A stretch of DNA of 34,834 nt from an uncultured Clostridia bacterium (GTDB lineage: Bacteria; Bacillota; Clostridia; Christensenellales; Borkfalkiaceae), in contig CALVME010000029.1 in NCBI GenBank assembly GCA_944342055.1, positions 1-34,834 of the forward strand, written 5' to 3'. The notes under the pieces are model-generated. The model ran no database searches and was not told the DNA's origin. It was given only the letters and a program-made list of their open reading frames with translations. The position numbers were made by a program, and so were the translations under genes. Below, piece by piece: positions 1 through 34,834 of the stretch (its first letter is position 1; each line of letters opens with the position of its first letter).

Positions 1-1
1 T

Positions 2-184
2 GAGTGCAACACGCTGGAAGCCGTTTATTACTGCGGCACCGCAACGCAATGGCAAGCGGTTACGATCGGTTCCGACCCCTTCGTGAGCACGACGACGGTG
101 TACTGCTACTCTGAAACCCCGCCTACGGACACGGGCAACTATTGGCATTTTGATACCGACGGCGTAACGCCCGTCAAGTGGTAA
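2..184 (+). CDS. C-terminal end of a leucine-rich-repeat (LRR_5/BspA-like) surface protein, partial
   Basis: The window opens inside this gene; the readable frame gives about 60 residues and stops at TAA 182-184. The tail has a Tyr/Ser/Glu-Thr-Pro-Pro segment followed by Gly-Asn-Tyr-Trp-His and a Trp just before the stop. This is the usual end of BspA-like leucine-rich-repeat proteins in gut Clostridia, where the last repeats read like V-Y-Y-S-E-x-x-P then N-Y-W-H-x-x-x-G. The family is secreted or cell-surface and its ligands are mostly unknown. The N-terminus, signal peptide and most repeats lie outside the window. A second surface-protein remnant begins 21 bases downstream in the same orientation, suggesting a tandem surface-protein locus. 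The assignment rests on a short tail pattern only. Confidence 0.6.
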   Translation, partial: ECNTLEAVYYCGTATQWQAVTIGSDPFVSTTTVYCYSETPPTDTGNYWHFDTDGVTPVKW

Positions 185-205
185 AAAAATAAAGGAGAAC
201 CCGCC

Positions 206-361
206 ATAAAGATAAAAAGCAAAATATTGCTTGGTTTGGGCATATTCGCGGCCGCGCTGTCGGCCGCGGCCCTTGCCGCCTGCGCGGAAAAACCGCACCA
301 ACATACATATTCCGGGAGTGGACGACAACCGAAGCCCACCACTGGCACACCGCCGCCTGCG
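206..361 (+). pseudogene. Lipoprotein gene remnant (signal peptide and lipobox, then frameshift and truncation)
   Basis: An AAAGGAG ribosome-binding site at 191-197 sits 8 bases before an ATA codon (206-208), where an ATG would be expected. Reading from ATA gives a good lipoprotein signal peptide: Lys-rich start, hydrophobic run, and a lipobox ending Leu-Ala-Ala-Cys. After His-Thr-Tyr-Ser (about 303-314) the frame breaks. Dropping to the next frame restores Glu-Trp-Thr-Thr-Thr-Glu-Ala-His-His-Trp-His-Thr-Ala-Ala-Cys, the module that follows such signal peptides in Clostridial surface lipoproteins. One missing base near 315-318 explains the shift. Similarity ends around 360, where sequence belonging to an opposing gene starts. 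I read this as a decayed gene with a lost start codon, a frameshift and a 3' truncation. Non-canonical ATA initiation or a sequencing error cannot be excluded. Confidence 0.6.
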
Positions 362-608
362 TTATTCCGTGCCGTTCGGAAAGGCGCAGGGAGAGCGCCT
401 TGAGAACGGCCAGGAGCAGATACATGCCGCAAAACAGCGCGAGCAGGGCAAAAAACGCGCTCGCGCCGCCCGTTGCGGCGTCGATGAGTTCCGCTCTCAC
501 GGCGATGGCTGCGGCGGGGATGGCGCCGACGGCAAGCGAAAGGAGACCATACAGGAAAAATTCCCGAATTTTGTAATAATTTTTGATATAGTGTCTTAAT
601 TTCATCAT
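361..608 (-). pseudogene. N-terminal fragment of a probable ABC-exporter membrane subunit
   Basis: On the minus strand, two consecutive ATG codons (606-608, 603-605) begin about 80 residues. They contain a basic amphipathic start, a hydrophobic helix, a Glu-Leu-Ile-Asp motif after the first helix, and a second long hydrophobic helix rich in Leu/Ala. This order (helix 1, E-L-I-D, helix 2) resembles the start of type-IV ABC exporter transmembrane domains, which are normally near 580 residues with an ATPase domain. Here the recognisable sequence stops around 361, and the continuing frame runs antisense through the lipoprotein remnant, so the rest is missing. A promoter-like pair lies upstream (TTGTAT 674-669, TATAAT 651-646, 17-bp spacer), but no clear Shine-Dalgarno is seen. 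The ABC assignment is tentative; it could be another two-helix membrane protein. Confidence 0.45.
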
Positions 609-731
609 TTTTTGCGGAGAAAAAGAAGTTTTTTGAGTGAATTTTATTATAAAATAAATTTGAAAGAAATACAATATGGCAATGTTTACAAAAAAAGAGC
701 ATATATTGCTGCGATTTTGAAAACAAAAGGA

Positions 732-757
732 AAAACCGCCACTTTCGGCGGTTTTTT
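732..757 (-). terminator. Intrinsic terminator after the flavodoxin-fold gene pair
   Basis: The stem AACCGCC/GGCGGTT with a short ACTTTC loop is flanked by A and T runs, so it can act in both directions. On the minus strand it lies about 120 bases past the stop at 879 and probably ends that operon. Confidence 0.8.
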
Positions 758-878
758 CACTTTTCTGTTTTTTAAGCGGACAGTCGCTTCGGAAAGCGGG
801 TTCCCCGAAAGCGCTCTTTGGCGAACTCGGCGAGCAAAAGCGGGAGCGAGCCGCGCGGCTTAAAATCAGGGAACGGCG

Positions 879-1487
879 TCATTCGCCTTCGATGCGCATG
901 GTGGACATCTCTTCCTTCGTGACGCCGTTTTTCCTGCCGTAGTTTTCCCAATAGGAGCGAGACGCCCGGAGAAAGAGTTTTTTGGGCAGAGGCATGGAGA
1001 CCTTGAGGGTGCGCTTCTTCCCCTTGGCAATGCAAAGAGCGAGTTTTTTGATCTTCGCCCGCGCGAAGGCGGCAAAGGGCGTGTCGAGAATGGCTTCGCC
1101 GCTTCCGATCTTCAAGACGGAGCCAAAATCGTAGCCGTTTTGGGCGCAGAAGAGGCGGACCATGTCGATCGCGACGTCGTTTTGCGCAGGCTCCAAAAAG
1201 CCGCAGTTGATGAGCACGGAGACAACCGGCTTTTTCTGGGGCGGGGTCTCTTCCATATCCTTCAAAAGCCGCAGCAACGTGACGGGGATGCCGTCGGCAT
1301 AGAGGGGAAAGACAAAAAGCAAATCCGAACATTCTTCCATCGCGCCGATGAGCTCGGCATGGTTGTTTTTGTTCACGTTTCGGCAGACGCTCTCCGCCGG
1401 GCAGGCATTGGCGAACAGCTGTGCATAGCGCTTGGAGTTGGACTTCGGCGCGCGCGGGCTCGCGTTGAGGATCAGGAGTTTGTCCAT
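879..1487 (-). CDS. Flavodoxin-fold NAD(P)H-dependent oxidoreductase (FMN_red type), 202 aa
   Basis: The protein begins Met-Asp-Lys-Leu-Leu-Ile-Leu-Asn-Ala-Ser-Pro-Arg: the first beta strand plus the FMN phosphate-binding loop of the FMN reductase/flavodoxin-like superfamily. A Phe-Pro-Leu-Tyr-Ala-Asp-Gly-Ile-Pro segment near residue 63 is the usual flavin-edge loop. Such proteins bind FMN and pass electrons from NAD(P)H or ferredoxin to quinones or other acceptors; the substrate cannot be told here. It lacks the Cys-x2-Cys-x2-Cys motif seen in its upstream partner. The start at 1487 is supported by AGGAGG eight or so bases upstream. Its first 16 bases overlap the end of the 1472-1981 gene, so the two are almost certainly translationally coupled and may form a complex. 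The C-terminal 60 residues are Lys/Arg-rich and carry no recognised domain. Confidence 0.75.
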   Translation of the reverse strand: MDKLLILNASPRAPKSNSKRYAQLFANACPAESVCRNVNKNNHAELIGAMEECSDLLFVFPLYADGIPVTLLRLLKDMEETPPQKKPVVSVLINCGFLEPAQNDVAIDMVRLFCAQNGYDFGSVLKIGSGEAILDTPFAAFARAKIKKLALCIAKGKKRTLKVSMPLPKKLFLRASRSYWENYGRKNGVTKEEMSTMRIEGE

Positions 1488-1981
1488 GCGCTCACCTCCT
1501 TTTTGACGAGTGCTTCCGCCTCTTCCTCCGAGGCGAACAGGACGCGGTGGCTCGCAAAATTCATGTTGTGCGCATTTCGCGCGATCAGCCTGAGAAAAAG
1601 TTCGCGCTCTTCTTTGGAAATGTCGCCGTAGCCGACGATGAGCGCCCGTTTGGGCGCCACGGCGCGCTGTACGTGGTGGGTCTCTCCGTGCACGAGGCGG
1701 ATGAACGCCTGCTGAATGGGAATGGCGCGCTCCAGCATGGTCTTCATGATGACGTCGTAGCCGCCGTATTTGACTCTGCTGACGTAGATGACTTCGTCGC
1801 TCGCCGCGATGAGCGGATAGACGTTCGTCGCGTCGTCGCGGATGACGCATTTGCCGGGCGTCTTGGTCCAGCAGCCGAAACAGCCGATGCAGTTGTTGAT
1901 TTTCAGCTTGGAAAGATCGACGAACCGAAAACGATCGCTGGGGGTGAGGTCGAGCGCTCTGTCGCTCAATACAAGTTTCAT
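1472..1981 (-). CDS. Flavodoxin-family protein with Cys-x2-Cys-x2-Cys motif and shortened N-terminus, 169 aa
   Basis: Residues 31-45 read Asn-Asn-Cys-Ile-Gly-Cys-Phe-Gly-Cys-Trp followed by Gly-Lys-Cys and Asp-Asp. This is the motif of iron-sulfur-flavoprotein-like members of the flavodoxin superfamily, where it lies after the second beta strand and may bind a cluster or work as redox cysteines. The start at 1981 has GGAG six bases upstream. From that start the protein lacks the expected Asn-Gly-Ser-Pro-Arg loop and first helix (about 25-30 residues short), so it may not bind FMN phosphate alone. Extending to the next in-frame ATG at 2068 does not restore the loop. It overlaps the downstream 879-1487 gene by 16 bases. 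No good promoter is seen between it and tRNA-Leu upstream, so read-through from the tRNA promoter is possible. Confidence 0.65.
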   Translation of the reverse strand: MKLVLSDRALDLTPSDRFRFVDLSKLKINNCIGCFGCWTKTPGKCVIRDDATNVYPLIAASDEVIYVSRVKYGGYDVIMKTMLERAIPIQQAFIRLVHGETHHVQRAVAPKRALIVGYGDISKEERELFLRLIARNAHNMNFASHRVLFASEEEAEALVKKEVSAWTNS

Positions 1982-2136
1982 GACATTCTCCGTAAGCGGA
2001 CGCGCGCGGTTTGTTTTTTCAAGGTATCCCCTTTGGCGCGCTCGCCCGATTTTTTTAGCTTGTTCCAAAAGAGGCGCATTGATTCGCCGCCTCCGCTTTG
2101 ACGGTGTGCCAAAGCAGGGGCGGCAAGCCTCAGATC

Positions 2137-2220
2137 TGGTGCGATCAACAGGACTTGAACCTGCACGGAAAATCCACAGGATTCTAAGTCCTGCGCGTCT
2201 GCCAGTTTCGCCATGATCGC
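2137..2220 (-). tRNA. tRNA-Leu, anticodon UAG, CCA encoded
   Basis: On the minus strand the acceptor stem GCGATCA pairs with TGATCGC, followed by discriminator A and an encoded CCA (2139-2137). The anticodon stem CAGGA/TCCTG encloses loop CTTAGAA, giving anticodon UAG (reads CUA and, by wobble, other CUN leucine codons). The D-arm carries TGGC and the T-loop GTTCAAGTC; the long variable arm is typical of class II tRNA-Leu. Confidence 0.95.
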
Positions 2221-2232
2221 ATATCGGGCTTC

Positions 2233-2261
2233 AGTATAGCACGGCGGGGCGTTTGTGTCAA
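2233..2261 (-). promoter_or_regulatory. Promoter of tRNA-Leu
   Basis: TTGACA (2261-2256) and TATACT (2238-2233) on the minus strand with a 17-bp spacer. Transcription would start about 6 bases before the tRNA 5' end. No strong terminator is visible between the tRNA and the flavodoxin-fold genes. Confidence 0.85.
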
Positions 2262-2300
2262 GAAATCCGAATATTTTGCCCGTTTTTTTCGCTTTCCGCC

Positions 2301-2329
2301 TTGCTATTTTGCATGCCTTGTGGTATAAT
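2301..2329 (+). promoter_or_regulatory. Promoter of the hydrogenase gene
   Basis: TTGCTA (2301-2306), 17-bp spacer, TATAAT (2324-2329). It is followed by a short leader and GGAG at 2351-2354 before the ATG at 2363. Confidence 0.75.
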
Positions 2330-2362
2330 CAATCTCGAAACATGACTTAAGGAGCGGATATT

Positions 2363-3820
2363 ATGGCTTACGAATACAAATTCGATACCACCGTACAACT
2401 TCTCAAATACAAAGTGTTGCGCAGCCTGATCAAGAGGCGCTATCAGGGCTCTATGGACGAGTCCGTGTATCTGGACATCCCCAAGGAGATCTCTCCCGGA
2501 CCCAACGCGACTATGCGTTGCTGCGTCTACAAGGAGAGGGCGATCCTGCAGGAGCGCATCCGCATTTCGCTGGGCGGCGATAAGAGTAACCCCAACGTCG
2601 TCGAAGTAATCGACATCGCCTGCGACGAATGTCCCTCTGCGGGCGTGTATGTCACCGACGCCTGCCGCGGCTGTATCTCGCACAAGTGCATGGACGCCTG
2701 CCCTAAGGGCGCGATCTCCATCATCAACCAGAAGAGCGTCGTCGACAAGGCGAAGTGCGTCGAGTGCGGAAGGTGCTCGCAGGTCTGCCCGTACAGCGCG
2801 ATCGTCGTGCGCCGCCGTCCCTGCATGAAGGCGTGCAAGGTGAACGCCATCACGATGGACGCGGATTTCAAGGCGAAGATCGACAACGACAAGTGCGTAC
2901 ACTGCGGCGCGTGCATCGCGCAGTGCCCCTTCGGCGCGATCCAGGACAAGAGCTACGTCATGGACGTCATCGACCTGCTCCTTGGCTCTTACAACAACTA
3001 CAACTATAAAGTGTACGCGATGCTCGCCCCCGCGATCGCGAGCCAGATCGATTACGCCTCCATGGGGCAGATCGTCTCCGCGCTCAAGATCCTCGGTTTC
3101 TATCGGGTGACCGAGGCGGCGGTCGGCGCGGACATCTGTCTGCACAAAGAGGCGGAGGAGTGGAAGGAGCACGGCATCATGACGACGAGCTGCTGCCCCG
3201 CGTTCGTCTCGTTCATTGAAAAGAACTATCCCACCCTCGCAAAATACGTCAGCTCTTCGCTCTCCCCGATGGTCGAGGCGGCGAAGGTCATCAAACGCAA
3301 CGATCCGACCGCGAAAGTCGTGTTCATCGGTCCCTGCTCGGCAAAGAAGATGGAGTTCAAGCTCGAAAAAACGGGCGGCGCGATCGACTGTGTGCTGAGC
3401 TTTGAGGAAATGATCGCCTACATCGACGCGTTGGAGATCGACATGGCGCGCCTGGAGGAGGCGCCGCTCGACGACGCTTCCTACTACGGCAGAATTTTCG
3501 CCAAGTCCGGCGGCATCAAAGAGGGCGTGGTCGCCGTTGCGAAGCAGGCGGGCATCGAGGGCATCAATCCCGTGTCCATGAACGGACTTGAAGAGTGCAA
3601 GCGCGAGCTCGCCCTCCTCAAGGCGAACCGCTCTACATACAATTTCTTTGAGGGCATGGCGTGCGAGGGCGGCTGCATCGGCGGCGCGCTCAATCTCCAC
3701 CGCGACCCGAAGGGCATGCGGCTTCTGGACAAATTCAACGCATCGGCGACGAAGAAGGATATTTCCACTTCCGTCGAGAAATACAAGGCGAGCCTGGAAA
3801 AAGAACAGGAACAGCAGTGA
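2363..3820 (+). CDS. Monomeric [FeFe] hydrogenase, group B type, 485 aa
   Basis: The N-terminal half carries several [4Fe-4S] motifs: Cys-x2-Cys-x4-Cys-x3-Cys-Pro near 113-124, and two Cys-x2-Cys-x2-Cys-x3-Cys-Pro sets near 137-148 and 180-190. The C-terminal half is the H-cluster domain, with L1 Thr-Thr-Ser-Cys-Cys-Pro (about 274-279), L2 Gly-Pro-Cys-Ser-Ala-Lys-Lys (about 323-329) and L3 Met-Ala-Cys-Glu-Gly-Gly-Cys (Cys about 434 and 438). L1 with two adjacent Cys is typical of the less-studied group B enzymes rather than group A. By family it exchanges electrons between reduced ferredoxin and H2/H+ in the cytoplasm; direction and physiological role are unknown. The maturases HydE, HydF and HydG are not in this window. 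A flavodiiron protein follows 78 bases downstream, suggesting joint handling of reducing power and oxygen. Confidence 0.9.
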   Translation: MAYEYKFDTTVQLLKYKVLRSLIKRRYQGSMDESVYLDIPKEISPGPNATMRCCVYKERAILQERIRISLGGDKSNPNVVEVIDIACDECPSAGVYVTDACRGCISHKCMDACPKGAISIINQKSVVDKAKCVECGRCSQVCPYSAIVVRRRPCMKACKVNAITMDADFKAKIDNDKCVHCGACIAQCPFGAIQDKSYVMDVIDLLLGSYNNYNYKVYAMLAPAIASQIDYASMGQIVSALKILGFYRVTEAAVGADICLHKEAEEWKEHGIMTTSCCPAFVSFIEKNYPTLAKYVSSSLSPMVEAAKVIKRNDPTAKVVFIGPCSAKKMEFKLEKTGGAIDCVLSFEEMIAYIDALEIDMARLEEAPLDDASYYGRIFAKSGGIKEGVVAVAKQAGIEGINPVSMNGLEECKRELALLKANRSTYNFFEGMACEGGCIGGALNLHRDPKGMRLLDKFNASATKKDISTSVEKYKASLEKEQEQQ

Positions 3821-3848
3821 CGCGATTTTCTGTCGCATAAGTCTCGGA

Positions 3849-3880
3849 GTTTTCTCCCCGCTTCGGGGGGAAAACTTTTC
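3849..3880 (+). terminator. Hairpin between hydrogenase and flavodiiron genes
   Basis: GTTTTC-TCCCC pairs with GGGGGGAAAAC around a short GCTTC loop, then a T-rich run. It could end hydrogenase transcripts or act as a partial terminator, since the next gene starts 19 bases later with no obvious new promoter. Confidence 0.6.
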
Positions 3881-3898
3881 GGGTTTTTAAGGAGAATT

Positions 3899-5065
3899 AT
3901 GAAAAGCATCAAAAAAATCGAAGAAGATATCTATTATCTCGGCGGTGCGGATCGCCGCATTCAGCTCTTTGAGAACGTCTATCCCGTTCCCGAGGGCGTG
4001 ACTTACAATTCTTACCTCGTCAAGGACGACAAAACTGCCCTTTTGGACACCGTAGATTGCGCGATCGCGGACGAATTTTTCGAGAATCTGGCGGCGGCGC
4101 TCGAAGGCAAGCCGCTCGACTATGTGATCGTCAATCACATGGAGCCCGACCACGCGGCGACGCTGGGCAGACTGCTTGCGGCATATCCGCAGGCGGTGCT
4201 CGTCACCACGCAGAAGGCGCTCGTCATCGTGGAGGAGTTCTTCGGCGCGATCTCCAATCAGGTCATGCTCGTGAAGGAAGGGGACAGGCTCTCTCTCGGG
4301 AAGCGCACCTTCCGCTTCATCCTCGCGCCCATGGTACACTGGCCCGAGGTCATGATGACGTACGAAGAGTACGGTCAGATCCTCTTTTCCGCGGACGCGT
4401 TCGGCTCGTTCGGCGCTTCGGACGCCTGCCTCTTTGCGAAAGACGAGGATTTTTCGGAATACCGCAGGTATTACTGCAACATCGTCGGAAAGTACGGCGC
4501 GCCCGTCTCTTCCGTTCTGAAAAAAGCTTCCGCGCTCCCCATTGCGATGCTCTGCCCGCTGCACGGCAAGATCTGGAAGGGGAATTTCGACAAACTGCTC
4601 GAAAAATACGTCGCATGGTCGAGCTATGCGCCCGAAGATAAGGGCGTGCTCATCGTCTACGCTTCCGTCTACGGGCACACCAAGTGCGCGGCGGAACTGC
4701 TCGCCTCCCTGCTCGCGGAGCGCGGCGTGACCGTCCGCATCTACGACGTCTCCAAGACGCACCCCTCATACCTGATCGCCGAGGCGTTCCGCTTCTCGCA
4801 CATCGTCTGCGCGTCGATCACCTACAACGCGGGCATCTTCGTGAACATGGAACATTTCCTCTCCGACCTGAAGGCGCACGGCCTGAAGAACCGCACCTGC
4901 GCCGTCATCGAGAACGGAGGCTGGGCGCCCGCTTCGGGCAAGCTCATGCAGGAGCTCCTCTCCTCGGTCGGCACCGTTCTGCCGCAGACCGTCACGCTGC
5001 GCGGCGCGCTCAAAGAGAGCGCCCCCGTGGAAGCTCTGGCGGAAGCGATTGCAGAAACTGTCTGA
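3899..5065 (+). CDS. A-type flavoprotein / flavodiiron protein (FprA family), 388 aa
   Basis: Residues 1-240 form the metallo-beta-lactamase-like diiron domain. Candidate ligands are His80, Glu82, Asp84 and His85 in His-Met-Glu-Pro-Asp-His, His147 in Met-Val-His-Trp-Pro, Asp166 in Ala-Asp-Ala-Phe-Gly, and His222 in Leu-His-Gly. From about residue 249 a flavodoxin domain begins (Val-Leu-Ile-Val-Tyr-Ala-Ser-Val-Tyr-Gly-His-Thr), which holds FMN. The length matches the two-domain core class without a rubredoxin extension. Family members reduce O2 to water or NO to N2O in the cytoplasm of anaerobes, fed by rubredoxin or similar donors. AAGGAG at 3889-3894 supports the start at 3899. Position directly behind an O2-sensitive [FeFe] hydrogenase suggests a protective role; this is inference from context. 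Confidence 0.93.
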   Translation: MKSIKKIEEDIYYLGGADRRIQLFENVYPVPEGVTYNSYLVKDDKTALLDTVDCAIADEFFENLAAALEGKPLDYVIVNHMEPDHAATLGRLLAAYPQAVLVTTQKALVIVEEFFGAISNQVMLVKEGDRLSLGKRTFRFILAPMVHWPEVMMTYEEYGQILFSADAFGSFGASDACLFAKDEDFSEYRRYYCNIVGKYGAPVSSVLKKASALPIAMLCPLHGKIWKGNFDKLLEKYVAWSSYAPEDKGVLIVYASVYGHTKCAAELLASLLAERGVTVRIYDVSKTHPSYLIAEAFRFSHIVCASITYNAGIFVNMEHFLSDLKAHGLKNRTCAVIENGGWAPASGKLMQELLSSVGTVLPQTVTLRGALKESAPVEALAEAIAETV

Positions 5066-5073
5066 AAAGTCTG

Positions 5074-5110
5074 AAAAATGCGCTTCCCGATATGGGAGGC
5101 GCATTTTTTA
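5074..5110. terminator. Bidirectional terminator between convergent genes
   Basis: AAAAATGCGC(C/T)TCCC pairs with GGGAGGCGCATTTTT around a GATAT loop. A and T runs on both sides fit termination of the flavodiiron gene (plus) and the AraC gene (minus). Confidence 0.85.
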
Positions 5111-5968
5111 TCACTTTTTTCGGATTGAGGAAAGTTTGCTCTGTTTTTTGTGCTCGCTCGCCGTGCGCCCGAATCGCTTTTTGTATTCGGCGCAGAAATG
5201 TTCGAGGCTGTTGTATCCCGTCTCTTCCGCGATGCGCGAGACGGACAGTTCGCCCTCGCCGAGCAGCAGGTTTGCGACGCGCATGCGCGCCTCCGCTTTC
5301 TTTTCCCGGAAGGTCTTGCCGTAGTGCGCGGAGAGTAGCCGCTGAAGCTGCCGCGCGCTCATGCCGACCCGTTCGGCGAGCGCGGTGAGGGTGAGCGTGC
5401 GGTATTCGTAGAGGAACGCCTCCTCGATGCGCAGAAAGATGTCTCCCTGCGAGAAGGCGCCCTTGGGGGGAAGCCCCTCCCCGCGCGCCCGCTCCAGCCG
5501 CGCGATGCAGACGAGCATGAACTTTGCGAGGCAGGAGAGCGAGTCCTCGCAGTCGGGAAGCAGGCGGGAGAGCTCCTCGGCGGCGCGGCTCTGCGCGGCA
5601 AGGAGCGCCTCGTCCGCCTTGCCCAGATAAAAGGGCGAAGAGAAGAGCGCCTTGGCGGGCGGCTGCGCCTTGCCCGTTTTGCGGAAGAAGGCATAGAGGC
5701 AGAGTTCCCGCACGGGGTTGCCCTCGTCCGAGCTCTGTTCGTGCGCGGCGCCCCCCGCCGTGAGGAAGAAGTCGCCTGCGGTAAGCGGATGTTCCCCCGC
5801 TTCGGTGGCGACTTTGCCGCTGCCGCTTAAAATGCAGTGCAGCTCGAGGCTGTCCGCGGCGTGGCTGTGCATCGGGATGGGCGCGCGGATGTACTCGTCG
5901 GAGATCCGCACGACCTCGACGAAAAATCCGCCCCAGGTGAAGTTGCAATCGGTGCATTCTCTCGTCAT
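5111..5968 (-). CDS. AraC-family transcriptional regulator with cupin sensor domain, 285 aa
   Basis: The N-terminal ~150 residues look like the AraC cupin sensor, with Pro-Met-His-Ser-His early in the fold. The last ~100 residues carry the two helix-turn-helix motifs: Leu-Thr-Leu-Thr-Ala-Leu-Ala-Glu-Arg-Val-Gly-Met-Ser, then Ile-Ala-Glu-Glu-Thr-Gly-Tyr-Asn-Ser-Leu-Glu-His-Phe. The gene is divergent from the alpha-L-fucosidase operon, so it most likely controls that operon in response to a sugar; the ligand is not known. The start at 5968 has no standard Shine-Dalgarno distance: a consensus promoter ends only 6 bases before the ATG, predicting a leaderless message. A later start, such as the Met in Ile-Pro-Met-His, would cut into the cupin fold and has no better ribosome-binding site. 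Confidence 0.87.
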   Translation of the reverse strand: MTRECTDCNFTWGGFFVEVVRISDEYIRAPIPMHSHAADSLELHCILSGSGKVATEAGEHPLTAGDFFLTAGGAAHEQSSDEGNPVRELCLYAFFRKTGKAQPPAKALFSSPFYLGKADEALLAAQSRAAEELSRLLPDCEDSLSCLAKFMLVCIARLERARGEGLPPKGAFSQGDIFLRIEEAFLYEYRTLTLTALAERVGMSARQLQRLLSAHYGKTFREKKAEARMRVANLLLGEGELSVSRIAEETGYNSLEHFCAEYKKRFGRTASEHKKQSKLSSIRKK

Positions 5969-5974
5969 GGCTCC

Positions 5975-6003
5975 ATTATAACAAATCCGCCGCGCGCTGT
6001 CAA
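5975..6003 (-). promoter_or_regulatory. Consensus promoter of the AraC regulator
   Basis: Perfect TTGACA (6003-5998), 17-bp spacer, perfect TATAAT (5980-5975) on the minus strand. The predicted first transcribed base falls at about the A of the ATG (5968). Confidence 0.85.
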
Positions 6004-6014
6004 TAACTTCGAAA

Positions 6015-6051
6015 ATGCGACAAAGTTTCGGAAAGATGTCATAAAAAGTTC
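6015..6051. promoter_or_regulatory. Candidate AraC-type operator, direct repeat
   Basis: ATGCGACAAAGTTTC at 6015 and ATGTCATAAAAAGTTC at 6036 form an imperfect direct repeat with a 21-bp period (two helical turns), the geometry used by AraC-family dimers. It lies just upstream of the fucosidase -10 element and downstream of nothing else in the divergent region. No experimental link. Confidence 0.4.
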
Positions 6052-6074
6052 TAACCGAAGGGGCGGCGATCTGC

Positions 6075-6103
6075 TATAATGGAGGCGCAAGTCAATCAGG
6101 AGG
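6075..6103 (+). promoter_or_regulatory. -10 element and strong RBS of the fucosidase operon
   Basis: TATAAT at 6075-6080 has no good -35 partner at 16-18 bp, which fits an activator-dependent promoter. The leader ends in an AGGAGGAG ribosome-binding site before the ATG at 6113. Confidence 0.6.
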
Positions 6104-6112
6104 AGAAAAGAG

Positions 6113-7609
6113 ATGACGACGCAGGAATATCTGAAACAAATCGACGAAGTCAACGCCAAGGGACCCTATCGCCCCGAGTGGGATTCGCTGTGCGGGCATG
6201 AGACGCCCGCCTGGTTCAAGGCGGCGAAGTTCGGCATTTTCATCCACTTCGGGGTATTTACCGTCCCCGAAGCGTTCAACGAGTGGTACCCCCGCCACAT
6301 GTACCGCGAAGACGCGCCCGAGCACGCGCATTTCCGCGAGCATTACGGGGATATGAAGCACTTCGGCTACAAGGACCTCATCCCGCTGTTTACGGCGCCG
6401 AAGTTCGACCCCAAGGAGTGGCTCGACCTGTTCACCGAGGCGGGCGCGCGCTACATGACGCCCGTGGCGGAGCACCACGACGGCTTCCAGATGTACGACA
6501 GCGAGCTGTCCAAGTGGAATTGCGTCAAGATGGGACCGCATCGCGACTATCTGGGCGAACTCAAGGCGGAGGCGGAAAAGCGCGGCGTCGTGTTCTGCGC
6601 GTCCTCGCACCGCGCCGAGCACTATTGGTTCATGAACGGCGGCAGGACGTTCGACAGCGACGTGAACGATCCCGCCTATGACGATTTTTACGGCCCCGCC
6701 GAGTACAACGACAACCTCAAGGGCGTGGTGCCTCCCTTCCTGTACAGCGTGACCATCGATTCCCCCCGCATGCGCGAGCACTGCGAAAACTGGCTGGCGC
6801 GCACGGCGGAACTCGCGGACAAATACCGCCCGAGCATGGTCTATTTCGACTGGTGGATCAACAACGACGCGTTCCGTCCCTATCTCAAGAAGTTCACGGC
6901 GTACTACTACAACCGCGCGAAAGAGTGGGGCAAGGAAGTCACGATCGCCTACAAGCACAACGTGTTCCCGCTCGACGCGGCGACCTTCGACGTGGAGCGC
7001 GGTCAGCTCAAGGACATCCGCCTGCGCCCGTGGGAGACGGACACCGCGATCGCGGTCAACTCCTGGTGCTATACCAAGAACAACGAGTACAAGACGGCGC
7101 GCTCCATCGTGGGCGATCTCGTGGACATCGTCAGCAAGAACGGCTGCATGATGCTCAACGTCGGACCGCGCGCGGACGGCTCCATCGGCGAGGAGGATGC
7201 GAAGGTACTCAGGGACATCGGCGCATGGATGAAGGTGAACGGCGAGGGCATCTACGGCACTTCGACGTGGAAGACGTTCGGCGAAGGTCCCACCGTCATC
7301 CCCGAGGGGCAGTTCAGCGACACGATGCGGGAGGATTTCACTTCCAAGGACATCCGCTATACCTGCAAGGGCGGCACGATCTATGCGTTTATCATGTCGG
7401 CGGCGGACGGAATCGACGGAGCGGAACTCACCGCGCTGGCGGGAGGGGATTTCCCCGGCGAAGCGGTCAAGATCGGGAGCGCGACCGTTCTCGGACATGA
7501 AGACGTCGCGGTGTCCGTCCGCACGGAAGCGGGCGCGCTTCGGCTCACGTTCGGCGAGAAGATCGTCTCTGAGTATCCGGTCTGCGTCAGACTGAGACAC
7601 GCAGAATGA
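6113..7609 (+). CDS. GH29 family alpha-L-fucosidase, 498 aa
   Basis: The protein starts with the GH29 hallmark Trp-Phe-x-x-Ala-Lys-Phe-Gly-Ile-Phe-Ile-His-Phe-Gly, then His121-His122-Asp123-Gly-Phe, and a Phe-Asp-Trp-Trp segment whose Asp246 is the expected catalytic nucleophile. A beta-sandwich-like C-terminus follows from about residue 400. GH29 enzymes remove alpha-L-fucose from glycans with retention of configuration. There is no signal peptide, so it should act in the cytoplasm on imported fucosylated oligosaccharides, for example from mucin or milk glycans; the exact substrate is inference. The nucleophile context Phe-Asp-Trp-Trp differs from the common Trp-Phe-Asp-Gly and hints at a divergent subfamily. 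It overlaps the next gene by 4 bases (ATGA) and lies divergent from an AraC regulator. Confidence 0.92.
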   Translation: MTTQEYLKQIDEVNAKGPYRPEWDSLCGHETPAWFKAAKFGIFIHFGVFTVPEAFNEWYPRHMYREDAPEHAHFREHYGDMKHFGYKDLIPLFTAPKFDPKEWLDLFTEAGARYMTPVAEHHDGFQMYDSELSKWNCVKMGPHRDYLGELKAEAEKRGVVFCASSHRAEHYWFMNGGRTFDSDVNDPAYDDFYGPAEYNDNLKGVVPPFLYSVTIDSPRMREHCENWLARTAELADKYRPSMVYFDWWINNDAFRPYLKKFTAYYYNRAKEWGKEVTIAYKHNVFPLDAATFDVERGQLKDIRLRPWETDTAIAVNSWCYTKNNEYKTARSIVGDLVDIVSKNGCMMLNVGPRADGSIGEEDAKVLRDIGAWMKVNGEGIYGTSTWKTFGEGPTVIPEGQFSDTMREDFTSKDIRYTCKGGTIYAFIMSAADGIDGAELTALAGGDFPGEAVKIGSATVLGHEDVAVSVRTEAGALRLTFGEKIVSEYPVCVRLRHAE

Positions 7610-8193
7610 TTTACGTCGAGATTTTCGGCCAGCAGGTCAATTTGTACGCGCAGATCGTCGGGTTCGTAGGGCTCGTCGTCATCGCCTGGTCGTATCAGCT
7701 CAAAAAGCTCGGCTATCTCGCCGTCTCCACCGTCGCCATGGCGATCTTTCTGGCGGAATCGTGCATTCTGTACGCGGATTCCGACACGTTTACGGGGATC
7801 GTGCTCAACGCGGCGGCGGTCGTGCGCAATCTGCTCATGATCTTGTTCCTGCGCAGATACGGCAGGGAGATGCCCGCGTGGGTCGCAGTGTGCCTGCTCG
7901 TCCCCGTCTGGATCATCTGCGTCTTCGGCTTCGGCGCGTGGTATACCTATCTGCCCCCCGCGTTGCAGACGGTGTACACTTTCTGCGCGCTGAGCAAAAA
8001 TTATTACTGCTTAAAGGGCGGCGCGCTCGTCCTGGAGGGCGGCAATCTCTTTTACAACGCTTCGGTGGGCGCGTACGTCGGCATCTTGCGGCAGGTCGTC
8101 CTGGTCACGAGCGTGATCGTCAGTACGATCGTGTATTTCGTGCATTCGCGCAGAGAGAGGGCGGCAAACGCCGCGGAAGCGCCCCGCAGTTAG
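7606..8193 (+). CDS. YgjV-family inner membrane protein, 195 aa
   Basis: The sequence is hydrophobic throughout, with about five to six predicted membrane helices. The pattern Gly-x-x-Gly-Leu-Val-Val-Ile-Ala-Trp-Ser-Tyr-Gln in the first helix is that of the YgjV (Imp-YgjV) family. Its function is unknown; in several bacteria it lies next to sugar-acid or carbohydrate genes. The ATG sits inside the fucosidase stop region (ATGA), so the two are translationally coupled and probably serve the same sugar pathway. The last 15 residues are a charged, Arg- and Ala-rich cytoplasmic tail. No transport activity should be assumed from the sequence. Confidence 0.7.
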   Translation: MIYVEIFGQQVNLYAQIVGFVGLVVIAWSYQLKKLGYLAVSTVAMAIFLAESCILYADSDTFTGIVLNAAAVVRNLLMILFLRRYGREMPAWVAVCLLVPVWIICVFGFGAWYTYLPPALQTVYTFCALSKNYYCLKGGALVLEGGNLFYNASVGAYVGILRQVVLVTSVIVSTIVYFVHSRRERAANAAEAPRS

Positions 8194-8240
8194 AGAAAAA
8201 TTGTAAAAAAATGCATTTCATGGCAAAAAAGTGCAAAAAG

Positions 8241-8278
8241 AAAGCGGCTTGGGATTAGGGATTCCCTGTAAGGGATTT
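8241..8278 (+). repeat. Left inverted repeat of the methyltransferase cassette
   Basis: Begins AAAGCGGC and ends TCCCTGTAAGGGATTT. The inner part is itself a small dyad (TCCCT/AGGGA). It pairs imperfectly with 9208-9245. Confidence 0.5.
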
Positions 8279-8292
8279 AATTGAATCATTAC

Positions 8293-8325
8293 AAAACTCG
8301 ACTTTTCACAAGTCGAGTTTTCTTT
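8293..8325 (+). terminator. Intrinsic terminator upstream of the methyltransferase gene
   Basis: AAAACTCGACTT pairs with AAGTCGAGTTTT around TTCAC, followed by CTTTT. It lies about 100 bases after the ygjV stop and would insulate the next gene. Confidence 0.8.
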
Positions 8326-8342
8326 TACCAAAATAGAACAGA

Positions 8343-8371
8343 TTGAATTAAAGTTAATTTTATGTTATAAT
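8343..8371 (+). promoter_or_regulatory. Promoter of the methyltransferase gene
   Basis: TTGAAT (8343-8348), 17-bp spacer, TATAAT (8366-8371). A CGGAGG ribosome-binding site (8398-8403) precedes the ATG at 8410. Confidence 0.8.
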
Positions 8372-8409
8372 AAAGTCATCGATAAATAAGAATTTAACGG
8401 AGGTTATGT

Positions 8410-9060
8410 ATGCTTGAAAAAATGAGTGATTTTTTTGAGGCAAGACTTGACGGATATGATGAACATATGATGACTAACATCGAATATGCAAGCGAGTTCT
8501 ATCCTTTTACGGCAAAGCAATTACCGACCGCTGAAAACTGTTGCATACTTGATTTGGGTTGCGGTACAGGATTGGAACTGCAAGAATATTATAAGCTTAA
8601 TTCTTCGGCAAAGGTTACGGGAATAGACCTTTCACAAGGAATGCTAACCGAGCTTCAACGAAAATTCGTTGGCAAGAATATAACCTTGATTCTTGACTCA
8701 TATTTTGATGTTCCGCTTGGTGAAAATGTGTTTGATGCCGCTGTGTCTGTTGAAAGTCTGCATCATTTTACAAAAGAGGAGAATATTTCCCTATATGCTA
8801 AACTTCATACTGCACTGAAAGAAAACGGTTACTTTATACTGACGGATTACTTCTCCTTGTCAGATGACGAAGAAAAGATGCATCGTCAAAACTTGATTGC
8901 CTTAAAAACAGAACAAGGTATTACCGATGACGAGTTTTACCATTATGATACACCCCTCACTGTGAAACACGAGATTGAAGCATTGCTTGAAGCAGGTTTT
9001 TCCAATGTCGAGGTTTTGAACCATTGGGGAGCAACATACACCGTTAAGGCAGTTAAATAA
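8410..9060 (+). CDS. Class I SAM-dependent methyltransferase, 216 aa
   Basis: Residues 46-54 read Ile-Leu-Asp-Leu-Gly-Cys-Gly-Thr-Gly, the SAM-binding motif I of class I methyltransferases. Thr-Gly-Ile-Asp-Leu-Ser near 72 supplies the acidic residue at the end of strand 2, and Ser-Val-Glu-Ser-Leu-His-His-Phe near 115 corresponds to the later motif of the Methyltransf_11/25 group. The target (small molecule, protein or RNA) cannot be inferred. Base and codon use (many AAA, GAA, TTA, ATT codons) differ sharply from the GC-rich neighbours, pointing to recent acquisition. The gene has its own promoter and flanking terminators and lies between imperfect inverted repeats. No partner gene is present in the cassette. 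Confidence 0.85.
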   Translation: MLEKMSDFFEARLDGYDEHMMTNIEYASEFYPFTAKQLPTAENCCILDLGCGTGLELQEYYKLNSSAKVTGIDLSQGMLTELQRKFVGKNITLILDSYFDVPLGENVFDAAVSVESLHHFTKEENISLYAKLHTALKENGYFILTDYFSLSDDEEKMHRQNLIALKTEQGITDDEFYHYDTPLTVKHEIEALLEAGFSNVEVLNHWGATYTVKAVK

Positions 9061-9167
9061 CTGACAAATTCCAATTTATCGAGTTGATATTTTTTGTGGA
9101 AAATTTTCAAAAGTGTAGCACACTATACTTAACAACGTTAGGTGGTGTGTTTTGCAAAGCAAAAAGT

Positions 9168-9196
9168 AAAGGATAGCAAAATTTTGCTATCCTTTT
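9168..9196 (+). terminator. Terminator after the methyltransferase gene
   Basis: AAAGGATAGCAAA pairs with TTTTGCTATCCTTTT with almost no loop. The stem is long and the flanks are A/T-rich, so it can act on both strands. Confidence 0.75.
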
Positions 9197-9207
9197 ATAA
9201 CGTCTAA

Positions 9208-9245
9208 AAATCCCATTTAGGGACTCGGCTTTTCCAGGCCGCTTT
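9208..9245 (-). repeat. Right inverted repeat of the methyltransferase cassette
   Basis: The reverse complement starts AAAGCGGC and ends GGGATTT like the left copy. On the plus strand its outer part contains CGGC/GCCG followed by seven T, so it may also serve as a weak terminator. Confidence 0.5.
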
Positions 9246-9248
9246 TTT

Positions 9249-10631
9249 TCAGCGATCGCGCTCGATGAGGTTTCTCGCGAGGTGCACGCCCATGACGGAC
9301 GCCATCATGAGCCCGCGCGTCCAACCGCTCGAGTCGCCCAGGCAGAACAGGTGTTCCACGTTGGTCTCGAGCCGCTCGTTCATCTTGATCTTGTTGGAAT
9401 AGAATTTGAGCTCGGGCGAGTAAAGCAGCGTCTCGTTTCCCGCAAAGCCGGGCACGACGTGGTCGACCGCCTGAATGAAATTGATGATGTTGATCATCGC
9501 GCGGTAGGGCATGGCGGAGGTGATGTCTCCCGCGACGGCGTCCCTGAGGCTGGGGCGGACGTTGGAGCGGGAAAGCTCCTTTTCCCAGGTACGCTTGCCG
9601 TCGAGGATGTCGCCGTATCGCTGCACGAGGATGTGCCCCGCGCCGAGCATGTTGGTCAGTTCGCCGACTTTCTGCGCGTAGGCGATGGGCTGATTGAACG
9701 GCTCGGTGAAGTTGTGCGAGCAGAGGATGGCGAGGTTGGTGTTGGGAGATTTGAGGTCCTTGTAGGAGTGACCGTTGACGACGGCGAGGTCGTTGTCGTA
9801 GTTTTCCTGCGCGACGAATCCGCCCGGATTCTGGCAGAAAGTGCGCACCTTGTTCTTGAAGGGCTTGGGGTAGCCGATGAGCTTGGACTCATAGAGCACT
9901 TCGTTGACTTCCTCCATGACTTCGTTTCTCACCTCCACGCGCACGCCGATGTCGACGGTGCCGGGTTTGTGGGCGATGTCGTACTTCGCGCAGATCTTTT
10001 CCAACCAGTCCGCGCCCCTCCTTCCCGTGGCGATGACGATGTCCTTGCCGAGAATTTCCCGATTGTCCACGACGACGCCCTTGCAGACGGCGCCCTCGAG
10101 CAGGATGTCGCGGCATTCCGTGTTGTAGAGGATCTCCACCCCGCGGGAGAGCAGGAACTGCTCGATGTCGTAGTAAAGTTTCTGCGCGCGCTCGGTGCCG
10201 AGGTGGCGGATGGGGCAGTCGACGAGTTTCAGATTCGCCTGAATGGCGCGCTTCCTGATCTCTTTGACGCGGTCACCCTGGTTGATGCCCTCGATCTTGG
10301 TGTCCGCGCCGAAGTTCAGATAGATGCCGTCCGTGTAATTGATGAGGTCCTGCGCCTTCTCCGCGCCGATGAGGTCGGGAAGTTCCCCGCCCACTTCATA
10401 GCTCAGCGAGAGCTTGCCGTCCGAAAACGCGCCCGCGCCCGAAAAACCCGTCGTGATGTTGCAGGGTTGGCAGTTCATGCACCGCCCCGTCTTCGCTTTG
10501 GGACACTTTCTGTTTTCGACGCTCTTTCCCTTCTCGATGATGAGGATGCGCCTGTTCTTATTTTGCAGAATGAGTTCGAGTGCGGTGAAGATGCCGGAAG
10601 GCCCCGCGCCGACGATGATCAGATCGTACAT
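9249..10631 (-). CDS. FAD-dependent dehydrogenase/oxidoreductase (COG2509-like), 460 aa
   Basis: An N-terminal dinucleotide-binding motif Gly-Ala-Gly-Pro-Ser-Gly (residues 8-13) marks the FAD site. A Cys-rich segment follows at about 43-58 (Cys-Pro-...-Cys-Met-Asn-Cys-Gln-Pro-Cys-Asn-Ile), then Gly-Ala-Gly-Ala-Phe-Ser-Asp-Gly-Lys. The C-terminal Leu-Gly-Asp-Ser-Ser-Gly-Trp-Thr-Arg-Gly is the flavin-contacting end. This combination is that of the uncharacterised FAD-dependent dehydrogenase group; the substrate is unknown, and the cysteines may bind a metal or cluster. AAGGAGG before the ATG at 10631 fixes the start. A consensus promoter lies at 10701-10729, so the gene can be transcribed alone although it follows two small genes on the same strand. 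Its stop lies 4 bases from the right repeat of the methyltransferase cassette. Confidence 0.85.
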   Translation of the reverse strand: MYDLIIVGAGPSGIFTALELILQNKNRRILIIEKGKSVENRKCPKAKTGRCMNCQPCNITTGFSGAGAFSDGKLSLSYEVGGELPDLIGAEKAQDLINYTDGIYLNFGADTKIEGINQGDRVKEIRKRAIQANLKLVDCPIRHLGTERAQKLYYDIEQFLLSRGVEILYNTECRDILLEGAVCKGVVVDNREILGKDIVIATGRRGADWLEKICAKYDIAHKPGTVDIGVRVEVRNEVMEEVNEVLYESKLIGYPKPFKNKVRTFCQNPGGFVAQENYDNDLAVVNGHSYKDLKSPNTNLAILCSHNFTEPFNQPIAYAQKVGELTNMLGAGHILVQRYGDILDGKRTWEKELSRSNVRPSLRDAVAGDITSAMPYRAMINIINFIQAVDHVVPGFAGNETLLYSPELKFYSNKIKMNERLETNVEHLFCLGDSSGWTRGLMMASVMGVHLARNLIERDR

Positions 10632-10700
10632 ATTGCCTCCTTGCCGCCCGTGAGCGGCTTTGTCCGAGCCGCGCGAAGGCGCCTTCGGACGTACGAGCCC

Positions 10701-10729
10701 ATTATACGACTTTTTTCGCCGTTTGTCAA
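10701..10729 (-). promoter_or_regulatory. Consensus promoter of the FAD oxidoreductase gene
   Basis: TTGACA (10729-10724), 17-bp spacer, TATAAT (10706-10701). The -35 overlaps the stop codon of the small membrane protein gene upstream. Confidence 0.88.
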
Positions 10730-10923
10730 TGCAGATTTTTGAGAGGGCGGAAGGCGATCGCCCAGAATGCGAGCCAGAGCGCGCATGCGCCCGCGGCGGC
10801 GCAGAGGCTGCGGAGGAGGGTAGGGGGCAGGAAGGAAAACGTGACGCCGAAGATGCCGTACAGCGCGAGCGCGATGCCGCAAAGGCACAAAAAAAGGAGA
10901 GAAATGCAAGTCGTCGCTTTCAT
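10726..10923 (-). CDS. Small two-helix membrane protein, 65 aa
   Basis: Two hydrophobic segments (about residues 6-30 and 36-58) joined by a short Pro-Pro turn and ending in Arg-Pro-Leu-Lys predict a hairpin membrane protein. I recognise no family. The ATG at 10923 is preceded by GGAGAG, though with only 2 bases between. Its stop codon overlaps the -35 box of the next gene. It may be co-transcribed with the 86-residue gene at 11318, from which it is separated by 134 bases with no clear promoter. The codon pattern is consistent with coding but its short length leaves some doubt. Confidence 0.5.
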   Translation of the reverse strand: MKATTCISLLFLCLCGIALALYGIFGVTFSFLPPTLLRSLCAAAGACALWLAFWAIAFRPLKNLH

Positions 10924-11057
10924 ATCTCTCCAAAGTATTAGAAATATTTGTCTTTTTATGTATGAGAAAGGCGGACAAGCGCAGAGGCGCGGCGAGCCGC
11001 TTCGGCGAGAAAAATCCGACGTTCACGCCCGAGCAGAGAGGGCGGAAAAGGGGCGCC

Positions 11058-11318
11058 TCAGAGCAGGATGCGCTCGAAGAGCAGGGCGTCGAAGTCCACC
11101 GTTTCGAGAAAGTCGCGCGGGGCGAATTTGACGTGGTTGAACTTCGCAAAGTTGACGATGTGACTTTTCAGCACGACGGGCGTGGGAATGTCGAGCGCAT
11201 AGCAAATGTCCGCCGCGTACGAGAAAAATTCGTGGTGGCGGTAGGGAGCGTCGTTTTTGTAGACGGTCTGGCGGACGATCTTCTGATCGACGATGACTTT
11301 TGCCCAAATCTGAAACAT
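11058..11318 (-). CDS. Conserved small hypothetical protein, 86 aa
   Basis: The protein has no signal peptide or membrane segment. It is rich in aromatic residues and has a central Arg-His-His-Glu-Phe-Phe-Ser-Tyr-Ala-Ala-Asp-Ile-Cys, then Asp-Ile-Pro-Thr-Pro-Val-Val-Leu-Lys-Ser-His. I believe this pattern recurs in short uncharacterised proteins of Clostridia, but cannot name a domain. The ATG at 11318 is chosen because a strong promoter ends 9 bases before it, which excludes the longer frame reaching 11381. The message would then start only 3-4 bases before the ATG with no Shine-Dalgarno, i.e. nearly leaderless. It is divergent from the lrp-like gene at 11416. Confidence 0.7.
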   Translation of the reverse strand: MFQIWAKVIVDQKIVRQTVYKNDAPYRHHEFFSYAADICYALDIPTPVVLKSHIVNFAKFNHVKFAPRDFLETVDFDALLFERILL

Positions 11319-11327
11319 AACGCTTAA

Positions 11328-11356
11328 ATTATACCAAAAGCGCGGGAAAAATTCAA
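11328..11356 (-). promoter_or_regulatory. Promoter of the 86-residue protein gene
   Basis: TTGAAT (11356-11351), 17-bp spacer, TATAAT (11333-11328) on the minus strand, very close to the ATG at 11318. Confidence 0.78.
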
Positions 11357-11365
11357 CAAAAACAA

Positions 11366-11394
11366 TTGACTGTTTTTTCATCCTCCGCTATAAT
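11366..11394 (+). promoter_or_regulatory. Promoter of the lrp-aminotransferase operon
   Basis: TTGACT (11366-11371), 17-bp spacer, TATAAT (11389-11394), then AAGGAGGG before the ATG at 11416. It is back-to-back with the minus-strand promoter, with the two -35 boxes 9 bases apart. Confidence 0.85.
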
Positions 11395-11415
11395 TTTAGA
11401 AAAAGGAGGGCGGCA

Positions 11416-11907
11416 ATGGAAAAACTGGATCGCGAGATATTGGAAATATTGACGGGGGACAGCCGCTACAGCGCGGCGAAGATCGCAGTCATGCTCGGCG
11501 AGAGCGAAGAGAAGGTGGCGGAGGCGATCAAGCGCATGGAGCGGGACGGCACCATCGTCAAGTACGCCGCGGTGATCGACAACGAGGCGGCGAGCGACGA
11601 GTTCGTCGAAGCGTTCATCGAGGTGAAGGTCACGCCGCAGCGCGGCACAGGGTTCGACGCGGTCGCGGAAGAGATCGCCGCCTGCGAAGAGGTGAGGAGC
11701 GTATATCTGATGAGCGGCGGGTACGATCTCGCCGTCATCGTGGAGGGCAGATCGCTGCGCAGCATCTCCCGCTTCGTCTCCGAGCGCATTTCGACGTACG
11801 AGTGCGTCATCAGCACGGCGACGCATTTTATTCTGAAAAAATACAAGATCGAAGGGACTTTGACGCATAAAAACGCCGCGCAGATGCGTCTTTCGATACA
11901 GCCGTAA
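11416..11907 (+). CDS. Lrp/AsnC-family transcriptional regulator, 163 aa
   Basis: It starts Met-Glu-Lys-Leu-Asp-Arg-Glu-Ile-Leu-Glu-Ile-Leu, the opening of the Lrp/AsnC winged helix-turn-helix (residues 1-55, including Asp-Gly-Thr-Ile-Val-Lys-Tyr). Residues 65-145 form the RAM-like ligand-binding domain, with Gly-Gly-Tyr-Asp-Leu-Ala near 103. Family members are multimeric regulators that sense amino acids. The gene is followed after one base by a PLP aminotransferase, so it probably regulates that gene in response to its amino-acid substrate; the ligand is unknown. The C-terminus has about 15 extra basic residues. Autoregulation and control of the divergent small gene are possible, since all share one intergenic region. 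Confidence 0.9.
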   Translation: MEKLDREILEILTGDSRYSAAKIAVMLGESEEKVAEAIKRMERDGTIVKYAAVIDNEAASDEFVEAFIEVKVTPQRGTGFDAVAEEIAACEEVRSVYLMSGGYDLAVIVEGRSLRSISRFVSERISTYECVISTATHFILKKYKIEGTLTHKNAAQMRLSIQP

Positions 11908-11908
11908 C

Positions 11909-13081
11909 ATGAGAGATTTTCTGAACGAACGCGCGAGCCGCCTGCAACCGAGCGGCATCCGCAAATTTTTTGACATCGTATCCGAGATGAAGGACGCGAT
12001 CTCCCTCGGCGTGGGCGAGCCGGATTTCCCGACGCCCTGGGACATTCGCGAAGCGGCGATCCGCTCCATCCAAAAGGGTTACACGCAGTACACGGGCAAC
12101 CGCGGACTGCCCGCTCTGCGGGAGGAGATCTGTCGCTATCTTTCCGATCGGTTTTCCCTTTCCTGCGATCCCGAGCACACCGTCGTGACGGTGGGCGCGA
12201 GCGAGGCGATCGATCTCGTTTTGCGCGCGGTCTGCGAAGTCGGCGACGAGGTGCTCATCCCCGACCCGAGCTACGTCTCCTACGCGCCCTGCGTCTCGCT
12301 GCAGGGCGGCACGCCCGTCCCCGTGCTCTGCAAAGCGGAGAACGGATTCATCCTGACGCCCGAGGCGCTCGAGGCGGCGATCACGCCAAAGACGAAGGCG
12401 CTCGTGCTCGCCTATCCGAACAACCCGACGGGCGCGATCATGACGAAAGAACAGCTGGCGGCGATCGTCCCCGTGATCGAAAAGCACGATCTGTTCGTGA
12501 TCGCGGACGAGATTTACGGCGAGCTTACATACGGCGCGCGCCACGTCTCCGTGCTGTCCTTCCCGGGCATGGCGGAGCGCACCGCGTTCATTTCGGGATT
12601 TTCCAAGGCGTTTTCGATGACGGGCTGGCGCGTCGGATTCGTCTGTGCGCCGCCGCACGTGGACGAAGCGCTCTTCCGCATCCACCAGTACACGATCATG
12701 TGCGCGCCGACGGCGGGGCAGTACGCCGCGCTCACGGCGCTCAGGAGCGGCAGGGAGGAGAATTACGCCGTCGTCGAGAAGATGCGCGAGGAGTACAACC
12801 GCAGGCGCCGCTTCCTCGTCTCGGCGTTCAACGAGATGGGGCTGACCTGTTTCGAGCCGAAGGGCGCGTTCTACGTCTTCCCCTGCGTGGAGTCGTCGGG
12901 CATGGACGGCGAGGCGTTTGCGAATCGCCTGCTCGAAGAGGAAAAGGTCGCCGTCGTTCCGGGCTCGGCGTTCGGTTCGTGCGGCAGGTCGCACGTCCGT
13001 TGTTCGTATGCGACAAGCATGGCGCAGCTGAACGAGGCTGCCGACCGCATCGCCGCGTTTGTGGCGCGCCATAAGGGCTGA
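11909..13081 (+). CDS. PLP-dependent class I/II aminotransferase, 390 aa
   Basis: Fold type I aminotransferase. Visible are Gly-x-Gly-Glu-Pro-Asp-Phe-Pro-Thr-Pro near residue 35, Tyr-Pro-Asn-Asn-Pro-Thr-Gly near 170, Ala-Asp-Glu-Ile-Tyr near 198, and the Schiff-base lysine Lys233 in Ser-Gly-Phe-Ser-Lys-Ala-Phe-Ser-Met-Thr-Gly-Trp-Arg. The late Arg in Val-Arg-Cys-Ser-Tyr-Ala would bind the substrate carboxylate. The length matches the aspartate/aromatic aminotransferase group (PatA-like). The amino acid used cannot be settled. It follows the Lrp-type gene after a single base (TAA-C-ATG), so the pair forms a coupled regulator-enzyme operon. No strong terminator is seen before the greA promoter. 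Confidence 0.9.
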   Translation: MRDFLNERASRLQPSGIRKFFDIVSEMKDAISLGVGEPDFPTPWDIREAAIRSIQKGYTQYTGNRGLPALREEICRYLSDRFSLSCDPEHTVVTVGASEAIDLVLRAVCEVGDEVLIPDPSYVSYAPCVSLQGGTPVPVLCKAENGFILTPEALEAAITPKTKALVLAYPNNPTGAIMTKEQLAAIVPVIEKHDLFVIADEIYGELTYGARHVSVLSFPGMAERTAFISGFSKAFSMTGWRVGFVCAPPHVDEALFRIHQYTIMCAPTAGQYAALTALRSGREENYAVVEKMREEYNRRRRFLVSAFNEMGLTCFEPKGAFYVFPCVESSGMDGEAFANRLLEEEKVAVVPGSAFGSCGRSHVRCSYATSMAQLNEAADRIAAFVARHKG

Positions 13082-13116
13082 CGGGCGAAGAAATGCCAAA
13101 AGGGCGGGAAAACCCG

Positions 13117-13145
13117 TTGACAAACCGTTCAAAAAACGGTATAAT
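13117..13145 (+). promoter_or_regulatory. Consensus promoter of greA-lysS, with a dyad in the spacer
   Basis: TTGACA (13117-13122), 17-bp spacer, TATAAT (13140-13145). The spacer holds an inverted repeat ACCGTT (13124-13129) / AACGGT (13135-13140), a possible repressor site; a CGGG-AAAA-CCCG dyad also touches the -35. Confidence 0.88.
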
Positions 13146-13153
13146 GACAGGAA

Positions 13154-13188
13154 GAAGAAAAATACCATGCTCAGGGCATGGTTTCTTC
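13154..13188 (+). promoter_or_regulatory. 5'-terminal hairpin of the greA-lysS message
   Basis: GAAGAAA (13154-13160) pairs with TTTCTTC (13182-13188), and CCATGC (13165-13170) with GCATGG (13176-13181), loop TCAGG, with a one-sided AATA bulge. The predicted start site is near 13152, so this structure would sit at the very 5' end of the RNA. It may stabilise the message; it is not a standard terminator. Confidence 0.55.
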
Positions 13189-13210
13189 TATGATATAGAG
13201 AGGTAATCAT

Positions 13211-13681
13211 ATGGCAGAGCAGCAATTTTTTATGTCTCAGAAGGGGTACGATGAGGCGGTCGAAAGACTCAAATATCTCTCCACGACCAAGCGCGACGAG
13301 ATCGTAGCCCGCATTGCCGAAGCGAGAAGCCACGGCGACTTGTCCGAGAATGCCGAGTACGATGCGGCGCGCAACGAACAGGCGGCGAACGAGGGCGAGA
13401 TCGTCGAACTCGAATATAAGATCAAGCATGCGACCATCATCGAGGAGTCCAGCGACAACTCCTTCGTGCATCTCGGCTCCAAGGTGACCGTGTACGACAT
13501 GGAGATGGAGGAAGAGGAGACGTACGAGATCACGGGCGCGACGGAAGCCGATCCGTTTGCGGGCAAGATCGCGAACGATTCCCCCGTCGCAATGGCGATC
13601 CTGCGCCACAAGGCGGGCGACGTCGTCACCGTCGTCTCTCCCGAGAGCACCTATCAGTTGAAGATCGTATCCATTCAGTAA
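13211..13681 (+). CDS. greA: Transcription elongation factor GreA, 156 aa
   Basis: The N-terminal coiled coil includes the tip motif Ser-His-Gly-Asp-Leu-Ser-Glu-Asn-Ala-Glu-Tyr-Asp-Ala-Ala-Arg (about 41-55), whose acidic residues enter the RNA polymerase secondary channel. The C-terminal FKBP-like domain starts near 80 and ends with Pro-Glu-Ser-Thr-Tyr-Gln-Leu-Lys-Ile-Val. GreA makes backtracked polymerase cleave its transcript and resume. The length is the family norm. The start at 13211 follows GAGAGGT. It is immediately followed by lysS, a gene order common in Bacillota and consistent with one operon. Confidence 0.97.
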   Translation: MAEQQFFMSQKGYDEAVERLKYLSTTKRDEIVARIAEARSHGDLSENAEYDAARNEQAANEGEIVELEYKIKHATIIEESSDNSFVHLGSKVTVYDMEMEEEETYEITGATEADPFAGKIANDSPVAMAILRHKAGDVVTVVSPESTYQLKIVSIQ

Positions 13682-13690
13682 AGAGGCAAT

Positions 13691-15181
13691 ATGGAAGAAA
13701 CGGTAAACGAGCAGGAAAAGCTCGCGGAACAGGCGGTCATCCGCCGCCAGAAGCTTGCAAAATTGCAGGAAGAGGGAAAGAATCCCTATGAGAAAGTAAA
13801 ATACGACGTCGACGCGAACTCGAAGTCCGTCAAGGATGGGTTCGACGCGCTCGAAGGCAAGACGGTCTCCCTCGCGGGCAGGCTCATGTCCCGCCGCATC
13901 ATGGGCAAGGCGTCGTTCTCGCACATTTCGGACAGAGAGGGCACCATTCAGCTCTACATCCGCCGCGACGACGTCGGCGAGGACGTCTATACCTCCTACA
14001 AGAAGGATTTCGACATCGGCGACATTGTGGGAGTCAAGGGCTTCGTCTTCAAGACGCAGACGGGGGAGGTCTCCGTCCACGTCACGCATTTGGAGATGCT
14101 CTCCAAGGCGCTCCTGCCCCTTCCCGAGAAGTTCAACGGGCTGCAGAATCCCGATCTGAAGTACAGGCAGAGGTACGTCGATCTCATCGTAAATGCGGAC
14201 GTCAAGCGCACGTTTGTGGCGAGGAGCCGCATCATCAAGGCGATCCGCGCCTATCTCGACGGCAAGGGCTATCTCGAAGTGGATACCCCCGTGCTGCATA
14301 CGCTCGAGATCGGCGCCGCGGCGCGTCCCTTTAAGACGCACCACAACGCGCTCGATCTGGACATGTATCTGCGCATCGAGACGGAGCTTTACTTAAAGCG
14401 CCTCATCGTCGGCGGGCTGGAGAAGGTCTACGAAGTGGGCAGGATCTTCCGCAACGAGGGCATGGACGCCTATCACAACCCCGAATTTACCTCGATCGAG
14501 ATGTATCAGGCGTATTCCGACTATAAGGACATGATGGACCTCATCGAGGACATGTACCGCACCGTCACGCTCGAGGTGTGCGGCACCTCCGTCGTGACCT
14601 ATCAGGGGACGGAGATCGACATGGGCGCCCCTTGGGAGCGGCTCACCATGGTGGAGGCGGTCAGGAAGTACGCGGGCGTCGATTACGACGGCTGGGCGAG
14701 CGACGAAGAGGCGCGCGCCGCGGCGAAGGAGAGAGACGTGCGCGTGGAAGAGGGCGAAAAGGCGACCAGACAGCACGTCCTGCTCGCATTCTTTGATGCA
14801 TTTGTCGAGGATAAGCTCATCCAACCGACCATCATTTACGACTATCCCGTCGTCAATTCCCCGCTCGCAAAGCGGAAGGCGGACGATCCTGCGTTCACGG
14901 AGCGGTTCGAGTACTTCATCTGCGGCCACGAATACGGCAACGCATTCTCCGAGCTCAACGATCCCATCGATCAGAAGGCACGCTTTGTCAGACAGGTAGA
15001 GGAGCGGAAAGCGCAGGGCATCCATGCGGAGGTGGACGAGGACTTCGTCACCGCGCTCGAGTACGGACTGCCGCCCACAGGCGGACTCGGTCTGGGGCTC
15101 GACCGCCTGGTCATGCTGCTCACGGACAGCCCGACCATTCGGGACGTCATTCTTTTCCCTACCATGAAACCCAAGAAATAA
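13691..15181 (+). CDS. lysS: Lysyl-tRNA synthetase, class II, 496 aa
   Basis: The N-terminal OB-fold anticodon-binding domain (about residues 55-160) carries Gly-Arg-Leu-Met-Ser-Arg-Arg-Ile-Met-Gly-Lys. The catalytic domain shows motif 2 (Glu-Val-Gly-Arg-Ile-Phe-Arg-Asn-Glu-Gly) and motif 3 (Gly-Leu-Gly-Leu-Gly-Leu-Asp-Arg-Leu-Val-Met-Leu) near the C-terminus. It charges tRNA-Lys with lysine in the cytoplasm. Length and motifs are normal for bacterial LysS. GAGG lies just before the ATG at 13691, 9 bases after the greA stop. The operon ends at a clear terminator at 15186. Confidence 0.97.
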   Translation: MEETVNEQEKLAEQAVIRRQKLAKLQEEGKNPYEKVKYDVDANSKSVKDGFDALEGKTVSLAGRLMSRRIMGKASFSHISDREGTIQLYIRRDDVGEDVYTSYKKDFDIGDIVGVKGFVFKTQTGEVSVHVTHLEMLSKALLPLPEKFNGLQNPDLKYRQRYVDLIVNADVKRTFVARSRIIKAIRAYLDGKGYLEVDTPVLHTLEIGAAARPFKTHHNALDLDMYLRIETELYLKRLIVGGLEKVYEVGRIFRNEGMDAYHNPEFTSIEMYQAYSDYKDMMDLIEDMYRTVTLEVCGTSVVTYQGTEIDMGAPWERLTMVEAVRKYAGVDYDGWASDEEARAAAKERDVRVEEGEKATRQHVLLAFFDAFVEDKLIQPTIIYDYPVVNSPLAKRKADDPAFTERFEYFICGHEYGNAFSELNDPIDQKARFVRQVEERKAQGIHAEVDEDFVTALEYGLPPTGGLGLGLDRLVMLLTDSPTIRDVILFPTMKPKK

Positions 15182-15185
15182 TCGG

Positions 15186-15220
15186 AAGCGGTACGGAAAT
15201 TTGTTTTCGTACCGCTTTTC
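15186..15220 (+). terminator. Terminator of the greA-lysS operon
   Basis: AAGCGGTACG (15186-15195) pairs exactly with CGTACCGCTT (15208-15217), followed by a short TTTC. The next gene starts only 12 bases later. Confidence 0.82.
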
Positions 15221-15229
15221 AGTGAAATT

Positions 15230-16165
15230 ATGGACGCACGCATCACAAAATCAAGATTATCCAACTTTATTTCTTACGAATGGCTGAAAATTGCGGTGAC
15301 GGCGGTCGCTGCGATCATCTTCTGGCTCATCGTCCTCGCGACGGCGCAGACGCGTCCCGGCGTGGGCGGACGCTTTCTCTTCATCGTTAATCAGGAACTG
15401 ATGACGGGGCAGGATTACACGAACTTCGAGGAGACGGCAGAAAACAACGGCGTCTTTTCCTATGAGGTGCTCGACTATAATTCCACCACGCTCACTTCGA
15501 GCTACGCATCGTTTATTCTCGGCGCGCGCTTCGCGGTGGGCGAAGGCGACCTTCTCATCGTCTCCGACATGCCCTTTTACGACAAGAACAAGCAAAAGGT
15601 GACCGATTCTTACTTTGACGAACTCGTCGGAAGTTACGCGGGGTATCTCGGCGACTACGAGAAATATTTTGCCGACTGCGAGGCGTATCTCGACGCGTAT
15701 TACGGCGGCGACTATGAGACGGGCGCGCTGGACGAAGGATACCTGGAAGAAAAATTCCGCGAGCGCATGAAGAAGGACAAGCGCTTCAAGACGGAGGCGC
15801 AGATCGCGGTCGGACTTGGAGAGGAGCGCGCGCGCATCGAATCGCTCCGAGAAAACTATTTCGCCGTGCAGGACTACATCGCGGACGGCGTGCTCTCCCT
15901 GCAGTGGGCGGAATGCGTCGTCGAAGACGTGAACGGCGAATCCCTCGACCGTTCCGGCACATACGGCTTGCAGATCGACGGTTCCCGCCTGCGTTCGATG
16001 GAGCGCTTTGCGTATCTCTCCGCCTACGACGAGGAGGGCAACGCCTTCAAGACGGTGGATACCCTGACTTTCGTCGTGCTTCCCTGGGCGGATCGGCAGT
16101 ACGATCTGCAATGGGAGCCGCTCGGCATGATACGCTGTCTCGTGGAGCAGTATCTGGACGCATAA
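15230..16165 (+). CDS. Uncharacterised membrane-anchored protein, 311 aa
   Basis: One clear membrane helix (about residues 21-42, Ile-Ala-Val-Thr-Ala-Val-Ala-Ala-Ile-Ile-Phe-Trp) follows a short basic N-terminus. The remaining ~270 residues are soluble, acidic and rich in Tyr and Asp. A middle part (about 115-215) looks helical and charged. The last hydrophobic stretch (Leu-Thr-Phe-Val-Val-Leu-Pro-Trp) is too short to be a certain second helix. The orientation is most likely N-in with the bulk outside. I recognise no domain. It lies between the lysS terminator and the decarboxylase gene, 3 bases before the latter, so it heads or joins the decarboxylase-tmk-holB-ricT operon. The Shine-Dalgarno is weak and partly overlaps the terminator region. 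Confidence 0.75.
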   Translation: MDARITKSRLSNFISYEWLKIAVTAVAAIIFWLIVLATAQTRPGVGGRFLFIVNQELMTGQDYTNFEETAENNGVFSYEVLDYNSTTLTSSYASFILGARFAVGEGDLLIVSDMPFYDKNKQKVTDSYFDELVGSYAGYLGDYEKYFADCEAYLDAYYGGDYETGALDEGYLEEKFRERMKKDKRFKTEAQIAVGLGEERARIESLRENYFAVQDYIADGVLSLQWAECVVEDVNGESLDRSGTYGLQIDGSRLRSMERFAYLSAYDEEGNAFKTVDTLTFVVLPWADRQYDLQWEPLGMIRCLVEQYLDA

Positions 16166-16168
16166 GAA

Positions 16169-17368
16169 ATGCTGCACATCTACGAAATGCTCAGGCGCGC
16201 GCCGCGCCACGTCTCCTTTCATACGCCCGGGCACAAGCGCGGCAAGTGGGACATCACGGAGCTGTCCTTTTCGGACAATCTCTCCGCGCCGAACGGCGTC
16301 ATCCTGCGCGCGGAGCGCGACATTGCGCAAATTCTCGGCAGCGCGCGCAGCTTCATCCTGACGGACGGGAGCACCTGCGGCGTGCTGTGCATGCTGTACG
16401 CATCGAAGGTGCGGCGGCTGTTCGTCCCGCGCGACGCGCACAGGAGCGTCTTTCACGGCTGTAAGCTCATGGGCATCGAGATCGTGCGCGGCGGTGAGGA
16501 CGGCGGCGAATTGCCCCGCGTGACCTCCGCCGAGGAGATTGAAGCCGCGGAAGCGATCGACGGCGTCCTTCTCACTTCCCCCGATTATTACGGCAGGATC
16601 CCCGACCTCAAGGCGATCCGCGCGGCGTGCGACAGGCGCGGGCTGCTCCTGCTTATCGACGGGGCGCACGGCGGACACCTGCACGGCGAGGCAAACTATG
16701 CGGGCAATTACGCCGATCTCTGGGTGGACGGCGTACACAAATCTCTGCCCGCGCTCACCCAGGGCGCCGTGGTTTCGGCGCGCACGCAAGCGCTCGGCGA
16801 GGCGCTGAGCGAGGCGGCGGACATCTTTCGCACGAGTTCGCCTTCCTATCCGATCATGGCTTCGGTGGAGTACGCCGTCAAGGCGAAAAAGAATGAAAAA
16901 GTGCGAAAATACGCAATCTGTCTGCAAAAAAAGTGCGGGATACGCAATCAGGACTGGACAAAACTCGTCGTCCCGTTCGGCGGGGCGGCGGACGAAGCGC
17001 AGCGCTATCTGGAAAAAAGGCGGGTCTACGCCGAATTCAACGACGGCAACTTTCTGATGTTTTACATTTCCGATCGCAATCGGCTGCGGGAATTGAAGCG
17101 CCTCGATCGCCTGCTCTGCAAGCTCAAGCGCGCGCCTGCGGCGGCTCGTCCCGCCCATGTGCGCGGGGCGCGGCGGGGCGCGGTCGTCCTGCTTCCCCCG
17201 CAGGAGGCGGTCGGAAAGACCTGCGCGAAGAGTTTCGGCTTGTTTCCTCCCTGCATTCCGCTCGCGGCGGAAGGGGAGATCGTGACGTCGGACGACGCGG
17301 CGCGGCTTGCGCGCGCACGCGGGACGTTCGGCACCGAGGAGGGAAAGATCAGTGTCTACGAGGGGTAA
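16169..17368 (+). CDS. Orn/Lys/Arg decarboxylase-family PLP enzyme, 399 aa
   Basis: The start Phe-His-Thr-Pro-Gly-His-Lys-Arg-Gly (about residues 17-25) and the PLP lysine Lys191 in Val-Asp-Gly-Val-His-Lys-Ser-Leu-Pro-Ala-Leu-Thr-Gln define the major domain of fold type I Orn/Lys/Arg decarboxylases. Asp-Gly-Ala-His-Gly near 169 holds the PLP ring. Known members make cadaverine, putrescine or agmatine, but the substrate here is open. The protein is shorter than the usual ~480 residues; the C-terminal domain is reduced, so activity may differ. As in Bacillus, where yaaO precedes tmk, it sits directly upstream of tmk, with 17 bases of overlap. Position next to DNA-replication genes is a conserved but unexplained arrangement. 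Confidence 0.85.
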   Translation: MLHIYEMLRRAPRHVSFHTPGHKRGKWDITELSFSDNLSAPNGVILRAERDIAQILGSARSFILTDGSTCGVLCMLYASKVRRLFVPRDAHRSVFHGCKLMGIEIVRGGEDGGELPRVTSAEEIEAAEAIDGVLLTSPDYYGRIPDLKAIRAACDRRGLLLLIDGAHGGHLHGEANYAGNYADLWVDGVHKSLPALTQGAVVSARTQALGEALSEAADIFRTSSPSYPIMASVEYAVKAKKNEKVRKYAICLQKKCGIRNQDWTKLVVPFGGAADEAQRYLEKRRVYAEFNDGNFLMFYISDRNRLRELKRLDRLLCKLKRAPAAARPAHVRGARRGAVVLLPPQEAVGKTCAKSFGLFPPCIPLAAEGEIVTSDDAARLARARGTFGTEEGKISVYEG

Positions 17369-17972
17369 ATTTGTGACGATAGAGGGGTGCGACGGCTGCG
17401 GCAAATCGACGCAGCTTGCCATGCTCTCCGAAGCGTTGGGGCGGCGCGGGATCCCCTGCCTGTTCACGCGCGAGCCGGGCGGCAGCCGCATCGCGGAGCG
17501 CATCCGCGAGATGTTGCTCGATCCCGCCAACGCCGAGATGACGGACGAGTGCGAGGCGCTCCTGTACGCGGCGGCGCGGGTACAGCACCTGCGCGAGAAG
17601 GTGATACCCGCCCTGGAAGAGGGCAGGCTCGTCGTCTGCGATCGGTATGTGGACAGTTCGTACGCCTATCAGGGCGAGGCGCGCGGGCTCGGGTACGAGG
17701 CGGTCAAGGCGATCAACCGCTATGCGCTCGCGCCCGACGTGACCATCTTTCTCGATTTGTCCCCCAAGGAGGCGTTTTTGCGCAAGCACGGCGCCGACGC
17801 GGGCGATCGGCTGGAGTCGGCGGGGGAAGCCTTCCATGAAAAGGTCTATCGCGGCTATCTGCGCATCGCGGAAAAGGAGCCGGAGCGCTTCCTCTGCATA
17901 GACGCGAGAAAAACTCCCGAAGAGATCCACAGGGAGATCCTGTCCGTTCTGACGGGAAGGGGTATCCTGTGA
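17352..17972 (+). CDS. tmk: Thymidylate kinase, 206 aa
   Basis: From a GTG start at 17352 the protein reads (M)-Ser-Thr-Arg-Gly-Lys-Phe-Val-Thr-Ile-Glu-Gly, then the P-loop Gly12-Cys-Asp-Gly-Cys-Gly-Lys-Ser-Thr20. The Asp-Arg-Tyr motif with Ser-Ser-Tyr-Ala-Tyr-Gln-Gly follows near 97-106. It phosphorylates dTMP to dTDP for DNA synthesis. The GTG is chosen over the longer upstream frame because AGGAGGG (17337-17343) lies exactly 8 bases before it and the resulting length and N-terminus match the family. It overlaps the end of the decarboxylase gene by 17 bases and the start of holB by 4 (GTGA), so translation is coupled on both sides. Confidence 0.95.
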   Translation: MSTRGKFVTIEGCDGCGKSTQLAMLSEALGRRGIPCLFTREPGGSRIAERIREMLLDPANAEMTDECEALLYAAARVQHLREKVIPALEEGRLVVCDRYVDSSYAYQGEARGLGYEAVKAINRYALAPDVTIFLDLSPKEAFLRKHGADAGDRLESAGEAFHEKVYRGYLRIAEKEPERFLCIDARKTPEEIHREILSVLTGRGIL

Positions 17973-18895
17973 AGGAGCTACTGGAAGGGACGAGCGCGGC
18001 GCGCATTTTGTCGGGCGAAGTGCGCCGCGGCAGAGAAAATCACGCGTACCTGCTCGTGTTCGAAGACGGGAAATATCTGCGATTTGCCCTGCGCACGTTT
18101 GCGGCGATTTTGTACGGCGGAGACGCCCGCAAGACGTCGCTCATCGAGCGCGAGAGCTTTGCCGACTGCAAAATGTACCCGCGCGAAGGGGAGAAACTCT
18201 CCGCGGAGGACGCCGCGGACATCGTATCGGAGAGCGTCATCCGCCCGTTGGAGGGCGAAAAGAAGCTGTTTGTCATCGACGGGTTCCAGACTGCGAACGC
18301 CGCGACGCAGAACAAACTTCTGAAGGTGCTGGAAGAGCCGCCGCAGGGCGTCTGCTTTCTGCTCGGCGCGACGGGCGTCCACGCCATCCTTCCCACCGTG
18401 CTTTCGAGGGTGACGCGGCTGGAGATCCCTCGCTTTTCGCAGGAACAGACGGAGCGCTTTTTGGCGCGGAAGTATCCCGAATCTTCCCCCGCACAGAGAA
18501 GGGAGAGCGCGGCGATCTCGGGCGGGGTGCCCTCCGCCGCGGAGGAGTTTCTCGGCGGCGGGGAGTATGCGGAGTGCCTTGCCCTGGCGCTGCGGGCGGC
18601 GGAATGCGAGAGAGGGGAATTTCCCGAAGTTGCGCTCAAGGCGGCGGCGCTCGGTGCGAAGGAGTCCTTCCTCGCGGTTTGGAAGGCGGTGTATCGTGAC
18701 ATGCTCGCCCGCCTGCTGGGGCAGGACGCCGTGCTTTTGCGCGGGGCGAAGCGGAACGGACATACCGCGGCGAGCCTGGTCGCGGCGATCGATCTCATCT
18801 CCGAAGCGGAGAACGAGGTCAAACTCAACGCAAATTACCGCCAGGCGGTGGAAATCCTGCTTGCGCGGATCGAAAAGGAGAAGACAAGATGGTAA
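17969..18895 (+). CDS. holB: DNA polymerase III delta'-type subunit, 308 aa
   Basis: The AAA+ core shows Lys-Lys-Leu-Phe-Val-Ile-Asp-Gly-Phe-Gln-Thr-Ala-Asn-Ala-Ala-Thr-Gln-Asn-Lys-Leu-Leu-Lys-Val-Leu-Glu-Glu-Pro-Pro, the signature stretch of delta' (and DnaX) clamp-loader subunits, then Leu-Ser-Arg-Val in place of the usual Ser-Arg-Cys. The P-loop position (His-Ala-Tyr-Leu-Leu-Val-Phe-Glu-Asp-Gly-Lys) is degenerate and the zinc-binding cysteines are missing, consistent with a non-ATP-hydrolysing delta' in the clamp loader. It starts at GTG 17969, overlapping the tmk stop by 4 bases, and its end overlaps ricT. The tmk-holB-ricT order supports the name. Confidence 0.9.
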   Translation: MKELLEGTSAARILSGEVRRGRENHAYLLVFEDGKYLRFALRTFAAILYGGDARKTSLIERESFADCKMYPREGEKLSAEDAADIVSESVIRPLEGEKKLFVIDGFQTANAATQNKLLKVLEEPPQGVCFLLGATGVHAILPTVLSRVTRLEIPRFSQEQTERFLARKYPESSPAQRRESAAISGGVPSAAEEFLGGGEYAECLALALRAAECERGEFPEVALKAAALGAKESFLAVWKAVYRDMLARLLGQDAVLLRGAKRNGHTAASLVAAIDLISEAENEVKLNANYRQAVEILLARIEKEKTRW

Positions 18896-19761
18896 AAGTC
18901 GTGGCGGCGAAGTTTCGCACGGGCTGCAAATTGTATTATTTCGCTCCCGGAGCGAATGAAACATATGAGAAAAACATGGGGATCATCGTGGAGACCGCGA
19001 AGGGGCAGGAGTACGCGATCGTCGTGTATCCCGAAAAGGAAGTGGACGAGAGCGAAGTTGTGCAGCCGCTCAAACCGGTCGTGCGCATCGCTTCCAAGCG
19101 CGACCTCGACAACATAGCGAAGGGGGAGGCGCGCCGTCCCGAGGCGATCCGCATCTGCAAGGAGCGCGTCGCCGCGCACGGATTGCCCATGAAAATACTG
19201 GACTGCGAGTTTGCGTTCGACAACAGCAAGGTCGTATTCTACTTCACGGCGGAGGGCAGGGTGGATTTCCGCGAGCTGGTCAAAGATCTCGCCGCCGCCT
19301 TCCACATCCGCATTGAACTGCGGCAGGTCGGCATCCGCGACGAAACCAGGATCCTCGGCGGCATTGCGCCCTGCGGCAGGGAGTGCTGCTGCGCGGGGGC
19401 GATGCCCGAATTCAAGAAGGTCTCCATCAAAATGGCGAAGAGCCAGGGGCTCTCCCTCAATCCGGGCAAGATCTCGGGGCTCTGCGGCAGGCTGATGTGC
19501 TGTCTGGGCTATGAGAACTATTACTATGCGGACGTGTACAAGAAGATGCCCAAGATCGGCGGCGAGGTGGATACGCCGGACGGGAAGGGGCACGTCGTCT
19601 CCGTCAACATGCTCAAGATGGAGGTGCGCGTCAAGATCGAGACGAGAGACGGGCTTTCGTACAAAGATTTTCCCGTGGACGCCATCCGCTTCCGCAAGGG
19701 CGGCAAGCAGGAGAAGGACGAGCCCGTAGACGCCGAGATCGAAAAACTGACGGGAGATTGA
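18889..19761 (+). CDS. ricT: RicT (YaaT), PSP1-domain regulatory iron-sulfur protein, 290 aa
   Basis: The PSP1 C-terminal domain covers about residues 60-150. The family's cysteine signature is plain: Gly-Gly-Ile-Ala-Pro-Cys-Gly-Arg-Glu-Cys-Cys-Cys-Ala-Gly (about 158-171) and Leu-Cys-Gly-Arg-Leu-Met-Cys-Cys-Leu-Gly (about 198-207). In Bacillus, RicT joins RicA and RicF in a complex that binds two [4Fe-4S] clusters and promotes mRNA maturation by RNase Y and phosphorelay steps leading to sporulation and competence. RicA and RicF are not in this window. The ATG at 18889 lies within the holB end, preceded by AAGGAGAAG. The tail is acidic and not conserved. A ferredoxin gene follows under its own promoter. 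Confidence 0.93.
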   Translation: MVKVVAAKFRTGCKLYYFAPGANETYEKNMGIIVETAKGQEYAIVVYPEKEVDESEVVQPLKPVVRIASKRDLDNIAKGEARRPEAIRICKERVAAHGLPMKILDCEFAFDNSKVVFYFTAEGRVDFRELVKDLAAAFHIRIELRQVGIRDETRILGGIAPCGRECCCAGAMPEFKKVSIKMAKSQGLSLNPGKISGLCGRLMCCLGYENYYYADVYKKMPKIGGEVDTPDGKGHVVSVNMLKMEVRVKIETRDGLSYKDFPVDAIRFRKGGKQEKDEPVDAEIEKLTGD

Positions 19762-19814
19762 GCAAAAAGAATGCCCGCGATCGGATTTTTCCGCAAAATT
19801 TTTTGAAAAAGGGA

Positions 19815-19843
19815 TAGACAAGGGCAAAAAACTGTGATATAAT
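19815..19843 (+). promoter_or_regulatory. Promoter of the ferredoxin gene
   Basis: TAGACA (19815-19820), 17-bp spacer, TATAAT (19838-19843), then GGAGG at 19861-19865 before the ATG at 19875. Confidence 0.82.
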
Positions 19844-19874
19844 ACAGGAAAAATAAATATGGAGGAACAAAGAC

Positions 19875-20042
19875 ATGGCACATAAGGTGACGGATGAGTG
19901 CGTTGCTTGCGGCGCTTGCGTAGATACCTGCCCCGTCGGCGCTATCACGCTGGATGAGAAGGCTGTCGTAGATGCAGATGCGTGCGTTGATTGCGGTGCT
20001 TGCGAGGGTGTTTGCCCCACGGGTGCGATCCAGGCTGAATAA
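19875..20042 (+). CDS. 2[4Fe-4S] ferredoxin, clostridial type, 55 aa
   Basis: Two Cys-x2-Cys-x2-Cys-x3-Cys-Pro motifs (Cys9/12/15/19 and Cys37/40/43/47) fill a 55-residue protein, the exact form of clostridial ferredoxins. It carries low-potential electrons in the cytoplasm, for example between pyruvate:ferredoxin oxidoreductase and the [FeFe] hydrogenase encoded at 2363. It has its own strong promoter and terminator, so it is a separate unit placed inside the ricT-trmN6-rsmI block. Codon use differs slightly from its neighbours (GCT, TGC, GTA are frequent), as expected for a highly expressed gene. The start is fixed by GGAGG nine bases upstream. Confidence 0.97.
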
Positions 20043-20054
20043 GTTTTGTTTGGG

Positions 20055-20085
20055 AAAAGGCACGGAGACCCCGTGCCTTTTTTAT
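20055..20085 (+). terminator. Terminator of the ferredoxin gene
   Basis: AAAAGGCACGG pairs with CCGTGCCTTTT around AGACC, followed by a T run. It is a strong intrinsic terminator. Confidence 0.92.
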
Positions 20086-20104
20086 TTGGGAAAGCGGAGG
20101 AGAG

Positions 20105-21037
20105 ATGGAAGTCGTCGAAACATTGCTCGGAGAACTCAAGATCGTGCAGGACACCGCGCTGTACCGATTCACTTCGGATTCGGTGCTCCTGTCGCGCTTT
20201 GCGCGGGCGAAGTACAGGGACAACGTCGCGGATTTTTGCGCGGGAAGCGGCGTGGTCGGGCTGCATTTTTATGCGCTCAACCCCATGATCGCGCACCTGA
20301 CGCTGGTGGAACTGCAGAGCGAGCTCGCCGCGCTGGCAAAAAAGAGCGTCGGACTGAACAGTCTGGAAGAGAAATGCACGGTGCTCAACGTGGCGGTGCA
20401 GTCGCTGGGGCGGGAGTACGACGACGCGTTCTCCCTCATTCTGTGCAACCCGCCGTACGAACGCGCGGGTTTTGAGAACAAGGACGACAAGAAGGCGATC
20501 TGCCGCAAGGAGCTGACGCTGACGTTTGCCGAGCTCGTCGAGGCGGCGTACCGAAAGCTCAAATACGGCGGGAGGTTTGCCTTCGTGCACCGCGCGGATC
20601 GCACGGCGGAGCTCCTGTTCGCCCTCAAATCGAGGGGGCTCGAGCCCAAGCGCGTGCAATACGTCTCAGGAAGGGAGGGCGACAGCCCGTATCTCGTGAT
20701 GATCGAGGCGGTCAAAGGCGGAAAGGAGGGGACGGCGGTCCTGCCGCTCCTCGTCAATGCGGAGGAAAGGATGGAACGGACGTTTCGGCAGGGAGAGATT
20801 GTGCAACATTTCAAGCGGGAGCTGATCGAGGGCGAAAAGGGGATGAAGTACCTCTACGAGATCGTCGGCGTCGCGCATCATTCGGAGACGGGGGAGCCGC
20901 TCATGGTTTATCGTGCCCTGTACGGGGAGCGCGGCATGTGCGTGCGCCCGCTTTCGATGTTTCTCTCGGAGGTCGATCGGGAAAAGTATCCTCGGGTCAG
21001 ACAGAAATATCGCTTCGAAGCGGTGAAGGAGGAGTGA
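20105..21037 (+). CDS. TrmN6/YabB-type tRNA methyltransferase fused to a C-terminal DUF1653 domain, 310 aa
   Basis: Residues 1-235 are the methyltransferase: Ala-Asp-Phe-Cys-Ala-Gly-Ser-Gly-Val-Val-Gly (about 43-53) binds SAM, and Asn115-Pro-Pro-Tyr118 is the N6-adenine catalytic motif. The group modifies A37 of tRNA1-Val. Bacillus YabB stops near 247 residues. Here a further ~60 residues read Tyr-Leu-Tyr-Glu-Ile-Val-Gly-Val-Ala-His-His-Ser-Glu-Thr-Gly, then Val-Tyr-Arg-Ala-Leu-Tyr-Gly-Glu-Arg-Gly and Val-Arg-Pro-Leu-Ser-Met-Phe. This is a DUF1653 domain, usually a free-standing small protein of unknown role. One base lies between this gene and rsmI. GGAGGAG before the ATG supports the start. 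Confidence 0.88.
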   Translation: MEVVETLLGELKIVQDTALYRFTSDSVLLSRFARAKYRDNVADFCAGSGVVGLHFYALNPMIAHLTLVELQSELAALAKKSVGLNSLEEKCTVLNVAVQSLGREYDDAFSLILCNPPYERAGFENKDDKKAICRKELTLTFAELVEAAYRKLKYGGRFAFVHRADRTAELLFALKSRGLEPKRVQYVSGREGDSPYLVMIEAVKGGKEGTAVLPLLVNAEERMERTFRQGEIVQHFKRELIEGEKGMKYLYEIVGVAHHSETGEPLMVYRALYGERGMCVRPLSMFLSEVDREKYPRVRQKYRFEAVKEE

Positions 21038-21038
21038 A

Positions 21039-21842
21039 ATGGTCACATTTGTTGCCACGCCCATCGGAAATCTGAAGGACATTACGCTCCGCGCGCTGGA
21101 GACGCTGAAAAATGCGGACGTCATTTTCTGCGAGGACACGAGGCACACGCTGAAACTGCTCAATGCCTATGAGATCAGAAAGCCTCTTCTCTCCTGCCAC
21201 AAATTCAACGAGCGAGAGGCGGCGGAGCGCATCGCCGCCGCGGCGCGGGAGGGGAAGGAGGTCGCGATTGTCTCCGACGCGGGCATGCCCGTCATCTCCG
21301 ACCCGGGGAATCTGGTCTGCCGCACCTTGCGTGAGCAGGGCATCGATTACACCGTCGCGCCCGGCGCGAACGCGGCGCTCTCCGCGCTCATTTTGTCGGG
21401 ATTGCCCGCCGACCGATTTGCGTTCGTGGGATTTTTGCCCGAAAAGGCGGGAGAGAAGCGGGAATTGCTCGAACGTTACGCCCGCGCCGAGGAGACGCTC
21501 CTCTTCCATTCGGCGCCGCAGGACGTCGACAGAGACGTCGCCGCGATGGCGGAGGCGCTGGGAGACCGTGCGGCGTGCGCCGTGCGCGAGATCACGAAAT
21601 TGCACGAGGAGGCGCAACCCTTCCGCCTCGCCGAGGGACTGCCCGGAGAAAAGCGCGGGGAGTACGTCCTCGTCGTGGAGGGAGCGAAGGCGGGAGAGAA
21701 CGCTCTCAACGCCCTCTCCGAGACAGAGCACATCCGCCATTATATGGAGATGGGGCTCGACAAGAAGGAGGCGCTCAAGCGCGCGGCGAAGGACCGCGGC
21801 GTGACGAAATCCGCCCTCTATCCCTTCGCGATCGATTTGTAA
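21039..21842 (+). CDS. rsmI: 16S rRNA (cytidine-1402-2'-O)-methyltransferase RsmI, 267 aa
   Basis: The tetrapyrrole-methylase fold starts with Val-Ala-Thr-Pro-Ile-Gly-Asn-Leu-Lys-Asp-Ile-Thr, the RsmI signature. Cys-Glu-Asp-Thr-Arg-His-Thr follows near 30, and Ser-Asp-Ala-Gly-Met-Pro-Val-Ile-Ser-Asp-Pro-Gly near 79-90 forms the SAM pocket. The enzyme methylates the ribose of C1402 in the ribosomal P site. The last ~45 residues carry the small helical domain typical of the family (Lys-Lys-Glu-Ala-Leu-Lys-Arg-Ala-Ala-Lys). Start at 21039 follows a GGAG in the previous gene's end. TrmN6-rsmI adjacency matches the Bacillus order. Confidence 0.95.
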   Translation: MVTFVATPIGNLKDITLRALETLKNADVIFCEDTRHTLKLLNAYEIRKPLLSCHKFNEREAAERIAAAAREGKEVAIVSDAGMPVISDPGNLVCRTLREQGIDYTVAPGANAALSALILSGLPADRFAFVGFLPEKAGEKRELLERYARAEETLLFHSAPQDVDRDVAAMAEALGDRAACAVREITKLHEEAQPFRLAEGLPGEKRGEYVLVVEGAKAGENALNALSETEHIRHYMEMGLDKKEALKRAAKDRGVTKSALYPFAIDL

Positions 21843-21846
21843 GAAG

Positions 21847-21885
21847 AAAAAATGCCGAAAGCATGTCGCTTTCGGCATTTTTTCT
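21847..21885. terminator. Terminator after rsmI, shared with the convergent lipoprotein gene
   Basis: AAAAAATGCCGAAAGC pairs with GCTTTCGGCATTTTTT around ATGTC. The symmetrical A/T tails suit both directions. Confidence 0.9.
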
Positions 21886-21900
21886 CTGTGGAAGAGAGGG

Positions 21901-22869
21901 TCATTTCGTCGTGAATTCGGCTTCCGTCAGCGTGTATGCGAGGGTGCCGAGGTTGTAAGAGAGGGGAACTTCCATATAGAGGAGCGCGTTGCGGTAGGTG
22001 TTGTTGCCGGACAGCCTGGAAGCGTAATAGAGCTTCTGCACGCCGCCCGTCAGGTCCTGCTGGAGGGAGAGGGTGACGACGTTGACGTCGATGTCCTTGA
22101 TCTCTTCCCCGTTGATGGTCTGCGTGCGTTTGTCCGTCTCCTGGCAGGAGAAGAGCACGTCCTGCAATTTTCCGAGCTCCGCGCCCAGGCAGCTCACGCG
22201 GAGGGAAGAGCCCTCCCCGAACGTCATCGCGCGGCCCGCGAACAGGAGCTGTTCGTTGTCGAAGTAGGAATAGCCGTTTTGCACGGAGAGGGTGCGCTCC
22301 GACTTTTCGCTCGCCTCGTCGGACAGGTCTTTGTAAGACACCGTCGCGTTTTGGCAGTCCTTGTCGTATTGCACGGTGGTGGAATATTCGTAGACGACGA
22401 AGGGATCTTCTCCCGTGACGGGAACGGGGCCCGCGGGCGAAGTGGAATGCACCGTCTTTTCGCTGACGATGGGCTGCAGTTCCTTGTCTACCGTGCGGAA
22501 CACGCAGCGGGAGACGATGCTGTCCGAAAATTCATGGGATTTGTCTTCAAAGGTGTATTTTCCCGAGACGCTGAGGGTGGAGGAAAGTTCGTACACCTCC
22601 TCGTTCGTCCCGTCGTCCCAGGTATAGACGGCGTTTTTCAGCTCGACGACGTAAGTGCCGGGTTCGTACGTCACCTTCAGATCGGCGCTCGTGCCGTCGT
22701 TGAGAGAGGTGACGCGGTAGGTCAGTTTTTCGTAGGTGCCGCTGATCGCGTTCGTGATGGAGGGATCGCGGTACCAGTTTGCCGTGAGGGCAACTTTGTA
22801 TTCACTGCAGCCCGCGAGGATGGTCAGGGAGAGCGCGGCTGCCGAAAGAGCAAACAATTTTCGTTTCAT
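21901..22869 (-). CDS. Secreted lipoprotein of unknown function, 322 aa
   Basis: From the ATG at 22869 (GGAG 6 bases upstream) the protein begins Met-Lys-Arg-Lys and a hydrophobic run ending in Leu-Ala-Gly-Cys, a type II signal peptide with the lipid-modified Cys near residue 20. The mature part has no membrane segment. It is rich in Ser, Thr, Val and Tyr with alternating polar and hydrophobic residues, suggesting beta structure. I recognise no domain. It should be anchored to the outer face of the cytoplasmic membrane. The gene is alone, with its own promoter and a shared terminator, and is divergent from addB. An upstream in-frame ATG at 22887 is less likely, as it would add residues before the basic start. 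Confidence 0.8.
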   Translation of the reverse strand: MKRKLFALSAAALSLTILAGCSEYKVALTANWYRDPSITNAISGTYEKLTYRVTSLNDGTSADLKVTYEPGTYVVELKNAVYTWDDGTNEEVYELSSTLSVSGKYTFEDKSHEFSDSIVSRCVFRTVDKELQPIVSEKTVHSTSPAGPVPVTGEDPFVVYEYSTTVQYDKDCQNATVSYKDLSDEASEKSERTLSVQNGYSYFDNEQLLFAGRAMTFGEGSSLRVSCLGAELGKLQDVLFSCQETDKRTQTINGEEIKDIDVNVVTLSLQQDLTGGVQKLYYASRLSGNNTYRNALLYMEVPLSYNLGTLAYTLTEAEFTTK

Positions 22870-22898
22870 AAAGAACTCCGTAAACAATCGATAGCGCC

Positions 22899-22927
22899 AT
22901 TATAGCATATTTTTTTGCATTTGTAAA
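22899..22927 (-). promoter_or_regulatory. Promoter of the lipoprotein gene
   Basis: TTTACA (22927-22922), 17-bp spacer, TATAAT (22904-22899) on the minus strand. Confidence 0.78.
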
Positions 22928-22945
22928 AATAAAACGAAAAGAAAA

Positions 22946-22975
22946 CTGAAATTTTCACAGAAAATATGCTATAAT
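22946..22975 (+). promoter_or_regulatory. Promoter of the addBA operon
   Basis: CTGAAA (22946-22951), 18-bp spacer, TATAAT (22970-22975), then AAAGGAGG before the ATG at 22999. The -35 is weak. Confidence 0.6.
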
Positions 22976-22998
22976 GAAGGGAAGAAAAGGAGGATGAC

Positions 22999-25900
22999 AT
23001 GATCGCTTCGATAACCGCGCCCGATTTGAAGACGGCGCTTGCCAAACTTGCGGAACTGTTGCAAAAGGACCCCGACTGCGTGGTCTTTTGCGGCGACAGA
23101 TATACGTTGCTCGTCGAGCAGGCGGCGTGCCGCGGCGGCGGCACCTTTTCCACGTCGGTGCTCACGTTCGCGCGGTATCTGCGCGGCTACGTTTCGGGCA
23201 GGATGCTCTCCAAACAGGGCTCCGTCATGGTGATCCGCCGACTTCTGAACGAGTACCGCGGACAGCTCGTCTGTTTCGGCGGTCACGTCTCCGGCGGCGC
23301 GGCGGCGGGCATTTACGATACCATCACCCGCCTCTCCGCGTCCAAAGTGACGCCCGAGATGCTGGAAGAGGCAGATTGCAGAGACAACGACGTGTTGCAG
23401 AGAAAAATAGCAGACATTGCGTTTTTGCAGCACAAATACGAGGAATTTCTCGCGGAGCACGGCTATGCGGACGAGAGCAACTACTTCCGCCTGCTGCCCA
23501 AGATCGTGCGGGAGGGGGGACTGCGCGACAAGCACGTCGTACTCTTCGGCTTTCCCTCGTTTGCCGCGCAGATGCGCGAGGGCATCCGCGCGTGCATGGA
23601 CTGTTCGCGCCGCACGACCGCTTTTTTCATCGGCGGCGAAGAGGAACTCTACCGCAACGAGGCGGAGGCGGCGTTCTGCGAGCTCGCCGAGGGATACGAG
23701 GTCAAGAGGTATCGGCTCTCCGCCCGCGAAAACGAGGACGCGGCGCATCTGCGCAGAGGGATGTTCCGCCCCGAGAGCTTTTCCGAACCGCCCAAAAAGA
23801 CGGACGCCGTCCGATTGTATGAGGCGGAGGACATGCGCGAAGAGGCGGAGTTCATCGCCGCCTGCATCGCGCGGGAAGTGCGGCAGGGCAGGCGGTATCG
23901 CGACGCGGCGGTGCTCGTTCCCTCCGTCGAGGAATATGCGCTCACCGTGCAGACGGTATTCAGAGAATTCGGCATTCCCTGTTTTCTGGACCGCAAGAAG
24001 AGCATGGCGGAGCATCCGCTCAGCCGCTTTCTTCTCTCCTGCCTCGAGGTCGCCGCGGACGGCTATGCGCCCGATTCCGTGCAGGAGCTTCTCTCGAACG
24101 TCTGCTTCGGGGAGTGCGACAGCTATCGCAACTATCTCATCAAGTACGCGGCATATCGCGGCGGCGCGCGGCGGGAGATACGCGAAGACACCGAATACAA
24201 TGCGGCGCAGATGAATTATTGCCGCGAAAAACTGCTCTCTCTCGCCCTCCCCGCCCGCGCGGAGGGGCAGGCGTATCTTAAAAAACTTCGGGAGATGACG
24301 GAGGCGGAGAGCGTGAAAAAGGCGATCGACCGCGTCGGACGGGATTGTGGCGACGTGTCTTTCGCTTCTTATCTCGAACAGGGCAAAGAGAAGATATTGC
24401 GCGTGCTCGAGGAGGCGGAAACGCTGACGGGCAGTTACTATCTCGACGCGCGCGAGCTTTACGACATCCTCAAGAGCGGATTTGCCGCCTGCGAAGTTTC
24501 GCTCATCCCGCTCAAGAACGACGCGGTGTTCGTGGGCGATCTCGTGGAGAGCAAGATCCTGCCCGTCCCCGTGCTCTTTGCCGCGGGCATGTCGGGCGGC
24601 GTGCCGCGCATGGCGGAGGACACGGCGCTTCTTTGCGACAAGGACCTTGAGGCGCTCGGCGCGCTCAAAGTGCAGATCGAACCGACGGTGGCGCAGTCCA
24701 ACCTGCGCGCGATGGAGAGCGCGGCGCTTTCGCTCTGCTCCTTTGAGGAAAAACTGTTCTGCTCGACGACGCTCGGGGAGGCGGGAAAGAGCGAGATGCT
24801 CCTCTACGTCTCCGCGCTCTTTACGCAGACGGGCGCGACGGGGCTCCCCTTCCTGCGCGCAGACGGCGAGCCGCGCGCCTTGGAGATCGAGGACCATTGC
24901 GTCACGCGGGAGCTGGCGCTCAGGCGCTTTCTGATCGAAAAGATCAACTGCGAAAGCGGGAGCGGCGACGGTGAGGCGATCGGCGCGCTCTATCGCGCGC
25001 TCGCCGCGCGCGGCGAACGGGAACGGACGGACGAGCTCTATCAGGGGCGGGAAAAAATGACGCACATCGCGTGCGGCGATCAGCTCTTTTTCCGCGGCGG
25101 CACCGTCTCTCCTACCCTGCTCGAGACGTATTTCGATTGTCCGTACCGCAATTTCATGAGCATGGGGCTTCGCCTGAAGGAGCGGGAAGAGGGCTCCGTT
25201 CGGGCGACGGACACGGGAAATTTCGTGCATAAGATATTGGAAGAGGTCGCCTCGCACATGCAGCGGGGGGAGGTGCAGGACGAGAGCGGCTGTGTTCAGC
25301 TCGCCCGTTCGCTCGCCGAGCAGCTGGCGCAAGAGCCGCCTTACGTCTACGGCTCGGACACGGCGGGCGGCAAGGCGGAGGCGGAGGCGCTCGTCGGCGA
25401 GGCGGCGGAGATCTGTCGCGCCATGTATCGCACCGTCGCGCGGTCGGAATTCGAGATCACGGGCTCCGAGGAGATCATTCGATTTTCGGAGGGCGGATTG
25501 CAGCTGTACGGCAAGGTGGACAGGGTGGACGAAAAGGACGGCTTCGTGCGCGTCGTGGACTATAAGACGGGCAACACGGACGACTCGCCCGCCTCGTACT
25601 ACGTCGGGAAAAAACTGCAGCTTCAGCTGTATCTGAAGGCGGTGAGCGAGGGCAAGACGCCCGCGGGCGCCTTTTATTTCCCCGCCTCCCTCAGTTACGG
25701 CAAGGAGGAGGGGGAAAACTGCCGCATGAAAGGCTTTTTCAACGAGGCGGCAAAGCTCTTCCAGGACAGGGACGCGAAGGCGGGCAAGAGCGAACTTTTC
25801 GACAAATCGTACGGCTCGAGGGACAGAGTGCTCGTCGACTCCCTGTTTCGGGACTTCGTGGACTATGCGTCGCTCATCGCCGCGCAGGGCGCGAGGGAAT

Positions 25901-26061
25901 TGCGGGGCGGCTTCATCGGCGCTTCGCCTTATAAGGAATGTCCGTCCTGGTGCAAATTCAAGGGCATCTGCGGGACGGAAGGCGACCGCGTCCGCAGGGA
26001 ATGCAGCGCGACTTGCGCGGACATCGCAAACGCGGCGCACGCCGCAAAGGAGAAAGTATGA
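22999..26061 (+). CDS. addB: AddB/RexB-type subunit of the recombination nuclease-helicase, 1020 aa
   Basis: The C-terminal third is the PD-(D/E)XK nuclease: Gln-Leu-Tyr-Gly-Lys-Val-Asp-Arg-Val-Asp near 835 and Val-Asp854-Tyr-Lys856-Thr-Gly. Cys714 (Tyr-Phe-Asp-Cys-Pro-Tyr-Arg) with Cys981, Cys985 and Cys991 would hold the [4Fe-4S] cluster that staples this domain. AddB with AddA resects double-strand breaks for RecA loading. The N-terminus lacks the Gly-x-x-Gly-x-Gly-Lys-Thr P-loop seen in Bacillus AddB, so only AddA should burn ATP. The spacing Cys-x3-Cys-x5-Cys differs by one residue from the Bacillus pattern. The length is slightly short for the family. The stop overlaps addA by 4 bases (ATGA). 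Confidence 0.88.
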   Translation: MIASITAPDLKTALAKLAELLQKDPDCVVFCGDRYTLLVEQAACRGGGTFSTSVLTFARYLRGYVSGRMLSKQGSVMVIRRLLNEYRGQLVCFGGHVSGGAAAGIYDTITRLSASKVTPEMLEEADCRDNDVLQRKIADIAFLQHKYEEFLAEHGYADESNYFRLLPKIVREGGLRDKHVVLFGFPSFAAQMREGIRACMDCSRRTTAFFIGGEEELYRNEAEAAFCELAEGYEVKRYRLSARENEDAAHLRRGMFRPESFSEPPKKTDAVRLYEAEDMREEAEFIAACIAREVRQGRRYRDAAVLVPSVEEYALTVQTVFREFGIPCFLDRKKSMAEHPLSRFLLSCLEVAADGYAPDSVQELLSNVCFGECDSYRNYLIKYAAYRGGARREIREDTEYNAAQMNYCREKLLSLALPARAEGQAYLKKLREMTEAESVKKAIDRVGRDCGDVSFASYLEQGKEKILRVLEEAETLTGSYYLDARELYDILKSGFAACEVSLIPLKNDAVFVGDLVESKILPVPVLFAAGMSGGVPRMAEDTALLCDKDLEALGALKVQIEPTVAQSNLRAMESAALSLCSFEEKLFCSTTLGEAGKSEMLLYVSALFTQTGATGLPFLRADGEPRALEIEDHCVTRELALRRFLIEKINCESGSGDGEAIGALYRALAARGERERTDELYQGREKMTHIACGDQLFFRGGTVSPTLLETYFDCPYRNFMSMGLRLKEREEGSVRATDTGNFVHKILEEVASHMQRGEVQDESGCVQLARSLAEQLAQEPPYVYGSDTAGGKAEAEALVGEAAEICRAMYRTVARSEFEITGSEEIIRFSEGGLQLYGKVDRVDEKDGFVRVVDYKTGNTDDSPASYYVGKKLQLQLYLKAVSEGKTPAGAFYFPASLSYGKEEGENCRMKGFFNEAAKLFQDRDAKAGKSELFDKSYGSRDRVLVDSLFRDFVDYASLIAAQGARELRGGFIGASPYKECPSWCKFKGICGTEGDRVRRECSATCADIANAAHAAKEKV

Positions 26062-29000
26062 GTGTGACCTATACCCCCGAACAGAGCGCCGCGATCGGGG
26101 CGCGCGGCAAGACGGTCGTCTCCGCTTCGGCGGGCAGCGGCAAGACGTTTGTGATGATCGAAAAGCTCGTTTCCCTCATTTTAAGCGAAGCGGACATCGG
26201 GGATTTTCTCGCGGTGACCTTTACGAACAAGGCGGCGGCGCAGATGCGCGAGAAGCTCAAAAAGGCGCTCATCGCCAAGATCGGGGACAAGAGCCTGACG
26301 GAGCGGGAGCGTTCCTCCCTCAAACGAAAGCTCGCCCTCCTGCCGCAGGCGGACATTTCCACCATCCATGCCTTTTGCGGCAGGCTCATCCGCCGCTACT
26401 TTTACCTGCTCGGCGTCCCCGCGGACTTTGAGATCCTGGGGGAGAGCGCGGAGGGTATGACGCTCGCGAACAAGGCGATGGATGCCCTCTTTGAGGAGGC
26501 GTACGCCGCGGGGGAGGACGATTTTTTCGCTCTGCTCTCCGTCTATCGCCGCAAGCGCAGCGATCGGGGGGTGCGCGACGTCATTTCGCAACTTTACGCC
26601 AAGATCCGCCCGATGGCAAATTACAGGGAGATCCTCTCGCAGGCGCGCTACGACCGCGCGGGATTTGAAGCGGTTTTAAGGGGATTGACGGAAATTTACG
26701 TCGAAAAATTCCGCCGCCGCAGACAGCGGGCGGCACTGCTCGCCGAGGGGATCCTGAATATGCCGCGCGCGCAGGAATTTTACGATAAGATCGATTTCTG
26801 GATGAACAGAGCGATCGCCTGCCCGGATTATTACGAGTTGCGTTCGGTCTGTATGGCGTCCTTCCCCGACAAACCCAGAAAGCGCAAGGACACCTCCCCC
26901 GCCGAGGCGGAGCTTTTTGACTCGCTCGGCACGATCAAAAACGATCTGAGCAAGCTGGCGAAGGAGATCGCGGGGACAGGCGAGAGAGAGGAGGAGTATG
27001 CGCGCTACGAGGAGGCGGGAAAGATCGCGCGGGCGCTCATCCGCTATACCCTGCGTTTTGACGAATTGTACGAGGCGGTGAAGAAGGAGCGCGGAAAGCT
27101 CGATTACAACGATCTCGAGCACATGACGCTGCGCCTGCTCGGCGAGCCCGACGTGCTCGCCGAACTGCGCGCAAAGTACAAATACGTCTTCGTGGACGAA
27201 TACCAGGATGTCAACCCCGTGCAGGAGGCGATCGTCTCGGCGGTCGGCGGCGGGGAGGTGTTCCTCGTCGGGGACATGAAACAGTCGATTTATGCGTTCC
27301 GAGGCAGTAAATCCGCATATTTTGCCCATAAAATGGACGAATTTTCGGACGAGGGGAACGTGCTGTTCCTCAGGAACAACTTCCGCAGCGCGGACGCCGT
27401 GCTCGCCTTCGTCAACGCGATCTTCTCGGTGAGCATGCGAGAGGATACGGGCGTCGATTATCTCTCGACGTCCATGATGGTCGGCGGCGGGTTGTACCGC
27501 GAAGGCGACGGCCGCGTGAAGCTTCACGTCGTGCCCAAGCGGAAAGAGGAGGGCGTCCTGCCCGAGGGGGTGTACTCCGTCGAGGCGCATTTCAGAAAGA
27601 ACGAGGCGCCCCCTTCTCCGCTCGCAAAGGCACTTCTGCGCATCGTCGAGGAGGAGAGAAATTCCCGCTTTTACGATCTGGATCGGAAGGAATACCGTCA
27701 AGTCGCTTACGGCGATATCGCGGTTTTGGTGCGCAAAAGCTCCCCGGAGACGGAAGAGGCGGTGCGCTACCTCTCCGAGCGCGGCATTCCCGTCGCTTCG
27801 AGCGGCAAGATCAACATCTGCGAGTACACCGAAGTCGCCGGGCTTCTCGACTGGCTCTCCCTCATCGACAACGCCGAGCAGGACATTCCGCTGTGCAGCG
27901 CGCTCCTTTCGGCGGCGGGCGGCTTCGACGAGGAGGAGCTCGCCCGCATCCGCGTGCGCTTTCCCAAGGACGAGTTCCGCACGGCTTGCCGCAGATATTG
28001 CGGATTGCGCGACGGGCTCGCCGCGCGGCTGGAAGGCTTTTACGCCTATTTGCGGGAACTGCGCGCCTATGCCCAGGTCGCGACGGCGGGGGAGGTGCTG
28101 ACGAAGCTCGTCTCCGAGCGCAACCTCGAGACGGAGTGGCTCTCCTATCCCAACGGTAAACAGAAGTGCAAGCGCGTGGAGCGGCTGATCGCTGCGGCGA
28201 ATGCGCCGCTTTGCGAGTTTCTCTCCGATCTGAAGGCGAGCGGCGGCAAGATCGAATACGTGCAGCCCGCGGGCGAAAACGCGGTGCAGGTCATGACCGT
28301 GCATGCGTCCAAAGGTCTGGAGTTTCCCGTCGTCATCCTCCCCGCTCTCAATCAGAAATTTCACGGCGCGGAAAAAGACGAGGTGCTCTTTCTGGACGGT
28401 GTGCCCGCCCCGTACTGCTATGACGCGAAGCGTATGGTCAAGGAAGGAACGCTCATGCGCAAGCTCTGCGGCGAGAGACAAAAGCGGGAGGAGATCCGCG
28501 ACGAGCTCAACCTCTTTTACGTCGCGCTTACGCGCGCGAAGTATGCGCTTCACCTCATTCTGAGCGAAGTGAAACCCTTCGACCCCGAGATGGTCGCCGA
28601 GGCGAACTGCTGGGCGGACTTCTTCCCTGCCGACAGATTTTCTCCCGAAGAGGGCGTCCCCGACGTGCTCCCCTTTGCGGAGCGCAAGGCGGTGGACCGC
28701 GGCGCGCCGGGCGACGAGAAGCCCATCCTTGCGGCGATGGATGCGGTCTATCCCCATCCCGAGTGCGTCGATCTCCCCGTCAAGTCTTCCGCTTCCGCGC
28801 TTTTGGAGGAGGATGAAGCTTATTATTATATCCCGAATGCGTTCGGCGGCGATACGGAGACGGGCACGGCGTACCATAAATTTCTGGAGCTTGCGGATTT
28901 TTCCGCGTCCGCGGAAGAGGAATACGCCCGTCTGCGCCCTTCTTTTACCGAGGAGGAATACGCGCGGCTGGAACTTCCCCGCCTGAAGCAGATACTCTCC

Positions 29001-29336
29001 ATGCCCGTCTTTCGCAGATTGCAAGGCAAAAAGCTCTGCCGCGAACAGCGCTTCCTGTGCTTCTTGCCCGCTTCTTTGGCGTTTGACACGGAGAGCGACG
29101 AGCCCGTGCTCTTCCAGGGCGCCATCGATCTGCTCGTTCTGAACGAGAAAGATGCCGAGATCGTGGATTATAAGTATTCGGGCAAGACGGACGAGGCGCT
29201 CCTTTCCCATTACGGCGCGCAGCTTCGGCTCTACCGCGCGGCGGTCTCGCGCATTGCGGGCATCCCGCCCGAGCGCATCCGCATGACGCTCGTGAACATA
29301 CGCAGCGCGAGCGAACTGACGGTATCCGACAAATAA
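26058..29336 (+). CDS. addA: AddA helicase-nuclease subunit, 1092 aa
   Basis: A UvrD/Rep-type superfamily 1A helicase. Motif I is Ala-Ser-Ala-Gly-Ser-Gly-Lys-Thr (23-30), motif II Val-Asp-Glu-Tyr-Gln-Asp (379-384), motif III Val-Gly-Asp-Met-Lys-Gln-Ser-Ile-Tyr, and the later motif Thr-Val-His-Ala-Ser-Lys-Gly-Leu-Glu near 752. The C-terminal nuclease domain carries Ile-Val-Asp1037-Tyr-Lys1039 and Gln-Leu-Arg-Leu-Tyr. With AddB it unwinds and trims broken DNA ends. The ATG at 26058 lies in the addB stop (ATGA); starting earlier would add about 40 residues that only copy the other frame of addB. The length is a little below the Bacillus protein (about 1230). Confidence 0.95.
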   Translation: MSVTYTPEQSAAIGARGKTVVSASAGSGKTFVMIEKLVSLILSEADIGDFLAVTFTNKAAAQMREKLKKALIAKIGDKSLTERERSSLKRKLALLPQADISTIHAFCGRLIRRYFYLLGVPADFEILGESAEGMTLANKAMDALFEEAYAAGEDDFFALLSVYRRKRSDRGVRDVISQLYAKIRPMANYREILSQARYDRAGFEAVLRGLTEIYVEKFRRRRQRAALLAEGILNMPRAQEFYDKIDFWMNRAIACPDYYELRSVCMASFPDKPRKRKDTSPAEAELFDSLGTIKNDLSKLAKEIAGTGEREEEYARYEEAGKIARALIRYTLRFDELYEAVKKERGKLDYNDLEHMTLRLLGEPDVLAELRAKYKYVFVDEYQDVNPVQEAIVSAVGGGEVFLVGDMKQSIYAFRGSKSAYFAHKMDEFSDEGNVLFLRNNFRSADAVLAFVNAIFSVSMREDTGVDYLSTSMMVGGGLYREGDGRVKLHVVPKRKEEGVLPEGVYSVEAHFRKNEAPPSPLAKALLRIVEEERNSRFYDLDRKEYRQVAYGDIAVLVRKSSPETEEAVRYLSERGIPVASSGKINICEYTEVAGLLDWLSLIDNAEQDIPLCSALLSAAGGFDEEELARIRVRFPKDEFRTACRRYCGLRDGLAARLEGFYAYLRELRAYAQVATAGEVLTKLVSERNLETEWLSYPNGKQKCKRVERLIAAANAPLCEFLSDLKASGGKIEYVQPAGENAVQVMTVHASKGLEFPVVILPALNQKFHGAEKDEVLFLDGVPAPYCYDAKRMVKEGTLMRKLCGERQKREEIRDELNLFYVALTRAKYALHLILSEVKPFDPEMVAEANCWADFFPADRFSPEEGVPDVLPFAERKAVDRGAPGDEKPILAAMDAVYPHPECVDLPVKSSASALLEEDEAYYYIPNAFGGDTETGTAYHKFLELADFSASAEEEYARLRPSFTEEEYARLELPRLKQILSMPVFRRLQGKKLCREQRFLCFLPASLAFDTESDEPVLFQGAIDLLVLNEKDAEIVDYKYSGKTDEALLSHYGAQLRLYRAAVSRIAGIPPERIRMTLVNIRSASELTVSDK

Positions 29337-29373
29337 CGCGGCGATCGCCGAAAAAACGCTCCGCGCTCCCTGT

Positions 29374-29379
29374 TATAAT
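29374..29379 (+). promoter_or_regulatory. Possible -10 element before the 200-residue membrane protein gene
   Basis: TATAAT without a recognisable -35 at the usual distance. It lies 38 bases past the addA stop. GTGGAG at 29387-29392 may be the ribosome-binding site. Confidence 0.4.
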
Positions 29380-29402
29380 CGAGGGCGTGGAGTGTGTTTT
29401 TT

Positions 29403-30005
29403 ATGCAAATATTTTCTTTCGTCCATGATCTCATGTCGCCCTTTGCCGAGTGGCAGGTATGCACGGTGTTCGCCGCGCTGCCCGTGCTCTGGTTCTTGGT
29501 CTGCTGTCCGCTTCGGAGCAAAAAGGTGTACGAGACGTTCTCAGAAATTCTGACGGCGCTGTGCGCCGTCGTCACGGTCAGTACATACGACGTGCAGGGC
29601 GGAGTGCTCTTCACCATGCTCGTCGCGGCGGAATGCCTGCTCTTTTATCGGTTCATTCCCGCTCGCGCGGAGAAAAAGAGGGCGGTGCAGGCGGAAAAGA
29701 AGGAGGAGGCGCCGCCCGTCCCGAGAAAGGTGCTCTGCTATGAACCTCCCGCACAGCAGCCGCCCGCCTTCGAGATGGCGACGCACAGCCTGGAGGAGGC
29801 GAATCTGTGCCTGGAACACGCCTTTGACGTGGCGGAACGCCTGAAAAGCTGTGCGCTTTCGGGGAGCGACAGGCTGGAGACGGACAACATTGAGATCACG
29901 CTGCAGATGTACCGCGCGAAGGGCATTCTCACGGACAAGGAGATGCGCTCGCTCAACGACTGTCTCGCCATGCTGTTAAAACTCACCGCAAAATACGAGT
30001 GCTGA
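29403..30005 (+). CDS. Uncharacterised membrane protein with cytoplasmic helical tail, 200 aa
   Basis: Two or three hydrophobic segments fill the first 85 residues (about 20-37, 45-62, 64-80). A Lys/Glu/Ala/Pro-rich linker (about 87-125) follows, then a soluble helical C-terminus with Ser-Leu-Glu-Glu-Ala-Asn-Leu-Cys-Leu-Glu-His and Leu-Thr-Asp-Lys-Glu-Met-Arg-Ser-Leu-Asn-Asp. I recognise no domain; the architecture would suit a membrane scaffold or sensor. The ATG at 29403 is preferred to a GTG at 29394, which sits too close to the GTGGAG ribosome-binding site. A strong terminator follows at 30087. Confidence 0.7.
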   Translation: MQIFSFVHDLMSPFAEWQVCTVFAALPVLWFLVCCPLRSKKVYETFSEILTALCAVVTVSTYDVQGGVLFTMLVAAECLLFYRFIPARAEKKRAVQAEKKEEAPPVPRKVLCYEPPAQQPPAFEMATHSLEEANLCLEHAFDVAERLKSCALSGSDRLETDNIEITLQMYRAKGILTDKEMRSLNDCLAMLLKLTAKYEC

Positions 30006-30086
30006 GAGGATTCCTGCGCTCGGCATGCGGGAGGGGACGTCGCCCCGAGGTTCGCCGTCCGATGCGGGGTGAGAGCGCGAAGGTTT

Positions 30087-30112
30087 CGGGGCGGAGCGCG
30101 CCGCCCCGTTTT
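30087..30112 (+). terminator. Terminator after the 200-residue membrane protein gene
   Basis: CGGGGCGG (30087-30094) pairs with CCGCCCCG (30101-30108), then TTTT. It lies about 80 bases after the stop. Confidence 0.75.
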
Positions 30113-30122
30113 CGGCTTTTTC

Positions 30123-30151
30123 TTGACATTTTGCCCCCGTTCGGCTATACT
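30123..30151 (+). promoter_or_regulatory. Promoter of the small acidic protein / HAD operon
   Basis: TTGACA (30123-30128), 17-bp spacer, TATACT (30146-30151), then AAAAGGAG before the ATG at 30178. Confidence 0.87.
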
Positions 30152-30177
30152 GGTTGCAAAGGAAAAAAGGAGTGCGT

Positions 30178-30381
30178 ATGGCCATTTCGAAGTTGGAACT
30201 GATGCGCCTGTCCGATACCTACGACGGCGAATTCGATTTTGCCGATTTTTCGGAGGAGGAATTGCGGGAGATCCTGGACGCGGACGAACTTCCCTCGCGG
30301 GAGGAGCTCCGCGAGCGCTATTTTGCGGAACACGACGACGTCAAGGACAGGACGCTCGCGCATCACAGGTGGGCGGACTGA
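30178..30381 (+). CDS. Small acidic protein of unknown function, 67 aa
   Basis: A strongly acidic, helical sequence with Phe-Asp-Phe-Ala-Asp-Phe-Ser-Glu-Glu-Glu-Leu-Arg-Glu-Ile-Leu and a second charged helix, ending His-His-Arg-Trp-Ala-Asp. It has no membrane segment or Cys. I recognise no family. The start is well supported: consensus promoter, AAGGAG ribosome-binding site, and stop overlapping the next ATG by one base (TGATG), so translation of the HAD gene is coupled to it. Such size and charge would suit a small partner or regulator of the downstream phosphatase, but nothing in the sequence proves it. Confidence 0.75.
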   Translation: MAISKLELMRLSDTYDGEFDFADFSEEELREILDADELPSREELRERYFAEHDDVKDRTLAHHRWAD

Positions 30382-31049
30382 TGCGGGGGATCGTATTCGA
30401 CGCCGATCACACGCTGATCGATTTCAATGCGGACGCCGTGAACGCCTACGAGCGCCTGTGCGCGCGGTGCGGCGCGCGGGCGGACGGAACGGGGTTTCTT
30501 GCCGCCGCTTACCGCAAGTGGGAGGAACACGGATTGCACCGCGTGGATACCGAGCGCGTGCTGAGGGGGTTTCACGAGATCTATCGCGAATACGTCGCCG
30601 ATCTTTTTTCGCTCGCCTCACAGGAAGAACCCGCCCTTTCGGGGCGGGAAGGGGAATACATCGGATTGCTGTCCGAAGAGGGAAAGCCGCTCGGCGCAAG
30701 TCTGGAGACGGTGGCGCGCCTTTCGGAGCGCTATCCGATCTTTGTCGCGACCAACGGGCTGTCCGCCATGCAGCGCGGACGGCTGCGGGCGTTTGCCCCC
30801 TATGTGCGGGAGCTGTTCATCTCCGAGGAACTCGGTTGCATCAAGCCTGACGCGGCGTTCTTCTCCGCGATGATCGCGCGCACGGGCATCCCTGCGGGGG
30901 AACTGCTCATGGTGGGGGACTCTTACGCTTCCGACATCGTCGGCGGCAGGGCGGCGGGCATGCGGACGTGCCTGCTCGGCGCGGCGGGCGGCGAAAGCGG
31001 CGCGGATATGACGATCTCGCGCATCGAGGAACTCCTCGAGCGGCTGTAA
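30381..31049 (+). CDS. HAD-family hydrolase (YjjG-like), 222 aa
   Basis: The four HAD motifs are present. Motif I is Phe-Asp-Ala-Asp-His-Thr-Leu at the N-terminus (nucleophile and acid Asp), motif II Val-Ala-Thr-Asn-Gly near 120, motif III Lys in Gly-Cys-Ile-Lys-Pro-Asp near 153, and motif IV Gly-Asp-Ser-Tyr-Ala-Ser-Asp near 178. A helical C1 cap lies between motifs I and II. The arrangement resembles YjjG-type nucleotidases and small-molecule phosphatases. His in place of the usual Gly after the second Asp of motif I is a known variant. The substrate is not predictable. It is coupled to the preceding small acidic protein gene. Confidence 0.85.
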   Translation: MRGIVFDADHTLIDFNADAVNAYERLCARCGARADGTGFLAAAYRKWEEHGLHRVDTERVLRGFHEIYREYVADLFSLASQEEPALSGREGEYIGLLSEEGKPLGASLETVARLSERYPIFVATNGLSAMQRGRLRAFAPYVRELFISEELGCIKPDAAFFSAMIARTGIPAGELLMVGDSYASDIVGGRAAGMRTCLLGAAGGESGADMTISRIEELLERL

Positions 31050-31197
31050 AGGAATTCGGCTCCCGCATCGTCCTTTGCGGGGTGTTTTAGAACGTCGCCC
31101 TCTGCTCGGACGGAGAGCGCTTGCAATGCAGAAACCCGCCCTTTCGGGACGGGGTGAGTCGCTTGTCCCGAGCGGCGGGGCGCCGACGGGGACGGAA

Positions 31198-31232
31198 ACA
31201 AAAAACGGGAACGCGCGTTCCCGTTTTTTTGT
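31198..31232. terminator. Bidirectional terminator between the HAD and DeoR genes
   Basis: AAAAAACGGGAACG pairs with CGTTCCCGTTTTTT with a tiny loop. It overlaps the end of the DeoR gene. The 146 bases before it (from 31050) hold no gene I can support. Confidence 0.85.
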
Positions 31233-31990
31233 CACATGACGACGATGTCGTTCTGCTGGAAGACCGTCCGCATTTCGTCGGGGAAATACTGGTCGGTGAT
31301 GAGCACGTTGATATCTTCGATGTGCGCGAAGGTGTAGGGCATGATCTTGCCGATCTTCGAGCTGTCGAGCATCATATAGACCGCTTTAGCCTTGGAGCAG
31401 ACGAGCTTCAGAAGGTCCGCTTCGATCTGCGAATTGCAGGAGAACCCGTTCGAAGGGGTGAAGGCGGACGCCGAGATGACGGCGAGCTCGAAGTTCATGT
31501 TGTTGAAGTATTCCTTCGCCATGGGAGAGGCGGTGCTCAGATTGTCCTTGATGAGCTGTCCGCCGATGACGATGATGTTCAGGTTTTTCTTCTGCGCCAG
31601 TTCCATCGCGACGGCGACGCCGTTGGTGAACACGTTGCAGTTGACGTCCGCGATCTCCTTTGCGAGGCACATTGCCGTCGTGCCGCCGTCGATGAAGATG
31701 CTCGTCCCCTCGTCGATGAGCCCCGCCGCCTTCTGGGCGATGACGATCTTCTCGTCGGTGTGGATGACCGTCTTTTTGGTGTACGGCTCTCCCGATACTT
31801 TCTGGATCTCCTTGACGGACATCGCGCCGCCGCGCACGCGGATGATCCTGCCGTCTTCTTCCAGCTGGAAGAGGTCGCGCCGCAGCGTCATCTGCGAGAC
31901 GTTGGGGAAGTAGCCTTCCAGCTGTTCCAGCGTCAGTTTTCCTCTCTTGTCTAAAAGTTCTGCAATTTCTTCGATTCTGTCACGTTTCAT
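31232..31990 (-). CDS. DeoR/GlpR-family transcriptional regulator, 252 aa
   Basis: The N-terminal winged helix-turn-helix (about residues 3-57) ends with Val-Ser-Gln-Met-Thr-Leu-Arg-Arg-Asp-Leu, the DeoR recognition helix, then Ile-Arg-Val-Arg-Gly-Gly-Ala. The C-terminal sensor domain has Ile-Phe-Ile-Asp-Gly-Gly-Thr-Thr near 97 and Val-Phe-Thr-Asn-Gly near 120, as in DeoR regulators that bind phosphorylated sugars. It normally represses sugar-use genes; no such operon adjoins it here, so its targets may lie elsewhere or include the divergent gene at 32260. GGAG precedes the ATG at 31990, and a TTGCCT/TATAAT promoter with 17-bp spacing is at 32072-32044. Confidence 0.93.
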   Translation of the reverse strand: MKRDRIEEIAELLDKRGKLTLEQLEGYFPNVSQMTLRRDLFQLEEDGRIIRVRGGAMSVKEIQKVSGEPYTKKTVIHTDEKIVIAQKAAGLIDEGTSIFIDGGTTAMCLAKEIADVNCNVFTNGVAVAMELAQKKNLNIIVIGGQLIKDNLSTASPMAKEYFNNMNFELAVISASAFTPSNGFSCNSQIEADLLKLVCSKAKAVYMMLDSSKIGKIMPYTFAHIEDINVLITDQYFPDEMRTVFQQNDIVVM

Positions 31991-32043
31991 GTCGATCTCC
32001 GCAAAATGTGTTTTTTGATTGTGGCAAACATATCTTCAAACTC

Positions 32044-32072
32044 ATTATAACAAACACTGCGGAGAAAGGCAA
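32044..32072 (-). promoter_or_regulatory. Promoter of the DeoR-family regulator
   Basis: TTGCCT (32072-32067), 17-bp spacer, TATAAT (32049-32044) on the minus strand. The leader is about 45 bases. Confidence 0.65.
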
Positions 32073-32135
32073 GTGTTTTTCATTATTTTACAAATAAAAT
32101 GTGAACATTTCTCATTTTTTTGAAAAAAACGAAGT

Positions 32136-32155
32136 TTCTCAAAAAAATTTGAGAA
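32136..32155. repeat. Inverted repeat TTCTCAAA / TTTGAGAA
   Basis: Arms 32136-32143 and 32148-32155 with an AAAA spacer, in the region between the divergent DeoR and HTH-like genes. It is a candidate operator half of a two-dyad region. Confidence 0.55.
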
Positions 32156-32162
32156 CAAGGGC

Positions 32163-32202
32163 GCGGCTGAGCAAAAAAGTTGCATTTTTTTTGCTCAGCC
32201 GC
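32163..32202. promoter_or_regulatory. 16-bp perfect inverted repeat enclosing the -35 element
   Basis: GCGGCTGAGCAAAAAA (32163-32178) is the exact complement of 32187-32202, with loop GTTGCATT. The -35 hexamer TTGCAT lies in the loop and the -10 starts one base after the right arm. This looks like an operator that would block the promoter; as RNA from upstream transcripts it would also form a stable hairpin. Confidence 0.65.
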
Positions 32203-32208
32203 TATAAT
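32180..32208 (+). promoter_or_regulatory. Promoter of the HTH-like protein gene
   Basis: TTGCAT (32180-32185), 17-bp spacer, TATAAT (32203-32208), then GGGGAGG before the ATG at 32260. Confidence 0.75.
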
Positions 32209-32259
32209 ATTGCTGTGCGGAAGGCAGTTTCGCGCGGCAAGAGCGCGGGGAGGAATGAG

Positions 32260-32871
32260 ATGTATCCGTTTTTAGAAGATCTGGACGAATATTTTTGCGC
32301 GCAATACGCGAAGACGATCGCGGTGTTGAGCATTCCCGGGTACGTCGTGCCGCCCGAGGGGTGGCGCGCGGACAGATACAGCACGGAAGAGCCGCTTCCC
32401 GAAAACATGCGCCTGTCTCATCAGCCGAACAAACGGGAACTGCTCGCGCGGTTCAAAGCTTCCTATGTGGACAAGGATTTTTCGTTTTCTTTTCGTGCGC
32501 TCACGGCGGGGGAGAGGTGGGAGAATCTGCGCGCCAAGCGCACGCTTCGCCACGCGCTCGTCGAATATCTCAAGCGCCACGGTGAGGACGCGCATTCCTT
32601 CTTCGAAAAGATCGGTCTGAACGGAGAGATCTGGAAGGGCATTCTTGCGGGCAAATATTATCCCGCGAAAAAGACGTTGTTTGCGATCGCGGCGGCGGCG
32701 GGAATGAGCATTTCGGAGTGCAGAGAGCTCCTCTCCCTCTGCGGGGAACGCTTTTCTTCCGAAGAAGTGAGCGACGTCGTCATGTGTTATCTGCTCAATT
32801 ACCGCATTTTCAATCCCGTCATGATGCAGGCGGCGTTCGACGAGTACGGCGTCAAGAATATCCTGCTGTAA
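32260..32871 (+). CDS. Protein with HTH/XRE-like C-terminal domain, 203 aa
   Basis: The first ~85 residues have no recognised fold. From about residue 95 the sequence resembles a helical domain found at the C-terminus of many Bacillota proteins: Phe-Phe-Glu-Lys-Ile-Gly-Leu-Asn, then Lys-Tyr-Tyr-Pro-Ala-Lys-Lys-Thr-Leu-Phe-Ala-Ile-Ala-Ala-Ala-Ala-Gly-Met-Ser, and a closing Leu-Leu-Ser-Leu-Cys-Gly. It looks like a degenerate XRE helix-turn-helix followed by a four-helix tail. Whether it binds DNA is unknown. GGGGAGG precedes the ATG at 32260. Reading further upstream to 32101 is ruled out because the promoter and dyad lie inside that stretch. It is divergent from the DeoR regulator. Confidence 0.75.
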   Translation: MYPFLEDLDEYFCAQYAKTIAVLSIPGYVVPPEGWRADRYSTEEPLPENMRLSHQPNKRELLARFKASYVDKDFSFSFRALTAGERWENLRAKRTLRHALVEYLKRHGEDAHSFFEKIGLNGEIWKGILAGKYYPAKKTLFAIAAAAGMSISECRELLSLCGERFSSEEVSDVVMCYLLNYRIFNPVMMQAAFDEYGVKNILL

Positions 32872-32893
32872 AAAACTGGCACCCGTGAAAGGC

Positions 32894-32922
32894 TTGACAA
32901 AGCAGATAGAATTCGGTAAAAT
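32894..32922 (+). promoter_or_regulatory. Promoter of the cysE-cysS operon
   Basis: TTGACA (32894-32899), 17-bp spacer, TAAAAT (32917-32922). An inverted repeat AATTCGGT (32910-32917) / ACCGAATT (32943-32950) spans the -10 and could be a further control site. Confidence 0.82.
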
Positions 32923-32977
32923 AGGGAATACAGGATTCTGAGACCGAATTTTGGCAGAAGAACAACAGAATATTCCG

Positions 32978-33196
32978 AAGTCGGGAAAGAGTAGGAAACG
33001 GAAGCGAAGCAGAGAGGGGCCGTCGTCGGCTGAAAGCGGCCTTTTCGCGGAGGAACGAAGGTGCGTCCCGGCGCTTGAGGTCAGGTTAATCCCTGCGGTC
33101 GCCCCGTTATCGGCTCAAATGAGGGGAGAAATCCTGAAGTAAAGTGGAACAGCGACGCCCAACGCCTTTATATATTGTATAAAGGTGTATTTTTTT
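32978..33196 (+). promoter_or_regulatory. T-box leader (tRNA-Cys sensing) of cysE-cysS
   Basis: Stem I begins with a base helix (32978-32986 with 33066-33076), then AAGAGTA (32987-32993) and AGAGAG (33011-33016), the usual T-box landmarks. In the specifier loop the triplet TGC (33062-33064) is a cysteine codon. The antiterminator is AAAG (33141-33144), bulge TGGAACA (33145-33151), GCG (33152-33154) with CGC (33163-33165) and CTTT (33166-33169), matching the T-box plan although the bulge ends ACA rather than ACC. TGGA would pair with UCCA, fitting U73 of tRNA-Cys. The competing terminator lies at 33162-33196. Uncharged tRNA-Cys would therefore switch on cysE and cysS. This fills the 340-base gap before cysE. 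Confidence 0.92.
33162..33196 (+). terminator. T-box regulated terminator
   Basis: ACGCCTTTATA (33162-33172) pairs with TATAAAGGTGT (33178-33188, one G-U), then seven T (33190-33196). It shares 33162-33169 with the antiterminator, so the two are mutually exclusive. Confidence 0.9.
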
Positions 33197-33211
33197 CGGT
33201 GAGGTGTATCG

Positions 33212-33850
33212 GTGTTTTTCAAATCGTTGAGAGCTGACATCAATGCTGCGAAGCGGAACGACCCCGCGGCGCGCAACAAGTTTGAGATCTGGCTGACCTA
33301 TTCGGGCGTGCATGCGCTCTCGTGGCACAGGACGGCACAGTTTTTTTATCGCATCCGCTTTCGGTTGCTCGCGCGGATGATCTCGCAGTCGGCGAAATTT
33401 TTTACGGGCATAGAGATCCATCCCGCGGCGAAGATCGAGCCGGGCGTGTTCATCGATCACGGCTCGGGCGTGGTGATCGGCGAGACGGCGGAAGTCGGGA
33501 GCGGCACGGTCATCTATCAGGCGGTGACGCTGGGCGGCACCGGCAAGCAGAGCGGCAAGCGCCACCCGACGGTGGGTAGGAACTGCACGATCTCCGCGGG
33601 GGCGAAGGTGCTCGGCGACATCCGCGTGGGCGACGGTGCGAAGATCGGCGCGGGCGCGGTCGTGCTCAAAGACGTCCCCCCTTGCGCGACGGTGGTCGGC
33701 ATCCCCGGCAGGATCGTGCGCATCAACGGCGAGAAGACGCCCGATCTTCTTCCCGAGAAGGAGGATCCCCTGTTGAAAGAAGTATGCGCCCTGCGTGAGC
33801 GGGTGATCGCGCTGGAAGAGGCGTTGGGCAGACTTTCGGAAGGAAAATAA
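33212..33850 (+). CDS. cysE: Serine O-acetyltransferase, 212 aa
   Basis: Left-handed beta-helix repeats from about residue 65 include Phe-Ile-Asp-His-Gly-Ser-Gly-Val-Val-Ile-Gly-Glu-Thr-Ala, whose Asp-His is the catalytic pair, and Val-Thr-Leu-Gly-Gly-Thr-Gly-Lys, the CoA-contacting turn. It acetylates L-serine with acetyl-CoA, the first step of cysteine synthesis. The N-terminal helical part is short, as in the Gram-positive form. GTG at 33212 is used, with GAGG 7 bases upstream. The C-terminal ~30 residues form a charged coiled-coil. It is 4 bases from cysS and lies under the Cys T-box, so synthesis of cysteine and charging of tRNA-Cys rise together. Confidence 0.95.
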   Translation: MFFKSLRADINAAKRNDPAARNKFEIWLTYSGVHALSWHRTAQFFYRIRFRLLARMISQSAKFFTGIEIHPAAKIEPGVFIDHGSGVVIGETAEVGSGTVIYQAVTLGGTGKQSGKRHPTVGRNCTISAGAKVLGDIRVGDGAKIGAGAVVLKDVPPCATVVGIPGRIVRINGEKTPDLLPEKEDPLLKEVCALRERVIALEEALGRLSEGK

Positions 33851-33854
33851 AGGT

Positions 33855-34834
33855 ATGAAAATCTACAATTCGCTTACAAAGAAAAAAGAAACGTTCGAGC
33901 CGATCGAGGCGGGCAAGGTCAAAATGTACGCCTGCGGCATCACGGTCTCGGGCGAGGCGCACATCGGTCACGGCTATCAGGCGCTCATCTACGACATCAT
34001 GCGCAAGTATCTCGAGAAAAAGGGGTACGACGTGACGTACGCGCGCAACTATACGGACGTGGACGACAAGATCATCGCGCGCTCGAAGGAGACGGGGATC
34101 CCCGCGGACCGATACGCCGCGATGATGATCGAACGCATCGACGCGGTCATGCGCGAGATGGCGATCGACGACCCCACGCTCTGGCTCAAGGCGACGGAGA
34201 ACATCGGCAACATCATCGACTTTGTCTCCGCGCTCAGCGAAAAGGGACACGCGTACGCGACGGAGAACGGCGACGTCTATTTTGACGTCGACACCTTCCC
34301 CGCATACGGACAGCTCTCCAACCGCACGCTCGAGGACGCGCGCGACGGCGTGCGCGTCGAGAACGACGAACAGAAGAAGAACCCCTACGACTTTGCGCTC
34401 TGGAAGAGCGCGAAGCCGGGCGAGATCTGCTGGGATTCCCCCTGGGGCAAGGGCAGACCGGGCTGGCACATCGAGTGCTCGGCGATGAACCGCGCCGCGT
34501 TCGGCGAACAGATCGACATCCACGGCGGCGGCAGAGACCTCATCTTCCCGCACCATGAGAACGAGATCGCGCAGACGGAATCTCTGACGGGCAAGCCTTT
34601 TGCGAAATATTGGATACACAACGGGCTGATAAAGGTCAACGGTCAGAAGATGAGCAAGTCCCTCGGCAACAGCCTGCTGCTTGCCGATCTGCTTCAAAAA
34701 TACTCCCCCGAAGTCATCAAATTCGCGCTGCTGCAAACCAACTACCGCGGCGACATCAACGTCACGGACTCCCTCTTCCCCGAAGCGGAAAAGCATATGC
34801 TCGGCTTTTACAGGGTGATGGAGGAGGCGATGCG
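33855..34834 (+). CDS. cysS: Cysteinyl-tRNA synthetase, N-terminal 326 residues (cut by window end)
   Basis: A class I synthetase: Met-Tyr-Ala-Cys-Gly-Ile-Thr-Val with the Cys near 25 that helps bind zinc, His36-Ile-Gly-His39, and Lys265-Met-Ser-Lys-Ser. Trp-His-Ile-Glu-Cys-Ser near 210 and His-His-Glu-Asn-Glu near 236 supply the remaining zinc ligands that select cysteine. The motif around the HIGH sequence ([10 protein letters not shown]) is a variant of the common Val-Tyr-Asp-x-x-His-Ile-Gly-Asn. It joins cysteine to tRNA-Cys. The open reading frame continues past 34834; the anticodon-binding region is missing. AAAGG lies right before the ATG at 33855. Confidence 0.96.

Follow-up and report, generated by a model that had tools for sequence, protein, structure and literature searches.

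The window, the whole 34,834-nucleotide stretch of Clostridia DNA analysed here, contains a methyltransferase gene that very probably belongs to a non-autonomous mobile expression cassette, one member of a family in which a frame that inserts into terminator loops carries cargo exchanged at inner sites. What is novel is the cassette family, not the methyltransferase, which resembles generic small-molecule methyltransferases. More tentatively, the family may represent an undescribed gene-capture system of Clostridia, in which genes bounded by the inner sites are swapped among terminator-homing frames; this system would be integron-like in function, with another site, a recombinase acting in trans and a platform that is itself mobile. 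We found no description of this combination in the literature, our coverage of which was incomplete, so that this is weak evidence of novelty.

The preliminary description had noted a 38-bp imperfect inverted repeat around an AT-rich, methyltransferase-bearing interior, and realignment bore this out. Positions 8241-8278 and the reverse complement of 9208-9245 are identical at 27 of 38 positions without gaps, sharing the outer AAAGCGGC and the inner GGGATTT, and the local alignment score of 27 compares with a maximum of 24 among 556 control segments of the window and was reached by 1 of 2,000 mononucleotide shuffles. The interior has a GC content of 0.36 vs ~0.58-0.60 in its surroundings, a single SAM-methyltransferase gene, a promoter that matches at 10 of 12 positions and has an extended -10, and terminator-like hairpins 3' of the open reading frame (Table 1). 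This copy is placed mid-contig, between a ygjV-like gene and a gene for a FAD-dependent oxidoreductase.

Reading the 38-bp repeat as the ends of the element proved wrong. The repeat combines host terminator arms (8241-8252 and 9234-9245) with element ends (~8257-8278 and 9208-9229). A host intrinsic terminator supplies the outer 12 bp, AAAGCGGCyTGG, one half on each side, such that the outer third is an interrupted host sequence that differs at every insertion. A single 38-bp TIR was ruled out, as the outer arms are specific to each unit and correspond to terminators that are intact where the site is empty. Judging from the putative 2-bp duplication, the window element would span about 8257-9229, with TT at both flanks. 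The first right-frame hairpin (window 9108-9133, GTGTAGCACACTATACTT) also occurs alone at many other places, chiefly in genomes G045 and G005, and may constitute a stand-alone repeat family.

Table 1. Features of the cassette copy in the window, with the evidence for each.
Feature	Position	Strand	Evidence
Left half of interrupted host terminator: A-rich run, then AAAGCGGCTTGG (8241-8252)	8233-8252		pairs with 9234-9245
TT, left copy of putative 2-bp target duplication	8255-8256		offset-15 dinucleotide comparison
Left terminal inverted repeat (TIR), AGGGATTCCCTGTAAGGGATTT	8257-8278	+	inner AGGGATTT family-wide; outer part differs by subfamily
Conserved left frame	8271-8404	+	24/61 relatives; 84/301 family genomes
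Bidirectional hairpin in left frame, AAAACTCGACTT..AAGTCGAGTTTT	8293-8321		perfect 12-bp arms; family-wide conservation
Frame promoter, TTGAAT-17-TATAAT	8343-8371	+	conserved in type-A frames
Inner 5' exchange site, TCGATAAATAAGAATTT	8379-8395	+	imperfect inverted copy of 9066-9082
Cargo: class I SAM methyltransferase, 216 aa	8410-9060	+	Pfam Methyltransf_25, E=7e-19
Conserved right frame	9064-9214	+	24/61 relatives
Inner 3' exchange site, CAAATTCCAATTTATCGA	9065-9082	+	array junctions formed by same site
Terminator-like hairpin 1, CACACTATACTTAAC..GTTAGGTGGTGTG-TTTT	9119-9153	+	arms covary among the copies compared
Terminator hairpin 2, AAAGGATAGCAAAATTTTGCTATCCTTT	9168-9198		sequence
Right TIR	9208-9229	-	comparison of copies
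TT, right copy of putative 2-bp target duplication	9230-9231		offset-15 dinucleotide comparison
Right half of interrupted host terminator, CCAGGCCGCTTTTTTT	9234-9249		pairs with left arm; intact terminators at empty sites of another unit, L249

As the preliminary description had suggested looking for, the same frame was found with many other genes in relatives. DNA searches of 61 relatives with the left frame (query 8100-8410) and the right frame (query 9061-9250) each returned matches in 24 genomes; left-frame matches begin mostly at 8271, not 8241, and end mostly at ~8396, while the commonest end on the right is 9214. The left frame is present in at least 84 of the 301 family genomes, in which no more than two candidates each were scored, and in 16 of 18 genera; further families of the order have it too. 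Left and right frames keep a constant order and orientation around differing DNA, the left laid out as TIR, bidirectional hairpin and promoter and the right as two terminator hairpins and TIR, the TIR being [AG]GGGCGTCACTCTTAGGGATTT; several frames are degenerate. The genomes used appear to be MAGs almost without exception, and many of their contigs stop ~100 bp inside cargo. The genome that contains the window has a second copy with 90% identity (G000:C40), whose left frame lies at one contig end (L127, G000:C40) and whose right frame lies at another (L209, G000:C81), its cargo being split by the contig break.

We recovered 28 complete units of 544-1741 bp (0.5-1.7 kb), plus one of 3.2 kb, and in all except the latter the main cargo gene is placed 3' of the left frame and shares its orientation. 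Cargo functions, assigned at family level only, fall into about two dozen kinds, among them methyltransferases, GNAT, VOC/glyoxalase, GrpB (twice), beta-lactamase-fold hydrolase, EamA transporter, maltose-acetyltransferase-like, XRE plus PAP2, DUF4238, DUF4097 (three), zinc-ribbon proteins and putative lipoproteins. A NERD-domain protein also stands behind a left frame, the right frame there being matched only partly. The methyltransferase is one kind among many, exchanged independently of the frame. The 3.2-kb relative (L336:560-3780) lies between paired TIRs and contains a putative WYL-type regulator and, on the opposite strand, a GIY-YIG-like gene (domains named by eye), possibly another class of cargo.

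No recognisable transposase or recombinase was found among the cargos of the 28 complete units. Of the two labels first offered for the locus, a transposase-less cassette or a MITE, the former stands; the latter was ruled out, since MITEs are short (<~200-500 bp) and non-coding whereas these units are much larger and coding. The proposal of a mobile single-gene unit is largely right: the ends recur around other cargo, and empty sites exist for one copy (below). Some units carry two genes.

Beyond the shared GGGATTT, the arms differ from copy to copy, each left arm comprising an A-run and a stem and each right arm the complementary stem and a T-run. Examples are AAAGCGGCTTGG / CCAGGCCGCTTT in the window, AAAAAAACGGCTC / GAGCCGTTTTTTT at L249, CACCCCGT / ACGGGGTG at L146 and GCAAGCC / GGCTTGC at L160. 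Over 19 units, pairing between own arms sums to 320, vs 196 +/- 12.8 when arms are permuted, with none of 100,000 permutations reaching 320; own and mismatched arms were also compared on 13 units, and the pairing of the window's arms ranks first of 19 against mismatched flanks. Since own arms pair far above permuted ones, we conclude that the arms are two halves of one locus-specific hairpin.

The site orthologous to that of unit L249 is empty in three related species (G105, G027 and G102). Once joined, the flanks of L249 align uninterrupted to G105 and G027 (query 1-775 and 3-768 of 840, respectively) and across the junction in G102, and all three empty sites have an intact hairpin with A-run and T-run at the junction (GAACTGGC TAAGTC GCCAGTTC TTTTTTT; AAAAAAGTGCGATTATATCGCACTTTTTTTT; AAAAAAAGCGACTTATAAGTCGCTTTTTT). 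These intact terminators indicate that the frame inserts into the terminator loop. A fourth species, G103, has an uninterrupted terminator nearly identical to the L249 arms, with an unrelated insertion of 0.9 kb next door (L273 / L281, G103:C8 ~97676-98586), adjoining the terminator that hosts L249 in G077; this terminator site may be a small hotspot.

The empty site proposed for the window's own locus, joining the ygjV and FAD-oxidoreductase ends, was not found, because synteny at the FAD gene does not extend to relatives, and in the congener this gene stands in another context. By analogy with the other copies, the window element would likewise have arrived by insertion. Aligning the copies, another check suggested at the outset, placed the ends at ~8257-9229 and pointed to a putative 2-bp target duplication at a fixed offset: in 12 of 14 well-defined units, against 5.3 expected from mismatched units, the dinucleotide 15 nt outside GGG is the same left and right. 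Matching dinucleotides occur in 14 of 19 units (TA 7, TT 4, AA 3); the duplication is A/T-only and is missing from some units. Two outcomes that had been named as speaking against mobility, the gene kept at the same locus with unrelated flanks and a repeat match that does not recur, did not occur.

The histories of frame and cargo are uncoupled. Across 60 type-A units, frame identity and cargo identity are uncorrelated (r=0.05): 44 pairs have frames >92% identical and unrelated cargo, and 97-98% identical cargo is housed in frames at background identity, as in L234/L294 and in the window and L079 (cargo 98% and frames 50% identical). This lack of correlation, with near-identical cargo in unrelated frames, indicates that cargo is exchanged, probably at the short inner inverted sites. 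Copies of the methyltransferase elsewhere, in MAGs of other Clostridia and without such a frame, are 98.6% (L006) and 98% (L079) identical to that of the window, and the match to L006 stops at 8384 and 9082, at the inner inverted sites TCGATAAATAAGAATTT / AAATTCCAATTTATCGA, such that the inner 5' site bounds the 98% identity.

The same site also joins arrays. Tandem gene pairs are connected by a 41-bp junction, CAAATTCCAATAGGTCGAACAGTTAGGAAAATAAGAATTTG or close variants. It links different gene pairs, some within frames (L298, L318, L321) and others without one, the latter also in other orders of the class (L006, L007, L010, L333-L335); in the arrays examined the junction itself shows no promoter. 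Tandem units outside frames include a GNAT gene followed by a methyltransferase (L006:4341-5673, L007:278-318, L010:5649, L333-L335). A second, unrelated frame type, with hairpin TGCACC..GGTGCG and then TATAAT (L010:4906-4985, L079:1127-1200), stands ahead of this inner 5' site and the methyltransferase gene; the inner site is therefore compatible with at least two platforms.

TIR searches for an autonomous element with these ends returned none in 101 genomes (<=3 mismatches in 23 bp) or in 396 genomes (<=2 mismatches in 19 bp), in assemblies where a transposase-bearing copy could be missed, as MAGs often miss IS copies; the matches were frames, and those outside frames were chance or cargo-bearing. 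A motif scan of 1.5 Mb of fetched loci detected no IS630, IS30 or tyrosine-recombinase signatures. An IS3-type orfB fragment beside one TIR (L332:935-1620, G045) was considered as an autonomous partner and rejected, being truncated at the left TIR; a possible origin is insertion into, or recombination with, an IS. Other readings of the unit were rejected too: a phage moron had no match in phage records or IMG/VR, plasmids yielded only distant methyltransferase homologues, and no Rfam family matched as a structured RNA.

Combining these results, we propose a model in which the outer shell is a transposon-like frame, with imperfect TIRs that enclose a bidirectional hairpin of presumed insulating function, a promoter of the sigma-70 type and a pair of 3' terminators. 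Moved presumably by a DDE-type transposase acting in trans, the frame enters intrinsic terminators of the host at the loop, with a putative 2-bp duplication. Its own terminators would stand in for the broken one, so that neighbouring genes stay insulated; from the anatomy, the left-frame hairpin and the two right terminators would together restore the insulation lost with the host terminator. Between short inverted sites (TCGATAAATnnGAATTTG ... CAAATTCnnATTTATCGA) the frame holds one gene, sometimes two in tandem, which the frame promoter would express. The cargo is swapped among frames and genomes, probably through recombination at these inner sites that is either site-specific or guided by sequence.

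Several known kinds of element could account for parts of this picture. The shell resembles mobile insertion cassettes (MICs; cited in PMC6542083), and the locus could be an ordinary MIC, in which a passenger has replaced an IS transposase, a related IS mobilises the unit in trans, and cargo varies through repeated replacement or homologous recombination. TIRs, the putative short target duplication and passenger genes between IS-like ends with no transposase in the units all agree with this, and frames 85-99% identical could indeed swap cargo by homologous recombination. Frame recombination, however, leaves unexplained both the near-identical cargo in unrelated frames or without a frame (L079, L006) and the array junction common to other orders, and neither TIR search (101 and 396 genomes) found a parent IS with equal ends that could supply the transposase, in MAGs where IS copies are often missed. 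We therefore regard an ordinary MIC as possible but somewhat doubtful. Focusing on the inner units, these might instead be modules of Xer or another tyrosine recombinase, like the dif modules of Acinetobacter, housed inside a separate transposon. Genes lying between inverted, near-palindromic sites, one of which is common to adjacent units, reproduce the configuration of dif modules, where genes stand between inverted sites and neighbours share one (PMC13141974); yet the central bases of the 5' and 3' sites are unlike each other and no excision product was seen, making this reading unlikely.

Less probable again is a relative of integrons that lacks the integrase, with true integron gene cassettes as cargo and a degenerate attC as inner site. 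Promoterless single-gene units in tandem behind a platform promoter would fit, as would the cargo itself (GNAT, VOC, methyltransferases, beta-lactamase fold). Against it, the junction GTCGAACAGTTAGG (GTCGAAC-A-GTTAGGA) deviates from RYYYAAC/GTTRRRY and sits centrally in the site, not at its ends; it folds weakly (-3 to -6 kcal/mol as DNA); a motif scan found no tyrosine-integrase motif in any unit or fetched flank; and Firmicutes have almost no complete integrons (PMC9024848). Finally, MAG contigs that end ~100 bp inside cargo are what assembly chimeras or shared repeats would produce, and the repeats might in principle be coincidental, flanking horizontally acquired genes beside common terminators. 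This we consider extremely improbable, given that frames come in pairs, in constant order, around many different cargos, that the window copy lies mid-contig, and that the matched arms, empty sites and uncoupled frame and cargo identities all contradict it.

Integrons are the textbook platform for gene capture. A common platform that lacks a transposase, expresses the accessory genes it captures and settles at the least harmful sites would account for the transfer of single genes among gut and rumen Clostridia, and the frame would provide a sequence handle for cargo discovery, including beta-lactamase-fold, GNAT, VOC and transporter genes. Because the cassettes break MAG contigs, the cassette gene pool is systematically under-counted.

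Among known systems, MIC231 of Bacillus cereus shares the IS-like ends, the passenger gene, the absence of a transposase and presumed mobilisation in trans; unlike MIC231, the frame here has no parent IS found, has its own promoter and terminators, targets terminator loops, and houses passengers of about two dozen kinds that are exchanged independently. Integron gene cassettes and CALIN likewise comprise single-gene accessory cargo, placed in tandem through a conserved site and expressed from a platform promoter (predicted here), whereas the present site is without attC boxes, no integrase was seen in units or flanks, there is mostly one cassette, and the platform is itself mobile and terminator-targeted. 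The pdif modules of Acinetobacter, likened here by site arrangement and not by dif core sequence, share the short inverted bounding sites, the common site of neighbours and the lack of an encoded recombinase; they differ in occurring on Acinetobacter plasmids, the present units being in Clostridia genomes and housed in an expression frame. A putative A/T dinucleotide duplication is shared with MITEs of the IS630/Tc1-mariner type (RUP, Correia), from which the units differ in having no matching transposase in 1.5 Mb, bearing genes, being much longer and duplicating TA, TT or AA. IS30-type elements target hairpins or palindromes, and a hairpin target is common to both. Group IIC introns, too, are associated with intrinsic terminator hairpins; the cassettes share this association and are set apart by having no reverse transcriptase in any unit and by in-loop insertion, TIRs and a putative target duplication.
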